Assembly: GCA_028283605.1 (NCBI GenBank)
Contig: JAPWKH010000014.1
Coordinates: 1-64,000 of the forward strand
Direction of reading: 5' to 3'
Length of the DNA stretch: 64,000 nt
From: Arachidicoccus sp.
Lineage (GTDB): Bacteria; Bacteroidota; Bacteroidia; Chitinophagales; Chitinophagaceae
Position 1 is the first letter of the stretch, and every line of letters starts with the position of its first letter. Under the pieces are notes generated by a model, which worked only from the letters and a program-made list of their open reading frames with translations, did no database searches and was not told the origin of the DNA. This document shows, piece by piece, positions 1-64,000 of the stretch. The position numbers and the translations under genes are program-made.

Positions 1-520
1 TGCTGAAATCGTTCAGTGCACGGATAGATTCTTTAAAAGGAAGAAACATTTTTTTGGAAAAATATCTTGCTATAAGGATAACGGCAATACCAATAAGTAA
101 TATCTTTGAAAGAACGCCTTTCAGCATTCCAAGAAAAATTTGTTGGGTGTTGGTCGTATAATTAAATGAAGAAATTTTATATACCAAACCATCTATCTTA
201 TAATAAGAAGTAACGGTGATGATGTATCCGTCTTTATCAATATTTTTTTCTCCGTTTGATCCATTGAAAACCTGTGTAGTTTGCACAGGCATTGGCATAT
301 TTACTTTTTCTATTTGTATAGGTTTGCCTGTTGTATAATCGGGAGTTAATTTTTTATCACGTATAAGCGCGGCAACATTATCGTTCATATTGGTCATGCG
401 CGCGATCTGTGTATGGTCGATTTTGTCGCGAACGCCGTGATAAGATATTACCACGCATAAAGGCGTAAGCAATACCGTAATAATTATGAACCAAAGTGAT
501 ATTTTATTGATAAATTTCAT
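1..520 (-). CDS. Sensor histidine kinase, N-terminal part (cut by window edge)
   Basis: Only the first 173 codons are inside the window; the gene continues beyond base 1. The visible part starts with a transmembrane segment (residues about 8-25), followed by a periplasmic stretch of about 100 residues and a second membrane segment (about 135-155) ending in RYFSKKM and a HAMP-like beginning. This is the layout of a membrane-bound sensor kinase. The catalytic domains are not visible, so the class rests on topology and on the OmpR-type regulator encoded 27 bp upstream in the same direction. The two genes almost certainly form one two-component operon. The signal sensed cannot be told from the sequence. 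Confidence 0.75.
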   Translation of the reverse strand, partial: MKFINKISLWFIIITVLLTPLCVVISYHGVRDKIDHTQIARMTNMNDNVAALIRDKKLTPDYTTGKPIQIEKVNMPMPVQTTQVFNGSNGEKNIDKDGYIITVTSYYKIDGLVYKISSFNYTTNTQQIFLGMLKGVLSKILLIGIAVILIARYFSKKMFLPFKESIRALNDFS

Positions 521-547
521 CTGTATATTCTCTTTAAGATGCCAATG

Positions 548-1222
548 CTACGCTTTGAATTTATAACCCAATCCGTAAACGGTTTCTATATAATCGTTTC
601 CTTTGGCGATATTTATTTTTTTTCGCAAATTTTTTACATGCTGATAAACGAAGTCAAAGTTAGAAAGATTATCGGTATAATCGCCCCAAAGATGTGTTGC
701 AATTGCCTGGCGGGAAAGCACTCTGTTTTTATTTACAAGAAAATACAACAGCAGGTCAAATTCTTTTCTGGTAATATCCAATACAACCGAGTTTACTTTT
801 GCTTCAACTTTATCGGTATCTAAAACAATTTCGTTGAAGGAAATAATGTTTGAGCCGCTCAAACTTTTTCTTCTGAAAATGGCTCGCAGCCTGGCATGCA
901 GCTCCGGCAAATGAAATGGTTTTGTAATGTAATCATCGGCACCTTCTTCAAGCCCGGCTACTTTATCATTGAGAGAGTCTTTGGCAGAAATGATTAAGAT
1001 ATTACTGCTGATGTGTTCTGATTTTATGTAGTTTAATAATGCTAATCCGTTTCCATCCGGCAACATAATATCAAGCAAAACAAAATCATAAGAATACAGG
1101 CTTAATTTTTCTTTTGCATCTGAATAGGTATGTACAGCTTCGCAAATAAAATACTCTGAAGATAAATATTCTTCAACGCTTTTGGACAATTCCTTATTAT
1201 CTTCTACAATTAAAATTTTCAT
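548..1222 (-). CDS. OmpR/PhoB-family response regulator
   Basis: A 224-residue two-domain regulator. The receiver domain fills residues 1-115, with the acidic pair at E7/D8, the phospho-acceptor D51 in LLDIMLPDG, and the conserved lysine in DDYITKPF. A winged-helix output domain follows (about 130-224), ending in the typical ETVYGLGYKF. It lies directly upstream of the partial sensor kinase and should be phosphorylated by it. A TAGCTTTG sequence (reverse strand, 1242-1249) resembles the Bacteroidota -7 element and would place a transcription start about 15 bases before the ATG, but no clear -33 element accompanies it. Targets are unknown. Confidence 0.93.
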   Translation of the reverse strand: MKILIVEDNKELSKSVEEYLSSEYFICEAVHTYSDAKEKLSLYSYDFVLLDIMLPDGNGLALLNYIKSEHISSNILIISAKDSLNDKVAGLEEGADDYITKPFHLPELHARLRAIFRRKSLSGSNIISFNEIVLDTDKVEAKVNSVVLDITRKEFDLLLYFLVNKNRVLSRQAIATHLWGDYTDNLSNFDFVYQHVKNLRKKINIAKGNDYIETVYGLGYKFKA

Positions 1223-1646
1223 CTAACAAACTCTTCAGATACAAAGCTATAAAGGAATTTTATAGAAATCTTGAAGTGTGGACTTATTACGTGTTTTGGC
1301 GTTTCTTTGGCCTCGGTATTTGTTTTACATATCGGAAAATACTCTACAAGCTATTTTGCATAGCAATTTACATAATACATAAATATTATAGATAATGCAA
1401 CATTGGTTCAATATAGGTTTTACTATTCAGGTTGCATAAGAGCAGCCAGCCTTGGTTTGAAAATTTTGATATAGAAAATGTCAAAGTAAGATTGCGTCAA
1501 CTGCTCAATTCACGTACCATTAAAATCTCTCTGTTTAATTGACGAGCACAAAATCATCCACATATGCTACTTCCTATATCCAATTTGGGATAATTTTTTG
1601 CGATATGTGAATATATTTTTAACTTCAAGTGCTTAAAATCTTGCAT
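1223..1646. other. Intergenic stretch between divergent regulators
   Basis: About 420 bp separate the OmpR-type regulator (reverse) from the PAS-LuxR gene (forward). No RNA gene or convincing terminator was seen. A 41-codon open stretch without a good start (1417-1542, forward) reads like an old coding fragment and is discussed as a finding. The rest is AT-rich sequence that must hold the promoters of both flanking genes. Confidence 0.5.
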
Positions 1647-2444
1647 ATGACCAAACTGCGTAAAAAAACATGGCTTAAGTATATAGAAGAAACGGCTGTA
1701 AATGAAAATATAGTGATAAATGATTTGAATAAATTTGCCAGTTCAATTTCATTTCCTACCGCTTTCATGAATTTCTTTCGCTTTAATGTTCCTGCGGTTT
1801 ATGTACTTGATTACAGAACAGGCAAATACACATTTGTGTCAGAAAATGTTCCGAATGTTATTGGCTTTTCTTCCAAAGAAGTAATATCAAACGGAATAGG
1901 CCTTACTTTAGAAAATTATTATTCAAAGGATCTTGCATTATACGATAAACAAATGTTTCCCGACAGATTGGAAATGTTAAAAACAATTCCGCCGCATTTG
2001 CATAAAGACCATATTTTCACTTATACGTTTCGTTTTAAAGATGCTTTCGGCAATATTGCCAACATACTGCAAAGAAATTGTTACATAGAATCTGATGAAA
2101 AAGGAAATCCTTTAATAAGCATGGGAACCATATTAAATATTGAGCATCACGTAAAGGAAAACTGCATCACGCAAACTGTTGAAAAAATGGCATCATCGGA
2201 CAGCCCTGCCGAATTATTGTCCAGTAAACACTATTATTTAAATGAAGAGGATCGTTGTTTTTCAAAAAGAGAAAAAGAAATTTTAAAATATACCATGGAC
2301 GGCCATTCTTGTAAAGAAATTGCTGCTAAACTATTTATTGCTGAAGGAACGGTAATTCAGCACAGAAAAAATATGTTGCGCAAATCCAATGCAAAAAACG
2401 CTGCAGAATTAGTAACTTTCGCAGTCAGGAACGGCTATTTATAA
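1647..2444 (+). CDS. PAS domain - LuxR-type transcriptional regulator
   Basis: A 265-residue regulator counted from the ATG at 1647; an in-frame GTG lies 18 bases upstream at 1629 but is less likely. A PAS-like fold occupies about residues 40-165 (YVLDYRTGKYTFVSENVPN followed by a PAS core). A LuxR-type helix-turn-helix fills the last 60 residues (FSKREKEILKYTMDGHSCKE and then HRKNMLRKSN). There is no receiver domain, so it is not a phosphorylated response regulator; small-molecule or redox sensing by the PAS domain is an inference. PAS-LuxR proteins of this length are common and poorly characterised in Bacteroidota. The second LuxR-type gene at 4601-4963 shares the HRKNxxRKxN signature. Confidence 0.85.
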   Translation: MTKLRKKTWLKYIEETAVNENIVINDLNKFASSISFPTAFMNFFRFNVPAVYVLDYRTGKYTFVSENVPNVIGFSSKEVISNGIGLTLENYYSKDLALYDKQMFPDRLEMLKTIPPHLHKDHIFTYTFRFKDAFGNIANILQRNCYIESDEKGNPLISMGTILNIEHHVKENCITQTVEKMASSDSPAELLSSKHYYLNEEDRCFSKREKEILKYTMDGHSCKEIAAKLFIAEGTVIQHRKNMLRKSNAKNAAELVTFAVRNGYL

Positions 2445-2514
2445 CATCAAAATTCCTCAAAAACTTATCTATGCTGTAACTCTCTCGCCGCGCTGCTCGC
2501 ACACCATCTCTTGC

Positions 2515-2606
2515 ATTTGCAGTCGCGGACAAAATTATTCATGCATTTGCAATGCTTTCGCTGATAAGGCTTCTATATTGCAAATCCCGAGCAGCGAGTG
2601 TGAATG
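2515..2606. repeat. REP-like three-hairpin module, copy 1
   Basis: Downstream of the PAS-LuxR gene is a block containing TGCATTTGCAGT, then GCATTTGCAATGC (a 5-bp stem around TGC), then TTGCAAATCCCGAGCAGCGA. The same arrangement with small sequence changes recurs at 8184-8268. Such short imperfect hairpins in intergenic space resemble REP-type elements that are mobilised by Y1-type transposases elsewhere. No transposase lies in this window. Confidence 0.6.
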
Positions 2607-2636
2607 ATAGAGTGTTAAAGAGTGTGCGGTACAATT

Positions 2637-4097
2637 TTATTTTTTTATAAATGCTCTCTTTTGATTATCATCGCTTACGATAAAATAAACTCCTGAAGCA
2701 AGCGAATGAACATCTATAACATTATTTCCTATTTGTACATTTTGTGTTTTTATGAATCTGCCACCTGCATCGTAAATGCTGAGGCTGCTTTCTTTGGCTG
2801 CTTTTATATTGATATATGTTTTAGCAGGATTGGGATATATAGCATTACTTACCTGTTTGTATAGGGTAATTGTATTGCCATATTTGTAGCCGCCATCGTC
2901 ATCAATGATTTTCAGTCGGTAATAGGCAAGTGTTTCGCTCTGTGGCACAGCATAAACGTACGAACTATTGCTGCCCTTTGCCGGAATTTCTCCTTGTGTT
3001 AGGAATGACGATGAAGAGTCATGCGAACTCTTTTGTATTTCAAAATGATTAAAGTTATTCTCCACACCAGTTTCCCATGCAAGGCTGGCAATCCCGTTTT
3101 TTAAATCGCCTTTAAAAGAGAGTAGAGTTATAGGTGTTGCTGACAAAGGCACGATTTTACTTATTGTATTATTTTCATTTGCCGTATATACGTTTCCTGA
3201 AGCATCTAAAGCTATTGCGTATGGTAAAGTGTTATTGGCCAGCGTTACCCAAGCTTGAACCACTATACCTGCGGATGTTATTTTACTTATGGTACTATTA
3301 GCATAATTAGCCGTGTAAACATTTCCCGAAGTATCTACTACAATACTTGAAGGATTAGCTCCTCTTACCAATGTAGCCCAAGCCTGTGTTACTATTCCTG
3401 CAGATGTTATTTTGCTTACTGTATTATTGCCAAAATTAGCAGTATATACATTGCCTGAAGCATCTAAGGCAATCCCATAGGGTCTGGCATTGTTTGCCAG
3501 CAGTCCCCATGCTGTTGCTGCTATTCCGGCAGATGTTATTTTGCTTACAGTATTATTCCCGTAATTAGCTGTGTAAACATTTCCCAATGCATCAATGGCT
3601 ATCGCATAAGGCAAAGCGTTGTTCGCCAATGTAGCCCATGCCTGTGTTACTATTCCTTCGGATGTTATTTTGCTTACGGTGTTGTTGTCATTAGCCGTAT
3701 ATACATTTCCAGAAGCATCTGTTGCTATTGCGTATGGCAAAGCATTGCTTGCCAGCGTAGCCCATGCCTGTATTACTGTACCGTCTGATGTTACTTTGGT
3801 TACGGTTCCATTATTAATATTGGCTGTATAAACATTACCTGAAGCATCTACAGCAATACCCGAAGGGTTGGCATCGCTTGCCAATGTAGCCCATTCCGGT
3901 ATTGCTGTGCCGTCTGATGTTATTTTGCTTACGGTATTATTGCCGTAATTAGCGGTATAAACATTTCCAGAAGCATCAATAGATATCGCATAAGGCAGAT
4001 CGCTGCTTGATAGCGTAGCCCATGCCTGTGTAATTATTTGGGCTTGAATAAAACCGATATTTAATGATAGCAGGCATAAAATATAAAGTCGTTTCAT
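2637..4097 (-). CDS. Secreted seven-bladed beta-propeller protein with T9SS sorting domain
   Basis: A 486-residue exported protein. A signal peptide (residues 1-19, MKRLYILCLLSLNIGF...) is followed by seven repeats of 41-43 residues, each carrying GNVYTAN and then NNTVSKITS or a close variant. Seven units match an NHL/YncE-like seven-bladed propeller (about residues 30-330). A beta-sandwich linker follows, and the C-terminal 80 residues (IYPNPAKTYINIKA ... VYFIVSDDNQKRAFIKK) are a type A sorting signal for the type IX secretion system. The protein should therefore cross the outer membrane and be attached to the surface or released. The function is unknown; NHL propellers usually bind proteins or glycans. 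It is expressed from a leader that is repeated elsewhere in the window (see 4091-4184). Confidence 0.88.
   Translation of the reverse strand: MKRLYILCLLSLNIGFIQAQIITQAWATLSSSDLPYAISIDASGNVYTANYGNNTVSKITSDGTAIPEWATLASDANPSGIAVDASGNVYTANINNGTVTKVTSDGTVIQAWATLASNALPYAIATDASGNVYTANDNNTVSKITSEGIVTQAWATLANNALPYAIAIDALGNVYTANYGNNTVSKITSAGIAATAWGLLANNARPYGIALDASGNVYTANFGNNTVSKITSAGIVTQAWATLVRGANPSSIVVDTSGNVYTANYANSTISKITSAGIVVQAWVTLANNTLPYAIALDASGNVYTANENNTISKIVPLSATPITLLSFKGDLKNGIASLAWETGVENNFNHFEIQKSSHDSSSSFLTQGEIPAKGSNSSYVYAVPQSETLAYYRLKIIDDDGGYKYGNTITLYKQVSNAIYPNPAKTYINIKAAKESSLSIYDAGGRFIKTQNVQIGNNVIDVHSLASGVYFIVSDDNQKRAFIKK
3150..4065 (-). repeat. Seven tandem coding repeats of about 126 bp
   Basis: The DNA encoding the propeller repeats is itself strongly repetitive: forms of the reverse-strand phrase for GNVYTAN-NNTVSKI recur seven times at about 126-bp spacing. 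This is coding repetition (propeller blades) and not a CRISPR or satellite. The similarity between blades suggests recent expansion or gene conversion within the gene. Confidence 0.8.
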
Positions 4098-4184
4098 CTG
4101 TTTATTTTTATTTTTTTAATTGTCAGATGGAATGCGCCAAATAATCATTGGTTTGGGTATCCAAAATTCTTATGGCACATTTCA
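4091..4184 (-). promoter_or_regulatory. Repeated leader element, copy A
   Basis: On the reverse strand the 94 bases leading into the propeller gene's start codon run from TGAAATGTGCCATAAGAATT through CAATGATTATTTGGC and CCATCTGACAATT to AAATAAACAGATGAAAC. Nearly the same sequence occurs at 12021-12111 and a more diverged form at 19453-19540, each ending exactly at a start codon. The conservation stops just after the ATG, as expected for a promoter plus leader. The blocks do not match the TAnnTTTG -7 element, so an alternative sigma factor or a dedicated activator is possible. Confidence 0.65.
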
Positions 4185-4405
4185 TATTTGTGAATAATTA
4201 ATGAAAGTGTATGATAAAATTGTGTAGAACTGTATTTATTTATAGCGTATAACATATATGTTTTTAAACTGCACGAGTCTCGCTTACAGAAATGTTATGT
4301 AAGCATGAATTACAGGTAAAGAACCCAACAAAGAGAGATCATGAGATAAGTGTTTGCTTTATCCTTTCTCCAAATCAAATTTATCTTCATTTTGCTACCA
4401 CCACA

Positions 4406-4425
4406 ATACCCATTTATGGGTATTT
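4406..4425. promoter_or_regulatory. Palindrome AATACCCAT-TT-ATGGGTATT
   Basis: A 20-bp near-perfect dyad with 9-bp arms around a TT centre. The loop is too short for an RNA hairpin terminator and no T-run follows, so a protein-binding site is more likely. It lies 175 bp beyond the end of the LuxR-type gene at 4601-4963 and shares the TACCC half-site with a second dyad at 5168-5185 on the other side of that gene. Confidence 0.4.
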
Positions 4426-4531
4426 TTGCTGAAAATTATTCACATAAGCAAGTTGTCTTAAGCGAATTTTGTATAATGCTCTGTATTTTTTAGTAATGGC
4501 AAGCAAGAAGAAGATGTAAAGTCGTTTCATA
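4412..4531 (-). pseudogene. Signal-peptide remnant of a second secreted protein
   Basis: On the reverse strand an ATG at 4531 opens a 39-codon frame beginning MKRLYIFFLLAI, almost the same as the MKRLYILCLLSL start of the propeller gene 430 bp away. The two DNA stretches share AGTCGTTTCAT (as read on the forward strand). The frame runs on into unrelated sequence and stops near 4412. It looks like the 5-prime end of a paralogue whose body has been deleted. Confidence 0.45.
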
Positions 4532-4600
4532 TTGCAAAAATTAAAGCGTATGTAACAAAAAATATTAGAAATATATTTATAGCAGATACTTTCTACGTTT

Positions 4601-4963
4601 TTAATCGCAACTCTGCTCTTCGTTTTTAAAAAATATACTGTAATGCATCAACTCATTGCCGGTATTGCAATTCAGTTTGCGCATAATGTTTTTTCTGTGT
4701 GTCCTCGCTGTGTTAAAAGCTATATGTAGTTTCTGCGCAATTTCTTTATTGGAAAAGTTTTGTATAATCAGCCCCAATATTTGTTTTTCTCTGCCAGATA
4801 ATGCAGAGAAATAATGCTCATTCAATTCTTTGAACTTGCTCTTGCTCGCTTCTTTATTAAACTCTTTAAACACATATTCCGGTACGTGCTCTATTTTAAT
4901 ATCAACAATTATACGAAGTATTTCTTCTTTTTGCAGATGTTCAATTTTCCAATTGGGTTTCAT
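4601..4963 (-). CDS. Short LuxR-type DNA-binding protein
   Basis: A 120-residue protein with a helical N-terminal part (1-50) and a LuxR-type helix-turn-helix (about 52-115: LSGREKQILGLIIQNFSNKE, then ARTHRKNIMRKLNCN). It lacks both a receiver and a recognisable PAS domain, so it is about half the length of the PAS-LuxR regulator at 1647. It may be a truncated form of such a regulator or a naturally small one; no remnant of a sensor domain is seen upstream. Two TACCC-containing dyads flank it and could be its own operators, which is inference. Confidence 0.75.
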   Translation of the reverse strand: MKPNWKIEHLQKEEILRIIVDIKIEHVPEYVFKEFNKEASKSKFKELNEHYFSALSGREKQILGLIIQNFSNKEIAQKLHIAFNTARTHRKNIMRKLNCNTGNELMHYSIFFKNEEQSCD

Positions 4964-5394
4964 CAGTTTGCGTTGAAATTAGTTTTGGTTGCGTTTTTTT
5001 TCTTATGGACACATTTTTTTCCACAACAGCGTGAACAAATTTAGAACTGTACTTTTTCAGATACCATACTGCGCTTGTAGTATTTATGTGGTATTTACAT
5101 TTCTGTTAAATATTACGATACAAAAATACTATTGTAGATAAGCCAAAGTCAAGCGCGAAAGCACGCATTTTTACCCCCGTAAAAACACCCTCATGTATGT
5201 GTGTGAAAACACGTAATTTTAGGAAGGGAAGAGAAATGTATTTTGACTGCAAACCTTAATGAAATGCTTGTGACGACTGCTTTGTAGCCCAAAATGATAA
5301 GTTGAATATGCATGTTGAACTGATGGCAATATTTGTTTTCGGATATATATTGTAACAAAATCTTTTATTCTTTCACAATTAAAAAATAATAATT
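4964..5394. other. Intergenic stretch, no gene seen
   Basis: About 430 bp between the short LuxR gene (reverse) and the orphan gene at 5395 (forward). The only structure noticed is the dyad TTTTTAC-CCCC-GTAAAAA at 5168-5185. Promoters for both divergent neighbours must lie here. Confidence 0.5.
5168..5185. promoter_or_regulatory. Dyad TTTTTAC-CCCC-GTAAAAA
   Basis: A 7-bp perfect inverted repeat around four C residues, in the divergent promoter region between the short LuxR gene and the orphan gene at 5395. It shares the TACCC half-site with the palindrome at 4406-4425. An operator for a dimeric regulator is a reasonable guess; a terminator is unlikely because no gene ends here. Confidence 0.35.
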
Positions 5395-5967
5395 ATGTCA
5401 AATGAAATTACTTTACCGGGTTATGATTTAAAAGCAGACAAATCTGGATTGAAACCAAGTTCGATCGCTTTTGACCTTGCTGATACTACAATAGTGACTG
5501 GTTATTCAAGCGCTATCACACCGGCAGTCAGAAACGAATTTGTGGGAAATTTTACTACTCCTCTCATCCGGGCATGCACAGATGTTGATGGCAGGATAGA
5601 TCCGAAGAGTGAAATGATGAATAGACCCGTTTCTGTTACATTTGGAAAGCAAGCATTACTGTTGCTGCTTTCTCAAAAAGGCGCTGAAGGACTTCGTTTT
5701 TGGTTCGCTGTGAATTGCGAAGAAAACTCCACTTTGGTTGTAGAAGCCGTTTCAGATGAGCTTCTTGGCAACGGCACTCATAAATATGCTAAGGGTATAG
5801 AAGGTTCAAGTCAATCACCATTACTTTTTGAGGTTGCTCCGCCAACAACGCTCGGTGACTATTTGGAAATGAAAAAAGAAAGCAACGAATTCTCTCTAAA
5901 TGACAAATTTCAGAACGAAACTGTGAATGTTCTTTTTGAAGAATGGGAAGGGAAGGGCATCTCATAA
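5395..5967 (+). CDS. Hypothetical protein, family not recognised
   Basis: A 190-residue protein without signal peptide, membrane segment or cysteine-rich motif. It starts MSNEITLPGYDLK and has mixed alpha/beta character, including a hydrophobic run (ALLLLLS) and LRFWFAVNCEENSTLVVEAV. The composition and length suggest a soluble cytoplasmic protein. It stands alone, with a 430-bp upstream gap and the kinase operon 140 bp downstream. I do not recognise the family and propose no function. The start is the only sensible ATG and is preceded by the AT-rich leader typical of this genome. Confidence 0.7.
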   Translation: MSNEITLPGYDLKADKSGLKPSSIAFDLADTTIVTGYSSAITPAVRNEFVGNFTTPLIRACTDVDGRIDPKSEMMNRPVSVTFGKQALLLLLSQKGAEGLRFWFAVNCEENSTLVVEAVSDELLGNGTHKYAKGIEGSSQSPLLFEVAPPTTLGDYLEMKKESNEFSLNDKFQNETVNVLFEEWEGKGIS

Positions 5968-6106
5968 TTCGTAATATAATACACATGCATTTATTCTTTT
6001 TAAAATAAGCTTTACGAAGTAGTTGATACATTTTGGGAACCTTTTAAAATAGAATGCTATTCTTTATTTTGATATAAAAATCAATCTTTCTTACATCATT
6101 TGAGAA

Positions 6107-6745
6107 ATGGATATTTATAGGCTGCTATATTATTTCTTTATTTGTTCTTCGTTGATCATCTGTATTTGCAACTGTAGAAATTTAAAAGGATATCGACTGT
6201 TTATAATACTTTTGGCTTTATCGATATTAGTCGAAATCTTATGTAATATCGCAAAGAGCAATCATTGGAATACAGGCTTAATGGTATTTTACCATCTGTA
6301 TATACCTGCAGAGTATATTTTAATTGCATTATTTTTCGAAGATTTTAAATTATTCCCTAAAAAAGTTCTGTTTTTTTCTGTGTATGTTTTTCCTGTGCTA
6401 AGTTTATTAATTTCATTATTTATTATTCCATATAATGAATTTCCGAGTATTCAGTATAACATAGAAAGTATTCTATTAATGTTGCTTGCAATATTTGGTA
6501 TTTTTAATTTACCAGTTAATGAGAATTCTTCAATATATAAACAACCATTATTTTGGATTTTCGTTGGAATGTTTTTGTTTTATTCAGGGATATTTATATT
6601 TAGTAATACTTACAGTATTATTAAAAAAACAGATGAGACGCTGGCTAATACTATAAACATTTGGATCAACTATATTTTTAATTATTTGTATTATATATTT
6701 TTATCCATAGGGTTTCTTTTATGCAGAAAACTGAATACAAAATAA
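6107..6745 (+). CDS. Multi-pass membrane protein, possible sensor module of a two-component operon
   Basis: A 212-residue, very hydrophobic protein with about seven predicted membrane helices (around residues 5-20, 28-45, 60-78, 84-105, 113-130, 148-165, 190-208) and short polar loops. Its 3-prime end overlaps the downstream histidine kinase gene by 25 bases, so the two are probably translationally coupled. The kinase has only one membrane helix and no sensor domain, which makes this protein a candidate sensor or partner, an inference from operon structure. No transport motif is visible. Confidence 0.75.
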   Translation: MDIYRLLYYFFICSSLIICICNCRNLKGYRLFIILLALSILVEILCNIAKSNHWNTGLMVFYHLYIPAEYILIALFFEDFKLFPKKVLFFSVYVFPVLSLLISLFIIPYNEFPSIQYNIESILLMLLAIFGIFNLPVNENSSIYKQPLFWIFVGMFLFYSGIFIFSNTYSIIKKTDETLANTINIWINYIFNYLYYIFLSIGFLLCRKLNTK

Positions 6746-7509
6746 TATTTGCCCTCATAGCGGGAACGATTCTTGTATTATTTCTTTCTATCGTTATCAT
6801 TATTTCCATCCTGCGATATAAAATAAAGCAACAGAATCATGCAAAAGAAAAGCAAATCATGCGGGCCGACTTTGAACAAAATATTTTACAATCCCGACTC
6901 GAAATGCAGGAGCAAACATTTAACAATATCAGTCAGGAGATACATGATAATGTAGGACAGGTATTAAGTCTTGCAAAAGTGCAATTGAGCATTGTAGAGC
7001 AAAGCGAAACATCCAATAAAGAATTGATTGCAGATATTAAAGCCAACATCAGCAATGCGCTTAACGATTTGCGCGATATAGCCAAAAGCCTTAGCAGCGG
7101 CAGGTTGCATCAATTGACTTTGGTACAAGCAATAGATCAGGAACTGCAAAGAATTAATCATTCCGGATTGATACAAACACAGTTAAATGTTTCGGGCGCG
7201 GAATACTCTGTTGCCGAACAAAAGAAAGTGATTCTTTTCCGGATGATACAAGAGTGTTTTCAAAACATTTTAAAACATGCAAAAGCTACCCGAATTGTTG
7301 TAAATATTGAGTTTGATACCATCTCTTTAAGAGTAAAAATTGCCGATAATGGCATTGGCTTTAACCCCGATGAAAAATATGCGGCAACAAGCGGATTAGG
7401 ATTGCAGAATATTGTAACACGTGCCGAGCTAATTGGCGGTACCGCAGCTATCTTCAGTGAGCCTCAGCAAGGCACACATATTATCTTAAACATTCCTCAT
7501 GAAAGATGA
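6721..7509 (+). CDS. NarL-type sensor histidine kinase (HisKA_3)
   Basis: A 262-residue kinase: one membrane helix (about 8-32), a coiled coil, a HisKA_3 dimerisation domain with phospho-acceptor H75 in SQEIHDNVGQ, and a GHKL ATPase domain with N-box FQNILKHAKA, G1 box IADNGIGFNP and G2 box TSGLGLQNIV. There is no periplasmic sensor domain. The gene overlaps the membrane protein upstream by 25 bases and the response regulator downstream by 11 bases, so all three are likely made together. It should phosphorylate the NarL-type regulator at 7499. Confidence 0.92.
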   Translation: MQKTEYKIIFALIAGTILVLFLSIVIIISILRYKIKQQNHAKEKQIMRADFEQNILQSRLEMQEQTFNNISQEIHDNVGQVLSLAKVQLSIVEQSETSNKELIADIKANISNALNDLRDIAKSLSSGRLHQLTLVQAIDQELQRINHSGLIQTQLNVSGAEYSVAEQKKVILFRMIQECFQNILKHAKATRIVVNIEFDTISLRVKIADNGIGFNPDEKYAATSGLGLQNIVTRAELIGGTAAIFSEPQQGTHIILNIPHER

Positions 7510-8152
7510 AATAAAATATATAGCCATAGCCGATGACCATGCCATGTTTCGTAAAGGGCTTGCATCACTCATTAATTTTTTCCCACGCTACAAAGTACTT
7601 TTCGAAGCTGCAAACGGCAAAGACTTCATCAGTCAATTGCGTCCCAAAGCCTTGCCGGATATAGCATTGCTGGACATATCCATGCCGGAAATGGACGGTT
7701 ACGCAACGGCAAATTATTTACATGCTAATTATCCCGAAATAAACATCCTTGCTTTGAGTACGATGGATGCCGAAACTGCTATCATAAAAATGATTAAGAA
7801 TGGCGCCAAAGGCTATGTACTCAAAGATGCGGAACCCGAAGAATTAAAACAAGCCTTTGATGAAGTATTAAACAAAGGATATTTTTATAATGATTTGGTT
7901 ACCAGAAAAGTGATGCAATCCGTAAATGCACTGTTGGATAATAATTTTGTATTCGCAAAACTTACTGAAAGAGAAACCGAATTTTTGAAATTGCTGTGCA
8001 GTGAAAAAACGTACAACGAAATCGCAGCCGAAATGTTTGTAAGCCCACGTACGGTAGACGGCTATCGCAATTCGCTATGCGAGAAATTAAATCTTAAAAC
8101 CCGTACGGGGCTTGCATTGTATGCCGTAAAGAATGGAATAGTGAAATTGTAA
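7499..8152 (+). CDS. NarL/FixJ-family response regulator
   Basis: A 217-residue regulator. The receiver domain has acidic pair D12/D13, phospho-acceptor D59 in LLDISMPEMDG and the conserved lysine in GYVLKDAEP. A LuxR-type helix-turn-helix covers about residues 150-215 (LTERETEFLKLLCSEKTYNE, then VSPRTVDGYRNSLCEKL). The start overlaps the kinase gene by 11 bases, a typical cognate pair. Targets are not evident from the sequence. Confidence 0.94.
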   Translation: MKDEIKYIAIADDHAMFRKGLASLINFFPRYKVLFEAANGKDFISQLRPKALPDIALLDISMPEMDGYATANYLHANYPEINILALSTMDAETAIIKMIKNGAKGYVLKDAEPEELKQAFDEVLNKGYFYNDLVTRKVMQSVNALLDNNFVFAKLTERETEFLKLLCSEKTYNEIAAEMFVSPRTVDGYRNSLCEKLNLKTRTGLALYAVKNGIVKL

Positions 8153-8183
8153 TTTCTAAAAAATACAAACTGTTCGCGATTTG

Positions 8184-8268
8184 CAATCACGAACGATTAT
8201 CTGTGCATTTGTAATGCGAATTTCTCTGATAGGGCTTAGGGATTACAGATCCCGAGCAGCGATCGAAG
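8184..8268. repeat. REP-like three-hairpin module, copy 2
   Basis: Between the response regulator and lspA lie three small hairpins in a row: GATTTGCAATC, GCATTTGTAATGC and GGGATTACAGATCCC, followed by CGAGCAGCGA. The order and the closing phrase match the module at 2515-2606. Where one copy has changed a stem base the other arm is often changed too (TTGCAAATCCC against TTACAGATCCC), suggesting that the hairpins matter. Confidence 0.6.
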
Positions 8269-8283
8269 GAACGATTTATATTT

Positions 8284-8919
8284 TTATGCCGAAATCTTCC
8301 TATCGCCCAAAAATTTTTTATTGAAAATAATCAGCAAGAAAAAGCTGATCGAAATGTAAGAGTCAGCAAGGTTGAAAACAGGATCGAAGAATGTAAATTC
8401 CTTGCCGCCCAAAACAGGGACCCAATTGGGAAGCACCGTATCTATCAAAGGGAAGTTCAGCATATCTACAACGCGGCCATGCAGGAAATTGGCATATCCG
8501 TGCCCGAATGAAACGAAGTGAGCTATGTTTTGATATGGCGCGCTTTCATTAAAGACTAATCCGTAAAACATGCTATCTATCAGATTGCCGGCTGCGCCTG
8601 CATAAATCAAAGCAATACAAAAAAGAAAGCCTGTCTTTGCTTTTTTCTTTATTTGTTGACGGATAAAAAACGTTCCCCAAATAACGGCGAGCAAACGGAA
8701 TAAAGTAAGAATGATTTTTCCGAAACTGCCACCAAATTTCCAACCCCACGCCATGCCTTCGTTTTCTACAAATGCCAATCGAAACCATTTGCCGAATACA
8801 AAATATTCTTCGCCCAAATAATAATGTGTTTTTATAAACACCTTTAAAAATTGATCTGCCAGCAAGAGGAGTACTATAAATCCCGCTATATAAATTCCTT
8901 TATAAGACTTCTTTTCCAA
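8284..8919 (-). CDS. lspA: Lipoprotein signal peptidase (signal peptidase II)
   Basis: A 211-residue integral membrane aspartic protease that removes signal peptides from diacylated prolipoproteins at the inner membrane. Four hydrophobic segments are visible. The two catalytic aspartates are in GRVVDMLNFP and FNLADSYIS, and FVENEGMAWGW matches the conserved VxNxGxAWG region. It is longer than the E. coli enzyme (164 residues) because of inserts between segments, usual in Bacteroidota. The vanZ-like gene lies 43 bp upstream in the same direction. A perfect TACCTTTG (reverse strand, 8946-8953) may give it its own promoter. Confidence 0.95.
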   Translation of the reverse strand: MEKKSYKGIYIAGFIVLLLLADQFLKVFIKTHYYLGEEYFVFGKWFRLAFVENEGMAWGWKFGGSFGKIILTLFRLLAVIWGTFFIRQQIKKKAKTGFLFCIALIYAGAAGNLIDSMFYGLVFNESAPYQNIAHFVSFGHGYANFLHGRVVDMLNFPLIDTVLPNWVPVLGGKEFTFFDPVFNLADSYISISFFLLIIFNKKFLGDRKISA

Positions 8920-8945
8920 CGAAATATTTTTTAATTGAATCGGCG

Positions 8946-8953
8946 CAAAGGTA
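8946..8953 (-). promoter_or_regulatory. Possible -7 promoter element of lspA
   Basis: The reverse strand reads TACCTTTG here, a perfect match to the TAnnTTTG element of Bacteroidota promoters. Transcription would start about 20 bases before the lspA ATG. No TTG at the expected distance was found, so this is weaker than the rpsL or tRNA promoters. Confidence 0.4.
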
Positions 8954-8962
8954 AAAGAAAAC

Positions 8963-9373
8963 CTATGACTTCATTGTATTTTTTGACAAATAGCGCAACT
9001 GATATTTTTTCGTAATCCAACGAATTATTAAAAAGCCGAGGACAGCTCCTATTGAGTCTGCAAGCATATCGCCATAAGAAAAATCGCGCGGCGGATGTAG
9101 GCAATATTTCTGCACATATTCCATAGCTATGCCATAAATACATGCAAGTACCGTAACAATTATTGTTCCTGTTTTCGTCCTGTTTTTTTCTAAATGAATA
9201 ACTGTAATTCCGTACCAAAACACGACTCCTCCAAAAAGGCCTGCATGTACAACCTTATCAAAATTAGGAATGGAGATTTCCACGTTTCCGAAGTCTTTTG
9301 CCGGCATAGTAAGCAATATAAACACAATTGCTATCCATATTATCCATAGTACGAAAAGTAGAGCTCGCTTCAT
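8963..9373 (-). CDS. VanZ-like membrane protein
   Basis: A 136-residue protein with four predicted membrane helices (about 4-22, 40-57, 72-92, 108-124). The pattern FDKVVHAGLFGGVVFWYG, then YGIAMEYVQ and RDFSYGDMLADSIGAVLGF, is characteristic of the VanZ superfamily. VanZ gives low-level teicoplanin resistance in one transposon, but most family members have no known role, so no resistance function should be read into this one. It precedes lspA by 43 bp. Confidence 0.85.
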   Translation of the reverse strand: MKRALLFVLWIIWIAIVFILLTMPAKDFGNVEISIPNFDKVVHAGLFGGVVFWYGITVIHLEKNRTKTGTIIVTVLACIYGIAMEYVQKYCLHPPRDFSYGDMLADSIGAVLGFLIIRWITKKYQLRYLSKNTMKS

Positions 9374-9491
9374 TAAAATATCAATTTATGCTATTAAAAC
9401 AGGGTTTGATTTTAGAATAAATTATTTGTTCTGGTACAATACTATACAATGCGAAGAAACAAAATCATTATCTTCTTTTCGCCGAAAAAAA

Positions 9492-10439
9492 TTATTTCTT
9501 CATTACTTTTTCCCATAGTTCGGGAATGCGTTTTATCCAAACCAGTTCTCTTCTTTTTGTATTTGCTTCTTCCGCCGGATAACCAAAATAAGTTTTTCCA
9601 CCTTTCAGCGAAGATGGAACACCGCTCTGTGCAAGTACTGTAGCGTTTGCGCCGATGGTCAATGTTTTGCTTACGCCTACTTGTCCCCAAAGTGTAACGC
9701 CGTCTTCGATAACGGTTGCGCCTGCAATTCCAACCTGCGCTGCGAACAAACAATTCTTGCCAACGAAAGTATCATGTCCTATGTGGACCATGTTGTCCAT
9801 CTTCGTTCCTTCGCTGATAATGGTTGATGCGGTAACGCCTCTGTCAATGGTACAGCCTGCGCCTATTTCAACAAAATCTTTGATAACAACATTGCCGCAG
9901 CTTTGCATTTTTTTGTACCAAATATTGCGGTCTTTTTTTGTGTTGTAATAAAACGCATCGCTGCCAATCACTGTACCCGCTTGGATTACAACGTTGTTGC
10001 CGATTTCGGTATAATCCATAATTGACACATTCGGATGAATAATGCAGTTGTTGCCGATCTTCACTTGCTTTCCGATAAAAACATTCGGCATGATGAAAGT
10101 ATTTTCGCCTATTGCTGCATCTTCGTTTATTGCTTTTGTTTGTGAAGTAAAAGGCCTGAAATGATTGACGATGGTAAGATATGCTTCAAAAGGGTTTTCG
10201 CAATACAATAAATTTTTTCCTTGCGGTACACTCACATCTTTATTATTGATGATGATGTGTGTTGCATTGCTTTGCAAGCAAGTGTTGTAATATTTTGGAT
10301 GATCTACAAAAACCAGATCGCCTTGTTCTACTTTATGCAGTTCGTTGATGCCTGTTGCTACTGCATTTGAGTTTCCTATCACTTCCGCGTTTATCAGTTT
10401 GCTTATTTCTTGTATCGTTATCGGTTTTGGAAATTGCAT
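9492..10439 (-). CDS. LpxD-like UDP-3-O-acylglucosamine N-acyltransferase
   Basis: A 315-residue left-handed beta-helix acyltransferase. The N-terminal LpxD-type uridine-binding domain covers about residues 1-100. Hexapeptide repeats follow (IGENTFIMPNVFIGKQVKIG and on). The likely catalytic histidine is in MVHIGHDTFVG, and the C-terminus is helical. LpxD adds the second acyl chain in lipid A synthesis. Bacteroidota often carry more than one LpxD-like gene, one of which sits with lpxC and lpxA; this copy stands alone, so it may be the second type with a different acceptor. The gene symbol is left blank for that reason. Confidence 0.85.
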   Translation of the reverse strand: MQFPKPITIQEISKLINAEVIGNSNAVATGINELHKVEQGDLVFVDHPKYYNTCLQSNATHIIINNKDVSVPQGKNLLYCENPFEAYLTIVNHFRPFTSQTKAINEDAAIGENTFIMPNVFIGKQVKIGNNCIIHPNVSIMDYTEIGNNVVIQAGTVIGSDAFYYNTKKDRNIWYKKMQSCGNVVIKDFVEIGAGCTIDRGVTASTIISEGTKMDNMVHIGHDTFVGKNCLFAAQVGIAGATVIEDGVTLWGQVGVSKTLTIGANATVLAQSGVPSSLKGGKTYFGYPAEEANTKRRELVWIKRIPELWEKVMKK

Positions 10440-10597
10440 GTTTTAAATTTTGCTTTCAAAAATAGTATTGTTCAAAATCCGTTACTGTTAAATACTGTTA
10501 TATTGATTATTAAAAAAAAATTCTTTAATGATTTGCATTCATGGCATATTGTAAATTCTGTATTTTTTTGTTGCGTAATCCACAATATTGATCAATG

Positions 10598-10628
10598 TTG
10601 TGCATAAAAAATATGATAAATAATTTTG
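10598..10628 (+). promoter_or_regulatory. Promoter of the small RNA candidate
   Basis: TTG at 10598-10600 and TAATTTTG at 10621-10628 are 20 bases apart, matching the -33/-7 arrangement of Bacteroidota housekeeping promoters. The predicted start near 10634 lies about 65 bases before a strong terminator hairpin, with no annotated gene between them. Confidence 0.55.
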
Positions 10629-10633
10629 TGATA

Positions 10634-10728
10634 GGGAAAAGTAGTTATAATATTGTGGTAGGAAATTTTGTTTCCATACTTACTAACACATTTTTATCTG
10701 AGCCCCGATTATTCGGGGCTTTTCTTTT
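10634..10728 (+). ncRNA. Candidate small RNA (about 95 nt)
   Basis: A good promoter (10598-10628) points into a short interval that ends in a textbook intrinsic terminator (10701-10728), giving a transcript of about 95 nt. It contains a small hairpin GGAAA-TTTTG-TTTCC (10661-10675), a single-stranded linker rich in A and U, and the terminator. No ATG-initiated reading frame is inside, although a 26-codon GTG frame is open. It lies between two reverse-strand genes and matches no RNA family I know. Confidence 0.45.
10701..10728 (+). terminator. Intrinsic terminator AGCCCCGA-TTAT-TCGGGGCT
   Basis: A perfect 8-bp GC-rich stem with a 4-base loop followed by TTTCTTTT on the forward strand. On the reverse strand the flank after the stem is not T-rich, so it works best for forward transcription, where the only candidate transcript is the small RNA. 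Confidence 0.8.
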
Positions 10729-11347
10729 ATCCTGAAATCCACGTCAGGCTTAGGTTTGAGAAGAGTATGTAATTTGCAACCAAAGAAATTTTTTCATTAC
10801 ACTTTGAAAAAGTAATTGGTATAATTCCTTCATTATTGAAATGACTCGGATGCAATAATATATTCTCTCTAAAATTTAACAAGCCATAGCTGTACCATTT
10901 ATAAGTTGATTCTTTTGCGCACCACAGCGTTGTCATCAGTTGTATATTATCATTGTATTGATGTGTAAATTTTTTTTCATCATCATTCAAAAATTTGTCT
11001 TTCACTTTTATTACTTTTTCGGAATATAATTCTATATCGATTCCTACACGATGTTTGCTGCTTGCAATAGCTGCTGCATAATCACCGCAATGAGAAATTG
11101 AAAAATGATATTTCTCATTCTGCAAAAAAGGCTTTCTGCTGTCTGCCACAATTATTTCTTCTAAGGGGAAGTCGTTAAAGAGCAAAGGCAATAAATATCT
11201 TCCGGCCAGATGTTGCAATCTTTTATGCGGGTGTGTGATGTTTTTTTTCAAAGGGACTTTATGAAGAAAAAAATCTTCGTATTCTTCTATTTTCCAGACA
11301 GCGAGTCTTGTATTGTTGTTTATTTCTTTTTGATAAAATAGCGGCAC
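10727..11347 (-). CDS. 4'-phosphopantetheinyl transferase superfamily protein
   Basis: A 206-residue protein of the Sfp/AcpT type, which attaches the phosphopantetheine arm of coenzyme A to a serine of carrier proteins. The metal-binding motif VGIDIELYS (about residue 105) and the helix motif WCAKESTYKWYSYG (about 150) with its catalytic glutamate and lysine are present, as is HFSISHCGDYAAA. The substrate cannot be told from the sequence; no polyketide or peptide synthetase is in the window, so fatty-acid acyl carrier protein is the default guess. The stop codon lies just inside the T-tail of the terminator on the other strand. Confidence 0.88.
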   Translation of the reverse strand: MPLFYQKEINNNTRLAVWKIEEYEDFFLHKVPLKKNITHPHKRLQHLAGRYLLPLLFNDFPLEEIIVADSRKPFLQNEKYHFSISHCGDYAAAIASSKHRVGIDIELYSEKVIKVKDKFLNDDEKKFTHQYNDNIQLMTTLWCAKESTYKWYSYGLLNFRENILLHPSHFNNEGIIPITFSKCNEKISLVANYILFSNLSLTWISG

Positions 11348-11471
11348 GATTGAATTATGAGTTTTGAATTAAAATTTATTCATCTGACAAAGAAGCATTC
11401 GTCATCAACTAATTTTTTACTTTCACTTTTTTACTTTTTACTTTGCAAAGATATTTTAAACCAAGCATAAG

Positions 11472-12008
11472 ATGATTTTATCCGACAAGCGTATTTTGGA
11501 AGAAATGGCAAATGGTACTATTAAAATAGAACCATATTCACGCGAGTATTTGGGAAGCAACAGTTATGATGTACATCTGGGAAGCACCCTTGCAGTGTAT
11601 GAAGATGAAGAACTGGATGCAAAAAAACATAATAAAATAAAATGTTTCGAAATTCCTGATGATGGGTTTGTGTTGCTGCCCAATAAATTTTATCTTGGAG
11701 TAACGCAGGAATATACAGAAACGCATGCCCACGTTCCGTTTTTGGAAGGGAAATCCTCTACCGGACGATTGGGAATTGATATTCATGCAACGGCAGGTAA
11801 AGGTGATGTAGGTTTTTGCGGTAACTGGACATTGGAAATTTCCTGCAAACAGCCTGTGCGCATTTATAAATTTATGCCCATCGGCCAACTGATTTATTTC
11901 CCTGTAGAAGGAGAGATTGAAATAAAATACAATCAAAAATCCAATGCTAAATACAGCGGACAACCCAATAAACCGGTTGAAAGCATGATGTGGAAGAATA
12001 AGTTTTGA
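11472..12008 (+). CDS. dcd: dCTP deaminase
   Basis: A 178-residue trimeric enzyme that deaminates dCTP to dUTP, feeding dTTP synthesis. It starts MILSDKRILEEMANG, and SREYLGSNSYDVHLGS, EGKSSTGRLGIDIHATAGKG and GNWTLEIS match the family, including the catalytic glutamate in the last motif. The length is close to the E. coli enzyme (193). Whether it is bifunctional, also hydrolysing dUTP, cannot be decided by eye. The ATG at 11472 is the only suitable start. Confidence 0.94.
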   Translation: MILSDKRILEEMANGTIKIEPYSREYLGSNSYDVHLGSTLAVYEDEELDAKKHNKIKCFEIPDDGFVLLPNKFYLGVTQEYTETHAHVPFLEGKSSTGRLGIDIHATAGKGDVGFCGNWTLEISCKQPVRIYKFMPIGQLIYFPVEGEIEIKYNQKSNAKYSGQPNKPVESMMWKNKF

Positions 12009-12020
12009 TTTTTTATACAT

Positions 12021-12111
12021 GAAATGAGCCATAAGAATTTTGCCTGCCGAAGCAATGATTATTTGGCTATTCCATCTGACAATTTAAAAAAATAAAAATA
12101 AACAGATGAAA
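12021..12111 (+). promoter_or_regulatory. Repeated leader element, copy B
   Basis: This 91-bp stretch matches copy A (4091-4184, reverse) nearly base for base, including CCATAAGAATTTTG, CAATGATTATTTGGC, ATTCCATCTGACAATT and AAAAATAAACAGATGAAAC. Here the conserved ATG (12106) opens a frame that stops after four codons (M-K-L-V), so the start is either a decoy or the relic of a lost gene. The next real gene starts at 12265. Confidence 0.65.
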
Positions 12112-12264
12112 CTTGTTTGAACTTTTATTGGTTTTACCTAAACGTTTGCTCATTCTGCCGAATCGTACCCCTCTTGGAATATATAATATTGAACTTTATG
12201 CAATTGCTATAGTCCAAAAGCTGTTATATCAAAACTTTTACTTTATAATTACTTATTATTTTTT

Positions 12265-15093
12265 ATGCGTAATCATTTTATATCGTTTATTCTCCTATTA
12301 TGTATAATTAATGTTCGTGCCTATGCGCAGAAAGCAGATACAGGATCTTTATCCGGAAAAATTGTAGATACAATTTCCCATAATCTTACTAAAGCAACCA
12401 TTGTTTTATTAGACGCAAAAGATACAACGAAGAAATGGCAAACGCTTTCAGGCAATGATGGTACCTTTTCTTTTCACGGATTACCGATTAGCTTGTACTC
12501 CATCAGAATCTCTTATTTAGGATACGATGTTGTAAACAAATATGTAGGCCTTACACAAGCCAAACCCAGCTTGGATGTGGGCGATATAACATTGGAACAA
12601 ACAATTAATGATATTGGTACGGTAATAGTAACAGCTATAATTCCGGTAACAATGAAAGGAGATACGACCGAATACAGCGCCGATGCATTCGGAACTAAAC
12701 CAAACGCAACCGTAGAAGATTTATTGAAAAAATTGCCGGGCGTACAGGTAGATAAAAACGGAGCCATTACTGCACAGGGAGAATCTGTAACCCGAGTATT
12801 TGTTGATGGCAAACGCTTTTTTGGCAATGACCCTAAAATGGCAACGCAAAACCTGCCTAAAGATGTTGTAGATAAAATACAGGTGTTTGACGGAAAAACT
12901 GATCAGGCAGAATTTACAGGATTTGATGATGGTACGAATATCAAAACCATCAATATCGTTACTAAACGGAATATGCGGCATGGCTGGTTCGGAAGATCAA
13001 CAGCAAGTATCGGCAATGATGAAGCAACATTGAAAGATCCTTTGTATGCGATTACGCCAAGAATTATGTATTTTAACGGAGATATGAAAATAGGGATGTT
13101 CGGAAATTTAAATAATGTAAATGTTCAAAACTTTACGCGAACCGATCAAAACAACAAAAACGGATTAACGAAGACTGCTGCCGGAAATATCTTTTTTGGA
13201 AACACATGGGGTAAAACCGATTTCAACGGAGGATATTCCATCAATAATATAAAGGTAGATCTGGATCAAAAAACATATAAGCAAAATTTTTACGGAGATA
13301 CCACACAAAATAATATAATCAATCAGCTCACAAACAGATCAAATACCAATAACAATCTTAATTTGAATTTTGATACAAAATTTGATTCATCAAATGAGTT
13401 GAGAGTTCGGCCGAGTATTTCTTTTACACACTCTAATACTTCAAACTCGGGAACAACAGAAATAGACAGCCTTTTTCAAAATATAAATACAGTAAAAAGT
13501 TTTACGGATGCAAAAAATTCAAGCATTAACGATGGGCGTAATGCAAGTTTAAGTACTACTTACAGACATGCGTTTGATAAAAAAGGGAGAACAATTTCGC
13601 TGGATGTACAATATTCAAATACACACAATAATAGTTCCGGGTTGAATTATTCAAATGTCCGTGATTCTATTTTTCATACGGATTCTCTAACCAATCAAAC
13701 ATATTCAACTATCAATAATGGTAATTCTATAAGCCCTACATTGTCTTATACAGAACCGATTGCCAATCATCAATTATTGGAATTAGAGTATAATTATTCT
13801 TATTCAAAAAATACTTCAGACAGGCGTACATTTAATATTGACCCATTAGATAATATACTTGAAAAAGATACTGCGCTCACTAATTATTTTGAAAATACAT
13901 ATAGCTCAAATCGAGGCACATTAAGCTATATGTACAGTGATAGCATTATGAATATCAGTGTAGGTACCGGCATTCAATTCGGGAAAACCGAAAGCAATAA
14001 TCTTACCAAGAATATATATTTATCAAACAAATACACAAACTTTTATCCGACAGCTAACTTCCAGTATAAATTTTCAAACACAAAAAGAATACGATTCAGT
14101 TATCAGGGAAGAACAAGCCAGCCGAGTGTATCGCAGTTGCAACCTGTAACAGATAATTCCAATCCATTGAATGTTACTTCCGGTAATCCTGATTTGAAAC
14201 AGTCATTTTCAAATAACCTGCAATTAAGATATTATAATGTAGATAAAATGGGTGGCCGTTCCTTTTTTATATTTTTAAGTGGCTCGTTTATAAACAATCA
14301 AATTGTAAATGGAATTTCACGATTGCCAAACGGTGGTCAATATAGTATGCCTGTAAATATTAACGGGTATTATAATTTCCGTGGTAGTTTTGATTATGGC
14401 TTTCCGATTGTACACGGAAATTATAATTTTGATTTTGTCACAAATGCTTCAAGAGAACGCACGCCAAGTCTTGTGAATAGTAACAAAGAGTTTACGACTA
14501 ATACTTCTTTTTCTGAAACAATGCGCTTTACTACAAACTTGCAAAAGTCGTGGGATATTAATTTTACTACGACTCCTGGATATAATATCAGCAAATACAC
14601 GATCAGTCAGGGAAACTCTAATGCGAATTACTATCAGCAAGAAAGCACTATTGAAGGCACTTGGTACACCAATTCCGGATGGGAGATAGGTACAGATTTT
14701 AATTATACATTTTATACCGGAAAATCGCAGGGACAAAATGTAAGCATCCCATTATGGAATGCCACACTCACGAAACAAATATTTAAGAATAAAGCCGGAG
14801 AAATAAGTTTGTCAGTTCATGATATATTAAACCAGAATAAAGGCGTATCCTTTACCAGAGGAGATAACTACAGCACGCAAACCACAACCAATATTTTGAA
14901 ACGTTATGTACTTCTGTCATTTACATACAACTTAAAAGAATTTCCGGGAATGAAGGGTAAACGAAATAGGAATAGGAACGGTCAACAGCCGGGAATGCGT
15001 GATCGTGATAATTTTGACGGAGGAGACAGGGGTGGTCCTCCCGGTGGTGGCGGAGGTGGAGGTTTTGGTGGCGGCGGCCGCGGCGGCTTTTAA
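12265..15093 (+). CDS. Outer-membrane beta-barrel protein (TonB-receptor-like) with glycine-rich tail
   Basis: A 942-residue envelope protein. It has a signal peptide (1-22, ending VRAYAQ), a carboxypeptidase-like regulatory domain (about 27-110), a plug-like region (KPNATVEDLLKKLPGVQVDK and VTRVFVDGKRFFGNDP) and a long outer-membrane barrel (about 240-890) rich in aromatic beta-strands. After the final strand (YVLLSFTYNLKEF) comes a basic linker and a tail of about 30 residues made almost only of G, R, D, P and F, ending in F. A TonB box is not obvious. The cargo is unknown; no SusD-like gene lies beside it, so it is not a standard Sus pair. Leader copy B lies 150 bp upstream. Confidence 0.88.
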   Translation: MRNHFISFILLLCIINVRAYAQKADTGSLSGKIVDTISHNLTKATIVLLDAKDTTKKWQTLSGNDGTFSFHGLPISLYSIRISYLGYDVVNKYVGLTQAKPSLDVGDITLEQTINDIGTVIVTAIIPVTMKGDTTEYSADAFGTKPNATVEDLLKKLPGVQVDKNGAITAQGESVTRVFVDGKRFFGNDPKMATQNLPKDVVDKIQVFDGKTDQAEFTGFDDGTNIKTINIVTKRNMRHGWFGRSTASIGNDEATLKDPLYAITPRIMYFNGDMKIGMFGNLNNVNVQNFTRTDQNNKNGLTKTAAGNIFFGNTWGKTDFNGGYSINNIKVDLDQKTYKQNFYGDTTQNNIINQLTNRSNTNNNLNLNFDTKFDSSNELRVRPSISFTHSNTSNSGTTEIDSLFQNINTVKSFTDAKNSSINDGRNASLSTTYRHAFDKKGRTISLDVQYSNTHNNSSGLNYSNVRDSIFHTDSLTNQTYSTINNGNSISPTLSYTEPIANHQLLELEYNYSYSKNTSDRRTFNIDPLDNILEKDTALTNYFENTYSSNRGTLSYMYSDSIMNISVGTGIQFGKTESNNLTKNIYLSNKYTNFYPTANFQYKFSNTKRIRFSYQGRTSQPSVSQLQPVTDNSNPLNVTSGNPDLKQSFSNNLQLRYYNVDKMGGRSFFIFLSGSFINNQIVNGISRLPNGGQYSMPVNINGYYNFRGSFDYGFPIVHGNYNFDFVTNASRERTPSLVNSNKEFTTNTSFSETMRFTTNLQKSWDINFTTTPGYNISKYTISQGNSNANYYQQESTIEGTWYTNSGWEIGTDFNYTFYTGKSQGQNVSIPLWNATLTKQIFKNKAGEISLSVHDILNQNKGVSFTRGDNYSTQTTTNILKRYVLLSFTYNLKEFPGMKGKRNRNRNGQQPGMRDRDNFDGGDRGGPPGGGGGGGFGGGGRGGF

Positions 15094-15170
15094 CAGCCAT
15101 ATTTTATGCATGCAACACTTTAGCTGTATGACTGTTGAAGATGCACCCGTTATTTTTTGGGATATAGAAA

Positions 15171-15207
15171 AATCCCCGATATAAAAAATGTCGGGGATTG
15201 TTTTTTC
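15171..15207. terminator. Bidirectional terminator between convergent genes
   Basis: AATCCCCGA (15171-15179) pairs with TCGGGGATT (15191-15199) around an 11-base loop, followed by GTTTTTTC on the forward strand and by TTTTTCTAT on the reverse. It lies between the convergent beta-barrel gene and the YceI-like gene and can stop both. Confidence 0.8.
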
Positions 15208-15223
15208 GGAAAAATTTTTAAAA

Positions 15224-15850
15224 TCAATCAGACAAAGAATAATGAATAATCAGGTCAAATTTTACAAAAATCCGGTCTCTTATTTTAATCATTCCAAGCA
15301 TTGCTGTCGGTGATTTTATTCCAAAATCACTTAGCTTCAAAGGTAATTGACCTCCAACAACAAGCTGCTGATTTTCTTGCTGCGTTACGTTTACAAATAC
15401 ACTGTCAAGTTGAGCCTTGTTAGTAATAATGATTCGTACAATAGCTTTCATACATGTTGGAATTTTATTTACGGAAGCCTTATTCGCCCATGATATATTC
15501 AACAAATCGATATGAATGTAAGGATATTGTTTTCCGTTAAGTATATGCGTCAGATCTTTATTCATTTCCTTATTGCCGCAATCGAGCCTGCTTACGCTTA
15601 CATTCAAGGAAGCCTTTTCAAAACTTAAAAAATTTTCAAACTCAGACTTGTAAAACACGGCTTGCCTTTCGGGAAATAATTCATTTGAAATGCAATTAAA
15701 TTTTTTAATATTGGTTGTACCGCTAATACTTACCAAACTATGATCGATCAATGAAAACCTGAAAGTACTTGGTTGCGGCAGACTGTCGAAACTTAAAGCA
15801 GCGATAAATAATCCTGCCAGGATATACAGGCGAACATTAAACATTTTCAT
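15224..15850 (-). CDS. YceI-like periplasmic protein
   Basis: A 208-residue protein with a signal peptide (about 1-21). The C-terminal part (VVGGQLPLKLSDFGIKSPTA, then MLGMIKIRDRIFVKFDL) aligns with the YceI protein at 17271 (MSNYGIEPPKAMLGALKVKD). YceI proteins are small lipocalin-like barrels that bind polyisoprenoids or similar amphiphiles in the periplasm. The match is weaker than for the other copy and the N-terminal half is diverged, so the ligand may differ. It is the last gene of a three-gene reverse operon after the porin gene, 38 bp away. Confidence 0.72.
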   Translation of the reverse strand: MKMFNVRLYILAGLFIAALSFDSLPQPSTFRFSLIDHSLVSISGTTNIKKFNCISNELFPERQAVFYKSEFENFLSFEKASLNVSVSRLDCGNKEMNKDLTHILNGKQYPYIHIDLLNISWANKASVNKIPTCMKAIVRIIITNKAQLDSVFVNVTQQENQQLVVGGQLPLKLSDFGIKSPTAMLGMIKIRDRIFVKFDLIIHYSLSD

Positions 15851-15888
15851 AGCGATAAGTATTATCGGTACAACCTTAAATTTTTTTA

Positions 15889-17223
15889 TCAGAATCCTAC
15901 GGACGCTTCTATCATAAAGCCGTTGAATTTTCCGCCGGATCTCAAATCATCGGATGGGAAGTGATTATATTTTTGACTTACATATTCTCCTTTTAGCATA
16001 ATGTTTTTTGTCATAAACCAACCTATTGAACCTACGGCTCTGTTTACGGTTACTTTATCTTCAATGCCCGATAGTTCTGCTTTTACGGTATTGTATCTTG
16101 CGCCTATCCAAAAGTTTTCTTTGTTTGCAGGAAAGCGGTAAATAATATCTCCGGCCCATTGGGTTGCTTGCCTGTTATCGGTTTCTGTAATAGCGCGGCC
16201 TTTTATAATTTCGCCGGTACCAAACAATTCAAGCCCTTTGTATTTAATAAATGGATTAATCATAAAAGAATGTACTTCTTCAGAAAAATTAGGATTCAGC
16301 CTGCCTGACCATGCATTATCGGAGGCGTCGGCAGATGTATTTTCCATAACTAAAAAATAATGAGAACCGGCTCTGTCGCCCCAGTACAAAGTATTGCTTG
16401 GTGAACTTTTATCTGTATAAAAAGATCCTGTTAAACGAAACCTGAAATCTGATGTAAGCTGCTTATCGTAGCCTATTTTTCCATGAAAAGCTGCGCCGCT
16501 GTGATTTGTTTCGCCTGTGGCAGAATCTATTTTGGTTGGCTTAGTCACGCTTGGATCCAGCACGCCATTAGTAACGCCTCCCATTATAAATATGCCGTTA
16601 TTGGCATGATAATATATTTCACCGCCTATTTCCGTTGCAAACGCGTCTAAAATATAATTTTCAACAAAAGGGTTATAAATGCTGTTGCCTCCATCTGTGC
16701 GCCGGAAATGTGCATCGCCATAGTCAACCTCGAAATCTCCTACTTTTAATGTAAGATTTTTCATGAGTTTATTTACCCAGTCATTATTAAGAAAAAGCAG
16801 TTTGTCAAACTGAATATATCCGCCTTTTACCCATGTGTCCTGGTGATGCCTTGTTGACAAATAAGTTGTAAGGTTCATTCGAATACCGTCTGCGAGTTGT
16901 ACATCTATGTTAAGATTGGCCATTGCCAGATTAAAACCGTTTGTTAAATGGGCCGGCAGGTTTTGATTTACTCCATCAACTATTACGGACTGTGCATTAT
17001 TATGATTTCTTAATCCCTGAAAGTCCTGAGAAAAATTTCCTCCGATCCGGACTTTCAAGCCATCGAACGGAACGGTATCCTGTTTGCCGGATTCGAATTT
17101 ATTGAGTCCATTTTTATCATTCGGGCGAAGGTATTGGATTTGCGAATATTGCGCACCGGCTTTTATACAACCGAGAATGAATATAATATTTAAGATATGG
17201 TATATATATTTTGTCTTTTTCAT
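15889..17223 (-). CDS. Outer-membrane porin-like protein
   Basis: A 444-residue exported protein with a signal peptide (about 1-24, ending IKAGAQ). The body alternates hydrophobic and polar residues as in a beta-barrel, with strand pairs such as LKVRIGGNFSQDFQGL and NLTLKVGDFEVDYGDAHF, and it ends GFMIEASVGF with the C-terminal phenylalanine that outer-membrane assembly recognises. I cannot place it in a named porin family with certainty. It sits between two YceI-like genes in one operon, which suggests shared transport or storage of an amphiphilic or reducible substrate; that is inference. Confidence 0.75.
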   Translation of the reverse strand: MKKTKYIYHILNIIFILGCIKAGAQYSQIQYLRPNDKNGLNKFESGKQDTVPFDGLKVRIGGNFSQDFQGLRNHNNAQSVIVDGVNQNLPAHLTNGFNLAMANLNIDVQLADGIRMNLTTYLSTRHHQDTWVKGGYIQFDKLLFLNNDWVNKLMKNLTLKVGDFEVDYGDAHFRRTDGGNSIYNPFVENYILDAFATEIGGEIYYHANNGIFIMGGVTNGVLDPSVTKPTKIDSATGETNHSGAAFHGKIGYDKQLTSDFRFRLTGSFYTDKSSPSNTLYWGDRAGSHYFLVMENTSADASDNAWSGRLNPNFSEEVHSFMINPFIKYKGLELFGTGEIIKGRAITETDNRQATQWAGDIIYRFPANKENFWIGARYNTVKAELSGIEDKVTVNRAVGSIGWFMTKNIMLKGEYVSQKYNHFPSDDLRSGGKFNGFMIEASVGF

Positions 17224-17270
17224 TTGTATATTTTTTATTGATTTTTATTGATCGGATGAAACCTCGATGA

Positions 17271-17855
17271 TTAATTGTTTTGTACGAAATCTGTTTTGTA
17301 GTCAACAGTTATATTGTCTTTTACTTTCAATGCGCCAAGCATTGCTTTTGGAGGTTCTATTCCGTAATTGCTCATTGCAATGGGCTGGCTTCCTGTTACT
17401 TCCAGCTTATTGCCCGATGCAGTTATTTTTGCGTGTAACGTTGCGGGTTTGGAAACGCCGGCTATAGTCAGCGTACCGGCAGCAGCAATTGCAAATCCGC
17501 TTGCATTGGAAGGAATACTTTTGACGGGCGCTGTAAGTTTAAAAGTAATAGAAGGATATTTATCCGTATTCAATGCCTTGAATGTTTTATTATCCATAAT
17601 AGATCCTTCGGAGCTTTTAATCAGTTTGGCGTTTACATTAAAATTCAGGTCTGTGATACTGAATGTGCCGTTTGCTTCGCTGTTTACAGTTAAGGTTCCC
17701 GTAGCGGAACTTGCATTTTCTTTCCAGTCATGCAGATTAGAGCCTCCATTGATTATGATGGAATAACCCGTAGATAATTTGTAATTATTCTGCGCAAAAC
17801 TTGATATTGAAATCAGTCCTGCAAGTAATAGTAGAGATACTTTCGTTTTTTTCAT
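17271..17855 (-). CDS. YceI family protein
   Basis: A 194-residue periplasmic protein with a clear signal peptide (1-21, ending ISSFAQ) and a full YceI domain: GGSNLHDWKENASSATGTL, then DNKTFKALNTDKYPSITFKL and GVSKPATLHAKI, ending in KAMLGALKVKDNITVDY. YceI proteins bind isoprenoid quinone-like lipids and are often induced by stress or base. It is the first gene of the operon with the porin gene (47 bp) and the second YceI-like gene. The promoter must lie in the 316-bp interval shared with adhP. Confidence 0.9.
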   Translation of the reverse strand: MKKTKVSLLLLAGLISISSFAQNNYKLSTGYSIIINGGSNLHDWKENASSATGTLTVNSEANGTFSITDLNFNVNAKLIKSSEGSIMDNKTFKALNTDKYPSITFKLTAPVKSIPSNASGFAIAAAGTLTIAGVSKPATLHAKITASGNKLEVTGSQPIAMSNYGIEPPKAMLGALKVKDNITVDYKTDFVQNN

Positions 17856-18171
17856 TTTTTGAGATTTTAATAACTAAAGAAATTATTTATCATATCCGGC
17901 AAGTGGCCTTTTCTTTCCGATATTTGATAACACAAAATTCGATTTTGCAAACTCAGTCCACAATGATTACAGTTATACAATTCTTTGAACATAATCATAT
18001 CAGCGACTGATTTTAATCTGAAAAATATCCTCAGTGCGATAAATATGAATAATTGCTGATGGGTGTCATTTATACGATTAATGGAAGTCATAGAATACAG
18101 AAGAATGCTTTCCTTCTTTTGCAGGAGGAAGTTCTTGAGATTCAAATCCATCACTTTTTAAAAATTATAAA
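17856..18171. other. Divergent interval between yceI and adhP
   Basis: A 316-bp gap that must carry the promoters of the reverse yceI operon and the forward adhP gene. No TAnnTTTG element at a convincing place and no perfect TGAT-N4-ATCA site were found. A reverse open frame fills most of it and is listed separately with low confidence. Confidence 0.45.
17867..18151 (-). CDS. Doubtful small open reading frame
   Basis: A 94-residue frame counted from the ATG at 18151 (a GTG lies one codon earlier). It encodes a protein with many Leu, Ile and Phe and a CNHC pair ([15 protein letters not shown]). It would occupy nearly the whole interval between yceI and adhP, leaving no space for their promoters. 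There is no recognisable domain. It may be a real small protein or a chance frame; the location argues against it. Confidence 0.25.
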
Positions 18172-19206
18172 ATGATACCAAAAACAATGAAAGCCGCTGT
18201 GCTTCATGCATTCAACGAACCCTTAACCATAGAACAAGTCCCTGTTAAGGAGCCGGGCGAAAATCAAATACTGGTAAAAATTATCAGCAGCGGAGTTTGT
18301 CATACCGACTTACATGCATGTAAAGGAGACTGGCCGGTAAAACCTAAACTTCCATTAATACCCGGACATGAAGGAGTAGGTTATGTGGTGGCATTGGGTA
18401 AAGAAGTAAAAAATGTAAAAGAAGGAGATATTGTAGGTGTTCCTTGGTTGTTCAGTGCATGCGGATATTGCGAATACTGTATATCCGGCTGGGAAACTTT
18501 GTGCGAATCGCAACAAAACGGCGGTTACAGTGTCGACGGATGCTATGCGGAATATGTAGTCGCCGATGCCAGATATGTGGCGCATTTTCCTTTCGGAATA
18601 AATTTTAAAGAAATGGCTCCTATAACTTGTGCCGGTGTTACAGTTTACAAAGGGCTTAAAGAAACAGAAGCCAAACCGGGCGAATGGGTTGCTATATCAG
18701 GCATTGGCGGTTTAGGACATATAGCGGTGCAATATGCAAAAGCTATGGGATTGCATGTAGCTGCCATTGATGTGGACGATGAAAAATTAAAACTGGCGAA
18801 AAGCCTCGGTGCTGAGCTTACTGTAAATGCCAAGCAATATGATCCGGGAGAATATCTGAAAAAAGAGACCGGCGGAATGCATGGCGTTTTAGTAACAGCA
18901 GTATCGCCGATTGCATTTAAGCAAGGCATTTCTGCATTGCGCCGCAAAGGTACAATCGCTTTAAACGGATTGCCTCCCGGAAGTTTTAACCTGCCTATTT
19001 TTGATACGGTTCTTAATCGTTATACAGTAAGAGGTTCTATTGTAGGCACAAGAAAAGATATGATTGAAGCCATTCAATTTGCTGTAGAAGGAAAAGTAAA
19101 ACCTACTGTACATGTGGCAAAGTTAGAAGATATAAATTCTGTTCTTTACGAAATGGAAAAAGGAAAAATAGAAGGCCGCATAGTATTGGAAATAGCGGAG
19201 CCTTAG
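18172..19206 (+). CDS. adhP: Zinc-dependent alcohol dehydrogenase, AdhP type
   Basis: A 344-residue medium-chain dehydrogenase that interconverts primary alcohols such as ethanol and aldehydes with NAD. Catalytic zinc ligands are visible in [11 protein letters not shown] and PGHEGVG. The four structural-zinc cysteines are in [17 protein letters not shown], and the nucleotide-binding [17 protein letters not shown] is intact. The length fits the E. coli AdhP (336). It lies beside a stress-type regulatory module (PAS kinase, REC-CRP regulator, universal stress protein), which points to use under fermentative or low-oxygen conditions; that is inference from context. Confidence 0.92.
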
Positions 19207-19534
19207 CATGAATTTATATTTTGCTTTAAGTTGTTGTCGAAAATTAAATTACTATGATACAAATCATTTGTAAAGATGATTTGTATCATACGCTTATATA
19301 TTCCGGTAATTTAATTTAGTGTTCCTTTTTTTTGATATCAATATAACTAAAGGGGTCTATTAGCAATAGCATTAAATTTTATAAAAATGATTTTTATTAT
19401 AAATGATACAATTAGTTTGTTTGAGGATGTGTTAAAATGAATGTAATCAATATGAAATGCCCGTAAAACTTTTCCGAACCCAAGGCGATGATTATTTAAA
19501 GGCATTTTATCTGATTAAACAATAAAGGCAACAG
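19207..19534. other. Intergenic region with paired palindromes and leader copy C
   Basis: The 328 bp after adhP hold a large inverted repeat made of two TGAT-N4-ATCA sites (19253-19290), a further imperfect ATGATTTTTATTAT at about 19387-19400, and the third copy of the repeated leader (19453-19540). No intrinsic terminator with a T-run was seen after adhP. Confidence 0.6.
19253..19290. promoter_or_regulatory. Paired CRP/FNR-type sites in a perfect inverted repeat
   Basis: ATGATACAAATCAT (19254-19267) and ATGATTTGTATCAT (19276-19289) are perfect reverse complements with an 8-base spacer. Each arm is itself a TGAT-N4-ATCA dyad, the core recognised by FNR, FixK and CRP-like proteins. The dyad centres are 22 bp apart, two helical turns, so two dimers would sit on the same DNA face. 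A CRP/FNR-type regulator is encoded 700 bp away. No T-run follows, so it is not a normal terminator. Confidence 0.6.
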
Positions 19535-19540
19535 ATGAAA
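19453..19540 (+). promoter_or_regulatory. Repeated leader element, copy C (diverged)
   Basis: TGAAATGCCCGTAAAACTTT, CCCAAGGCGATGATTATTT, GGCATTTTATCTGATT and AACAGATGAAAG line up with leader copies A (4091-4184) and B (12021-12111) in the same order and spacing, again ending at a start codon (19535). Conserved positions are mainly TGAAATG, GATGATTATTT, ATT..ATCTGA and ACAGATGAAA. Confidence 0.5.
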
Positions 19541-19915
19541 GAAGCGCTATTATTACAATTTCAGCATGAAAGCAGTGGGTACAAACGTTTGATCCGTTTT
19601 TTGGCAGATGAAACTGTTTATATGAAAAACCGGATTACGGAAGTATTGCAAAATGATTTTCATAATAATATGCTGGAAGGTGTTGAATATTTTCAAAATG
19701 AATTTCTGAAGATCGATGAAATAATCGGATTCCTGAGAAATAGCATTGCTGAGTTGGATAGATATTTATCTAAAGATTTTTTTGAAGATAAAAACAAGAA
19801 AGAAACAAAAATGATAAGAGAGAGTTTATGTAAAAAAATAATTGTTGCTAAAAACAGGTTTTATGAATTGCAAACCAGATTTAATGATTTTTTACTGGCC
19901 AATATAGGCATATAA
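19535..19915 (+). CDS. Small helical protein of unknown function
   Basis: A 126-residue soluble protein predicted to be almost wholly alpha-helical, with heptad-like patterns (YFQNEFLKIDEIIGFLRNSI) and no cysteines except one. No signal peptide, membrane segment or known domain was recognised. The gene lies alone, forward, between the adhP gene and the convergent REC-CRP regulator, with leader copy C and possible CRP/FNR-type sites upstream. This suggests that it belongs to the same stress-linked group, but the job is unknown. Confidence 0.72.
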   Translation: MKEALLLQFQHESSGYKRLIRFLADETVYMKNRITEVLQNDFHNNMLEGVEYFQNEFLKIDEIIGFLRNSIAELDRYLSKDFFEDKNKKETKMIRESLCKKIIVAKNRFYELQTRFNDFLLANIGI

Positions 19916-19923
19916 TTAATATA

Positions 19924-20982
19924 CTAATTGTGCATATTTTCTAACTTCTTTTCATCGGTAACAATAATATTTCCATTTTTAATATCGATGATTTTTTCAT
20001 TTTTAAAATCGCCGAGCGTTCTTATTAAAGATTCGGTGGCAGTTCCCGCGATAGACGCCAGGCTTTCGCGGCTTATGTTTATTTCGAATGGATTGATGTT
20101 TTTGTCTTTATATTTTTTGATTAAAAGCAGCAGCGCATCTGCAACTTTTTTCCGCAGAGAATTATAAGCAAGCTTCAGCAATTGTTCTTCTTTGGTAGAA
20201 ACATTGTTTGCCAGCAATTGAACAAATTTTTGAGATACTTCCCAGTTATTATTCAGCAATTCGTCAAAATCTTCTTTGGGAATAATGGTAATTTCCGATT
20301 CTTCCAAAGCTTCCGCCGTGTCGCGGTAAGAGGTTTTTTCCAGCAATGGAATATAACCAAAAAAATCGCCGGCGCTGTACAAATCCGTTATCAATTCTTT
20401 GCCGTCATCATTTGTTCTGAATGTCTTGATCTTTCCGCTCATGACATAGAAAATTTTATTTGGCCTGTTACCTTCTGTATAAATTATCTGCTTCTTCTTA
20501 AATTTATCAATGTCTCTGTCAAGGGTTAAATCCTGCAATGCATTTTTATCGTGGGTAACTTTTAATAAATTGTTGAAGCCTTCCAATCCGTTGGCAACTT
20601 CCTGTTTTAATGCGTCTATTTTTTTTATTCTGCTGTCCACGGCATTTAACAGTTCTGTCCCGGTAAAAGGCTTGGTAATATAATCGTCCGCTCCAAGTTC
20701 CATACCTTTACGTATATCGGATCGTTCCGTTTTTGCTGTTAAAAATATAAATGGAATATTCTTTACGGATTTATTTTTTTGTAAACTATGCAGCACACCA
20801 AAACCGTCTAATACAGGCATCATTACATCACATATAATTAAATCCGGGATGTGCTTCAAAGCCTGTTCGATACCGGCTTTCCCGTTTTCCGCAGTAAATA
20901 CTTCATAATTGGATAATTCCAATATTTCGGCTGTATTGTTGCGGATATCATCATTGTCTTCTATAAGCAAAATTTTCTTCAT
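19924..20982 (-). CDS. Response regulator fused to CRP/FNR-type DNA-binding module
   Basis: A 352-residue protein with an unusual three-part layout. A receiver domain (1-120) has acidic residues E8/D9, phospho-acceptor D52 in IICDVMMPVLDG and the lysine in DDYITKPF. A short linker leads to a cyclic-nucleotide-binding-like beta-roll (about 150-270: FYVMSGKIKTFRTNDDGKEL, then GDFFGYIPLLE). A CRP-type winged helix ends the protein (about 285-345: ISRESLASIAGTATESLIRT). Iron-sulfur cysteines of FNR are absent, so control is probably by phosphorylation. One base separates it from the stop codon of the PAS kinase gene upstream, its evident partner. Likely targets are the TGAT-N4-ATCA sites at 19253-19290 and 22278-22291. 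Confidence 0.9.
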   Translation of the reverse strand: MKKILLIEDNDDIRNNTAEILELSNYEVFTAENGKAGIEQALKHIPDLIICDVMMPVLDGFGVLHSLQKNKSVKNIPFIFLTAKTERSDIRKGMELGADDYITKPFTGTELLNAVDSRIKKIDALKQEVANGLEGFNNLLKVTHDKNALQDLTLDRDIDKFKKKQIIYTEGNRPNKIFYVMSGKIKTFRTNDDGKELITDLYSAGDFFGYIPLLEKTSYRDTAEALEESEITIIPKEDFDELLNNNWEVSQKFVQLLANNVSTKEEQLLKLAYNSLRKKVADALLLLIKKYKDKNINPFEINISRESLASIAGTATESLIRTLGDFKNEKIIDIKNGNIIVTDEKKLENMHN

Positions 20983-20983
20983 A

Positions 20984-22204
20984 CTATAAAATTTCTAAAT
21001 TATTCGGCAATGCAACAATGAACTCTGAACCTTGATTAACAACGCTCTTGCATTGAATAGTGCCATTCATCAATTCTGCGTACTTTGCAACGATATGTAA
21101 ACCGAGTCCTGTTCCTTGTATGTTGGTTACATTTGCTCCTCTGAAAAAGCGCTGCATCAAATGTTTCTGATCTTCTTCGGAAATGCCTATGCCTTCGTCC
21201 TTTATGCATATTTTTATGCTGCTTTTATTTCCGTAGGAATGTATGGTAATGGCGGAATCTTCAGGAGAATATTTTACGGCATTTGAAATAAGATTCATCA
21301 TTATATGTTTCAACAGTACCGGATCCAACACTACAGCTGCATTGCCCTGATGGACATATGTTATTTCCTGACCTTTTTTTGCATTGTTTTCCAACTCTCT
21401 GACAAGATTGTTTATTAAATCCTGAATGTTGAACGAAGATAGTCGTACTTGTATTTTTCCTTCTTCTATTTTCCCGACGCTTAAAAAATCGTTCAGAATA
21501 TCAGTAAGCATTTGTACGGAAGAAATAATGCGCTGTATATGCTTTAAGCGTTTCGGCTGATCTTCCGTTGTCGTATATTTTTCTACTAGATAAGCAGAAG
21601 ATAAAACAGTACTGAGTGGTGTGCGGAATTCATGCGAGGCCATAGAAATAAAGCCAGATTTTAACTCATTAAGTTCTTTTTCTTTTTCCAGCAAAATGGA
21701 AAGTTCTTCTTTGGAATGCTCCAGTTCCAGCATCGCTTCCTTCAATTGCTTGGTTCTGTATTCAACGGTAGATTCTAAATTATTATTAAGTTCTTCAAGT
21801 TTTGCTTCTGCTTTTTTGCGAATAGAAATATCGCTGATAAAAGCGATAACGTGCTTGCCCTCTTTATCATTGTAATGGCTGAGGCTTACTTCTACAGGAA
21901 ATTCTGTTCCGTCTTTTTTCATGCCGAACAAATCCAACCCTACGCCCATCGGCCGGTTATTGGGCTTATGGATATAATTATTCCGATAATTTCCATGGTT
22001 ATGGTGATATCGTTGAGGAATTAACAATTCTATTTTGTTGCCTAAGATTTCATCAATTGTATATTTGAATAAATCTAATGCAAATGGATTAATGGATTGA
22101 ATAATAGCTTCTTCGTTTACAATAATGATACCAAGTGAAGCATAATTGAATAATGCCTCATACCTGTAAGAATTATCAAAAATGTTTTTAGCAGTAATGG
22201 CCAT
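20984..22204 (-). CDS. PAS-domain sensor histidine kinase
   Basis: A 406-residue soluble kinase without membrane segments. A PAS domain fills about residues 12-130, then a coiled coil (135-185), a HisKA domain with phospho-acceptor H191 in SMASHEFRTPL, and an ATPase domain with N-box MMNLISNAVKYS and G-boxes KDEGIGI and GTGLGLH. The PAS segment IPQRYHHNHGNYRNNY followed by RPMGVGLDLFG and KKDGTEFPVEVSLS resembles the FixL sensor region, with H70 at the place of the FixL haem-binding histidine. A large non-FixL PAS family also has this pattern, so haem binding is only possible. The REC-CRP regulator follows after one base. Confidence 0.88.
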   Translation of the reverse strand: MAITAKNIFDNSYRYEALFNYASLGIIIVNEEAIIQSINPFALDLFKYTIDEILGNKIELLIPQRYHHNHGNYRNNYIHKPNNRPMGVGLDLFGMKKDGTEFPVEVSLSHYNDKEGKHVIAFISDISIRKKAEAKLEELNNNLESTVEYRTKQLKEAMLELEHSKEELSILLEKEKELNELKSGFISMASHEFRTPLSTVLSSAYLVEKYTTTEDQPKRLKHIQRIISSVQMLTDILNDFLSVGKIEEGKIQVRLSSFNIQDLINNLVRELENNAKKGQEITYVHQGNAAVVLDPVLLKHIMMNLISNAVKYSPEDSAITIHSYGNKSSIKICIKDEGIGISEEDQKHLMQRFFRGANVTNIQGTGLGLHIVAKYAELMNGTIQCKSVVNQGSEFIVALPNNLEIL

Positions 22205-22277
22205 ATAGAGAATTGTCGATAAAGTTAATGTGATTTATGGAAATGTAAAATATTATATAAGCAAAGATGTAAGTGTA

Positions 22278-22291
22278 ATGATAAAAATCAT
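22278..22291. promoter_or_regulatory. CRP/FNR-type site ATGATAAAAATCAT
   Basis: A perfect TGAT-N4-ATCA dyad, with the A and T flanks also symmetric, in the divergent interval between the PAS kinase gene (start 22204) and the universal stress protein gene (start 22378). It is centred about 93 bases before the stress gene's ATG, a usual place for activation if the leader is about 50 nt long. Confidence 0.55.
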
Positions 22292-22377
22292 AAAACAGGC
22301 TATTGTCAGTCATTGCAAACGGCATGATGTGGATGCTATTTTTGTTGCTTGTTATTTTATTTTTAAATTGAGAAGAT

Positions 22378-23193
22378 ATGGAAAAGACAACTATTATTGC
22401 AGCAACTGATTTTAGTGATAATGCAAACCATGCAGTAGAATTTGCAGCAGATTTTGCAATGAGCATCAATGCTAAACTTGTAATTTTTAATGCCGTTTCC
22501 GTGCAGCCGTTGTTATACGATGATGCTATGCCTTTAACATTGTGGGATGATATGAAGCATTCTTCCAATAGCTATCTTTTAAATGTGAAAGAAGAAATGA
22601 TCAGGCATTCGAAAGGTCAGTTGAAGATAGATACACGCGAAGAAGTAGGGCTTGTAAACCATGAATTGCAGCATCTTTGTGTGCAAGAAAAACCGTTTGC
22701 CATATTTATCTCATCGCATTTAACAAGTATTCCCGAGAAGATTTTGATAGGCACGCATTCCATAAAAATTGCTAAAAGCAATTATGCGCCGGTAATCATT
22801 ATTCCGGAAAGTGAAAATTTTAAGCCTGTAAGAAAAATAGGTATTGCCGTAGATATTAAGGATAAAGATGAATTTCCTTTCAATGTTTTAAAAGAAAGGC
22901 TTAAATATTTACGGTCGGAAATAGAAATTGTATACATTCGGCAGAATCACGATATGTTATGCAAAAACGATGTTGCAGATGTATTAGATAAACTTCCCGG
23001 CTTTAATCCGAAATTGCGGATTATTGAAAACAAAAACATTGCAGAAGGCATTGATGAATACGTAAATGATTATGCTCCGGATATGCTGGTTATATATTCC
23101 AAAAAGCATGGATTGTTTCATAAAAGCATAAGCAATCCTTTCATATTACAACCGCAGGTGCCTACAATGATTATATCACAAACAACCAAATGA
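22378..23193 (+). CDS. Universal stress protein, tandem UspA domains
   Basis: A 271-residue protein with two UspA-type domains of about 135 residues each. The first begins TTIIAATDFSDNANHAVEFA and ends APVIIIPESE. The second (from about residue 147, VRKIGIAVDIKDKDEF) ends PQVPTMIISQ. The ATP-binding glycine-rich motif of the first domain is weakened (LIGTHSIKIAKSN). Tandem Usp proteins accumulate in stationary phase, starvation or low oxygen. The gene is divergent from the PAS kinase gene, and a CRP/FNR-type site sits between them, supporting control by the REC-CRP regulator. Confidence 0.9.
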   Translation: MEKTTIIAATDFSDNANHAVEFAADFAMSINAKLVIFNAVSVQPLLYDDAMPLTLWDDMKHSSNSYLLNVKEEMIRHSKGQLKIDTREEVGLVNHELQHLCVQEKPFAIFISSHLTSIPEKILIGTHSIKIAKSNYAPVIIIPESENFKPVRKIGIAVDIKDKDEFPFNVLKERLKYLRSEIEIVYIRQNHDMLCKNDVADVLDKLPGFNPKLRIIENKNIAEGIDEYVNDYAPDMLVIYSKKHGLFHKSISNPFILQPQVPTMIISQTTK

Positions 23194-23266
23194 AAATTTT
23201 AAAAATAAAACATTCAACATTTTTTTTCCTTTAAAGAAAGATAAAACAATTGCTTAATAATTCGGT

Positions 23267-23295
23267 TTGCCGTATGCTCAAAAATTATACTTTTG
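23267..23295 (+). promoter_or_regulatory. Promoter for a possibly leaderless mRNA
   Basis: TTG at 23267-23269 and TACTTTTG at 23288-23295 are 18 bases apart, a good Bacteroidota promoter. The -7 element ends only four bases before the ATG at 23300, so transcription would start at or very near the start codon. This supports the ATG at 23300 over the upstream in-frame start at 23267, which would lie inside the promoter. Confidence 0.5.
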
Positions 23296-23299
23296 GGCA

Positions 23300-24733
23300 A
23301 TGATAGAAGATAAGATAAAACAAACTTTTGCCTCATATATCAATGATAAAATAGAGCGTATCGAGAAGTTGCCGCAAAGCGGAAGCGACAGAATATATTT
23401 TCGTTTATATACACAAGGCAAAACGTATATAGCAACTGTAAACAATAATGAAAAAGAAAATAAAACCTTCATATATTTTTCATTACATTTTAAAAAAATA
23501 AATCTCCCTGTTCCTACAATATATGCTGTTTCGGACGATTCGCTGACATACATTCAGGAAGATTTTGGCAACGATTCATTATCATTCATTCTTGATGAAG
23601 AAGGCCATAGCGAAAGGGTTTACGAACTGTTTAAAAAGAGTTTAAAACAATTAGCGCGCTTGCAGATAGAAGGCAACAAAGGCATTAATTATGATATGTC
23701 TTTAACCGCGCGGGAATTTGGCAAGCAGGCCATTCTCAGCGATCTGCTTTATTTCAAATACTATTTTTTAGATACGCTCGGCTTGCCTTATGACAAGCAA
23801 ACATTGATAAATGAATTTGAGGCTTTATCGGTTTTTCTTACACAAACACGTTACAAATACTTTATGTTTCGCGATTTTCAAAGCAGGAACATTATGATAA
23901 AAGACGAGGAGGTTTTTTTTATAGATTATCAAGGCGGCATGCAGGGAGCGCTGCAATACGATGTGGCTTCATTGCTATGGCAAGCGAAAGCAGGTTTGAG
24001 CGATGAATGGAAATCTTCCTTATTGGAACATTATATAAAAGAAATAGATTCGATTTTAGATAAGCCAGTTGATAAAGATATTTTCGTCAATCAATACAAA
24101 GGATATGTTTTGATACGCTTATTGCAGGTATTAGGCGCGTATGGTTTCAGGGGTTTGTTTGAGCGCAAGGCGCATTTTCTTACAAGCATTCCTTTAGCGC
24201 TAAAAAATCTACGATGGTTTGTAAATAACCGCTCCATTGGAATGGAATTGCCGGAATTAGACGCTATATTAAAAACGATTGTAAGCGATGAAATCGTAAA
24301 CCGTTTTACGCCTTTGCAAGCCGACGAAAACACGCCTTTGGTTGTGGAAATAAACAGCTTTTCTTATAAAAAACAAATACCGGCAGATACTTCAGATAAC
24401 GGAGGCGGATTTGTATTTGATTGCAGGGGAATATTAAATCCGGGAAGAATTGAGCAGTATAAAATTTTATCAGGACTGGACAAACCTGTGCAGGATTACC
24501 TCGAACAATATACGCAGATGAATAATTTTCTGAATAGTGTTTATGATCTGGTAGATATATCTGTAGAGAATTATTTGAAGCGCGGCTTCCATCATCTGCA
24601 AATTAATTTCGGTTGTACGGGCGGGCAGCATCGCAGCGTTTATGCAGCTTTGCAAACCGCAAGGCATTTGAGAAATAAATTTAAAGTCAAAGTAATCCTG
24701 AACCATACCAACGAACAGAATTGGGTTAAATAA
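23300..24733 (+). CDS. AmgK-like sugar kinase fused to RapZ C-terminal domain
   Basis: A 477-residue fusion counted from the ATG at 23300. Residues about 1-320 form an aminoglycoside-phosphotransferase-like kinase: the Brenner-type loop FRDFQSRNIM and the metal site FIDYQGG followed by QYDVASLL match AmgK, which phosphorylates N-acetylmuramate and GlcNAc at C1 during wall recycling. Residues about 350-477 match the C-terminal half of RapZ (VFDCRGILNPGR, GLDKPVQDYLE, INFGCTGGQHRSVYAA), the part that senses glucosamine-6-phosphate and binds RNA or regulators in E. coli. The RapZ N-terminal ATPase is missing. The MurU-like gene follows 62 bp on, so recycling of wall amino sugars is the best reading. 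Confidence 0.85.
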   Translation: MIEDKIKQTFASYINDKIERIEKLPQSGSDRIYFRLYTQGKTYIATVNNNEKENKTFIYFSLHFKKINLPVPTIYAVSDDSLTYIQEDFGNDSLSFILDEEGHSERVYELFKKSLKQLARLQIEGNKGINYDMSLTAREFGKQAILSDLLYFKYYFLDTLGLPYDKQTLINEFEALSVFLTQTRYKYFMFRDFQSRNIMIKDEEVFFIDYQGGMQGALQYDVASLLWQAKAGLSDEWKSSLLEHYIKEIDSILDKPVDKDIFVNQYKGYVLIRLLQVLGAYGFRGLFERKAHFLTSIPLALKNLRWFVNNRSIGMELPELDAILKTIVSDEIVNRFTPLQADENTPLVVEINSFSYKKQIPADTSDNGGGFVFDCRGILNPGRIEQYKILSGLDKPVQDYLEQYTQMNNFLNSVYDLVDISVENYLKRGFHHLQINFGCTGGQHRSVYAALQTARHLRNKFKVKVILNHTNEQNWVK

Positions 24734-24795
24734 TAAATAAAAAGTAACGCCCCCATATATTTTTTAATTTTTACTTGTCAATATTAATCATCACA

Positions 24796-25512
24796 ATGAA
24801 AGCAATGTTACTTTCCGCGGGTCTTGGAACAAGATTGAAACCCTGGACAGACAGCCATCCCAAAGCGCTGGCAATCGTTAATGGAAAGAGTCTGTTGCAA
24901 CGCAATATTGAATTTTTACAACAATACGGAATCAGAGATGTAATTGTAAATGTGCATCATTTCGCGGATCAAATTATTGAAGCAATTAATAATAATAAAA
25001 GCTGGGGATCAAACATTACAATTTCAGATGAAACAGGAGAGGTGCTGGAAACCGGCGGCGGATTGAAAAAAGCGGAATGGTATTTTAAAGAAGAAAAAGA
25101 TTTTTTGCTGATGAATGCAGATGTTTTGACAGATATAAATCTTCATCAATTTATCGAAACGCATCGGATTCAAGAAAATTTAGCCACACTTGCAGTAAGT
25201 GAAAGAAAATCTTCCCGATATTTTTTATTTGACGAAAAAAATCTTTTGTGCGGTTGGGAAAATATAAATACAGGAGAGAAAAGAATTACCCGAAAAACTG
25301 AAACGTACACACCGTTTGCATTCAGCGGCATACATTGTATTAATTCAAAAATTTTCCCGCTTATAAAAAAAGAAGGAAAATTTTCTATTGTGGATACTTA
25401 TCTGGAATTATCCTCGAGATATGATATTGACTGTTACAATCATACCGGCAATAAATTTATAGATGTAGGAAAGCCGGATACTCTTGAGCAGGCAGGGAAT
25501 ATTTTTCGATAA
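24796..25512 (+). CDS. MurU-like nucleotidyltransferase
   Basis: A 238-residue sugar-1-phosphate nucleotidyltransferase, starting at MKAMLLSAGLGTRLKPWT (an upstream in-frame start at 24775 is less likely). The nucleotide-binding signature GLGTRLKPWTDSHPKAL and the metal-binding aspartate in LLMNADVLTD are intact. The length matches MurU (223-240), which makes UDP-MurNAc from MurNAc-1-phosphate, rather than longer glucose or GlcNAc enzymes. It follows the AmgK-RapZ fusion, and AmgK with MurU is an established bypass that returns MurNAc to UDP-MurNAc. Substrate specificity is inferred from that pairing. Confidence 0.82.
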   Translation: MKAMLLSAGLGTRLKPWTDSHPKALAIVNGKSLLQRNIEFLQQYGIRDVIVNVHHFADQIIEAINNNKSWGSNITISDETGEVLETGGGLKKAEWYFKEEKDFLLMNADVLTDINLHQFIETHRIQENLATLAVSERKSSRYFLFDEKNLLCGWENINTGEKRITRKTETYTPFAFSGIHCINSKIFPLIKKEGKFSIVDTYLELSSRYDIDCYNHTGNKFIDVGKPDTLEQAGNIFR

Positions 25513-25703
25513 TTTTTTTAATATTATAGCCTGTTTTGAAAGAATTTTAATGTAAATAATAAATATCACATCAATTTAAACTCTTCCCGGATTTTATCAG
25601 ATGCTGAACCAAATTCGCACGGCGAAATGAGTTTCTCATAGATTTTAATTAGTAATTTTAATCAGACCGTTAAAATTTATTTATCTATTTATAATTCTAA
25701 ATT

Positions 25704-25734
25704 TTGAAATATATAAATAATATCCTTACCTTTG
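25704..25734 (+). promoter_or_regulatory. Promoter of rpsL
   Basis: TTG (25704-25706) and TACCTTTG (25727-25734) with a 20-base spacer is one of the clearest promoters in the window. Transcription should start near 25740, giving a leader of about 23 nt before the rpsL ATG. Confidence 0.8.
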
Positions 25735-25762
25735 CAGTCCAAAAAAATATTAAGTATTTAGA

Positions 25763-26143
25763 ATGCCTACAATACAACAATTAGTAAGAAAAGGTCGCGA
25801 AACCATCAAAGCTAAAAGTAAATCAAGAGCTTTGGATGCATGTCCGCAACGCCGTGGCGTTTGTACGCGTGTATATACGACTACGCCTAAAAAGCCAAAC
25901 TCTGCATTGCGCAAAGTAGCTAAAGTTCGTTTGACAAATAAAATTGAGGTTATTGCCTATATTCCCGGAGAAGGCCACAACCTTCAGGAACACTCCATCG
26001 TATTGATTCGCGGTGGCCGTGTAAAAGATTTACCGGGTGTGCGTTACCATATTGTTCGCGGAAGTTTGGATACAGCTGGCGTAAAAGGCCGTAAGCAAAG
26101 CCGTTCTAAATATGGTGCGAAAAAAGAAAAAGCAAAGAAATAA
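25763..26143 (+). CDS. rpsL: 30S ribosomal protein S12
   Basis: A 126-residue S12 that lies at the decoding centre of the small subunit. Hallmarks are [11 protein letters not shown] at the start, [39 protein letters not shown] (the loop where streptomycin resistance changes occur, here with the wild-type lysine), [19 protein letters not shown] and the basic tail. It is the first gene of a two-gene operon with rpsG. The usual third gene, fusA, is not here. Confidence 0.98.
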
Positions 26144-26243
26144 TAATTCCACGCTCGCAGCGAACAATAAATATTTTCTCACAAAAGCTGAGTAAAGTTT
26201 TAATACTTGAAGAATTTCAGCTCAATTTTAAAAATTAAACACG

Positions 26244-26711
26244 ATGCGTAAAGCACAAGCAAAAAAAATCCCTTTAGCTCCGGATTCTAAGTACAACGAT
26301 ATCAACGTTACACGTTTTGTAAATAATTTAATGTGGAGCGGTAAAAAAAGCACAGCCATCACTATTTTTTACGATGCTTTAGATAAAGTGTCTAAAATAA
26401 CTGGCGAAAACGGCTATGAAATCTGGAAAAAAGCATTGGCAAATGTAACGCCTTCCGTAGAAGTACGCAGCCGCAGAATAGGTGGTTCTACATTCCAGAT
26501 TCCTGTAGAAGTTCGTCCGGACAGAAAAATTTCCTTGAGCATAAAATGGCTGATTCGTTTTAGCCGTGAAAGAAACGGAAAAACTATGGCCGATAAACTG
26601 GCAAATGAAATTGTCGCAGCAAGCAAAGGTGAAGGAGCCGCTTTCAAAAAGAAAGAAGACACACATCGTATGGCTGATGCGAACAAAGCATTTTCTCACT
26701 TCAAAGTTTAA
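26244..26711 (+). CDS. rpsG: 30S ribosomal protein S7
   Basis: A 155-residue S7, a primary binder of the 3-prime domain of 16S rRNA. Typical segments are [53 protein letters not shown] and the C-terminal [14 protein letters not shown]. It follows rpsL by 100 bp. An intrinsic terminator comes 27 bp after the stop, and the next gene is a sugar transporter, so fusA must be elsewhere in the genome. Confidence 0.98.
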
Positions 26712-26737
26712 TGATTTTCTATTTTATTCTAATATTG

Positions 26738-26772
26738 AAAATGACCTGAATATTTTTCGGGTCATTTTTATT
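26738..26772 (+). terminator. Intrinsic terminator after rpsG
   Basis: AAATGACCTGAA (26739-26750) pairs with TTCGGGTCATTT (26756-26767, one G-T pair), followed by a T-rich tail. It ends the rpsL-rpsG transcript. Confidence 0.75.
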
Positions 26773-26900
26773 TTACCATTGTATCAAAATATACATCGTT
26801 TGCGTAGATTTTGGAAAAATTATGAATTGCAAGGGTATATTTTTGTACTTTACATTTTCAAAAATAAATGTTCGTTAATAGGAAACTATACATAATTTTT

Positions 26901-28175
26901 ATGTCTAAAAACAAATATCTCTTTCCTTTCATTCTCGTTACATCGTTGTTTTTCTTTTGGGGTTTTATCCACAATCTTGATCCTGTTTTAATTCCACATT
27001 TGCGGAGGTCATTCAGCCTTACGACTGTTGAAGCATCGTTGGTAGACTCATCTATTTTTATTGCTTATTTTTTAATGGCAATTCCTGCGGGCTTAATCAT
27101 CAAAAAATACGGATACAAAAAAGGAATTCTTACCGGGCTTTGCTTTTTCGCTGCCGGATGCTTTTTGTTTGTGCCTGCGGCAAATACGATGCAATATCCT
27201 TTCTTTTTAGGCGCGTTGTTTGTAGTTGCCTGCGGACTGGCAACGCTGGAAACCGTTGCAAATCCTTACGCCACAATGCTTGGTGCGCCTGAAACTGCAA
27301 CGCAGCGGTTGAACTTTGCACAATCGTTCAATGGCTTGGCAGCATTTCTTGCTCCGATTATCGGTGGTGCGTTAATTTTATCCAACAATCCAAAAAGCGA
27401 TGCGGAACTCGCTGCGATGACTGCAAGCGCTCGAAATGCTTATTTGCTTGCTGAAACTTCGTCAGTAAAATTGCCGTACATCGTTATCGGTTGTGTAATT
27501 ATATTGATAGCCGTTATTTTCTTTTTTACAAAATTGCCTGATAAAAAAGATGAAGCAGAAACAAAGAATAAAGGTTTCTTTCATGCTTTAAAGCACAAAC
27601 ATTTGGCATGGGCGGTAGTTGCACAATTTTTTTATATCGGCGCGCAAATCTGCATCACAAGCTTTTTGATTTTATATGCGGAAAAAGTAATCGGTATTAC
27701 AGAAAAGCAAGCATCGTATTATTCTGGCGTTGCGGGATTATTGTTTATGCTTGGGCGTTTTGCGGGAACATTTTTTATGCAGTTTATTGCGCCGCCTAAG
27801 TTGCTGCGCATCTACGCCGTTATTTGTGTGTTGCTTTGTGTCGAACTTATTTTCGGTAAAGGCATGGCAACGATTTATGCAATGCTCGGCGTAGCATTTT
27901 TTATGTCCATTATGTTTCCCACGATTTTTGCTTTGGGCATAGATGGTTTAGGTGTCGATTCCAAAGCAGGTTCAAGTTTGCTCGTGATGTCGATTGTCGG
28001 CGGCGCATTGTTGCCACCCGCGCTTGGTTATATATCGGACAAAACTGGCAATTTTCAATACGGCTATATTGTGCCTTTAATATGTTTTGCTGTTGTACTT
28101 TTGTTCGGTACAATCGGTTATAAAAGAAAAGGCGTTGATGATAACGCCGTAAAAATTACTTCAACTGCACATTAA
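26901..28175 (+). CDS. FucP-like sugar:H+ symporter (MFS)
   Basis: A 424-residue major facilitator with 12 predicted membrane helices, counted from the ATG at 26901; an in-frame start at 26868 is less likely. The opening FPFILVTSLFFFWGFIHNLDPVLIPHLRRSF and the segment LETVANPYATMLG belong to the FHS family (FucP, L-fucose permease, and relatives for glucose or galactose). The next genes encode a RhaM-type mutarotase, an SDR dehydrogenase, an FAH-family hydrolase and an L-fuconolactonase-like enzyme, so L-fucose or a related 6-deoxysugar is the likely cargo. Confidence 0.88.
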   Translation: MSKNKYLFPFILVTSLFFFWGFIHNLDPVLIPHLRRSFSLTTVEASLVDSSIFIAYFLMAIPAGLIIKKYGYKKGILTGLCFFAAGCFLFVPAANTMQYPFFLGALFVVACGLATLETVANPYATMLGAPETATQRLNFAQSFNGLAAFLAPIIGGALILSNNPKSDAELAAMTASARNAYLLAETSSVKLPYIVIGCVIILIAVIFFFTKLPDKKDEAETKNKGFFHALKHKHLAWAVVAQFFYIGAQICITSFLILYAEKVIGITEKQASYYSGVAGLLFMLGRFAGTFFMQFIAPPKLLRIYAVICVLLCVELIFGKGMATIYAMLGVAFFMSIMFPTIFALGIDGLGVDSKAGSSLLVMSIVGGALLPPALGYISDKTGNFQYGYIVPLICFAVVLLFGTIGYKRKGVDDNAVKITSTAH

Positions 28176-28178
28176 ATT

Positions 28179-28514
28179 ATGAACAGAAAATATGTATTCG
28201 CGCTCGACCTGAAAGATAATGAAGCGTTGATAAAAGAATATGAATCACATCACAAAAATATTTGGAAAGAAATCCACGAAAGCATTGTAAACAGCGGGAT
28301 TGAGCAGATGGAAATTTTCCGTACAGGAAACAGATTGATGATGATTATGGAAGTGAATGAAGATTTTTCTTTTGAAAAAAAATCCAACGCAGATGCTGCA
28401 AACGAAAAAGTGCAGGAATGGGAAAATTTAATGTGGAAATTTCAGCAGCCATTACCTTGGGCGAAAAATGGCGAGAAATGGATATTAATGGATAAGATAT
28501 TTGAGTTGGTCTAA
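28179..28514 (+). CDS. L-rhamnose/L-fucose mutarotase (RhaM family)
   Basis: A 111-residue dimeric alpha-beta-barrel enzyme that interconverts sugar anomers. RKYVFALDLKDNEALIKEYE, then SHHKNIWKEIHESIVNSGI, EIFRTGNRLMMIMEV and the tryptophan-rich tail match RhaM. The gene begins three bases after the transporter stop, so they are co-expressed. RhaM-like proteins act on several deoxysugars, so rhamnose against fucose cannot be settled from this gene alone; the other genes favour fucose. Confidence 0.88.
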   Translation: MNRKYVFALDLKDNEALIKEYESHHKNIWKEIHESIVNSGIEQMEIFRTGNRLMMIMEVNEDFSFEKKSNADAANEKVQEWENLMWKFQQPLPWAKNGEKWILMDKIFELV

Positions 28515-28582
28515 ACGATGATTTGAGAATGTTTTTTAGGATGACAAGAATGAACAGATAAGAGATATTTGATAACATTCGC

Positions 28583-28658
28583 CGTCATTTCCGCGTAGGC
28601 GGGAATCTCTTGGAAAATGTGGTGCATCGAGAGATGCCGAAACAAGTTCGGCATGACG
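28583..28658. repeat. Double-hairpin repeat with CGTCAT / ATGACG ends
   Basis: A 76-bp intergenic element bounded by CGTCAT and ATGACG. Inside are two hairpins, CCGCGTAGGCGG and GCCGAAACAAGTTCGGC, and inverted copies of AATCTCT / AGAGAT. The sequence is GC-richer than its surroundings. The general form (TCATTTCCGCGTAGGCGGGA) is like widespread intergenic REP or MITE-type repeats. It separates the mutarotase from the dehydrogenase gene. Confidence 0.6.
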
Positions 28659-28748
28659 GTATAGGTGTTCAAAAATCATTACTATTATAAAAATCAACGT
28701 TCCATTATTTTCAAATTTTCAAATTAACAAATTTTCAAATTATAATTT

Positions 28749-29510
28749 ATGAGCTTTAGTTTAACAGGCAAAAATGCAATCGTAACAGGCGCGGGAAGCG
28801 GAATCGGAAAAGCAACGGCTATCACATTCGGCAAAGCAGGCGCGAATGTTTTTGTTGCAGATTTGAACAAAGAAAATGCAGAAGCAACTGTCAATGAAAT
28901 TAAACAAGCAGGCGGTAAGGCTACTGCAATCATCGTAAATGTAACCGCGCAAAGTGAGGTGCTGCAAGCATTTCAGGCAATTGGTTCGATTGATATTTTA
29001 GTTAACAGTGCAGGAGTTGCACATGTTGGAAAACTGGAAACAACACCTGAACAAGACTTTGACCGCGTGTACAGCGTGAATGTAAAAGGCACATATAATG
29101 CTATGTTTGCCGCTGTTCCGTTGATGAAAAAAGGCAGCGTGATTTTGAACCTAGCATCTATTGCATCAAGCGTTGGTATACCCGACAGGTTTGCTTACAG
29201 CATGAGTAAAGGAGCGGTGCTGGCGATGACATTAAGCGTTGCGAAAGATTATATTGCGCAAGGCATTCGCTGCAATTGCATTTCGCCTGCGCGCGTGCAT
29301 ACACCTTTTGTGGACGGCTTTCTGGCAAAGAATTATCCGGGCAAAGAACCGGAAATGTTTGAAAAATTATCCAAAACACAACCGATTGGTCGCATGGCAA
29401 AGCCCGAAGAAATTGCGAATCTGATTTTGTATTTGTGCAGCGATGAAGCGGGATTTATCACAGGTTGCGATTATCCGATTGACGGCGGATTTATCCGATT
29501 GAATAATTAA
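28749..29510 (+). CDS. SDR-family sugar-acid dehydrogenase
   Basis: A 253-residue short-chain dehydrogenase. It has the NAD-binding GAGSGIGKA (residues 15-23), D-L at the end of the second strand for NAD preference, NSAG, the catalytic serine in LNLASIASS and the YSMSK pair. In the non-phosphorylated fucose route an SDR oxidises 2-keto-3-deoxy-L-fuconate to the 2,4-diketo acid, and another oxidises L-fucose itself; either fits here. The FAH-family hydrolase downstream would act on the diketo product, which favours the first reading. Confidence 0.85.
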   Translation: MSFSLTGKNAIVTGAGSGIGKATAITFGKAGANVFVADLNKENAEATVNEIKQAGGKATAIIVNVTAQSEVLQAFQAIGSIDILVNSAGVAHVGKLETTPEQDFDRVYSVNVKGTYNAMFAAVPLMKKGSVILNLASIASSVGIPDRFAYSMSKGAVLAMTLSVAKDYIAQGIRCNCISPARVHTPFVDGFLAKNYPGKEPEMFEKLSKTQPIGRMAKPEEIANLILYLCSDEAGFITGCDYPIDGGFIRLNN

Positions 29511-29512
29511 AA

Positions 29513-29585
29513 TTTCACGCAAAAACACAGCGAAAACAAAGAAACAACATTGGGTGCTTTGTATTCTTAGTTTCGTTGTGTGAAA
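29513..29585. repeat. Imperfect inverted repeat before the serine hydrolase gene
   Basis: TTTCACGCAAAAACACAGCG near the left end is answered by TTTCGTTGTGTGAAA at the right end. The element fills the gap between the dehydrogenase and serine hydrolase genes and resembles the longer element at 31849-31942 in make-up (short exact ends, AT-rich middle). Confidence 0.4.
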
Positions 29586-29604
29586 TAAAAATGAAAAGTT
29601 GATA

Positions 29605-30939
29605 ATGAAAAAAATTATAACGATTTTCTGTTTGTTGTTTTTGCAACAAGCAACAGCTCAACAAATCAATACGGCAAAGCTGGATAGTTTGTTCGACATT
29701 CTCGCTTCAAAGAATTTGATGATGGGCAGTGTGGCGATTTCCAAAGACGATAAAATCGTTTATAAAAAATCATTCGGTTACAGGTATATTGATAGCAGCA
29801 AAAAAATATCGGCGGATGAAAATACAAAGTATCGCATCGGCTCGATTACAAAGTTGTTTACTTCTGTAATGATATTTCAATTGGTGCAGGAACATAAACT
29901 TTCATTAGATACAAAGCTCGCAACATTTTTTCCGCAGATAAAAAATGCAGATAAAATCACGATTGCAGATATGATGTATCACAGAAGCGGGATACATAGT
30001 TTCACGGATGACAGTCTTTATCTTTCTTATTACACAAAGCCGCAACAGGAAAATTTTATCATTGATTTAATTGCTAAGTCGCAATCGGATTTTGAGGCTG
30101 ATACAAGGTTTGCGTACAGCAATTCTAATTTTTTCTTGTTGGGATGCATTGTTGAAAAATTAGATAAAAGAAATTATACAACATCTTTGAGAAAAAGAAT
30201 TACCGAAAAACTGCATTTGTCAAACACATTTTTGGGCGGCAAAATAAACGAAGCAAAAGATGAAAGTTATTCATACACTTTTGAAAATAATAATTGGACG
30301 AAACTTCCTGAAACGGATATGAGTGTTCCCGGTGGCGCGGGTGCAATTGTTTCTACTCCTACCGATTTAAATATATTTTTAAATGCTTTGTTTGATAAAA
30401 AAATAATTAGCGAAGAGAATCTTACAAAAGATACGACTGCAAAAGGAATATTTGGAATGGATATTTATAAACTTCCCTTCTACGGAAAATTCGGATGGGG
30501 ACACGGCGGAGATATTGACGGATTTCATGCGGATTTATTTAAGTTTGTAAATGATGGAATTACAATCGCTGTTTGCTATAATGGAGTTGATTATAAAACG
30601 AAAGATATTTTAATTGATATTCTCAGTTGTTGCTTTGACAGACCTTTTAATCTATCGGATTTCAATAGCCCGCAGTCAATAAACGTCGACACATCAATAC
30701 TTGATCAATATGTTGGAACTTATTCATCCAAAAGTTTTCCTTTAAAAATAAAAATCTTTATAGAGAAGAATCAATTATTTGCTCAAGCAGATGGGCAATC
30801 TTCATTTTCTTTATCTGCAATTTCTGAAAAAGAATTTATCTTCAAACAAGCAAGAATTGATATGATATTTGATGCAGAGAAAAATGAGTTTACATTAAAG
30901 CAAGGCGGTGGTAATTATTTATTTCAAAAAGAACAATAA
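29605..30939 (+). CDS. Class C beta-lactamase-like serine hydrolase
   Basis: A 444-residue exported enzyme with a signal peptide (1-18, ending QQATAQ), counted from the ATG at 29605. The beta-lactamase/PBP fold is shown by SITK in RIGSITKLFTSV (catalytic serine and lysine), the YSN motif in FAYSNSNFFLLG and HGG in GWGHGGDIDGF. A C-terminal domain of about 100 residues follows. Family members include esterases, D-aminopeptidases and PBPs; very few are true beta-lactamases, and resistance should not be assumed. It interrupts the deoxysugar cluster and its role there is unclear. Confidence 0.88.
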   Translation: MKKIITIFCLLFLQQATAQQINTAKLDSLFDILASKNLMMGSVAISKDDKIVYKKSFGYRYIDSSKKISADENTKYRIGSITKLFTSVMIFQLVQEHKLSLDTKLATFFPQIKNADKITIADMMYHRSGIHSFTDDSLYLSYYTKPQQENFIIDLIAKSQSDFEADTRFAYSNSNFFLLGCIVEKLDKRNYTTSLRKRITEKLHLSNTFLGGKINEAKDESYSYTFENNNWTKLPETDMSVPGGAGAIVSTPTDLNIFLNALFDKKIISEENLTKDTTAKGIFGMDIYKLPFYGKFGWGHGGDIDGFHADLFKFVNDGITIAVCYNGVDYKTKDILIDILSCCFDRPFNLSDFNSPQSINVDTSILDQYVGTYSSKSFPLKIKIFIEKNQLFAQADGQSSFSLSAISEKEFIFKQARIDMIFDAEKNEFTLKQGGGNYLFQKEQ

Positions 30940-30996
30940 AATCATTTATTCGTGCATTCATGGCATTCACAAATCATAAATCAAAATTCATAAATA

Positions 30997-31848
30997 ATGA
31001 AACTCATCCGTTACGGACAATCAGGAAAAGAAAAAACAGGAATTATTATCAATGATGAACGCTTTGATACGTCAGCGTTCGGTGAAGATTACAATGAACA
31101 GTTTTTTGAAAATGACGGCTTGGAAAGGCTGAAAAAGTTTGTGGAAGAAAATAAAGGCAATCTTCCGAAAGTAAGTGATGATGAGCGTTTGGGAAGTTGT
31201 GTTGCTCGCCCATCAAAAATTGTCTGCATCGGTTTAAACTATGCGTTGCATGCAAAAGAAACCAATGCCCAAATACCTAAAGAGCCGATAGTATTCTTTA
31301 AATCCACAACCGCTCTTTGTGGTCCAAATGATAATCTTATTATTCCGAAAAATTCAGTAAAAACAGATTGGGAAGTGGAGCTGGCTGTAGTTATCGGGAA
31401 AAGTACAAGTTATATCGAAGAAAGTGAAGCGTTGGATTACGTAGCAGGATACGCGCTGCATAATGATTATAGCGAACGTGAATTTCAAACAGAGCGTGGT
31501 GGTCAATGGGTTAAGGGGAAAAGTGCAGATACATTCGCACCACTCGGACCTTTCCTTGCAACTAAAGATGAAATCGAAAATCCAAATAATTTACATTTAT
31601 GGTTGAAGTTGAACGGTAAAATGGTACAAGACAGTTCAACCTCCGATTTTATATTTAATATTCAAAAAGTAATAAGTCATTTAAGCCAATTTATGACCTT
31701 GCTACCCGGAGATGTTATTTCTACAGGTACCCCATCCGGGGTAGGTTTGGGCATGAATCCCCAAGTTTTTTTAAAGCCAGGAGACATTGTTGAACTCGGC
31801 ATTGAAGGATTAGGAACATCGAAACAATTGGCAGTAGCATATAAATAA
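30997..31848 (+). CDS. FAH-family hydrolase (2,4-diketo-3-deoxy sugar acid type)
   Basis: A 283-residue fumarylacetoacetate-hydrolase-family enzyme. The motif IVCIGLNYALHAKE, the metal-binding glutamates in DWEVELAVVIG, the segment AGYALHNDYSERE and GDVISTGTPSGVG are intact. In the L-fucose or L-rhamnose diketo route, a family member cleaves 2,4-diketo-3-deoxy-L-fuconate (or rhamnonate) to pyruvate and L-lactate. Its place between the dehydrogenase and the lactonase-like gene supports this over other FAH activities such as ureidoglycolate lyase. Confidence 0.85.
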   Translation: MKLIRYGQSGKEKTGIIINDERFDTSAFGEDYNEQFFENDGLERLKKFVEENKGNLPKVSDDERLGSCVARPSKIVCIGLNYALHAKETNAQIPKEPIVFFKSTTALCGPNDNLIIPKNSVKTDWEVELAVVIGKSTSYIEESEALDYVAGYALHNDYSEREFQTERGGQWVKGKSADTFAPLGPFLATKDEIENPNNLHLWLKLNGKMVQDSSTSDFIFNIQKVISHLSQFMTLLPGDVISTGTPSGVGLGMNPQVFLKPGDIVELGIEGLGTSKQLAVAYK

Positions 31849-31942
31849 GTTTCTCACAAATAATCTTACAAAGAGTTCACGGAGAAGAATAGACACAAGG
31901 TAAACTCTGTTACTCAATTTTTCCGTGTACTCTGTGAGAAAC
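31849..31942. repeat. MITE-like inverted repeat with GTTTCTCACA ends
   Basis: GTTTCTCACA (31849-31858) is answered by TCTGTGAGAAAC (31931-31942). Inside, GAGTTCACGGAGAA is answered by TTCCGTGTACTC. The 94-bp element can fold into one long interrupted hairpin. It starts two bases after the FAH gene's stop codon and ends ten bases before the lactonase ATG, so the lactonase would be translated from sequence right beside it. Confidence 0.6.
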
Positions 31943-31952
31943 AAATTCTCGC

Positions 31953-32789
31953 ATGAAAAAAATAGACGCACATAATCATTTTTGGCTCTATCAAAAAGAC
32001 CGCGATGCGTGGATTACGGACGATATGCAAGTAATTCAAAGAGATTTTTTAACGCAGGATTTATATGCTGTTTTCCTTGAAAATAATATTGATGGAACGG
32101 TTGCTGTGCAAGCCGACCAATCGGAAAAGGAAACAGAATTTTTATTGAATCTTGCTAAAGAAAATGATTTCATTAAAGGCGTTGTCGGCTGGGTAGATTT
32201 GAAAAATGAAAATGTTGAAGAACGATTGATTCATTATTCAAAAGAAAAAAAGATAAAGGGTTTCCGGCATATTTTGCAAGGCGAAAATGTAGAGGAATAT
32301 TTGGCCAATAATGATTTTTTGAAAGGCATTTCTTTGTTGGGAAAATACAATTTTACGTATGATATTTTGGTATATCATTATCAGTTAAAATTTGTAATAG
32401 ATTTCGTGAAACGCTTTCCGTATCAGCGTTTCATAATAGACCATTTGGCGAAGCCCGATATAAAAAATAGATTGATTGATGATTGGAGAAAAGAAATTTC
32501 CGCTATTGCAAAACATGAAAATGTCTATTGTAAAATTTCAGGAATGGTAACGGAAGCCGATCGGAAAAACTGGAAACCTGAAGATTTGAAACCTTATTTG
32601 GATGCTGTTGTTGAAAGTTTCGGAACAGATAAGATCTTATTTGGCAGTGATTGGCCTGTTTGCTTAGTGGCTACTCCTTACAAAGACTGGCTAAATGTTT
32701 TAAAAGATTATTTCTCAAATTTTTCTCCTGAAGAAAAAGAAAAAATATTTGGCGGAAATGCGATTGGTTTTTATGATTTGGGAATGTAA
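31953..32789 (+). CDS. L-fuconolactonase-like amidohydrolase
   Basis: A 278-residue amidohydrolase_2 (COG3618-type) TIM-barrel enzyme. The metal-binding HNH of IDAHNHFWLYQ opens the protein; KGFRHILQGE, FIIDHLAKPDI and the aspartate in ILFGSDWPVC are conserved. The best-known members hydrolyse L-fucono-1,5-lactone, L-rhamnonolactone and similar sugar lactones. With the transporter, mutarotase, dehydrogenase and FAH hydrolase it makes most of a non-phosphorylated deoxysugar route. The dehydratase step is missing from the window. Confidence 0.86.
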   Translation: MKKIDAHNHFWLYQKDRDAWITDDMQVIQRDFLTQDLYAVFLENNIDGTVAVQADQSEKETEFLLNLAKENDFIKGVVGWVDLKNENVEERLIHYSKEKKIKGFRHILQGENVEEYLANNDFLKGISLLGKYNFTYDILVYHYQLKFVIDFVKRFPYQRFIIDHLAKPDIKNRLIDDWRKEISAIAKHENVYCKISGMVTEADRKNWKPEDLKPYLDAVVESFGTDKILFGSDWPVCLVATPYKDWLNVLKDYFSNFSPEEKEKIFGGNAIGFYDLGM

Positions 32790-32809
32790 ATACAATCATC
32801 AAAATTTAT

Positions 32810-32839
32810 TTGTCTGCAACGCGCAAATTAGTATCTTTG
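32810..32839 (+). promoter_or_regulatory. Promoter of tRNA-Leu
   Basis: TTG (32810-32812) and TATCTTTG (32832-32839) are 19 bases apart, a full match to the Bacteroidota promoter. Transcription should start near 32845, about 34 bases before the mature tRNA. Confidence 0.8.
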
Positions 32840-32878
32840 CAACCCGTTAAAAAAAAGAGTTCTTTTTGGTTTTATTTT

Positions 32879-32960
32879 GCGGATGTGGCGAAACTGGCAG
32901 ACGCACTAGACTTAGGATCTAGCGGAGCAATCCATGTAGGTTCGATTCCTATCATCCGCA
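32879..32960 (+). tRNA. tRNA-Leu (anticodon UAG)
   Basis: An 82-nt tRNA. The acceptor stem GCGGATG pairs with CATCCGC, and the discriminator base is A. The D-region TGGCGAAACTGGCAGACGCA is typical of leucine tRNA. The anticodon stem CTAGA/TCTAG encloses CTTAGGA with anticodon TAG. There is a short variable arm, and the T-arm contains GGTTCGATTCC. The CCA end is not encoded and must be added. It reads CUA and probably other CUN codons. No integrase lies next to it, so it is not being used as an attachment site here. Confidence 0.95.
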
Positions 32961-32965
32961 CTTTT

Positions 32966-32996
32966 ACCACCTTTCCCTTTTAGGGTGGATTTTTTA
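32966..32996 (+). terminator. Intrinsic terminator after tRNA-Leu
   Basis: CCACC (32967-32971) pairs with GGTGG (32984-32988), extended by weaker pairs, and is followed by a run of six T. It begins six bases after the tRNA. Confidence 0.7.
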
Positions 32997-33034
32997 TAAT
33001 AAGAATATTCTCTGGAAAGGGCAGAGCTTAAAAT

Positions 33035-34438
33035 ATGGCAACGATTATAAGAGAAAACATTGCGCCGCTGAACGATAAGCTGGTCGTAACTTTAAACAAA
33101 GAAGATTATTTACCGGCGTTTGAAAAACAACTGAAGCAATATGCAAAATCGGCCAATATTCCCGGTTTCAGAAAAGGAATGGTTCCGTCAGGAATGATAA
33201 AAAAAATGTATGGCGCAGGCATTTTTAATGAGCAGGTAATCAAAAAAGTTGATGAAGAAATCAATAAATATATTCAGGAAAATAAAGTGGCAATCCTTGC
33301 TCAGCCGATTCCTCTGAATGACAATGAGTTTAGTTTAGATGTAAATAATCCGCAGGATTACGAATTTCAATTTGAAATTGGATTGCAGCCCGAAGTAAAC
33401 ATCGATCCAAAAAATATTGAGGTTACAAGATATGTGATTGATATTACCGATAAAATGATCGATGAGGAAATCGATCGTTTACAATTCCGTTTCGGCGAAT
33501 ACACTACTCCGGAAATTATTGAAAGTCCTGAGGCACTTATCAGCGTGGCAATTGAAACTGCAGATGGCAGCCACAAAGGAGATTCAGTATTTAATTTAAA
33601 AGATGTGGCTAAATCTCAGCAAAAAGAATTTACAGGTAAAAAAGTAGGAGATGAGATTACGCTGCAATTAAACAAAGCTTTTAAAGACGAAATTTTAACT
33701 CGTGTCATCAGCGATTTGAAACTGGAAAAAGGCAATAAAGAGGACGAAAAGAAAGAAGCTAAAATTACAATCACAAAAATTGGTTTATTGGAGAAAGCAG
33801 CGCTAAATGAAGATTTTTATAAAAAAGTTTATCCTGCAAAAGAATTAAAAACAGAACAGGAATTTCGTGATGAATTAAAAAATGATTTAAACGCATATTT
33901 TGTTCAGCAATCTAATGCGCAAATTCACGATCAGATATATCATCAATTAGTAGACCATACAACACTTGATTTTCCCGAAACATTTTTGAAACGCTGGATT
34001 GTAGTGAGCGGAGAAGGAAAGAAAACTCAGGAAGATGCCGATAAAGAATATCCTGCTTTTGTTAAGCAATTACAATGGGCTTTAATATCTTCAAAATTAA
34101 GCAGCGACAATAATGTGCAAGTAGAACAAGAAGAGTTGAAAGATTTTGCACGCGGTCAGTTATTGAGCTATCTTGGCGGTCAAATGGGATTGAACGGCAA
34201 CGAATCATGGATTGATGATTATACAAATCGTATGCTTGGCGACAGAAAATTTATAGAAGACGCGCACGGGCAAATTAGGATCAATAAATTATTCAATGCC
34301 TTAGAAAAGCAAGTTTCTGATACTAAGAAGAATATATCGGAAGAAGAATTTGCAAATTTGTTAAAACAACACAGCCACGAACATAATCATGATCACGAAC
34401 ACGAGCACGAGCACGATGAGCATGAGCATGTTCATTAA
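33035..34438 (+). CDS. tig: Trigger factor with histidine-rich tail
   Basis: A 467-residue ribosome-associated chaperone. The N-terminal ribosome-binding domain carries the signature IPGFRKGMVPSGMI (about residues 42-55). The central FKBP-like domain (about 155-245) is diverged, and its isomerase residues are hard to recognise, as usual in Bacteroidota. The C-terminal chaperone arms follow. The last 23 residues hold 11 histidines alternating with Glu, Asp and Asn, a likely Ni/Zn/Cu-binding tail. The clpP and clpX genes that often follow tig are not here; a terminator comes 20 bp after the stop. Confidence 0.9.
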   Translation: MATIIRENIAPLNDKLVVTLNKEDYLPAFEKQLKQYAKSANIPGFRKGMVPSGMIKKMYGAGIFNEQVIKKVDEEINKYIQENKVAILAQPIPLNDNEFSLDVNNPQDYEFQFEIGLQPEVNIDPKNIEVTRYVIDITDKMIDEEIDRLQFRFGEYTTPEIIESPEALISVAIETADGSHKGDSVFNLKDVAKSQQKEFTGKKVGDEITLQLNKAFKDEILTRVISDLKLEKGNKEDEKKEAKITITKIGLLEKAALNEDFYKKVYPAKELKTEQEFRDELKNDLNAYFVQQSNAQIHDQIYHQLVDHTTLDFPETFLKRWIVVSGEGKKTQEDADKEYPAFVKQLQWALISSKLSSDNNVQVEQEELKDFARGQLLSYLGGQMGLNGNESWIDDYTNRMLGDRKFIEDAHGQIRINKLFNALEKQVSDTKKNISEEEFANLLKQHSHEHNHDHEHEHEHDEHEHVH

Positions 34439-34458
34439 TCAAAAAAATATAAAAAGCA

Positions 34459-34493
34459 AAATGAATGGCAATTAAGGCCGTTCATTTTTTTTT
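34459..34493 (+). terminator. Intrinsic terminator after tig
   Basis: AAATGAATGGC pairs with GCCGTTCATTT (one G-T pair) around a 7-base loop and is followed by at least eight T. Confidence 0.8.
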
Positions 34494-34561
34494 GGCACCT
34501 ATACAGAATTTACCGCGCTTTGTTATTATTATTAAAATTAGCATGATTAACGGAATATAAT

Positions 34562-34593
34562 TTGACTATTCTGCTATGTTTTTTCTTATTTTG
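34562..34593 (+). promoter_or_regulatory. Probable promoter of ddl
   Basis: TTG (34562-34564) and TTATTTTG (34586-34593) with a 21-base spacer; the -7 element differs from TAnnTTTG at one position. Transcription would start near 34599, giving a leader of about 34 nt. Confidence 0.45.
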
Positions 34594-34632
34594 CACAAGA
34601 ATAGAATATCGTAAAACACTCTTGTATACAAT

Positions 34633-35637
34633 ATGAAAAGAAAAAAAGTAGCTTTGGTAACCGGAGGCTATCAAGGCGAAGCAGAGATAAGCTACCAAAG
34701 TGCAGAAAATGTATTTAATAATCTTGATAAAGATAAATATGATGTTTATAAAATAGACATCACAAAAGAAGGCTGGTTTTTTACCGATGCAAGCGGCGTA
34801 AAACAGCATGTAAACAAAAATGATTTTTCAATACATGTAAACGGAGAACAAATACATTTTGATATTGCGTTTATGTGCATTCACGGATCTCCCGGAGAAG
34901 ACGGAAAATTGCTTGGATATTTTGATATGATTGATTTGCCTTACACAAGCTGCAGTTCGGCAGTATCTTCTTTGACATTTAATAAAAGATATACTGTATC
35001 CGTAGCAAGTTTTGCCGGTATCCCCGTGGCAAAATCTGTAATGGCGTACAAAGATCAGGAGATTCAAATTGATAAAATTAAATCATTGAATTTTCCAGTA
35101 TTTGTAAAACCGAATAATGGTGGTTCAAGCATTGGCATGTCAAGGCTTACAGAAAAGAATGACGAACAAATCATTGCTGCGTTAAACAAAGCTTATGAAT
35201 TAGGAAAAGATGATCAGGTAATTATTGAAGAGCAAATTTTTGGAAGAGAATTTACAATAGGTGTATTGCGTAATGAATCCGGAGAAATAATTACACTTCC
35301 TATGACAGAAATTATCCTGAAAAAAGGAAGAGAGACATTTGATTTCGAAGCAAAATACAACGGAGAAACTGCAGAGGTAACGCCGGCGGAAGCTCCGGAA
35401 GAGGCAGCAGGAAAAGTAGCGGAAACCGCTAAAAAAATATACGAAACATTGAATTGCAGCGGCGTGGTGCGTATTGATTTTATTTATAATGAAGAAAATA
35501 AATTGCCGTATATGCTGGAAGTAAATACGGTGCCCGGGCAAACGAAAGAAAGCCTTGTTCCCAAACAGGTAAAAGCGAAAGGTTGGACTTTGAAAGATTT
35601 TTATTCGAGCCTGATAGAAGCTAAATTTATTCATTAA
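34633..35637 (+). CDS. ddl: D-alanine--D-alanine ligase
   Basis: A 334-residue ATP-grasp enzyme that makes the D-Ala-D-Ala dipeptide for peptidoglycan. Visible landmarks are FMCIHGSPGEDGKLLGYFD, LPYTSCSSAVSSLTFNK, the ATP-binding lysine in FPVFVKPNNGGSSIGMS, the EEQIFGREFTIGVL strand and MLEVNTVPGQT near the C-terminus with the magnesium-binding residues. The tyrosine of GYFDMIDLPYTS fits a normal D-Ala-D-Ala enzyme and not the D-lactate type. It is followed after 10 bp by a PASTA protein gene. Confidence 0.95.
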   Translation: MKRKKVALVTGGYQGEAEISYQSAENVFNNLDKDKYDVYKIDITKEGWFFTDASGVKQHVNKNDFSIHVNGEQIHFDIAFMCIHGSPGEDGKLLGYFDMIDLPYTSCSSAVSSLTFNKRYTVSVASFAGIPVAKSVMAYKDQEIQIDKIKSLNFPVFVKPNNGGSSIGMSRLTEKNDEQIIAALNKAYELGKDDQVIIEEQIFGREFTIGVLRNESGEIITLPMTEIILKKGRETFDFEAKYNGETAEVTPAEAPEEAAGKVAETAKKIYETLNCSGVVRIDFIYNEENKLPYMLEVNTVPGQTKESLVPKQVKAKGWTLKDFYSSLIEAKFIH

Positions 35638-35647
35638 AATACAAAGA

Positions 35648-36448
35648 ATGTTAGGTGCAAAGAATAGCATATCAAAATTTTTTATAAATCTGCTTATTAT
35701 TATTTTTATAGTGGTAGCTTTATTCATAGGTTTCTTTGCATCGCTCGGATGGATTACAAAACACGGAGAGTCAGTTGCCGTACCAAACGTGATGGGATTA
35801 AATATAGATGCGGCCATGCAAAAAATTTCATCTGCAAGTTTAAAACCCGTTGTACTGGATTCCACTTATTATGACAGTTTGCCTGCATTAAGCGTAGTAT
35901 CACAATCACCCAACGGCGGCGCACAGGTAAAAGACGGAAGAATAGTTTATATAACTATTAATCGCGCTGTTGCGCCTACTGTTCAAATACCGGATTTAAC
36001 AGGATATTCTTTATCCAGCGCCTCGCTGTTATTAAAGAGTTTCGGATTAAGGGTAGGAAAATTTTCATATACTGCAAGCCCGGTAAGGGATGCTGTAGTT
36101 AAACAGCAGATTGGCGACAGCATTATTGCAGCGGGATCTAAAGTTCCTATGGGAACCGCTATTAATCTCATTATTGGCGATGGCACCGGAAGCGAAATGC
36201 TGACTGTACCTAATCTCGTAGGCATGCAGGTAAGCGACGCAAAAGATTATCTGACCTCACTAAAATGTTCCATAGGAAATATAACACCGGATATGGATGT
36301 GGCGGTAGCAGACAGCGGTTATATTTATAAACAATCTCCTGAAGCGCAAGTCTCAAACGATAGTGGGCAAACAGGCATTGTACGTATGAAAGTGGGCAGC
36401 ACTATTGATGTATGGATAAGTAAAAATTCCCCGCAAAATCATCAATAA
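35648..36448 (+). CDS. Membrane-anchored PASTA-domain protein
   Basis: A 266-residue protein with a short cytoplasmic start, one membrane helix (about 14-36) and three PASTA repeats outside (about 45-110, 112-180, 185-258), each with PN(V)MG- or PDLTG-like openings and a QSPNGG or KQ.GDS ending. PASTA domains of PknB kinases and some PBPs bind muropeptides; here there is no kinase or transpeptidase attached. The gene follows ddl by 10 bp, suggesting a role linked to the cell wall. Confidence 0.88.
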   Translation: MLGAKNSISKFFINLLIIIFIVVALFIGFFASLGWITKHGESVAVPNVMGLNIDAAMQKISSASLKPVVLDSTYYDSLPALSVVSQSPNGGAQVKDGRIVYITINRAVAPTVQIPDLTGYSLSSASLLLKSFGLRVGKFSYTASPVRDAVVKQQIGDSIIAAGSKVPMGTAINLIIGDGTGSEMLTVPNLVGMQVSDAKDYLTSLKCSIGNITPDMDVAVADSGYIYKQSPEAQVSNDSGQTGIVRMKVGSTIDVWISKNSPQNHQ

Positions 36449-36521
36449 TTGATTGCATTTCTGAAGGTGTTTTTAATACAAATTATCTTTATTAGATTTG
36501 TGCAAACAAATAATTAACCTG

Positions 36522-36833
36522 ATGAATACTATAACCGTAGAGAAATTAAAAGAAAGACTTGATAGTGGAGAGGAACTTAATTTTCTGGATGTAAGAGAAG
36601 ATCATGAACGCGCAGAATTTAATATCGGCGGAAAACATATTCCCGTAGGGAAAATCCAACTCTTTGAAACTGAAGATATTGAAGACTGGAAAGATCAGGA
36701 AATCATTGTGTACTGCCGTAGCGGTAACCGCAGTGGAATTGCTACCAATATTCTGTTACAGGCCGGTTTTGAAAAACCTATAAATCTCGCCGGCGGCATG
36801 TTGGCATGGCGCGAAAAATTCGGTGATAAGTAG
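36522..36833 (+). CDS. Single-domain rhodanese-like protein
   Basis: A 103-residue sulfurtransferase-type protein starting at the ATG at 36522. An upstream in-frame TTG at 36498 is rejected because it falls inside a TAGATTTG -7 promoter element (36493-36500). The active-site loop is VYCRSGNRSG with its cysteine, and it ends in NLAGGMLAWREKF. Single-domain rhodaneses carry persulfide sulfur or act in thiol signalling; the partner is not evident. A terminator follows 86 bp after the stop. Confidence 0.9.
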   Translation: MNTITVEKLKERLDSGEELNFLDVREDHERAEFNIGGKHIPVGKIQLFETEDIEDWKDQEIIVYCRSGNRSGIATNILLQAGFEKPINLAGGMLAWREKFGDK

Positions 36834-36919
36834 CCGATTTCCGCAAGGTTAATTTCCTGAAAAAATGAACGAAAAACTTTGTTGTTTTAGTCATAAAACA
36901 CTACCTTAACGTTGAAAAT

Positions 36920-36948
36920 GGAAGTGCAAAAACACTTCCTTATTTTTT
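36920..36948 (+). terminator. Intrinsic terminator before hpf
   Basis: GGAAGTG (36920-36926) pairs perfectly with CACTTCC (36933-36939) and is followed by TTATTTTTT. It ends the rhodanese transcript. Since it is only 22 bp before the hpf ATG, it could also act as an attenuator for read-through into hpf. Confidence 0.75.
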
Positions 36949-36969
36949 CACTTTAAAATAGTTTTTGCT

Positions 36970-37269
36970 ATGAACGTAAACATTCAAACCGTGCATTTTG
37001 TAGCGGATTCAAAACTTACCGATTACGTTACCAAAAAAATTGAAAAATTGCAAACCTTTCATGATAAGATTGTGAGAGTGGAAGTATTTTTAAAGCTTGA
37101 TAATGTAGTCCATACCATAAAAGACAAGATTGCTGAGATAAACGTACACGTACCAAAGCACGTGTTTTTTGTGAAAACTTCTTCGAAGTCTTTTGAAGAA
37201 TCTTTTGATAATGCCATAGAGTCCATGACGAATAAAGTGAAAAAACATAAAGCAAGATTAGCAAGCTAA
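36970..37269 (+). CDS. hpf: Ribosome hibernation-promoting factor, short form
   Basis: A 99-residue protein of the HPF/RaiA family, which sits in the mRNA and tRNA channel of idle ribosomes in stationary phase. MNVNIQTVHFVADSKLTDYVTKKI and KLQTFHDKIVRVEVFLKL give the first half of the fold; the second half has the basic FFVKTSSKSFEESFDNAIES and KKHKARL. The length equals the short E. coli type, without the C-terminal dimerisation domain of long HPF. Terminators bracket the gene, so it is transcribed alone. Confidence 0.9.
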   Translation: MNVNIQTVHFVADSKLTDYVTKKIEKLQTFHDKIVRVEVFLKLDNVVHTIKDKIAEINVHVPKHVFFVKTSSKSFEESFDNAIESMTNKVKKHKARLAS

Positions 37270-37300
37270 TCATCTATCTTATTGATAATTTTATTATCGG

Positions 37301-37332
37301 AAAGGGTTGGAGCAATTCAATCCTTTTTATTT
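37301..37332 (+). terminator. Intrinsic terminator after hpf
   Basis: AAAGGGTTG (37301-37309) pairs with CAATCCTTT (37318-37326, one G-T pair) and is followed by TTATTTT. Confidence 0.7.
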
Positions 37333-37456
37333 TATAAAATGTTAGATAAAAAGAAACGCGGCAACCCCAATTAAGATATTCAATTAATACAAGTAACAAT
37401 TCTGCCTTTCATCTTTCCTGATTATCTTCGCCCGAATTTATTACCAATCATTTTAA

Positions 37457-38686
37457 ATGGATGTTTCCGTTTTCATAGCAAAGCGTATTGCATTTAACCA
37501 CCAGAAATCTTTTTCAAGGTTTATTATCCGCCTTGCTACTCTGGCAACCGCAATCAGCGTGGCCGCAATGATTGTTGCTTCTTCTTTTGTTTCGGGGTTT
37601 CAAAATGCGATAAGCCAAAAGATTTTCAGTTTTTGGGGGCATATCAGAATTGTACAAAATGCTCCGGTACAGTCTTTAGCTTCGCAGGAATCTGAAATGC
37701 AGCCTTTAGGTTCTGTTCTTAAAATTATAAAAAATCAAAAAGATATAAAAACGGTTGAGCCCTTTGCCACGCAATCCGCCGTTATAGAGTTTAATAAAGA
37801 TATTGAAGGTGTACTTATCAAAGGTGTTGATAAAGATTATGACTTTAAAAATCTTCAGTCATTCCTGCATGAAGGTCGTTGGATTGATTTTCCTGATTCA
37901 TCATACAGCAAGGAAATTGTATTATCATCTACCATTGCAAAAGAATTAAAGATCAGGTTACACGATACGGTAAACGTGTATTTTATTTCTGCTTCCGAAA
38001 AGGCAAGTGTAAGAAAACTTGTAGTAGTAGGAATTTATAAAACAGGAATAGAAGAATACGATAAAATGCTTGCCATTGGAGATATCCGTTTGGTAAGGCG
38101 TATAAACAATTGGGGCGCCAATGAAATAGGAGGCTATGAAGTATTTCTACATGATTATCATAAGATGGATGAAGAAGCTTATCGTTTAAATATGTTGCTG
38201 CCTAATAACTGGATGAGCACTGGAATAAAGGATGTATATCCCAATATTTTTGACTGGCTGAATATACAAGATGTAAACAAAATAGTTATATATGTGATCA
38301 TGGCGGTAGTTGCCATCATTAACCTGATTACTTGCCTGCTGATTCTTGTATTGGAAAGAATGAAGATGACAGGCATATTAAAATCTTTAGGAAGTACCGA
38401 TGGATTGATTCAAAAAATATTTTTATATCATTCCTCCATAATAGCGCTTCGCGGTGTAGTATATGGTTTTGTATTTGGCATAGGCTTATGTTTATTTCAG
38501 CAATATTTCGGATTTATTAAATTAGATGAAAGTGCTTATTACATCCGTATAGCGCCGATACATATTGTATGGCAGGAAGTGATAATTATATGTGTTGCCA
38601 CATTTTTAATTTGCTATGCCGCACTGATATTACCTACAATTTTTATAAAGAAAATACGGCCTGTAAGAGCCATTAAATTTGACTGA
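37457..38686 (+). CDS. FtsX-like ABC transporter permease (LolC/LolE type)
   Basis: A 409-residue inner-membrane permease with one N-terminal helix (about 25-48), a large periplasmic domain (50-270) and three C-terminal helices (about 275-300, 325-350, 375-400). It resembles LolC/LolE, which extract lipoproteins from the inner membrane. The opening MDVSVFIAKRIAFNHQKSFSRFI and the loop LERMKMTGILKSLGSTDGLIQ are family-typical. No ATPase gene is adjacent, as usual in Bacteroidota. truB begins 8 bp after. Confidence 0.85.
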   Translation: MDVSVFIAKRIAFNHQKSFSRFIIRLATLATAISVAAMIVASSFVSGFQNAISQKIFSFWGHIRIVQNAPVQSLASQESEMQPLGSVLKIIKNQKDIKTVEPFATQSAVIEFNKDIEGVLIKGVDKDYDFKNLQSFLHEGRWIDFPDSSYSKEIVLSSTIAKELKIRLHDTVNVYFISASEKASVRKLVVVGIYKTGIEEYDKMLAIGDIRLVRRINNWGANEIGGYEVFLHDYHKMDEEAYRLNMLLPNNWMSTGIKDVYPNIFDWLNIQDVNKIVIYVIMAVVAIINLITCLLILVLERMKMTGILKSLGSTDGLIQKIFLYHSSIIALRGVVYGFVFGIGLCLFQQYFGFIKLDESAYYIRIAPIHIVWQEVIIICVATFLICYAALILPTIFIKKIRPVRAIKFD

Positions 38687-38693
38687 TTGATAT

Positions 38694-39395
38694 ATGCGAC
38701 AAAAACCGATTCACCCGATGATGCAGCCGTTTTTGGACGGGCAGGTAATTCTGTTAAATAAACCATTGCATTGGACATCCTTTGATGCTGTAAAAAAAAT
38801 CCGTTACCTGACCGGCGTTACCAAAGTTGGGCATGCTGGCACGCTCGATCCTTTGGCAACAGGCTTACTGATTATTTGCACCGGTGCATTTACCAAAAAG
38901 ATTAATGAATATATGGCGCAGGAAAAAGAATATACAGGAAGCTTTACACTTGGCGCAACAACCCCTACTTATGATCTGGAAAGCATTCCCGAAAATGAAA
39001 AGAATATTTCTTTTTTAACGGAAAAAGATATTCTTGATACAACAAAATATTTTACAGGTAAAATTGAACAGATACCGCCTATACATTCTGCCATAAAGAA
39101 AGACGGCAAGCCTGTATATCTCGCAGCAAGAAAAGGAGAAGATGTGAAACTGGAGCCGAGAAAAATTTTTATAAAAGAATTTGAAATAACGAATATTGAT
39201 TTGCCAAAAGTTTATTTCCGTGTAGTTTGTTCGACAGGAACCTACATCAGAACACTGGCAAACGATTTTGGTGCAAAATTGAATACAGGCGCATATCTGA
39301 GTGCGTTGTGCAGAACAAGGATCGGAGCTTTTGATTTATCTCAATCCGAAACTATCGAAGCATTTTCGGACAGGATTATGCAGTTAAGAAAATAA
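38694..39395 (+). CDS. truB: tRNA pseudouridine(55) synthase
   Basis: A 233-residue enzyme that makes pseudouridine 55 in the T-loop of tRNAs. LNKPLHWTSFDAVKKIR, the catalytic aspartate in GHAGTLDPLATGLLI, PPIHSAIKKDGKP and STGTYIRTLANDFGA are the family's motifs. It is shorter than E. coli TruB (314) because the C-terminal PUA-like domain is missing, which is common in this phylum. Its last 12 bases overlap the convergent oxyR gene. Confidence 0.95.
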   Translation: MRQKPIHPMMQPFLDGQVILLNKPLHWTSFDAVKKIRYLTGVTKVGHAGTLDPLATGLLIICTGAFTKKINEYMAQEKEYTGSFTLGATTPTYDLESIPENEKNISFLTEKDILDTTKYFTGKIEQIPPIHSAIKKDGKPVYLAARKGEDVKLEPRKIFIKEFEITNIDLPKVYFRVVCSTGTYIRTLANDFGAKLNTGAYLSALCRTRIGAFDLSQSETIEAFSDRIMQLRK

Positions 39396-40328
39396 AACAG
39401 GAACAATATATTTAGAAGCATTTTTCTTAAGCTTATCAGGAATCTGATCTGTAATTACATGCCTTACTGCATTGACCAATTTTCTTTTTACAAAATCCCT
39501 GTGTGTTACAATGCCTATTTCCCTTACAGGTACGGGATCTTTAAAATGCCTTAATCTTTCTTTTTCTTTACCTGTCATTTCCATCGTTGCGAGTTCGGGC
39601 AAAATAGTGATTCCATCGGTTGTATCTACCATTCTGCGAAGTGTTTCCAGGCTTCCTGCTTCGTATTCAAAATGTGCTCCGCCATGGCTGTGCTTGCGTA
39701 AATTACACAGATTTACGATTTGAGATCGGAAACAATGCCCTTCTTCCAGCAGTAATAATTTATTCGGGTCAATATCATTGGATAATATATAGCTTTTCTT
39801 TAGCAGTGCGCTTTTTGCAGAAGTATATACCAGCATTTCTTCATAAAAAATAGGATCTTCCTTAATGCCTTTTTCTTCTAAAGGCGTTACCAGAATGCCC
39901 ATATCTATCTGTCCTTCGCGCAATTTTTTTATCAGGTTTTGTGTGGTTAATTCAATAATGGAGAGTTTTACCTGCGGGTATTTGCGAATAAATTCCGGCA
40001 CAAACAATGGCAACAAATAAGGCGCTAAGGTGGGAATTACGGCAATTTTCAATTCTCCGCTTACCATATCTTTTTTCGAAGAAATGAGCTCCAGCAATTC
40101 GTCTCTTTCAGAAATTATTTTTCTCGCCTGTTCAATTATTTCTTCGCCCGCTAATGTAGGCACAACAGGCTGTTTGCTTCTGTCAAATATTTTTACGGAC
40201 AATTCTTCTTCCAGTTTCTGGATCTGCATGCTCAGTGTCGGTTGTGTAACATGGCAACTCTCCGCTGCTTCCGCAAAATGCCGGAAAGTATTCAAAGCAA
40301 CTATATATTCCAATTGTGTAAGTGTCAT
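39384..40328 (-). CDS. oxyR: OxyR-type LysR-family regulator
   Basis: A 314-residue peroxide-responsive regulator. The N-terminal LysR helix-turn-helix (LNTFRHFAEAAESCHVTQPT) is followed by the LysR substrate domain. The segment EEGHCFRSQIVNLC carries two cysteines at positions 199 and 208, exactly the redox pair of E. coli OxyR (C199 and C208 with eight residues between), so it should sense hydrogen peroxide by disulfide formation. The targets (catalase, peroxiredoxin, dps) are not in the window. It is divergent from the TMEM175 channel gene. Confidence 0.92.
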   Translation of the reverse strand: MTLTQLEYIVALNTFRHFAEAAESCHVTQPTLSMQIQKLEEELSVKIFDRSKQPVVPTLAGEEIIEQARKIISERDELLELISSKKDMVSGELKIAVIPTLAPYLLPLFVPEFIRKYPQVKLSIIELTTQNLIKKLREGQIDMGILVTPLEEKGIKEDPIFYEEMLVYTSAKSALLKKSYILSNDIDPNKLLLLEEGHCFRSQIVNLCNLRKHSHGGAHFEYEAGSLETLRRMVDTTDGITILPELATMEMTGKEKERLRHFKDPVPVREIGIVTHRDFVKRKLVNAVRHVITDQIPDKLKKNASKYIVPVLFS

Positions 40329-40448
40329 TTATTTAATTTAAGCAAAAATAATGATCCTGCACAACGTATTAAATGTCTTCGGGATTAAGTTACATTCATT
40401 TAATTTTTTTTGTTAATATTGAAGTTTAGTATTTTAAAATAAGCTAAT

Positions 40449-41039
40449 ATGACACCTGAAAGATTGGTTGCGTTCAGCGACGGCGTTGTAGCCATCATCA
40501 TTACGATAATGGTATTGGAAATCAAAGTGCCCGCTTCGGAAGATGCCGATACTTTTGCATCTCTAAAGCCTTTAATTCCGACATTTCTTGCGTACTTGCT
40601 AAGTTTTATACATGTGGGTTTGTATTGGAACAATCATCATCATATATATAAGCTTGTGAAGCATGTGAATGGGAAAGCGTTGTGGGCGAATTTGTTCTTT
40701 CTATTTTCGCTTTCATTGATTCCTTTTACAACTGATTGGTTGGGCGAACATTATAAGAGTGAAGCGCCGGTGATTTTATACGGCATCAATTTATTATTAT
40801 GCGGAGCAGCATATCAGCTTATGGCGTCCATACTTAAAAAAATAAAAGGAAACGAATCGCTCGCCGGAAGCCTTGGTAAAGATATAAAAGGAAATGCATC
40901 TGTTATTCTTTATATTTTAGGAATAGCGGGTTCTGTTTTTTATCCTTATATCGGTATTATGGTTTACATAATTGTTGCCTGTATCTGGCTGGTACCCGAT
41001 AAAAGATTAGAAGTAAATATTATAGAAGTTGATGAATAA
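40449..41039 (+). CDS. TMEM175-family potassium channel
   Basis: A 196-residue membrane protein with six predicted helices. The first helix carries RLVAFSDGVVAIIITIMVLE, the FSDG signature of the TMEM175 (DUF1211) family. Bacterial members form tetrameric potassium channels whose filter is built from hydrophobic residues in helix 1, with no TVGYG motif. The gene lies divergent from oxyR and 38 bp before the CCG iron-sulfur gene. Confidence 0.88.
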   Translation: MTPERLVAFSDGVVAIIITIMVLEIKVPASEDADTFASLKPLIPTFLAYLLSFIHVGLYWNNHHHIYKLVKHVNGKALWANLFFLFSLSLIPFTTDWLGEHYKSEAPVILYGINLLLCGAAYQLMASILKKIKGNESLAGSLGKDIKGNASVILYILGIAGSVFYPYIGIMVYIIVACIWLVPDKRLEVNIIEVDE

Positions 41040-41077
41040 TTAGCGTAATTTTACGCACGTTTTAATTCATGTAAATA

Positions 41078-41860
41078 ATGAAAGTTCCTACTGTAGCGGA
41101 AATGGCAATGAACGGCGAAGTGCCCGAAATTTTATTTTGGATAGGTTGTGCGGGAAGTTTTGACACAAGGGCGCAAAAAATTACAAAAGCATTCGTAAGC
41201 ATTTTAAATAAAACCGGAATAAAATACGCTGTATTGGGAAATGAAGAAACTTGTACCGGTGATCCTGCAAGAAGAGCCGGCAACGAATTTCTTTTCCAGA
41301 TGTCTGCCTATGGTAATATACAATTGCTCAACAATTACAATATTAAAAAAATAGTAACGGCCTGCCCGCATTGTTTCAATATCCTTAAAAATGAATATCC
41401 GGCACTCGGTGGAAATTATGAAGTAATTCATCATACTACTTTATTGCAGCAACTTATCAACGATGGCAAAATTGTAATGAAAGAAGGTGGCGAATTCAAA
41501 GGGAAAAAAATTACGTATCACGACAGTTGCTATCTCGGCAGGGCCAACAATGTATATGAAGCGCCGCGTAAAGTATTGGAAGTGCTCGATGCGGAACTGG
41601 TGGAAATGAAACGCTGCCGCAGCAAAGGTTTGTGCTGCGGTGCAGGCGGTGGACAAATGTTTAAAGAGGAAGAAAAAGGAACAACCCGCGTGAATGTGGA
41701 AAGGGCAGAAGATGTGTTGGAAAGCAATGCGAAAATTGTCGCATCTGCTTGTCCCTTTTGCAATACAATGCTCAGCGATGGCATAAAAAACAAAGGTGCA
41801 GAAAACGAAATTCAGGTGTTGGATATTGCCGAGCTGGTTGCGGCTTCCCTACAAGACTAA
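41078..41860 (+). CDS. (Fe-S)-binding protein with two CCG domains
   Basis: A 260-residue protein of the heterodisulfide-reductase-B-like / LutA-like type. The two cysteine-rich CCG domains are in WIGCAGSFD, ETCTGDPARR and TACPHCFN (first), and DSCYLGR, GLCCGAGGG and ASACPFCN (second). Such domains hold an unusual iron-sulfur cluster and pass electrons to or from a quinone or disulfide partner. Related Bacteroidota loci often carry a larger ferredoxin-type partner upstream; here that gene is replaced by the TMEM175 channel, so the partner is elsewhere. Confidence 0.85.
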   Translation: MKVPTVAEMAMNGEVPEILFWIGCAGSFDTRAQKITKAFVSILNKTGIKYAVLGNEETCTGDPARRAGNEFLFQMSAYGNIQLLNNYNIKKIVTACPHCFNILKNEYPALGGNYEVIHHTTLLQQLINDGKIVMKEGGEFKGKKITYHDSCYLGRANNVYEAPRKVLEVLDAELVEMKRCRSKGLCCGAGGGQMFKEEEKGTTRVNVERAEDVLESNAKIVASACPFCNTMLSDGIKNKGAENEIQVLDIAELVAASLQD

Positions 41861-41878
41861 TTTTATATTTTGATACAA

Positions 41879-42388
41879 ATGGATACGGATTTTCAACAAC
41901 ATATACCTCAAAATTTTTCCGATAATTCCCGCGTATGGATTTATCAAAGCAATCGCTTATTCTCTTTGCGGGAAGCCTTGCAATTAGAAAAATTTTTTGA
42001 AGAATTTTTGTCACAGTGGAATACGCATGGCAAGCCGAATAAAGCCTATGCCAATTTATTTTTCGGGCAGTTCATCGTTATCATGGCGGATGAATCTTCA
42101 CAAAAAGTAAGTGGATGCAGCACGGATAGTTCCGTTCGGTTTGTAAAAGAAATAGAAAAACAATTTTCAGTAAATCTTTTCGACAGGCAAAGCCTGGCGT
42201 TTGTTATCAAAGATAAGGTTCAGCTATTGCCGATCAGCCAATTGAATTATGCCTTTGAAAATAATTTTATAAACGGCGATACTTTATATTTCAACAATCT
42301 TGCAGATACGAAAAAAGACTGGGTAGAAAATTGGATTATTCCTTTAAAAGAGAGTTGGCTGGCAAAAAGACTTCCACAAATTATCTAA
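41879..42388 (+). CDS. Conserved Bacteroidota protein, function unknown
   Basis: A 169-residue soluble protein starting at the ATG at 41879; an upstream TTG at 41870 is less likely. The sequence VWIYQSNRLFSLREALQLEK and VSGCSTDSSVRFVKEIEKQF is recognisable as a family often labelled 'ABC transporter ATPase' by automatic pipelines, but it contains no Walker A, Walker B or signature motif, so that label is wrong. It lies 18 bp after the CCG iron-sulfur gene, and serA follows 35 bp on. Confidence 0.8.
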   Translation: MDTDFQQHIPQNFSDNSRVWIYQSNRLFSLREALQLEKFFEEFLSQWNTHGKPNKAYANLFFGQFIVIMADESSQKVSGCSTDSSVRFVKEIEKQFSVNLFDRQSLAFVIKDKVQLLPISQLNYAFENNFINGDTLYFNNLADTKKDWVENWIIPLKESWLAKRLPQII

Positions 42389-42423
42389 TATATTTTTTCA
42401 AAATATCTCTCCATAAAATTTCA

Positions 42424-43656
42424 ATGAAAGAGCAAACGAGTTATCCTAAAGACAAAATAAAAATTCTTTTTCTGGAAAACATCAGCGACAAAGCTGTTCA
42501 ACGGTTCAAAGATGCAGGCTATAAAGATGTAACCAAACTTGCAGGCGCTTTGAACGAAGCCGATTTAATCAAAGCTATTAAAGATGTGCATTTGATAGGT
42601 ATTCGTTCCAAAACAAAAATTACTCCCAAAGTGTTGGAAGCGGCGCAAAAGCTGCAAGCCGTAGGATGTTTTTGCATCGGTACCAATCAGGTAGATTTAA
42701 ATGAAGCGAGAAAAAAAGGCATTACCGTTTTTAATGCGCCGTACAGCAATACGCGAAGCGTTGCGGAATTGGTAATAGGCGCTTCCATCATGCTTATCAG
42801 AAAAATGCTCGATAAAAACAAAGCCGCGCATGAAGGCATTTGGAAAAAAGATTCCAGCGGAAGTTATGAGTTGAGAGGAAAAACGTTGGGCATTATCGGT
42901 TATGGAAATATCGGCACGCAATTAAGCATTTTGGCGGAAGCATTGGGAATGAAAGTTTTGTTTTACGATGTGCAAACAAAATTGCCTTTGGGCAATGCTC
43001 AGGCTGCCAAAACATTGAAAGAGCTGGTGTCTCAGTCAGATATCGTTTCTCTGCATGTTCCGGAAAATGAAGAAACTAAAAATATAGTTGACGAAAAATT
43101 ATTAAAGCAATTCAAGAAAGGTTCCATACTCATAAATTATGCGCGCGGCCATTGTGTGGATATAAATGCATTGGCAAAATATTTGAAAAATGGTCATTTG
43201 GCGGGCGCGGCTATTGATGTATTTCCCGAAGAACCGGAAAAAACCGGTGATGCATTTATAACGCCCTTACAAGGATTGTCAAATGTTTTACTCTCGCCGC
43301 ACGTTGGCGGTTCTACCGAAGAAGCGCAAGCCAACATCGGAGAAGATGTAAGCAGGAAATTATTTGATTATCTGGAAAACGGCGTTACTGACGGATCACT
43401 TACGGTGCCGTCGCTGGCTTTGCGTCCGCACCCGAATGCACACAGAATCTTGCATATTCACAACAACAAGCCCGGCGTGCTTAGCGCTATAAATTCAGAA
43501 TTATCTAAGCACAATATCAATATCCTTGGTCAATATTTAAGTACGAACGATACAATTGGTTATGTAGTTTTGGATATTGATAAAATGCTTTCCGATAAAG
43601 CTTTTCAGCTTTTGAAGAATGTAAAAGAAACAATTAAAGTAAGAAAAGTGTATTAA
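42424..43656 (+). CDS. serA: D-3-phosphoglycerate dehydrogenase
   Basis: A 410-residue enzyme starting at the ATG at 42424, the same length as E. coli SerA. It oxidises 3-phosphoglycerate in the first step of serine synthesis. Seen are the substrate-binding IGIRSKTKIT, NAPYSNTRSVAELVIG, the NAD-binding GIIGYGNIGTQLS, INYARGHCVD and the catalytic histidine in LLSPHVGGSTEEAQ. A C-terminal ACT domain (about 335-410, HRILHIHNNKPGVLSAINSE) is the serine feedback site. The reading frame stays open upstream to 42331, but that part overlaps the previous gene. Confidence 0.95.
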   Translation: MKEQTSYPKDKIKILFLENISDKAVQRFKDAGYKDVTKLAGALNEADLIKAIKDVHLIGIRSKTKITPKVLEAAQKLQAVGCFCIGTNQVDLNEARKKGITVFNAPYSNTRSVAELVIGASIMLIRKMLDKNKAAHEGIWKKDSSGSYELRGKTLGIIGYGNIGTQLSILAEALGMKVLFYDVQTKLPLGNAQAAKTLKELVSQSDIVSLHVPENEETKNIVDEKLLKQFKKGSILINYARGHCVDINALAKYLKNGHLAGAAIDVFPEEPEKTGDAFITPLQGLSNVLLSPHVGGSTEEAQANIGEDVSRKLFDYLENGVTDGSLTVPSLALRPHPNAHRILHIHNNKPGVLSAINSELSKHNINILGQYLSTNDTIGYVVLDIDKMLSDKAFQLLKNVKETIKVRKVY

Positions 43657-43695
43657 TTCTTCAGATTATTATCGCATAATTTTTATTTTTGAAAT

Positions 43696-44148
43696 ATGCG
43701 AATCCTTATACAACGTGTAATACAAGCCTCTGTCTCCATTAACGGCTTTACAAAAAGCGATATTGGCAGAGGCTTACTTGTTTTTGCAGGAATAGAAGAC
43801 GGCGATGATGAAAGCGATATTGTATGGCTGAGCAATAAAATAATTAACCTTCGCATATTCGATGATGCAGAAGCTGTAATGAATCTTTCTGTAAAAGACA
43901 TTGAGGGAGACATATTGCTCATAAGCCAGTTCACCTTGCACGCAGCTACAAAAAAAGGCAATCGGCCATCTTATATTCGTGCGGCAAAGACTGACATTTC
44001 TTTTCCATTATATGAAAAATTGATAAAGCAATTAGAAGCCGGTTTGAATAAAAAGATTGCTACCGGAGAATTTGGCGCGGATATGAAAGTTGCATTAATA
44101 AATGACGGGCCTGTTACTATCTGGATGGATTCGAAGAATAAAGAATAA
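43696..44148 (+). CDS. dtd: D-aminoacyl-tRNA deacylase
   Basis: A 150-residue enzyme that removes D-amino acids wrongly attached to tRNA. The start MRILIQRVIQASVSING, the motif LLISQFTLHAATKKGNRPSY (catalytic threonine) and LINDGPVTIWMDS are intact; the cross-subunit GP dipeptide is present. A TATTTTTG element ends four bases before the ATG, so the transcript might be leaderless, although no TTG element backs it. The MazG-like gene follows by 23 bp. Confidence 0.95.
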   Translation: MRILIQRVIQASVSINGFTKSDIGRGLLVFAGIEDGDDESDIVWLSNKIINLRIFDDAEAVMNLSVKDIEGDILLISQFTLHAATKKGNRPSYIRAAKTDISFPLYEKLIKQLEAGLNKKIATGEFGADMKVALINDGPVTIWMDSKNKE

Positions 44149-44171
44149 TTTTAAATCATTAATTTACTTGT

Positions 44172-44498
44172 ATGACCATAGAAGAAGCGCAGCAAAAAGT
44201 AGATCATTGGATTAAGCAATATGGTGTAAGATATTTTAATGAACTTACCAATCTTGGAATACTGATGGAAGAAGTTGGAGAAATGGCGCGCATTATGGTA
44301 AGGACTTACGGAGAGCAATCATCAAAAGAAAGTGATCTTAAAAAAGATCTTTCGGATGAGATGGCTGATGTATTATGGGTTTTGATTTGTCTTGCTAATC
44401 AAACGGGAATCAATCTTACGGGAGCATTTGAAAAAAATATGAATAAGAAAACAAACCGAGATTCGGCACGCCATTTGAATAATGATAAACTTATTTGA
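44172..44498 (+). CDS. MazG-like nucleotide pyrophosphohydrolase
   Basis: A 108-residue all-alpha NTP pyrophosphatase. The metal-binding pattern LMEEVGEMARIM followed by DLSDEMADVLWVLICLAN (ExxE...ExxD type) identifies the MazG/iMazG group. It probably clears non-standard or excess nucleotides. It is in the forward gene row from serA to yihY, with dtd 23 bp before. The next gene, yihY, begins six bases after the stop. Confidence 0.88.
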   Translation: MTIEEAQQKVDHWIKQYGVRYFNELTNLGILMEEVGEMARIMVRTYGEQSSKESDLKKDLSDEMADVLWVLICLANQTGINLTGAFEKNMNKKTNRDSARHLNNDKLI

Positions 44499-44503
44499 CA
44501 AAT

Positions 44504-45418
44504 ATGTTGAAGCACCTGAAATATATTTGGAAATTGATAGTGCAAACCATCGATGATTTTATGACCCTTAATGCAATGCGCATGAGTGCTGCATTGGCTT
44601 ACTATACTATCTTCGGTATGGCTCCAATATTAATTATCGTAATCAGGTTGTCTTCTGTTTTTGCAAGTAAAAGACCGGCAGGATATATTTATAATCAGAT
44701 TAGTCAATTGGTAGGAGATGAGGCCGCTTTGCAGATACAATCGGTTATTCAAAATGTAGCGCACCAGGGCCAAGGAATGTTTATGCAGATTATTGGCGTA
44801 ATTGCATTGATAATATCAGCCACAGGAATATTTACTGAAATACAGGATTCGATCAATATTATCTGGCAGCTGCGGCCAAAACCAAAGAGCGGCTGGCTTA
44901 AACTTATTTTAAACAGATTGCTGAGTTTTTCCATTGTAATAGGACTTGGGTTTATATTACTGGTATCATTATTGGTAAATGCATTGCTTGCGGCGTTGAT
45001 GAACAGGCTGAATCATATATTGCCGGAAAGCACTGTTTTTCTTTCTTATATCATTAATATTATTATTACCTTCTTAACTACGGCATTCTTATTTGCGGCA
45101 ATTTTTAAAGTGCTGCCGGATGCAAAAATTAAATGGAGAGATGTTTTAACCGGGGCAATTACCACTTCAGTATTATTTATGCTGGGAAGATTTATTATTG
45201 GTTATTATTTACAAAAAACTACGACAATCAGCGCGTTTGGCGCCGCCGGTTCAGTTATTATTATACTGTTGTGGGTTTATTATTCCGCCATTATTCTTTA
45301 CTTTGGCGCAACGCTTACGAGAGCAAATGCCCAATTAAAAGGGCGGGAAATTTATCCGAATGAATATGCAGTCTGGATTGAAACAATAGAAAAAAAAGTA
45401 CAAGAAGTGCCTGAATAA
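44504..45418 (+). CDS. YihY/UPF0761-family membrane protein
   Basis: A 304-residue inner-membrane protein with six predicted helices, counted from the ATG at 44504. MRMSAALAYYTIFGMAPILI, SATGIFTEIQDSINIIW and GAAGSVIIILLWVYYSAIIL are the family's conserved segments. Family members were once proposed to be ribonuclease BN, which proved wrong; the real function is unknown. A hairpin after the stop ends the transcript. Confidence 0.88.
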   Translation: MLKHLKYIWKLIVQTIDDFMTLNAMRMSAALAYYTIFGMAPILIIVIRLSSVFASKRPAGYIYNQISQLVGDEAALQIQSVIQNVAHQGQGMFMQIIGVIALIISATGIFTEIQDSINIIWQLRPKPKSGWLKLILNRLLSFSIVIGLGFILLVSLLVNALLAALMNRLNHILPESTVFLSYIINIIITFLTTAFLFAAIFKVLPDAKIKWRDVLTGAITTSVLFMLGRFIIGYYLQKTTTISAFGAAGSVIIILLWVYYSAIILYFGATLTRANAQLKGREIYPNEYAVWIETIEKKVQEVPE

Positions 45419-45451
45419 ATAAAGCTTCCCATTCATGAGAGAAGCTTTATT
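45418..45451. terminator. Hairpin between convergent yihY and sigma factor genes
   Basis: AATAAAGCTTC (45418-45428) pairs perfectly with GAAGCTTTATT (45441-45451) around a 12-base loop. It serves as the shared terminator of the two convergent genes, though the T-tails are short. Confidence 0.55.
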
Positions 45452-45476
45452 CCGCATTGAATATTAAAAGCAAAAA

Positions 45477-46067
45477 TTATATAGCTATGCTGCTATCTTC
45501 CATCATTTTACGCAAATTCAATAAACCATAGCGCATTCTTCCCAAAGCAGTATTTATGCTGCAGTTTGTAAGGGTGGCAATTTCTTTAAAACTCAAATCT
45601 GCATAATGTCTTAGTATGATTACTTCACGTTGTGTGTACGGAAGTTTATCCAGCATTTCCACAACCATAGAATAAGTTTCTTTTCTGATAATATCCGTTT
45701 CGGCATTACTGTAATTATTGATGCCCATGGTATCAATAATATCCCGAATATCAGATTGGTCGCTCGCGATTAGTGGTGTACGTTTCATCTTCCTGAAATG
45801 GTCTACGCAAAGATTGTGTGCTATGCGCATGATCCATGGCAGCACTTTCCCTTCTTCATTGTATCGCCTGAAGCGTAAAGTGTCTATTACCCGAATGAAC
45901 GTGTCTTGAAAAATATCTTCCGCTAAACTTTTATTTTTAACTAAAAATAAAATGGAAGTATAAACCTTGTCTTTATAACGGCCTATCAGCGTTGATAATG
46001 CGGCAGTGTCTCCGTTTTGAAATCTAATAACCAGCTGCGTATCAGTTGTTTTTACAAAATTTTCCAT
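45477..46067 (-). CDS. ECF-type RNA polymerase sigma factor
   Basis: A 196-residue sigma-70 family factor starting at the ATG at 46067; the frame is open upstream to 46112. Region 2 (YKDKVYTSILFLVKNKSLAE, then DIFQDTFIRVIDTL and WIMRIAHNLCVDHFRKMKR) and region 4 (LPYTQREVIILRHYADLSFK, then EIATLTNCSINTALGRM) are complete. No anti-sigma gene is adjacent, so control is likely at transcription. It is one candidate for recognising the repeated leaders at 4091, 12021 and 19453, which is only a guess. Confidence 0.92.
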   Translation of the reverse strand: MENFVKTTDTQLVIRFQNGDTAALSTLIGRYKDKVYTSILFLVKNKSLAEDIFQDTFIRVIDTLRFRRYNEEGKVLPWIMRIAHNLCVDHFRKMKRTPLIASDQSDIRDIIDTMGINNYSNAETDIIRKETYSMVVEMLDKLPYTQREVIILRHYADLSFKEIATLTNCSINTALGRMRYGLLNLRKMMEDSSIAI

Positions 46068-46246
46068 GTCTAAGTTTTGTTGCTTTAATAAATTAAAATG
46101 GCATGTAGCCATTAAATAAATTAATAAAAATTTAGAGTAGAAAATTCTCTATACGCATTCTGTTTTAGCAAATATAGGGAGCAGTTTTTTATTAACAAAG
46201 TATTTAAATTATTTTTTATAAAACTTTTCTAAATAATTTTTTGGAA

Positions 46247-47650
46247 TCAACTTAAGATAAATGTCTGGTGCAAGTCGGGAATTTGTACATCTTTAAATCC
46301 TTTCTTTAAAAGTTTGCTTTGAAAATGTTGTTGTACTTCATATTCTCCATGTACAATAAATACTTGCTTTACGTTATTGGCATTCTGGCAGGCAAGAAAC
46401 TGGCTGAGATCGTTGTAATCTCCATGCGCGCTCATACTTCTGATAATTCCTATATCTGCAATTACTGCATATTCGTCTCCGAAAATTCTTACCTCTTTAT
46501 CGCCGCGCATCAATCGTCCGCCGATGGAATTTGGTTCGCAATAGCCTACAATTAAAATTGTGTTTTGTTTATTGCCGATGTTGTTTAAAATATGATGCTG
46601 TATGCGGCCGGCATCTGCCATGCCGCTGGCGGAAATGATAATCATAGGTCGATGGTCGTCATTCAACGCTTTACTTTCATCTACATTTTCAATAAACTTT
46701 AATCCCGGAAAATCAAACGGATCATTATCTGTTTCCAATAATTTTTTTAATCGCGGATTAAAGCCTTCCGGATGATGTTTTACAACCTGCGTAGCTTCAT
46801 AACTCAGCGGACTGTCTACAAACACAGGTATATCGGGTAATTGCCGTTCATTATACAAAAGATTTAAAAAATATAATATTTCTTGTGTGCGTCCCACACT
46901 AAAAGCGGGAATAATCAGCTTGCCTTTCTTTTCAATACAAGTATGTTTTACATATTCAAGCACTTGCTCCGGCGTATTGAAAACATCGTCGTGTAAACTG
47001 TCTCCGTAAGTACTTTCTATAATAATATAATCTGCCTGCGGAAAAGTTTCGGGAGATTTTAAAATAATATCGCGATATCGCCCCACATCTCCGCTAAAAG
47101 ATATTTGTTCTGTTTTGCCGTCTTCCGTTATGCGCACATGCACAGAAGCGCTTCCAATTATATGTCCCGCATCGGCGTACATTACTTCGATGTCATTATC
47201 GATTTTCGTCCATACATTATAGGGCACTTGCGTAAGCCTTGGTATAGCGTTTGCCACATCGTCCAGATTATACAGCGGATTGACAGGCGGAAGATGCTGC
47301 TTTGCTCTTTTTTTATTGATAAATTTTACATCATCCACTTGTATTTTCCCGGAATCTTCCAGTAAAATTTCCGTCAAATCTTTAGTGCCGGTTGTACAAT
47401 AAATTTTGCCGGTAAATCCTTCTTTAACTAGTTTAGGAATAAGGCCTGTGTGATCAATGTGAGCATGCGAAAGCAGCATGTGCGTTACTTCGGAAGCCGT
47501 GAAACCAAGCTCTTGATTAAGCATGTCAGTTTCTCTGCCAAGTCCTTGAAATAATCCGCAATCGAGTAATATTTGTTTCCCGTTTTTTAATTTAATCAAA
47601 TGTTTAGATCCTGTAACTGTGCGGGCTGCCCCATGAAAGGTAATGTTCAT
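46247..47650 (-). CDS. Beta-CASP metallo-beta-lactamase-fold ribonuclease
   Basis: A 467-residue protein starting at MNITFHGAARTVTGSKHLI (ATG at 47650). Zinc-binding motifs HAHIDHTG, GSASVHVR, SFSGDVGRY and the later RSMSAHGDY are present, and the beta-CASP cap domain lies in the middle (about 210-380, with PAFSVGRTQEILYFL). The C-terminal VFIVHGEYEVQQHF is the RNA-specificity segment. The family includes RNA endonucleases and exonucleases related to CPSF73 and RNase J. The substrate here is not known. Confidence 0.9.
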   Translation of the reverse strand: MNITFHGAARTVTGSKHLIKLKNGKQILLDCGLFQGLGRETDMLNQELGFTASEVTHMLLSHAHIDHTGLIPKLVKEGFTGKIYCTTGTKDLTEILLEDSGKIQVDDVKFINKKRAKQHLPPVNPLYNLDDVANAIPRLTQVPYNVWTKIDNDIEVMYADAGHIIGSASVHVRITEDGKTEQISFSGDVGRYRDIILKSPETFPQADYIIIESTYGDSLHDDVFNTPEQVLEYVKHTCIEKKGKLIIPAFSVGRTQEILYFLNLLYNERQLPDIPVFVDSPLSYEATQVVKHHPEGFNPRLKKLLETDNDPFDFPGLKFIENVDESKALNDDHRPMIIISASGMADAGRIQHHILNNIGNKQNTILIVGYCEPNSIGGRLMRGDKEVRIFGDEYAVIADIGIIRSMSAHGDYNDLSQFLACQNANNVKQVFIVHGEYEVQQHFQSKLLKKGFKDVQIPDLHQTFILS

Positions 47651-47784
47651 AAAGTTGGTTTGCAATAAAAAGAATATTTGTAAAACTACTGTTCAATTAT
47701 AAAATACAACTCAAAATTTTAATTATGTATGTGTTATTTTCAATGCAGGATAGGTATTAAGATGATTTCCTGTTTTTGTGTGGT

Positions 47785-48555
47785 TTAATATCTCAAATGC
47801 CTTACGGTAAGTCCGTTATTAATAAGTTGTTTCAATGAATCGATTCCGATTTTTAAATGATTATCTACGTAGGATGAAGTTACTTTCGTATCGCTTGCTT
47901 CTGTCTTCACGCCTTCCGGAATCATGGGCTGGTCGCTTACCAGCAGCAATGCACCGGTAGGAATATGATTGTAAAATCCTACGGTAAAAATGGTAGCGGT
48001 TTCCATATCAACTGCGTATGCGCGAATCTTCACAAGATATTCTTTAAAAGCATCATCATGTTCCCACACGCGCCTGTTGGTAGTATATACAGTTCCGGTC
48101 CAGTAATCTACTTTATAATCCCGTATTGTTGTTGAAATAGCTTTTTGTAAAGCGAAAGCCGGCAAAGCCGGCACTTCCGCAGGGAAGTAATCATTCGATG
48201 TTCCTTCTCCGCGAATAGCGGCTATCGGTAAAATTAAGTCGCCGAGTTTATTACGTTTTTTTAATCCTCCGCATTTTCCTAAAAATAACACAGCTTTGGG
48301 TTCTATTGCGGACAGTAAATCCATAACCGTTGCAGCGCCGGGGCTTCCCATGCCAAAATTAATTATTGTAATATCGTTGGCAGTAGCACATTGAAAAGGC
48401 CGGTCGATACCTACAACTTTTGTATCGTTCCATTCAGCAAACTTGTACACATAATTAGAAAAATTAGTAAGTAAAATATATTTTCCAAAATTTTTAAGTT
48501 TTTCGCCGGTATATCTCGGGAGCCAGTTATCAACAATCTCTTTTTTTGTTTTCAT
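47785..48555 (-). CDS. amn: AMP nucleosidase
   Basis: A 256-residue nucleoside phosphorylase-fold enzyme. INFGMGSPGAATVMDLLSAI, LFLGKCGGLKKRNKLGDLIL and AVDMETATIFTVGFYN are the typical phosphate/ribose-binding segments, and LLLVSDQPMIPEG ends the core. It matches the short Bacteroidota form called AMP nucleosidase, which splits AMP to adenine and ribose-5-phosphate; the E. coli Amn (484 residues) has an extra N-terminal domain that is absent. Substrate choice is from family resemblance. Confidence 0.85.
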   Translation of the reverse strand: MKTKKEIVDNWLPRYTGEKLKNFGKYILLTNFSNYVYKFAEWNDTKVVGIDRPFQCATANDITIINFGMGSPGAATVMDLLSAIEPKAVLFLGKCGGLKKRNKLGDLILPIAAIRGEGTSNDYFPAEVPALPAFALQKAISTTIRDYKVDYWTGTVYTTNRRVWEHDDAFKEYLVKIRAYAVDMETATIFTVGFYNHIPTGALLLVSDQPMIPEGVKTEASDTKVTSSYVDNHLKIGIDSLKQLINNGLTVRHLRY

Positions 48556-48760
48556 ATGTGTTTTTATCTGCTAATTTAATTTAAATTTTTTGCTTTGAAA
48601 AAGCAAGAGCTTTTCTTTTGAAAAATATTTAAAATTAATTCATTTATTATATGTCTAAATAACAAAACCGGGTACGATTTTGGAAATGCAAAAGGTATGA
48701 GAACATTTGTTTTATTGAATAATTAAACATGGGAAATAATTTATCTTTATAAATAATTGC

Positions 48761-49753
48761 ATGATTACATTTACTGACAAAGGAATTTACTGCAAGCAAG
48801 GTAATTTCTATATCGACCCTTGGAAACCTGTAGAAAAAGCGCTTATTACACATGCGCACAGCGATCATGCGCGTTATGGAAGCAAGCAATATTTGTGTCA
48901 TAAATTTACTGTTCCCGTTTTGCGATTGCGATTAGGAGAGATAGATGTGCAAGCAATTGAATACGGAGAAAAGCTATACATTAATAATGTGCAGGTAAGT
49001 TTTCATCCCGCAGGCCACATTATAGGATCGGCGCAGATACGACTGGAATATAAAGGAGAGGTTTGGGTAATATCCGGCGATTATAAATTATCAAACGATC
49101 TTTTGAGCACGCCTTATGAATGTATAAAGTGCCATCATTTTATTACGGAGTCAACTTTCGGGTTGCCGATTTATCAATTTCAAAATCCTCAGTTTATTTA
49201 TAACGACATCAATCATTGGTGGCGCACAAATGCATCTGAAGGCTATAATACGATTGTGCTTGGATATGCGTTGGGAAAGTCGCAGACAATATTGCATTCG
49301 TTGGATAAAAGCGTCGGTAATATTTATTTGCATGGTGCAGTTGCCAATATAAATGATTCTTTGGGTAGGGTAGGATTTCATTTTCCCGGAAAGCGCGTAA
49401 GCGAAGAAAATAATAAATTGAAAATCGAGAGAGCATTCATTTCTGCGCCACCTTCTGCATTAAATACAACCTGGCTTAAAAAATTTCAACCTTATCGTAT
49501 TGCAATGTGCAGCGGCTGGATGGCGCTTCGTGGCGCAAGGCGAAGATATGGTGTTGACAAAGGATTTGTTTTATCGGATCATTGCGATTGGCAACAATTA
49601 AATGATGCAGTGGCAGGTACCGGTGCAGAAGATATTTATGTAACGCATGGTTACGAAACTCCTTTTGTAAAATGGCTGAAAGAAAAATTTGGGCTACGCG
49701 CGCACGAGGTAAAAACATTTTATTCCAATGAAGAAAGTGGAGAGGATTTGTAA
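48761..49753 (+). CDS. Ligase-associated DNA damage response exonuclease
   Basis: A 330-residue metallo-beta-lactamase-fold nuclease of the SNM1-like group. The zinc motif ALITHAHSDHARYGS, the FHPAGHIIGSAQIRLE and VISGDYKLS segments and VLSDHCDWQQL and YVTHGYE are intact. It is the first gene of the four-gene ligase-associated operon. Its stop codon overlaps the ligase start by one base. The cassette is thought to process and rejoin broken DNA; direct biochemistry exists for few members. Confidence 0.93.
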   Translation: MITFTDKGIYCKQGNFYIDPWKPVEKALITHAHSDHARYGSKQYLCHKFTVPVLRLRLGEIDVQAIEYGEKLYINNVQVSFHPAGHIIGSAQIRLEYKGEVWVISGDYKLSNDLLSTPYECIKCHHFITESTFGLPIYQFQNPQFIYNDINHWWRTNASEGYNTIVLGYALGKSQTILHSLDKSVGNIYLHGAVANINDSLGRVGFHFPGKRVSEENNKLKIERAFISAPPSALNTTWLKKFQPYRIAMCSGWMALRGARRRYGVDKGFVLSDHCDWQQLNDAVAGTGAEDIYVTHGYETPFVKWLKEKFGLRAHEVKTFYSNEESGEDL

Positions 49754-51354
49754 TGAAACTATTTACTAATTTATTCAACGAAATAGATAGTTCTACTAAA
49801 ACAAATATAAAAGTAGAAGCGCTTGTTCATTATTTTCAACTGGTTTCCGAAGAAGATATTTTGTATGCTATTGCATTGCTTATCGGTAATCGTCCGCGAA
49901 GGCCGGTAAAAACAAGCCAGCTGAAATTATGGGCTGCCGAAATGTCCCATATTCCTTCTTGGTTGTTTGACGATTGCTATTACATAGCAGGAGATCTCGC
50001 AGAAACAATAACCTTATTATTGAAAGAACATCCGTCTTCGCATAATGAATCTTTACATGATGTAATCAAAGCGCTTCAACAAACGGCTTTATTAAGCGAT
50101 GAGGAAAAAAAGAACGTAATTACAAATTACTGGCAGCGTTTTACCGGCAACGAACTTTTTGTATTTAACAAACTTATCACCGGCAATTTTAGGATGGGTG
50201 TTTCAAAACAATTAGTGGTAAAGGCTTTGGCAAAATTTCTGCAATCTGATGAGACTAAAATCGCTCATCAGTTAATGGGTAAATGGAATCCAGCAGAAGA
50301 AACATTGGCAACTTTATTCAGCGATGATATTACAGCGGATAAGCATTATCAGCCTTATCCGTTTTATCTGGCTTACCCGTTGGAAGATGATATTCATACA
50401 TTGGGAGATATAAATGACTGGATCCTAGAAGCCAAGCTGGACGGCATTCGCGGGCAAATTATTTATCGCGCTAATGAATTATATGTATGGAGTAGGGGAG
50501 AAGATTTGCTGACGGATAAATTTCCTGAGTTTGAAAAATTGAAAAATTCTTTGCCGGCAGGAACAGTTATTGATGGAGAAATAATACCATTCAAAGACAA
50601 TCGTTTTCTCAGCTTCAACGAATTGCAAACTCGTATCGGCAGAAAAAATATCACAACTAAGATATTGACGGAAGTTCCTGTAGTAATGGTTTGCTTTGAT
50701 TTGCTGGAATGGAACGGTGAAGATATAAGGCATCAGCCGCTTTCTTACAGAAGAGAATTATTGGAAAACGTTGTAAAAAATTTTAATGAAAATAAAATTC
50801 TTATTTTATCTCAATCCTTGCACTTTGATAAGTGGAATGAAGCGGCAAATTATCGTATAAATGCCAGGCAGTACGGAACAGAAGGCTTAATGCTGAAACA
50901 AAAAAACAGTCCTTACGAAACGGGCAGAAAAAGGGGCAACTGGTGGAAATGGAAAACCGGCCCAATGACCATAGACGGAGTATTGTTATACGCGCAAAGC
51001 GGTCATGGAAGACGTGCCAATTTATTTACAGATTATACTTTTGCCGTTTGGGACGAGCAAAAAAAATTATTGCCTTTTACAAAAGCTTATTCAGGATTAA
51101 CCGATAAAGAAATTATAGAAATGGATAATTGGATCAAGCGGAATACAATTGAAAAGTTTGGTCCGGTGAGAAGCGTAAAGCCATATCATGTATTTGAAAT
51201 TGCCTTTGAAGGAATTGCAGAAAGTACGCGGCACAAATCCGGCGTAGCGTTGCGTTTCCCGCGCATTTTGCGCTGGCGAAAGGATAAACATGCCGAGGAA
51301 GCAAATACTGTTGAAGAACTAAGAAGCCTTTTGAAAAACAATAATCATGAATGA
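49753..51354 (+). CDS. ATP-dependent DNA ligase
   Basis: A 533-residue ligase of the type linked to the damage-response cassette. The N-terminal DNA-binding domain (1-200) is followed by the nucleotidyltransferase core with lysine motif I EAKLDGIRGQ (about residue 227), motif III VVMVCFDLLEWNGED, motif IV TEGLMLKQKN and motif V WWKWKTGPMT, then an OB-fold domain. All bacteria also have an NAD-dependent ligase for replication, so this one is for repair. It overlaps the exonuclease gene by one base and the helicase gene by eight. Confidence 0.95.
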   Translation: MKLFTNLFNEIDSSTKTNIKVEALVHYFQLVSEEDILYAIALLIGNRPRRPVKTSQLKLWAAEMSHIPSWLFDDCYYIAGDLAETITLLLKEHPSSHNESLHDVIKALQQTALLSDEEKKNVITNYWQRFTGNELFVFNKLITGNFRMGVSKQLVVKALAKFLQSDETKIAHQLMGKWNPAEETLATLFSDDITADKHYQPYPFYLAYPLEDDIHTLGDINDWILEAKLDGIRGQIIYRANELYVWSRGEDLLTDKFPEFEKLKNSLPAGTVIDGEIIPFKDNRFLSFNELQTRIGRKNITTKILTEVPVVMVCFDLLEWNGEDIRHQPLSYRRELLENVVKNFNENKILILSQSLHFDKWNEAANYRINARQYGTEGLMLKQKNSPYETGRKRGNWWKWKTGPMTIDGVLLYAQSGHGRRANLFTDYTFAVWDEQKKLLPFTKAYSGLTDKEIIEMDNWIKRNTIEKFGPVRSVKPYHVFEIAFEGIAESTRHKSGVALRFPRILRWRKDKHAEEANTVEELRSLLKNNNHE

Positions 51355-53761
51355 CTTTGCCAATACATGGTTTTTTAATAATGAATGGAAGCCTTATGCT
51401 TTTCAGGAACAAACATGGAAAGCCATTGCACAGCAAAAGTCCGGTTTGTTGAATGCGCCTACAGGATTTGGGAAAACTTATGCAATATGGTTTGGAATTC
51501 TCCAGCAGTATTATCAAAAAAAAGAAAAAAAATCTAAAAAATTACATGCACTATGGATTAGCCCGTTAAGAGCATTATCCAAAGAAATACAACGTGCCAC
51601 ACAGCAGGTGAGTGATCATCTTGATTTGGATTATCGTGTAGAATTAAGAACCGGAGATACATCCGCAAGCGTGCGGCAAAAGCAAAAAACCAATACGCCG
51701 CACGCGTTAATCACTACGCCGGAAAGCGTGCAATTGTTATTATCATCAAAAGGTTATTCTGATTTTTTTAGCGGGCTTGAATTTGTTGTAGTAGATGAAT
51801 GGCACGAACTGCTGGGAAGCAAGCGCGGTACTTTAGTAGAGCTGGCTTTGAGCCGTTTGAAAAATATTAATCCAAATTTAAAGATATGGGGAATTTCCGC
51901 CACGATAGGGAATCTTGATGAAGCAATGCATATTCTTCTCGGAAGTAATAAAGGCGTATTAATTAAAGCAGCTTTAAAGAAGAAAATACACATCGAAACA
52001 TTGTTGCCAAACACATTAGAAAAATACCCGCAGGCAGGCCATTTAGGCGTAAAGATGATTGATAAAGTTTTTCCTGTTATTGATCAGCATCATTCTACTT
52101 TATTGTTTACCAATACGCGCTCACAAGCTGAAATCTGGTATCATCAGTTGTTGGAAAAATTTCCGGAGCTTGCCGGGCAAATAGCTTTGCATCATGGCTC
52201 GTTGAGTGAAGAAACAAGATTGTGGGTAGAAGAAGCGTTGCATGCAGGCCGGTTAAAAGCGGTGGTATGTACAAGCAGTCTTGATTTGGGTGTTGATTTT
52301 CGTCCGGTAGATTGCGTGGTACAAATCGGATCACCCAAAGGCGTTGCACGTTTTATGCAACGTGCCGGCAGGAGTGGTCATCAGCCGGATGCGATAAGTA
52401 AAATATATTTTTTGCCAACGCATTCATTGGAAATAATGGAAGGTGCGGCATTGCACTATGCCGTATCTCACAGCATGTATGAACAACGCCAGCCCTATAT
52501 TCGATGCTTTGATATTTTGGTGCAATATATGGTTACGCTTGCAGTCTCAGAAGGTTTCCGCGCAGAAGAATTATTCAACGAAATAATAGCCACACATTGT
52601 TTTGGCAGTATCACGAAAGAAGAATTTAATGATTGCCTTTTAATGATAACACAAGGCGGAAGAAGCCTCGAAGCGTACGATGAATTCCATAAAGTAATTG
52701 TGGAAGACGGATTATATAAAGTAACAGATAAGTATATTGCTATGCGGCACAGGCTAAGTATGGGTGCAATTGTTTCGGATGCTATGATGCAGGTGCGATA
52801 TATGAAAGGTAGTTATTTGGGAAGCATAGAAGAAAGTTTTATTTCAAAATTAAAACAAGGTGATGCTTTTTGGTTCGGCGGAAAATTATTGGAATTGGTG
52901 AAAACAAATGCCATGCAAGCCATCGTAAAATCTTCCAAACAAAAGAAAGGAATTGTGCCTTCGTGGATGGGCGGTAGATTCGCTATTAGTACAGATTTTG
53001 CAACTGCATTAAGACATACATTTCAGATGATTCATTCAAGAAGTAAAGATAAAATAAGAGAATTAAATTTTTTGCAACCGTTATTTTCTTTGCAGGAACA
53101 GGTTTCCGCCATCCCGAAGGAAAATGAATTATTAGTGGAATATATAAAAACAAAATTCGGCCATCATTTATTCGTGTTTCCTTTTGATGGGAAACTGATA
53201 CATGAAGGCATGGCGGCGCTTACGGCATTTCGTTTGAGCAAAATAAAAAAAGCTTCTTTCAGCATCGCGAGTAACGAATATGGTTTCGAGCTTTTATCTG
53301 AAACCGAATATGATATTGATGCAGCAATTCAGAATGGATTATTTTCAGATATTCAGCTTTTTGAAGACATTGAAAAGGGTATCAATATATCGGAAATGGC
53401 AAGAAGAAAATTCAGGGATATTGCGGGCATAGCCGGTCTTGTATTCCAAGGTTATCCGGGCAAACCTGTAAAAACAAACCATTTACAAGCTAATTCCGGA
53501 TTGTTTTTTAAAGTGTTTGAAGAGTATGAACCGGATAATCTTTTATTGAGAGAAGCTTATGATGAAGTATTTACTTTTCAATTAGATTATGCGAGGATGC
53601 GGCAAGTATATCAAAGAGTATCACAGCATAAAATTATTTTACGTTTTCCGGAACGGCTTACGCCTTTTTCATTTCCTGTTTTTGCAGAGTCTTTCAGGGA
53701 AAGATACAGCAATGAAGATTGGGAAAGCAGGCTGGAAAAATTAAAACAACAGCTTTTATAA
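51347..53761 (+). CDS. Ligase-associated DEXH-box helicase (Lhr-like)
   Basis: An 804-residue superfamily-2 helicase. Walker A NAPTGFGKTYAIW, motif Ib TTPESVQLLLS, DEWHELLG (DEWH variant of DEAH), ISATIGNLDEA and QRAGRSGHQPD are intact. The C-terminal half matches Lhr-core winged-helix and beta-barrel domains. It lacks the very long C-terminal extension of E. coli Lhr. Its start overlaps the ligase end by eight bases, showing tight coupling, and the PdeM nuclease gene follows 15 bp later. Confidence 0.94.
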   Translation: MNDFANTWFFNNEWKPYAFQEQTWKAIAQQKSGLLNAPTGFGKTYAIWFGILQQYYQKKEKKSKKLHALWISPLRALSKEIQRATQQVSDHLDLDYRVELRTGDTSASVRQKQKTNTPHALITTPESVQLLLSSKGYSDFFSGLEFVVVDEWHELLGSKRGTLVELALSRLKNINPNLKIWGISATIGNLDEAMHILLGSNKGVLIKAALKKKIHIETLLPNTLEKYPQAGHLGVKMIDKVFPVIDQHHSTLLFTNTRSQAEIWYHQLLEKFPELAGQIALHHGSLSEETRLWVEEALHAGRLKAVVCTSSLDLGVDFRPVDCVVQIGSPKGVARFMQRAGRSGHQPDAISKIYFLPTHSLEIMEGAALHYAVSHSMYEQRQPYIRCFDILVQYMVTLAVSEGFRAEELFNEIIATHCFGSITKEEFNDCLLMITQGGRSLEAYDEFHKVIVEDGLYKVTDKYIAMRHRLSMGAIVSDAMMQVRYMKGSYLGSIEESFISKLKQGDAFWFGGKLLELVKTNAMQAIVKSSKQKKGIVPSWMGGRFAISTDFATALRHTFQMIHSRSKDKIRELNFLQPLFSLQEQVSAIPKENELLVEYIKTKFGHHLFVFPFDGKLIHEGMAALTAFRLSKIKKASFSIASNEYGFELLSETEYDIDAAIQNGLFSDIQLFEDIEKGINISEMARRKFRDIAGIAGLVFQGYPGKPVKTNHLQANSGLFFKVFEEYEPDNLLLREAYDEVFTFQLDYARMRQVYQRVSQHKIILRFPERLTPFSFPVFAESFRERYSNEDWESRLEKLKQQLL

Positions 53762-53776
53762 AGACTTACACTGTTC

Positions 53777-54430
53777 ATGAAAATTGAATTGAATAACATT
53801 GAATTAATATTGCTTTCGCAAAAAGCATTATATCTTCCTGAGTATCACATTTTGTGCATTGCCGACTGGCATTTAGGCAAAGCTGCTCACTTACGAAAAT
53901 CAGGTATTCCTCTTCCGCAACATAAACCTGATCCGGGATTTGCTATAATTGAAGAATTGTGCGATCAATTTTCAATCACTAAAATATTATTTCTTGGAGA
54001 TTTGTTTCATAGCATAAAAAATAATGAATGGGAATCCTTTCGCTCATTTATATCACAACTTCCTGCTATTGAATTTATTTTGGTCAAAGGAAATCACGAT
54101 ATCATCCCCGATAAATTTTTTAATGAATCAGGTATTAAGACAACAGGAGAATTAATACTCGATGATAAACTCTGCTTCACGCATCATCCGCTATTTGAAA
54201 GAACAAAAGATGGCTTCTTGAATATCGCGGGCCACATTCATCCGGGATGTTTAATAGAACAAAAAGCAAAACAGATTGTACGATTGCCTTGTTTTTATTA
54301 CAGAGATAAAACGCTTGTACTTCCATCTTTCGGATCGCTGACCGGCTTGCAAATGCTGCCGCAAAAAATGAATGCCATATTTTATTGCATCGCAGGGAAT
54401 CATGTTTTTAAATTGGCTGATGCCGTATAA
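53777..54430 (+). CDS. pdeM: Ligase-associated DNA damage response endonuclease PdeM
   Basis: A 217-residue calcineurin-like phosphoesterase. Metal ligands are in CIADWHLGKAAHLRKSG, ILFLGDLFHSIKNNEW, LVKGNHDIIP and IAGHIHPG, the standard order for this fold. It closes the four-gene operon after the Lhr-like helicase and is named for its constant association with it. It is expected to cut or trim DNA at lesions; a general phosphodiesterase role cannot be excluded. A hairpin terminator follows. Confidence 0.92.
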   Translation: MKIELNNIELILLSQKALYLPEYHILCIADWHLGKAAHLRKSGIPLPQHKPDPGFAIIEELCDQFSITKILFLGDLFHSIKNNEWESFRSFISQLPAIEFILVKGNHDIIPDKFFNESGIKTTGELILDDKLCFTHHPLFERTKDGFLNIAGHIHPGCLIEQKAKQIVRLPCFYYRDKTLVLPSFGSLTGLQMLPQKMNAIFYCIAGNHVFKLADAV

Positions 54431-54437
54431 TAAACAC

Positions 54438-54475
54438 CAATGCCTTCACTTAATTTTTTTTAAATGAAGGCATTG
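54438..54475. terminator. Bidirectional terminator after pdeM
   Basis: CAATGCCTTCA (54438-54448) pairs perfectly with TGAAGGCATTG (54465-54475), with further TTAA pairs inside. It lies between the convergent pdeM and lipoprotein genes. Confidence 0.65.
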
Positions 54476-54501
54476 ATACACAATTAAACAAAATTCTCAA
54501 A

Positions 54502-55122
54502 TTACCGGATCAGATTTTTATATTTCAAATCGTTTACTATAGTCTTTGCGAAATCATTACCCAATTTTTCCGGGCTGCTTGGATCAACAGTTTCCGATTG
54601 CGCAGAGTATAATAATTTTCCGTGGTTTTCTACATCGTAAAGATTTGTTTCGAAATAGTAACTCGTGGTTCTTTCATAATATCCGCCGCCGCCCCACATA
54701 TATGGTCCGTAAAAATTATAATAACCCCAGAAAGGATATGCGCCCCAATAACCCGGAACAAACTGACGGCTCGAATTTTTATCTATCAGTGTAATTGTTA
54801 TAATGCCATCGATATCGTTGCCTTTTAATGAACGAATGGCTTCTTTCTCAGACATATTCCGGAAAGCCATTGGGCCGTATAAATCTGTAGAAGTAACAGC
54901 GCTTACGCCAATTGTTTTTAAATCGTTTGCCAGAAAAGTTTCCATATTTACTTTTGCAGCGCGGTTCCTGTTTGACAATAATCCAAGTACCAATACTTTA
55001 TTGAAGTGTTTTCCTTCATTCTGCGCCTGTGGCGACACCCAGCTGGTTGTTAATTTAGATGAACTGCAACCGGCCAAAACTGCAATAAGAAAAGGTAGAC
55101 ATAACAGCAATATTTTTTTCAT
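54502..55122 (-). CDS. Putative lipoprotein with glycine/tyrosine-rich segment
   Basis: A 206-residue protein with a lipoprotein signal (VLAGC, cysteine 19). The mature part has a periplasmic mixed fold beginning LTTSWVSPQAQ, a segment very rich in Gly, Tyr and Trp (YWGAYPFWGYYNFYGPYMWG, about 125-150) and a C-terminal beta region. It resembles the DUF4136-like group of envelope lipoproteins, without certainty. It is transcribed alone and its role is unknown. Confidence 0.8.
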   Translation of the reverse strand: MKKILLLCLPFLIAVLAGCSSSKLTTSWVSPQAQNEGKHFNKVLVLGLLSNRNRAAKVNMETFLANDLKTIGVSAVTSTDLYGPMAFRNMSEKEAIRSLKGNDIDGIITITLIDKNSSRQFVPGYWGAYPFWGYYNFYGPYMWGGGGYYERTTSYYFETNLYDVENHGKLLYSAQSETVDPSSPEKLGNDFAKTIVNDLKYKNLIR

Positions 55123-55253
55123 AAATCTTGTTTTAATTTGTGATTCAATGTTTTGTTTTGGATGAAGAATATCTAAAATTAGTATTATTTAGTTATTGGA
55201 CAAATGAGAAATCGATTTGGATTAATGGCAAAAAATGTTTAACGTTTCTTTGA

Positions 55254-55835
55254 TTAAACTTTCGTGAATTGGCGGTGCAGTTCAAGTACTTGCGGTATTA
55301 CCATAGATTTGTCATCATTGTAAATCACATAATCACAAAGATTCATTTTCTGGTCTTCATCCATTTGTTTCCCAATTCGCATCAATACCTCGTCTCTTGA
55401 TATGTGGTTTCGTGCTATCACTCGGTTAATTCTTATTTCCAGCGGAGCGTATATGCCAATGATAGCATCGAGATTGTTGGTGGTTTTAGCTTCGAATAAA
55501 AGCGCAGCTTCTTTTATCGCATAAGGGGCCTTTTGTTTTTTCATCCAATCGTTTGAAGCCTTTATAGTTGCCGGATGAATAATGGAATTGAGTAAATTCA
55601 GTTTTTGAGAATTTTTGAAAACTATATCGGCCAAATATTTTTTATTCAATTCTCCGTTTGCAAATACTTCTTTTCCAAAATTTCTAATAAGAGAGGTTTG
55701 CACTTTTTTGTCGCGGGTAACGATTTCTTTTGCAGTTGTGTCTGCGTTGAAAACCGGTATGCCAAGTGTATGAAATATGTGGGCAACAGTTGTTTTGCCA
55801 CTTCCTATTCCGCCGGTAATTCCTATTTTCAGCAT
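55254..55835 (-). CDS. coaE: Dephospho-CoA kinase
   Basis: A 193-residue P-loop kinase that makes coenzyme A from dephospho-CoA, the last step of the pathway. GITGGIGSGKTTVA is the Walker A motif, VFNADTTAKEIV the substrate-binding aspartate region and RNHISRDEVLMRIGKQM the lid. It is the last gene of the reverse nusB-DUF1573-yajC-coaE row, 91 bp after yajC. The length equals other bacterial CoaE. Confidence 0.94.
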   Translation of the reverse strand: MLKIGITGGIGSGKTTVAHIFHTLGIPVFNADTTAKEIVTRDKKVQTSLIRNFGKEVFANGELNKKYLADIVFKNSQKLNLLNSIIHPATIKASNDWMKKQKAPYAIKEAALLFEAKTTNNLDAIIGIYAPLEIRINRVIARNHISRDEVLMRIGKQMDEDQKMNLCDYVIYNDDKSMVIPQVLELHRQFTKV

Positions 55836-55926
55836 GATGAAAAATTTGCTTAAATAAAGAAAGCCAAAACTTAAACGATGTAAATTTCGGCTTTGCTACA
55901 AATTTTCCGGTAAATAAATAATTTTT

Positions 55927-56280
55927 TTATTTTACCTCACTTATTCCGTTTTGTTTTTGAAGTGCTGCAGTCCATTCCTGGCTAATGGCAGATTTTTCCA
56001 TTTTTACATAAAAACCAGGGCTTGTTTCTACCACAATAGTTGTACCGTCTTCATTTACTTTATTGATAACGCCGTGTATGCCGGCAATGGTAACAATCTT
56101 ATCGCCTTTTTGTAAGTTGTTGATAAAATTTTTCTGCTCTTTAGCTTTTTTCTGTTGAGGGCGAATCATGAAAAAATAGAAAACCACGATGATTGCTAAG
56201 GGCAAAATCATCATTGAAAAGCTGCCGCCACCTGCTTGTCCTTGAGGCGCCATTAAGAAAATCGAATTTGTTGTAGTCAT
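55927..56280 (-). CDS. yajC: Preprotein translocase subunit YajC
   Basis: A 117-residue membrane protein with one helix (about 22-42) followed by FFMIRPQQKKAKEQKNFINN and a small cytoplasmic domain (LQKGDKIVTIAGIHGVINKV). YajC binds SecDF and helps protein export. The N-terminal extension before the helix is glycine- and glutamine-rich. It lies 35 bp after the DUF1573 gene in a row that is conserved in the phylum. Confidence 0.92.
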   Translation of the reverse strand: MTTTNSIFLMAPQGQAGGGSFSMMILPLAIIVVFYFFMIRPQQKKAKEQKNFINNLQKGDKIVTIAGIHGVINKVNEDGTTIVVETSPGFYVKMEKSAISQEWTAALQKQNGISEVK

Positions 56281-56315
56281 TAAGATTTGTTTTATTAATA
56301 AAAAATTTTAAAAAA

Positions 56316-56753
56316 TTATTTTACTACTTTGCCTGTAAATGCCAGAACGAAATTAGCGTCATTCTTTGTATTGGATGTAACGATAATGCTTTTACGAACC
56401 GAACCGGGAACACCGTGATGGCTGTCATAAATAGCTTTTACGTAACCTTGATTACCGGGCATTACTGCACTTTTGGTATAGTCGGCAATTGTACATCCGC
56501 ATGTAGGTTGTACGCTTAAAAGATAGAGCGGCTTGTCGCCGATGTTTTTAAAAGTGTATTCAATATTTACTTTGTCGCCATATTTGGCAGTTCCGAAATT
56601 TTTCATGGAATCGAGCCATTGAATGCGTGTGAAATTTGATGTGTCTTTTTCAACGTGTTCGTGTTCTTGCCGCAAATGCCGGTCGGGCGTGTTGTTTTTA
56701 CAAGCATTTAAAGCTGTGCCCAGTATCATGAAAATGACCAGTAAATATTTCAT
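56316..56753 (-). CDS. DUF1573-domain lipoprotein
   Basis: A 145-residue lipoprotein with signal peptide ending LNAC (cysteine 18). The DUF1573 domain (about 50-143) has the hallmark FKNIGDKPLYLLSVQPTCGC, an immunoglobulin-like beta-sandwich with a CGC pair. Its role is unknown; position between nusB and yajC is fixed in many Bacteroidota. Its start context AAATAAACAGATGAAA is identical to those at 4097 and 12106. Confidence 0.88.
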   Translation of the reverse strand: MKYLLVIFMILGTALNACKNNTPDRHLRQEHEHVEKDTSNFTRIQWLDSMKNFGTAKYGDKVNIEYTFKNIGDKPLYLLSVQPTCGCTIADYTKSAVMPGNQGYVKAIYDSHHGVPGSVRKSIIVTSNTKNDANFVLAFTGKVVK

Positions 56754-56757
56754 CTGT

Positions 56758-57693
56758 TTATTTTTTTCTGAAATCTTTTTTCTGAATCTTATCCTGCGAA
56801 AGTAATTCTTTATGAATAGAATCTAAAATGCCGTTTACAAACTGGCCGCTTTGTTTAGTGCTGTAATCTTTTGCAATATCGATGTACTCATTGATCGTAA
56901 CTTTTGTAGGAATCGTTTCAAAATAGAGCAATTCGCAAATTCCCATTTTCAGCAAAATCATATCTATCTGCGCAATTCTTTCCGCGTCCCAATTTTTGAG
57001 TTTTGGTTTTATCAGGCTCATTAAAAAATCTTCTTTTTCAATGGAAGTTCTTAACAGTTCTTTGGCATACTGCCATTTATCGGAAGAAATAGATTCGGAG
57101 AAATCAATGGATTGCGGTTTTTGTAAGTATTGCAAAATCATTATTTCTGTAATATCACAATCATCGTCCCAATTAGGGAAATACTCTTCAATTATTTGTA
57201 AAAAATCCTCGTCGGATTCCAATAAATCCGTAAATATAAAATGCAATATTTCCGATTCGGATTTCCTGTCACGGCTTTGTTCAGCAATATATTTGATATA
57301 TTCCTGTGTGTCGATTAATTGAAGGAATTTTTTTCTGATGAAGTCTTTATTGATATATTCATTGATTTTTTCATCTGCAGCCACTTGCTTAAAGCCTTCA
57401 TTTTCTTTAATTTTCCATACAATTTCATTTCCGGCGATTTTAATGTTGAAATTCAAATCGTCTGTTGTACGGATGTTTTTTGAAGCGCGTTGCTGCGCAT
57501 ACGCTTCGGCATAGCCCGCAATTTCTGTAATATTCAATAAAAGAAATGCTGTAAGAGAACGTGTCTGGTCAATTTGTTTACGGAGCCTTTTTTCAAGTTG
57601 AGAAAAATCGGGCTGCCCGTTTTCCGAATTGTTTGCTTCAATGGCATAAAGCAATTGCATTACTTTAATCCGGATATTTCTTCTGCTAATCAT
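56758..57693 (-). CDS. nusB: Transcription antitermination factor NusB, long form
   Basis: A 311-residue protein, more than twice the length of E. coli NusB (139). The C-terminal half holds the NusB domain (about 190-305: LLRTSIEKEDFLMSLI, then IDMILLKMGICELLYFETIP, TKVTINEYIDIAKDYSTKQS and FVNGILDSI). The N-terminal half also begins like NusB (SRRNIRIKVMQLLYAIEA) and carries a long helical insert, as in other Bacteroidota. NusB with S10 supports rRNA transcription. It is the first gene of the row ending in coaE. Confidence 0.93.
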   Translation of the reverse strand: MISRRNIRIKVMQLLYAIEANNSENGQPDFSQLEKRLRKQIDQTRSLTAFLLLNITEIAGYAEAYAQQRASKNIRTTDDLNFNIKIAGNEIVWKIKENEGFKQVAADEKINEYINKDFIRKKFLQLIDTQEYIKYIAEQSRDRKSESEILHFIFTDLLESDEDFLQIIEEYFPNWDDDCDITEIMILQYLQKPQSIDFSESISSDKWQYAKELLRTSIEKEDFLMSLIKPKLKNWDAERIAQIDMILLKMGICELLYFETIPTKVTINEYIDIAKDYSTKQSGQFVNGILDSIHKELLSQDKIQKKDFRKK

Positions 57694-57916
57694 ATATTTG
57701 TATAAGAACTTTTTTCGCTGCGCAAAAGTAAGGAATAAAAATTAGCTGACTGTAATATTTTACATTAAAGGAGCATTCTCTAAATTATCAATCCAAAAAA
57801 TCTTTAAGATGATATTGTAATAAATCGATAATGTGAAATCGTTTGCAGAAATTTGATTGATATAAACAATTCTAAAATTTTATTTTATAAATTGCTTCCC
57901 TAATAAATTATTGATA

Positions 57917-60313
57917 ATGACTAAAATCCGCCTTTCTTTCTGCTCACTTTTCTTATTGTTAAATATCTGTTCAATAGCACAATCTGCTTTTCAGCCAAAT
58001 AAATCCATTTACCACAAAGATTGGATAGATTTAAACAAAAACGGGAAGAAAGATATTTACGAAGATCCTTCACAACCTATAGATGCACGCGTAAAAAATT
58101 TATTATCCCAAATGACTGTTGATGAAAAAACTTGTCAATTAGCAACATTGTATGGATGGAAGCGTGTTTTGAAAGATTCGTTGCCCACACAGGCATGGAA
58201 AGATTCGATTTGGAAAGACGGTATTGCAAATATCGATGAAGAATTCAATGGTTTCGAAGAATGGGGACGTCGCGATAAATCAACTTTAGCTACAAATATT
58301 GTTCATCATATCTGGGGAATGAATGAAGTACAACGATTCTTCATCGAACAGACAAGACTCGGCGTGCCGGCAGATTTTACCAATGAAGGTATTCGCGGCG
58401 TAGAAGCATACATCGCAACTTCTTTTCCTACAGAAATGAATATGGGAATGACTTGGGATAAAGAACTTGTATACAAAGAAGGGCAAATAGAAGGGGCGGA
58501 AGCAAAGGCATTGGGTTATTCAAATGTGTACGCGCCGATTATGGACGTAGCACGCGATCAGCGTTGGGGAAGGCTCGAAGAATCTTTCGGAGAAGCGCCT
58601 TATTTAGTTGCGCAACTCGGCTATCAAATGTGTATTGGAATGCAGGAGCAAGGAATTGCCTCTACATTAAAACACTTTGCCGTTTACAGCGCCAATTATG
58701 CCGCTCGTGAAGGTTTAGCAAGAACGGATCCGCAAATTCCAGAAAGAGAAATGCGCGATATAGAATTATATCCGTTTGAATATGTAATTGAAAAAGCACA
58801 CCCTAAAGGTGTAATGAGCTCTTATAACGATTATGATGGTGTTCCTATTTCAGGAAGTAAATATTGGTTAACGGATGTATTGCGTAACAAATTTGGATTT
58901 AAAGGCTATGTTGTAAGTGATAGTGATGCATTGGAATATTTGTACAACAAACATCATGTAGCAGCAGATTTTAAAGATGCAGTATATCAGGCATTAACAG
59001 CAGGTATGAATGTGCGCACCACATTTGTGCCGCCAAATGATATGATTATAGCGGCACGCGAATTGGTCAAAGAAAATAAGTTGCCCGTTTCTGTTTTGGA
59101 CAGTCGAGTGGCAGATGTGTTGCGCGTAAAATTTGAAGTAGGCCTATTTGATCATCCTTATGTAGAAGATGTCAAACATAGTGAAAATATAGTGAATAGT
59201 GCCGAACATGAAGCTGTTTCCCTGCGCGCTTCAAGAGAAAGTATTGTATTGCTGAAGAATGCAGATAATATTCTCCCGTTTAATAAAAGCATTAATAAGG
59301 TTGCTGTTATAGGTCCGAACGCTACAAATGACAGCTATGCGCATACGCATTACGGGCCGAGTGGTACAAAAAGCGTAAATGTATTAGAAGGAATAGAAAA
59401 TAAATTGGGAAAAGATAAAGTGCTGTACGCAAAAGGTTGTGAATTGGTTGATAAACATTGGCCTGAGAGCGAAATTTTACCTGTGCCGCCGAATGCTACT
59501 GAGCAAGCGCAGATAGATTCCGCGGTAGCAGTTGCCAAACAGGCAGATGTTTCAATTGTAGTTTTAGGTGGTAATACCAAAACTGCCGGAGAAAGCAAAA
59601 GCCGTACTAATCTTGATTTGCCGGGGTATCAGTCAAATTTAATTCAAGCGATACAGGCAATAGGAAAACCTGTTGTTGTTGTATTGCTTGGCAGCCAGCC
59701 AATGACAATAAATTGGATTGATAAATATATTCCAGGAATTATCTATGCAGGTTATCCGGGTTCAAATGGAGGTACAGCCATCGCAGATGTATTATTTGGC
59801 GATTACAACCCCGGCGGAAAATTATCTATGACGTTTCCCAAATCTGTCGGGCAATTGCCATTACATTTTCCTGCCAAGCCAAATTCCCAGTCAGATGCAG
59901 GCGAAACGGCGAGAATTAAAGGCTTGTTGTATCCATTTGGTTTCGGACTAAGTTATACAACGTTTAAGTATTCAAATTTGATCGTTCCTAAAACTGTTCC
60001 TCTAAATAACGATGTAAAAATTTCGGTAGATGTTACCAATACAGGAAAAGTGGCAGGAGATAATGTGGTTCAATTATACACAAGAGATTCAGTTAGTTCT
60101 GTAACTACATTTGAGAAAAATTTGGCAGGTTTTGAACGCGTACACTTAAATCCGGGCGAAACAAAAACTGTGAATTTTACCATTGCGAACAATGATTTAA
60201 AATTATGGAACAGAGAAATGCAACATGTGGTAGAACCCGGAGATTTTATTGCAATGATAGGAAATTCGTCTGCTGATATTCAAATTAAATCTGTATTTAC
60301 GATGGTGGAATAA
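57917..60313 (+). CDS. GH3-family beta-glucosidase/xylosidase (BglX-like)
   Basis: A 798-residue exported glycosidase starting at the ATG at 57917. It has a signal peptide (about 1-20, ending CSIAQ), a short calcium-type loop (DLNKNGKKDIYED), the GH3 barrel with TLKHFAVYSA, the nucleophile aspartate in YVVSDSDALEYLY, the second GH3 domain (ALLKN.. to PKSVGQLPLHF) and a fibronectin III-like domain at the end. It should act on beta-linked oligosaccharides in the periplasm. The exact sugar is not predictable. No SusC/SusD or regulator gene is beside it. Confidence 0.92.
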   Translation: MTKIRLSFCSLFLLLNICSIAQSAFQPNKSIYHKDWIDLNKNGKKDIYEDPSQPIDARVKNLLSQMTVDEKTCQLATLYGWKRVLKDSLPTQAWKDSIWKDGIANIDEEFNGFEEWGRRDKSTLATNIVHHIWGMNEVQRFFIEQTRLGVPADFTNEGIRGVEAYIATSFPTEMNMGMTWDKELVYKEGQIEGAEAKALGYSNVYAPIMDVARDQRWGRLEESFGEAPYLVAQLGYQMCIGMQEQGIASTLKHFAVYSANYAAREGLARTDPQIPEREMRDIELYPFEYVIEKAHPKGVMSSYNDYDGVPISGSKYWLTDVLRNKFGFKGYVVSDSDALEYLYNKHHVAADFKDAVYQALTAGMNVRTTFVPPNDMIIAARELVKENKLPVSVLDSRVADVLRVKFEVGLFDHPYVEDVKHSENIVNSAEHEAVSLRASRESIVLLKNADNILPFNKSINKVAVIGPNATNDSYAHTHYGPSGTKSVNVLEGIENKLGKDKVLYAKGCELVDKHWPESEILPVPPNATEQAQIDSAVAVAKQADVSIVVLGGNTKTAGESKSRTNLDLPGYQSNLIQAIQAIGKPVVVVLLGSQPMTINWIDKYIPGIIYAGYPGSNGGTAIADVLFGDYNPGGKLSMTFPKSVGQLPLHFPAKPNSQSDAGETARIKGLLYPFGFGLSYTTFKYSNLIVPKTVPLNNDVKISVDVTNTGKVAGDNVVQLYTRDSVSSVTTFEKNLAGFERVHLNPGETKTVNFTIANNDLKLWNREMQHVVEPGDFIAMIGNSSADIQIKSVFTMVE

Positions 60314-60358
60314 TCTCCCTTTGTTGAAAAAATATTTTTAAAAACAGATATTTCATTG

Positions 60359-60366
60359 TACTTTTG
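60359..60366 (+). promoter_or_regulatory. Probable -7 element of rpsO
   Basis: TACTTTTG matches TAnnTTTG and lies 50 bases before the rpsO ATG, placing the start of transcription near 60372. No exact TTG is found at the usual distance upstream. Confidence 0.45.
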
Positions 60367-60415
60367 CGCTCGAATAATAAAAGAAGTAAATTTAAAAGAG
60401 GTCAAAAAGAAGAAG

Positions 60416-60688
60416 ATGTCTTATTTAACAAAAGAAAAAACAGCGAATATTTTCGCAAAGTACGGTGGAAATGCCGCTAATACAGGATCAATCGAAGGTC
60501 AGGTTGGCTTACTTACAGAGCGTATTCTTGGCATTTCTGAGCATTTAAAATCCAACAAGAAAGATTTCAGTTCTCAACGCGGATTGATGAAAATGGTAGG
60601 CCAACGTAAGCGCTTACTTGCTTATTTACAAAAGCACAATCTTCAAGGCTACCGCGCACTAATTGAGCAACTCGGTCTTAGAAAATAA
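60416..60688 (+). CDS. rpsO: 30S ribosomal protein S15
   Basis: A 90-residue four-helix ribosomal protein, starting at [18 protein letters not shown] (ATG at 60416; the frame is open to 60356). [40 protein letters not shown] and RKRLLAYLQ are the rRNA-binding landmarks. S15 binds the central domain of 16S rRNA and in many bacteria represses its own translation. It is followed by a strong terminator and then pnp, the classical rpsO-pnp order. Confidence 0.97.
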
Positions 60689-60710
60689 ATTATTATGCAC
60701 CTTATATTTA

Positions 60711-60752
60711 TTCCCAACATACAGATACATGATGTTGGGAATAGTTTTTTTG
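60711..60752 (+). terminator. Intrinsic terminator between rpsO and pnp
   Basis: TTCCCAACAT (60711-60720) pairs perfectly with ATGTTGGGAA (60732-60741), followed by TAGTTTTTTT. It should end most rpsO transcripts, so pnp has its own promoter or relies on read-through. Confidence 0.8.
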
Positions 60753-60851
60753 TATAAGGTTGTATTTTTATTCACGGAAAATGGTTTGGCTTCGCTTTCA
60801 TATCTCCACTTATTTTAACTGAAGCGCCGTTTTTCATACAAAAAATTATTT

Positions 60852-63011
60852 ATGTTATCACAACCATTAAGTGTTTCTTTTGATTTGGGTGGCGGTCGCG
60901 AAGTGTTTATCGAAACGGGCAAGCTTGCTCGTCAGGCAGATGGCGCGGTTACTATTCGTCAGGGAAATAATATTTTGCTTGCAACTGTTGTTGCCAATAA
61001 AGAGCCGAAAGAAGGGCAATCATTTTTTCCTTTAAGTGTAGATTATCAGGAAAAATTTGCATCTGCAGGTCGTATTCCGGGTTCATTTTTCAAACGTGAA
61101 GCACGCTTGAATGACTATGAAATATTGACGAGCCGTTTAGTGGATCGTGCTTTGCGCCCATTATTTCCTGAAGATTATTTATGCGATGTACAGGTATTAA
61201 TTACACTCATTTCCAGCGATGCTGAAATTCTGCCCGATGCGTTGGCTTGTCTTGCTGCATCTGCGGCTTTAGCTGTTTCGGATATTCCTATTAAAGAAAT
61301 TATTTCCGAAGTTCGTGTGGCACGTGTGGCCGGTAATTTTATAGTAAATCCATCACGAAGCGAATTGGAAAAAGCAGATATGGATTTCATCATCGCGGCA
61401 ACGGAAAAAAATCTGATGATGGTAGAAGGCGAAAGTAAAGAGTGCAGTGAAGAAGATTTGGTAAAAGCTTTGGGTGTTGCACATGATGCGATTCGCATAC
61501 AAATAAAAGCACAAGAGCAATTGCGTGCGCTGAAAGGCATTACACAAAATAGAGATTATCTGAAACCTGCAACTAATGACGAAATCAAAGAGAAAGTTGC
61601 GGCGTTTTCAAAAGATAAAATTTACGAAATTTCAAAAGGGCAAACAACCAAACATGAACGTGGCGATGCGTATAAAGCATTGAAAGATGCTTTGATAGAA
61701 AGCTTTGGAGAAGATGCCGGTGATGAAACGAAAAAATTGGCAAAAAAATATTTTGATGACTTACAATGGGAAGTAGTCCGCAATATGATTCTGGATGATC
61801 GTATTCGGTTAGATGGAAGAAAATTGGATCAGATTCGGCCGTTGTCAATGGAAACAGATGTATTGCCTACACCGCATGGCTCATCATTGTTCACACGCGG
61901 AGAAACACAATCTTTAACTACAGTTACATTTGGAACTCCTTTAGATGAATTATTGATTGAAAGTGCAGCAAAATCTTACGATTCTAAATTTTTCCTGCAT
62001 TATAATTTTCCGCCATTCAGCACCGGCGAAGTAAAAATGATGCGCGGTCAAAGCCGTCGTGAAGTTGGACATGGAAACTTGGCTATGCGCAGTTTAAAAC
62101 AAATGATTCCTACAGGAGATTATGCATATACTGTTCGCGTAGTAAGTGATATTTTGGAGTCAAACGGCTCATCGTCTATGGCAACTGTTTGTGCAGGATC
62201 ATTAGCATTAATGGACGCAGGCGTTCCTATTCCAAAGCACGTAAGTGGTATTGCGATGGGATTGATTACACGAGAAGATGGCAAGTATGCAATTCTTTCA
62301 GACATTTTGGGAGATGAAGATCATTTGGGCGATATGGACTTTAAAGTAACAGGTACGCGCGATGGAATTTGCGGTGTGCAAATGGACATCAAAGTAGATG
62401 GCTTGAGCATGGATATTATGCGCGAAGCTTTGAACCAGGCAAAAGCAGGCCGCTTGCATATTCTGAATGCGATGTACGATGCAATTGCCGAAGCTCGCCC
62501 GGATGTAAAACCACACGCACCACGCATGGTAAAACTGATTATTGATAAAGAATTTATCGGCGCAGTAATCGGGCCCGGCGGAAAAGTAATTCAGGAATTA
62601 CAGAAAGAAACCGGAACCACTATCAACATTGAAGAAGTGGCAGATAAAGGCGAAGTGAGTATTTTCTCCAATAATAAAGAAGGTGTACAAAAAGCTGTTG
62701 ATACTATTCGCAGTATCGTGGCTATTCCTGAAGTTGGCGATGTGTATGAAGGTACTGTGAAAGGTATAAAAGAATTTGGCGCATTTGTAGAATTCTTACC
62801 CAAGAAAGAAGGTTTGTTGCACATCTCTGAAATAAGTTGGAAACGCCTTGAATCTATGGATGGTATTTTTAAAGAAGGCGATAAAGTAAAAGTGAAACTG
62901 GTAGGCATTGATCAAAAAACAGGTAAATACAAACTAAGTCGAAAAGCTTTGATGCCACGACCTGAAAGGCAAGATGCAAATGGAGCACAAAACAATACTT
63001 CAGTGTCGTAA
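60852..63011 (+). CDS. pnp: Polynucleotide phosphorylase
   Basis: A 719-residue phosphorolytic 3'-5' exoribonuclease. Two RNase PH-like domains (about 10-225 and 330-560, with FFPLSVDYQEKFASAGRIPG, HYNFPPFSTGEVKMMRGQSR and SDILGDEDHLGDMDFKVTGT), a KH domain (FIGAVIGPGGKVIQELQKET) and an S1 domain (GDVYEGTVKGIKEFGAFVEF) are complete. It degrades mRNA and can add tails to RNA. It follows rpsO by 163 bp across a terminator. The length matches E. coli PNPase (711). Confidence 0.97.
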   Translation: MLSQPLSVSFDLGGGREVFIETGKLARQADGAVTIRQGNNILLATVVANKEPKEGQSFFPLSVDYQEKFASAGRIPGSFFKREARLNDYEILTSRLVDRALRPLFPEDYLCDVQVLITLISSDAEILPDALACLAASAALAVSDIPIKEIISEVRVARVAGNFIVNPSRSELEKADMDFIIAATEKNLMMVEGESKECSEEDLVKALGVAHDAIRIQIKAQEQLRALKGITQNRDYLKPATNDEIKEKVAAFSKDKIYEISKGQTTKHERGDAYKALKDALIESFGEDAGDETKKLAKKYFDDLQWEVVRNMILDDRIRLDGRKLDQIRPLSMETDVLPTPHGSSLFTRGETQSLTTVTFGTPLDELLIESAAKSYDSKFFLHYNFPPFSTGEVKMMRGQSRREVGHGNLAMRSLKQMIPTGDYAYTVRVVSDILESNGSSSMATVCAGSLALMDAGVPIPKHVSGIAMGLITREDGKYAILSDILGDEDHLGDMDFKVTGTRDGICGVQMDIKVDGLSMDIMREALNQAKAGRLHILNAMYDAIAEARPDVKPHAPRMVKLIIDKEFIGAVIGPGGKVIQELQKETGTTINIEEVADKGEVSIFSNNKEGVQKAVDTIRSIVAIPEVGDVYEGTVKGIKEFGAFVEFLPKKEGLLHISEISWKRLESMDGIFKEGDKVKVKLVGIDQKTGKYKLSRKALMPRPERQDANGAQNNTSVS

Positions 63012-63040
63012 ATAGTAAAACAGATATTTATTTTTATCAT

Positions 63041-63076
63041 TGAAAGCAGCCTATTTTATATTGTAGGCTGCTTTCA
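63041..63076. terminator. Shared terminator between pnp and RES toxin genes
   Basis: TGAAAGCAGCCTA (63041-63053) pairs perfectly with TAGGCTGCTTTCA (63064-63076), followed by TTTTT. It lies between the convergent pnp and RES genes, and its right arm includes the RES stop codon. Confidence 0.8.
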
Positions 63077-63535
63077 TTTTTGGAAGAGGCGTTTATCAAA
63101 TTCAAACTTTTCTGTTTTTGTAATTTTTATATAACGAAAATCAGGGTGATTTGGATTTATTAAATAATTAAAATCTCCGGGAACTACAACGGACGGAACT
63201 TTCAAGATAAGATAATTATTTGCTTGTAAAAAGCTATCGCCTATTTCTTGCGTAGAATATCCATAAGGAATGTCTTTCCAATCAGCAGGAAGTGTATTTG
63301 GTTTTATTTCTTCAATGGCTATATCATCCGGAATGTAAATAGTAACCAAGTAATAATCATTGGGAATAATTCCAAGCGGTATATGCACCGCAATTTCCGT
63401 AGTACATAATGCTCTTGATTCACTTGTATAAATTACGGGAAAGCCCTTTTTATTCCACCGGCCGCCGGCAAGTTCTGCTCCTTTACCGGATAGATCATTT
63501 TTGTATTTTCCCTTACATAATCTGTAAACTGTCAT
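63074..63535 (-). CDS. RES-domain toxin (NAD-degrading type)
   Basis: A 153-residue toxin of the RES family, whose studied members destroy NAD+ in the host cell. GKGAELAGGRWNKKGFPVIY holds the conserved arginine and tyrosine, SESRALCTTEIAVH the glutamate, and LKVPSVVVPGDFNYLINPNH the later serine-proline-rich motif. Its start overlaps the stop of the Xre/MbcA-type antitoxin gene by one base, the usual coupling of such pairs. The toxin should be harmless while bound to the antitoxin. Confidence 0.9.
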   Translation of the reverse strand: MTVYRLCKGKYKNDLSGKGAELAGGRWNKKGFPVIYTSESRALCTTEIAVHIPLGIIPNDYYLVTIYIPDDIAIEEIKPNTLPADWKDIPYGYSTQEIGDSFLQANNYLILKVPSVVVPGDFNYLINPNHPDFRYIKITKTEKFEFDKRLFQK

Positions 63536-63984
63536 TAGGCTAAAACTCCTTGTTCTATACGAGTCAGTTCATCTTTGATAAGCCTTATTCCAAACGTATT
63601 ATCTAAAAATTCTTTTGGTGCAATGCTGCCGAGTGCTATATTGGTAGTTTGAAGCCACGTATTGAAGTTTTCCTGATTGCCGAATACTTCTATGCCGTAA
63701 TTAAAAAGCATGCTAAGCTCTAAAATTTTTTCTGAGTAGATGGGATCAAAAGTTTTATTTTCTTTTTTGTAACGCTGCATTGTACGTTCGGAAAGATGGA
63801 GAAAATCAGACCATTCATGTATATCAAAAGCGCTTTTGTCAACGATTGTTTTAAATGTTGGAAATTTGATTCCTCTTTTTATAGAGTTGATTAGTGAGAA
63901 TACATTATTGCTATCTGCAATAGTGTAAGCTATGGCAGGTTCATTTATTTGGTCGTCTTTGTCAGATTGTTTGTAGCTTTTCAT
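63535..63984 (-). CDS. Xre/MbcA/ParS-type antitoxin
   Basis: A 149-residue antitoxin. An N-terminal helix-turn-helix (about 55-100: FLHLSERTMQRYKKENKTFD) is followed by the toxin-binding MbcA/ParS/Xre domain (about 100-145: ALGSIAPKEFLDNTFGIRLI). It neutralises the RES toxin and should repress its own operon; the promoter lies in the 16 bases up to the window's end or beyond. The first-gene position before the toxin is typical. Confidence 0.88.
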   Translation of the reverse strand: MKSYKQSDKDDQINEPAIAYTIADSNNVFSLINSIKRGIKFPTFKTIVDKSAFDIHEWSDFLHLSERTMQRYKKENKTFDPIYSEKILELSMLFNYGIEVFGNQENFNTWLQTTNIALGSIAPKEFLDNTFGIRLIKDELTRIEQGVLA

Positions 63985-64000
63985 TTCTCAATTTTACACA

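Follow-up and report, generated by a model that had tools for sequence, protein, structure and literature searches.

A receiver-CRP/FNR fusion regulator, its PAS kinase and a double-box operator: a probable low-oxygen two-component switch in Bacteroidota

Soils, waters and treatment plants harbour abundant Bacteroidota; to our knowledge, little is known of how these bacteria control low-oxygen genes such as those for the cbb3 oxidase and nitrous oxide reductase. A 64,000-nucleotide stretch of the Arachidicoccus sp. genome (contig JAPWKH010000014.1, here called the window) carries a PAS histidine kinase gene next to a gene that joins a receiver domain to a CRP/FNR-type output (REC-CRP), raising the question of which signal this pair perceives and which genes it controls.

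A conserved kinase and regulator pair

The two genes and their parts lie in the window as follows.

20984..22204, minus strand: PAS histidine kinase (406 aa ORF)
21827..22165, minus strand: PAS domain of the kinase, predicted haem PAS (Pfam, PDB sequence matches, AlphaFold, Foldseek)
21995..21997, minus strand: His70 codon, at the aligned position of the haem-binding His in FixL and in FG214
21632..21634, minus strand: His191 codon, predicted phospho-accepting His (aligned kinases)
19924..20982, minus strand: REC-CRP response regulator (352 aa ORF)
20638..20973, minus strand: receiver domain (aa 4-115, Pfam)
20827..20829, minus strand: Asp52 codon, predicted phosphorylation site (D in 78/78 loci)
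20245..20505, minus strand: cNMP-binding-like beta-roll (aa 160-246, Pfam and family alignment)
19936..20148, minus strand: CRP-type winged helix (aa 279-349); E317 and R321 lie in its recognition helix, TATESLIR

As originally predicted, a single base (20983) separates the two ORFs, D52 of the receiver and H70 of the PAS domain are found at the positions given for them, and every domain claimed scores above the Pfam curated cut-offs: PAS (14-126), HisKA (182-249) and HATPase_c (294-401) in the kinase, and Response_reg (4-115), cNMP_binding (160-246) and HTH_Crp_2 (279-349) in the regulator. The hallmarks of a two-component system are all present, namely a HisKA domain with its His, a HATPase_c domain, and a receiver with Asp, Thr/Ser and Lys. 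D52 and K104 are identical throughout the 78 REC-CRP loci, residue 82 is T in 73 of them and S in 5, and H191 is His in 65 of the 66 aligned kinases, the remaining one having a gap there. The output half combines a cNMP_binding beta-roll with an HTH_Crp winged helix, placing it in the CRP/FNR superfamily.

The switches used by better-known members of that superfamily are missing from REC-CRP. It has no FNR-type cysteine cluster, its sole conserved Cys being C51 (76/78), which lies in the receiver and adjoins D52. Nor are the residues of the CRP cAMP pocket, which we take to be E72, R82 and S83, kept: REC-CRP has Y210, R220, a residue that varies across the family, and D221, Y210 and D221 presumably occupying the positions of CRP Glu72 and Ser83 (by-eye alignment); residue 221 is E or D in 67 of the 78 loci. 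With neither the cysteine cluster nor the cAMP residues present, the switch would be phosphorylation in place of the usual ligand.

How widespread the fusion is had been left as a question by the original prediction. We found it in 56 of 395 sampled Bacteroidota genomes, so it is widespread rather than rare; it is an old, conserved family in Bacteroidota. In 61 of the 78 loci the gene immediately upstream, with the same orientation, encodes a kinase of the same family as the window's. For the relatives, loci were taken from the best 40 of 48 full-length matches at about 1e-80 or better; gene calls in the locus analyses are mechanical longest ORFs, and each neighbour cluster was named from a single representative. 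In open-licence PubMed Central, searched by titles and the starts of abstracts, we found no paper on a Bacteroidota REC-CRP/FNR fusion regulator, an earlier mention in a domain census being possible.

Neighbourhood and the double-box operator

The gene neighbourhood supports a low-oxygen role for the family. The cbb3 oxidase genes fixNO lie within eight genes of REC-CRP in 18 of the 78 loci and any Fix gene in 23; in the relatives REC-CRP is linked to fixNOPGH, with nosZ and hemN in fewer loci. Mapped onto the REC-CRP tree, the fix label must have changed at least 13 times on supported branches, indicating that this linkage arose repeatedly. The Arachidicoccus genome itself has no cbb3 oxidase, and its cluster holds the following genes and boxes.

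17271..17855, minus strand: YceI-family protein (Pfam), possible target
17964..18019: three boxes in 22-bp steps, between YceI and adhP
18057..18090: weak double box (3 mismatches) upstream of adhP
18172..19206, plus strand: adhP alcohol dehydrogenase (NCBIfam AdhP cut-off), possible target
19254..19289: perfect double box (22-bp spacing) ahead of the 126-aa gene
19535..19915, plus strand: 126-aa protein, family at 19/78 REC-CRP loci
22278..22312: perfect single box (22278-22291) and weak second box 22 bp on, in the kinase/Usp gap, 3 mismatches in the pair
22378..23193, plus strand: universal stress protein (Usp) gene (Pfam), transcribed away from the kinase gene; a probable target

The neighbours had been named as adhP, YceI and a tandem universal stress protein; the three identities stood, and the tandem was not confirmed by Pfam, which finds one Usp stretch in the 271-aa protein. 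Of the neighbours on which the original low-oxygen reading relied, adhP and YceI each recur in only 3 of the 78 loci. The 126-aa protein has no Pfam or NCBIfam match at E 0.001. Ahead of the Usp gene we take TATTTTTG at 22337..22344 (plus strand), with TTG 21 bp upstream, to be a candidate Bacteroidota -7 element.

The predicted operator consists of two ATGAT-N4-ATCAT boxes 22 bp apart, and this 22-bp double box is a new finding. With at most two mismatches allowed, 76 such pairs occur in the intergenic regions of the 78 loci; 20 shuffles give a mean of 0.05, and the 26 other spacings tried between 14 and 40 bp give 0-6 pairs apiece. The single box is also, N runs aside, the top intergenic palindrome of the loci, with 31 occurrences against 5 in an eightfold amount of coding DNA and a mean of 0.52 after 100 shuffles. 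The window has five pairs with at most three mismatches, all inside the REC-CRP cluster, although at this threshold and in the window alone the 22-bp spacing (5 pairs) hardly exceeds spacings of 30 and 31 (4 each). The double box at 19254..19289 is the only mismatch-free pair in its genome. Of the two pairs that make up the triple box and share one of its boxes, the one at 17964 has 3 mismatches and the one at 17986 has 2; a mechanical 95-aa ORF (17867-18154, minus strand) overlaps it.

Within 450 bp upstream, a pair precedes fixNO in 12 of 18 cases, fixG in 0 of 14, fixP in 0 of 16 and unassigned genes in 35 of 639; none of the 4 nosZ genes near REC-CRP has one, and only 11 of the 61 kinase genes do. 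Cytochrome bd was considered as a target and rejected, as the roughly 450 bp ahead of cydA in the Arachidicoccus genome contain no 9/10 box; in the cydA regions of 16 relatives isolated 9/10 sites occur in three, two of them inside an open frame.

The PAS domain and the proposed switch

When the PAS domain was searched against PDB sequences, all 14 matches at E <= 1e-5 were haem PAS domains (FixL, DosP, FG214), and with its AlphaFold model (pLDDT 92.5) the first 23 Foldseek rows were likewise all haem PAS. Four background PAS domains put through the same search gave no match in two cases and a different best match in the other two, one of the latter also giving weaker DosP and FG214 matches lower down. 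That His70 is a generic PAS feature was rejected, since His occupies this position in just 6 of 60 distinct PAS_9 domains (matches from 24 genomes), a background made of the better-scoring matches rather than a random sample. Among these domains L297 and L302 overlap REC-CRP loci and, by coordinates, L289 adjoins the REC-CRP of genome G043, while L306, L307 and L309 are within about 6 kb of FixO matches. Another PAS domain with His in the Arachidicoccus genome (L203) belongs to a broken copy of the same kinase. An earlier background (3 His in 49, 24 gapped at the position) was discarded owing to its gaps.

From these likenesses we infer that the kinase may bind haem at His70 and sense oxygen. 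The distal Arg of FixL (Arg220, in B. japonicum) is not kept: the window kinase has Leu90 and R is found in 29 of the 66 family kinases. The kinase also resembles FG214 (PDB 10jx), a redox-linked haem-PAS transcription factor according to passages of a preprint (PMC13060918), in its PAS domain, the proximal His, a Met at +16 (Met86, at the FG214 Met172 position; M in 46/66 kinases) and a Leu at +20. FG214, however, works as a single component, with HTH and PAS in one protein, and has a further haem His, H175, at whose position the window kinase has Gly89.

Passages of PMC4999443 describe the FixL-FixJ-FixK cascade of alphaproteobacteria, which shares with the predicted pathway a haem-type PAS kinase, a receiver-based regulator and a CRP/FNR-family output. 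It differs in that here the receiver and the CRP/FNR output sit in one protein and the double box has its 22-bp spacing. FixJ has a LuxR/NarL-type (GerE) output, whereas that of REC-CRP is cNMP_binding plus HTH_Crp_2. FixK has no receiver domain; REC-CRP appears to resemble it as a CRP/FNR protein free of the cysteine cluster with FNR-like boxes near fix genes. FixK targets include the cbb3 oxidase, which is also among the targets predicted here from the double box upstream of fixNO. FNR, whose recognition helix carries E and R, and FnrN share with REC-CRP these two residues, the TGAT/ATCA half-site and respiratory targets (predicted here), but have the cysteine cluster and no N-terminal receiver. 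With CRP the output half shares its fold, though not the cAMP pocket. The original claim that the fusion does in one chain, for a low-oxygen module, what FixJ and FixK do as two proteins is thus backed by the fix linkage, the fixNO operator and the haem-PAS likeness.

The pair is probably a low-oxygen two-component switch running from a predicted haem-PAS kinase through REC-CRP to the double operator. A gas or redox change at the predicted haem on His70, oxygen being the most likely, would alter autophosphorylation at His191, and REC-CRP would receive the phosphoryl group on Asp52. The phosphorylated regulator would then bind ATGAT-N4-ATCAT-N8-ATGAT-N4-ATCAT as a pair of adjacent dimers separated by two helical turns. 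Genes switched on in this way would be those of its own operon, the Usp and 126-aa genes and probably adhP and the YceI operon; in relatives the targets would be fixNO and some fixI, hemN and hsp20 genes.

Competing explanations and significance

The same regulator and operator could instead serve a kinase that, whether or not it carries haem, senses NO, CO, redox state or general stress; low-oxygen genes would then make up only part of the regulon. This is possible, although we lean against it: the missing distal Arg (Leu90), the Met shared with redox-linked FG214, and neighbours that include ScdA/hemerythrin (RIC-like) proteins, NosZ, HSP20, Usp and CBS proteins all speak for another signal, but the named gene most often preceded by a double box is fixNO, and the known role of the cbb3 oxidase is low-oxygen respiration. 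That the system is a generic stress one, with fix linkage and boxes incidental to the clustering of stress genes, seems very unlikely. Usp genes at 22 and HSP20 genes at 16 of the 78 loci would suit it, yet the fix linkage arose repeatedly and independently and the box spacing is fixed to the base pair.

A further question is whether the double boxes mainly serve standalone FNR-like proteins, with REC-CRP binding secondarily or elsewhere. Exclusive ownership by REC-CRP was rejected as unproven: near fixNO there are six standalone proteins with the same helix (TATE[ST]xIR), five of them with the Fe-S-type cysteine pattern CxxC-x8-C, and fixNO of G035, a genome lacking REC-CRP, is preceded by a 17/20 pair; another such genome (G015) has 11 pairs. 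Nevertheless, pair density tracks the presence of REC-CRP, scored by full-length matches at about 1e-80 or better, at 1.95 per Mb in 38 genomes with it versus 1.03 in 21 without (Mann-Whitney p 8e-5, uncorrected for genome size and base composition). Genome-wide counts of single boxes were rejected as evidence for REC-CRP and the double box used instead, as their density does not differ between the two genome sets (p 0.46); the reversed pattern was unsuitable as a background because it contains TAG and avoids coding DNA. Upstream of fixNO, raw counts for genomes with and without REC-CRP are 7/26 and 0/7 for a perfect single box, 14/26 and 1/7 for pairs scoring at least 17, and 11/26 and 2/7 for 22 bp as the single best spacing, five more FixN-like stretches with a partial FixO match having entered the single-box scan and not the pair count. 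Moreover, the Arachidicoccus genome has its perfect double box although the other recognition helices read in it differ: the only other HTH_Crp_2 match above cut-off reads TARVVVSR, and of 15 other cNMP_binding matches one alone aligned over the helix, reading TRETLSR. Primary ownership by the FNR-like proteins is, on this evidence, unlikely.

Returning to the low-oxygen switch, there may be, tentatively and at somewhat less than an even chance, a widespread Bacteroidota alternative to FixLJ-FixK in which phosphorylated receivers of adjacent dimers pair and lock two CRP dimers on one 36-bp operator, on boxes exactly two helical turns (22 bp) apart. The receiver would then do the work of FixJ and also stand in for the ligand or Fe-S switch found in CRP/FNR proteins. 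The double box makes it testable how phosphorylation could control a CRP-type protein that would be dimeric anyway, and the family offers a sensor and regulator that can be named, a haem ligand open to testing and an exactly defined operator from which regulons can be predicted.

The kinase, its fused regulator and the PAS domain

The original prediction had joined a PAS histidine kinase and a receiver fused to a CRP/FNR output (REC-CRP) into a low-oxygen or stress module resembling FixL, FixJ and FixK. The two open reading frames are separated by a single base, as it had stated, the receiver aspartate (D52) and the putative haem histidine (H70) lie at the positions it gave, and Pfam bore out the domain make-up of both proteins, with every match above its curated cut-off:

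20984-22204, minus strand: kinase, 406 aa (ORF; Pfam PAS, HisKA, HATPase_c)
19924-20982, minus strand: REC-CRP, 352 aa (ORF; Pfam Response_reg, cNMP_binding, HTH_Crp_2)

The AlphaFold model of REC-CRP (pLDDT 85.2, pTM 0.55) comprises a receiver, a low-confidence linker (residues 128-146) and a CRP-fold part whose long helix spans 247-273, and Foldseek groups the output half with CRP/FNR proteins. Across 78 REC-CRP loci (the window, 37 from a genome collection and 40 of the 48 matches from further relatives) D52, K104 and, in the recognition helix, E317 and R321 never vary, and residue 82 is always T or S.

When the kinase PAS domain was compared with PDB sequences, all 14 matches at E <= 1e-5 were FixL, DosP or FG214, all of them haem proteins. 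Its AlphaFold model (pLDDT 92.5) retrieved FixL, FG214, EcDOS and DosP in Foldseek rows 1-23, with LOV domains appearing from row 24 on, intermixed with further haem PAS domains. As controls we used four PAS domains from relatives without the equivalent of H70: one had 3lyx on top and weaker DosP and 10jx matches below, another had LOV domains and other kinases, and two gave no PDB match. A fix-linked kinase (L306) had FixL on top.

His70, a histidine in 57 of 66 family kinases, aligned with the haem histidine of FixL and with His156 of FG214. Unlike FixL, which has Arg220 at +20 from this histidine, the window's kinase has a leucine there (Leu90), as does FG214; the position is Arg in 29 and Met in 13 of the 66. 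At +16, Met86 stands where FG214 has Met172. The FG214 report shows His156 to be the proximal haem ligand, with Met172 as a possible distal one (PMC13060918). Judged from sequence and model, the PAS domain is likely to hold haem; a FixL-type oxygen contact remains conjectural for this member.

Distribution and gene neighbourhood

The original prediction had called for an architecture search, and this found the fusion (E <= 1e-50) in 56 of 395 sampled genomes of the phylum, covering nine families. By our reading of the search hits, 38 of 59 genomes, the window's own included, encode a full-length REC-CRP, and at least 37 of the 80 matches listed from the genome collection are full-length, all 37 from Bacteroidota. 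Given this spread across genomes and families, the architecture is old and common rather than an oddity of this organism. In 61 of the 78 loci the gene immediately 5', in the same orientation, encodes a same-family kinase (median gap -1 base by mechanical ORF starts); two of the remaining 17 reach the locus end without an upstream gene call. In three genomes (G007, G013, G014) a REC-CRP gene and a kinase with this PAS type stand on opposite sides of a fix cluster.

We clustered the genes flanking REC-CRP, eight on either side, and named one representative per cluster (Pfam, some NCBIfam). Simple arithmetic (16-kb loci, 4.5-Mb genome) puts the chance expectation for any one given cluster at about 0.3 of 78 loci.

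Gene families near REC-CRP (loci of 78)
FixI-like metal ATPase: 21
cbb3 oxidase FixNO: 18
FixP: 17
FixG: 14
FixH: 13
Usp: 22, spread over three clusters
HSP20: 16
CBS: 9
HemN: 5
ScdA/hemerythrin protein: 4 (Pfam; under the NCBIfam RIC cut-off)
SCO1: 4
Sec-dependent NosZ: 4
adhP, YceI and porin-like gene: only 3 each

On the REC-CRP tree the fix label requires 15 changes, at least 13 of these being forced by supported branches; fix linkage therefore arose more than once.

Two small families recur at these loci. One, of about 126-134 aa (window 19535-19915; L042:9068-9472), is found at 19 of 78, its scanned members giving no NCBIfam match and no Pfam match above cut-off; the other, of about 132-135 aa (C7; L059:5447-5845), is found at 15, its representative giving no match in either database. 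The window also encodes an APH-type phosphotransferase domain joined to a RapZ C-terminal domain (23267-24733, Pfam), followed by a nucleotidyltransferase-like gene (24775-25512, named by eye).

A palindromic box repeated at 22 bp

When all 5-mer palindromes with gaps of 0-10 were counted between the genes of the 78 loci, ATGAT-N4-ATCAT came out on top, N runs aside, with 31 sites in 20 loci (28 without the window, where the box was first spotted by eye), against 5 sites in the 1.12 Mb of coding sequence. Each of the 31 has at least one mechanically called gene start downstream of it, in one case more than 1 kb away. The FNR box is TTGAT-N4-ATCAA, and Ser212 of FNR is thought to read its outer base. 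The REC-CRP box has another outer base, and Ile320 occupies the position of that serine.

From a perfect box to any 8/10 box, 22 bp is the commonest distance by a wide margin (23 counts, perfect-perfect pairs entering twice, versus at most 6 elsewhere). There are 76 intergenic TGAT-N4-ATCA pairs (two mismatches at most) at this spacing, in 39 of the 78 loci, versus 0-6 at each of 26 other spacings (14-40 bp), a mean of 0.05 in 20 shuffles and 10 in coding DNA eight times longer. Pairs occur within 450 bp upstream of 12/18 fixNO, 8/15 fixI, 6/18 126-aa family, 6/17 hsp20, 2/5 hemN and 11/61 kinase genes, compared with 35/639 genes without an assigned name; none was found there for nosZ (0/4) or the operon-internal fixG (0/14) and fixP (0/16).

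At up to three mismatches the window holds five 22-bp pairs; 60 shuffles gave 0.9 (at most 4), and other spacings 0-4. All five belong to this cluster and sit between YceI and adhP, between adhP and the 126-aa gene, or between the kinase and Usp genes; among them is the only mismatch-free pair of the genome:

19254-19289: mismatch-free double box, upstream of the 126-aa gene

Across whole genomes, pairs (up to two mismatches) reach 1.95 per Mb in the 38 genomes with REC-CRP versus 1.03 in the 21 without (Mann-Whitney p 8e-5), whereas perfect single boxes do not differ (3.67 versus 3.41, p 0.46). Upstream of fixNO, the best 22-bp pair has a mean score of 16.3/20 where REC-CRP is present (26 genomes) and 14.9 where it is absent (seven genomes), reaching 17 in 14/26 and 1/7, respectively. 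Exceptions are G015, with 11 pairs, and G035, with a 17/20 pair upstream of fixNO, neither having REC-CRP.

Of the pairs in relatives, a chosen few were inspected. In G010 they neighbour a pyruvate:ferredoxin oxidoreductase operon and a gene for a c-type cytochrome, in G028 genes for ethylbenzene-dehydrogenase-like and Fe-S proteins, and in two members of the window's genus (G003, G005) a COX2-domain protein; the others are beside genes without such a tie or within a reading frame. In one G028 stretch (L385, C94:54000-70000) three places no more than 8 kb apart carry double boxes, 5' of an Fe-S protein gene, an ethylbenzene-dehydrogenase-like gene and a 429-aa gene without an assigned name; a c-type cytochrome gene is close by, and the stretch is possibly an anaerobic respiratory island.

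The window's own genome has nine pairs. Six lie outside called reading frames, two of them in this cluster. Of the other four, three precede, respectively, an OmpW gene, a SnoaL-like gene and, at C10, a pyridoxamine-oxidase-like/HdeD-like gene pair (this last named by eye); the fourth sits between two genes without assigned names. The three within frames are probably chance. About 16 kb from the putative operator at C10:88438 there is a broken copy of the PAS kinase (near 104729; L203 1391-1588 and downstream), 3' of a P-type ATPase-like gene; its start resembles the window's kinase and the frame is then lost.

The likely reader of the boxes and a proposed model

The TATE[ST]xIR recognition helix of REC-CRP recurs in six standalone CRP/FNR proteins of related Bacteroidota:

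L212, L213, L214, L215, L222, L234: standalone CRP/FNR proteins with this helix, near fixNO

Five of them, all but L212, show the N-terminal CxxC-x8-C arrangement of Fe-S-type FNR; L212 is without the third cysteine at that place. Since the helix is shared, these proteins and REC-CRP probably share one box, which is also the case for FnrN and FixK of alphaproteobacteria (PMC4999443). In the window's own genome the sole other HTH_Crp_2 match above cut-off carries a different recognition helix, and the one of 15 other cNMP_binding matches that aligned over the helix (tblastn) reads TRETLSR. The protein that reads the window's boxes is likely REC-CRP. In L247 (2051-2674 and 3018-4632), from the own genome, a standalone Crp/Fnr gene has two neighbours, a TauE/SafE-like transporter and a transposase-like gene with a split frame (names by eye).

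The individual parts are already known; their combination (haem-type PAS kinase, cysteine-free REC-CRP/FNR, 22-bp double FNR-like box and low-oxygen targets) was not found in searches of open-licence literature, of which coverage was incomplete. In the simplest model, the signal would pass from the haem-PAS kinase to D52 and on to the double operator, where the fixed 22-bp phasing suggests that the receivers of neighbouring REC-CRP dimers may pair. The window's own genome (98.9% complete) encodes CydA and lacks FixO, so the switch must serve other genes there.
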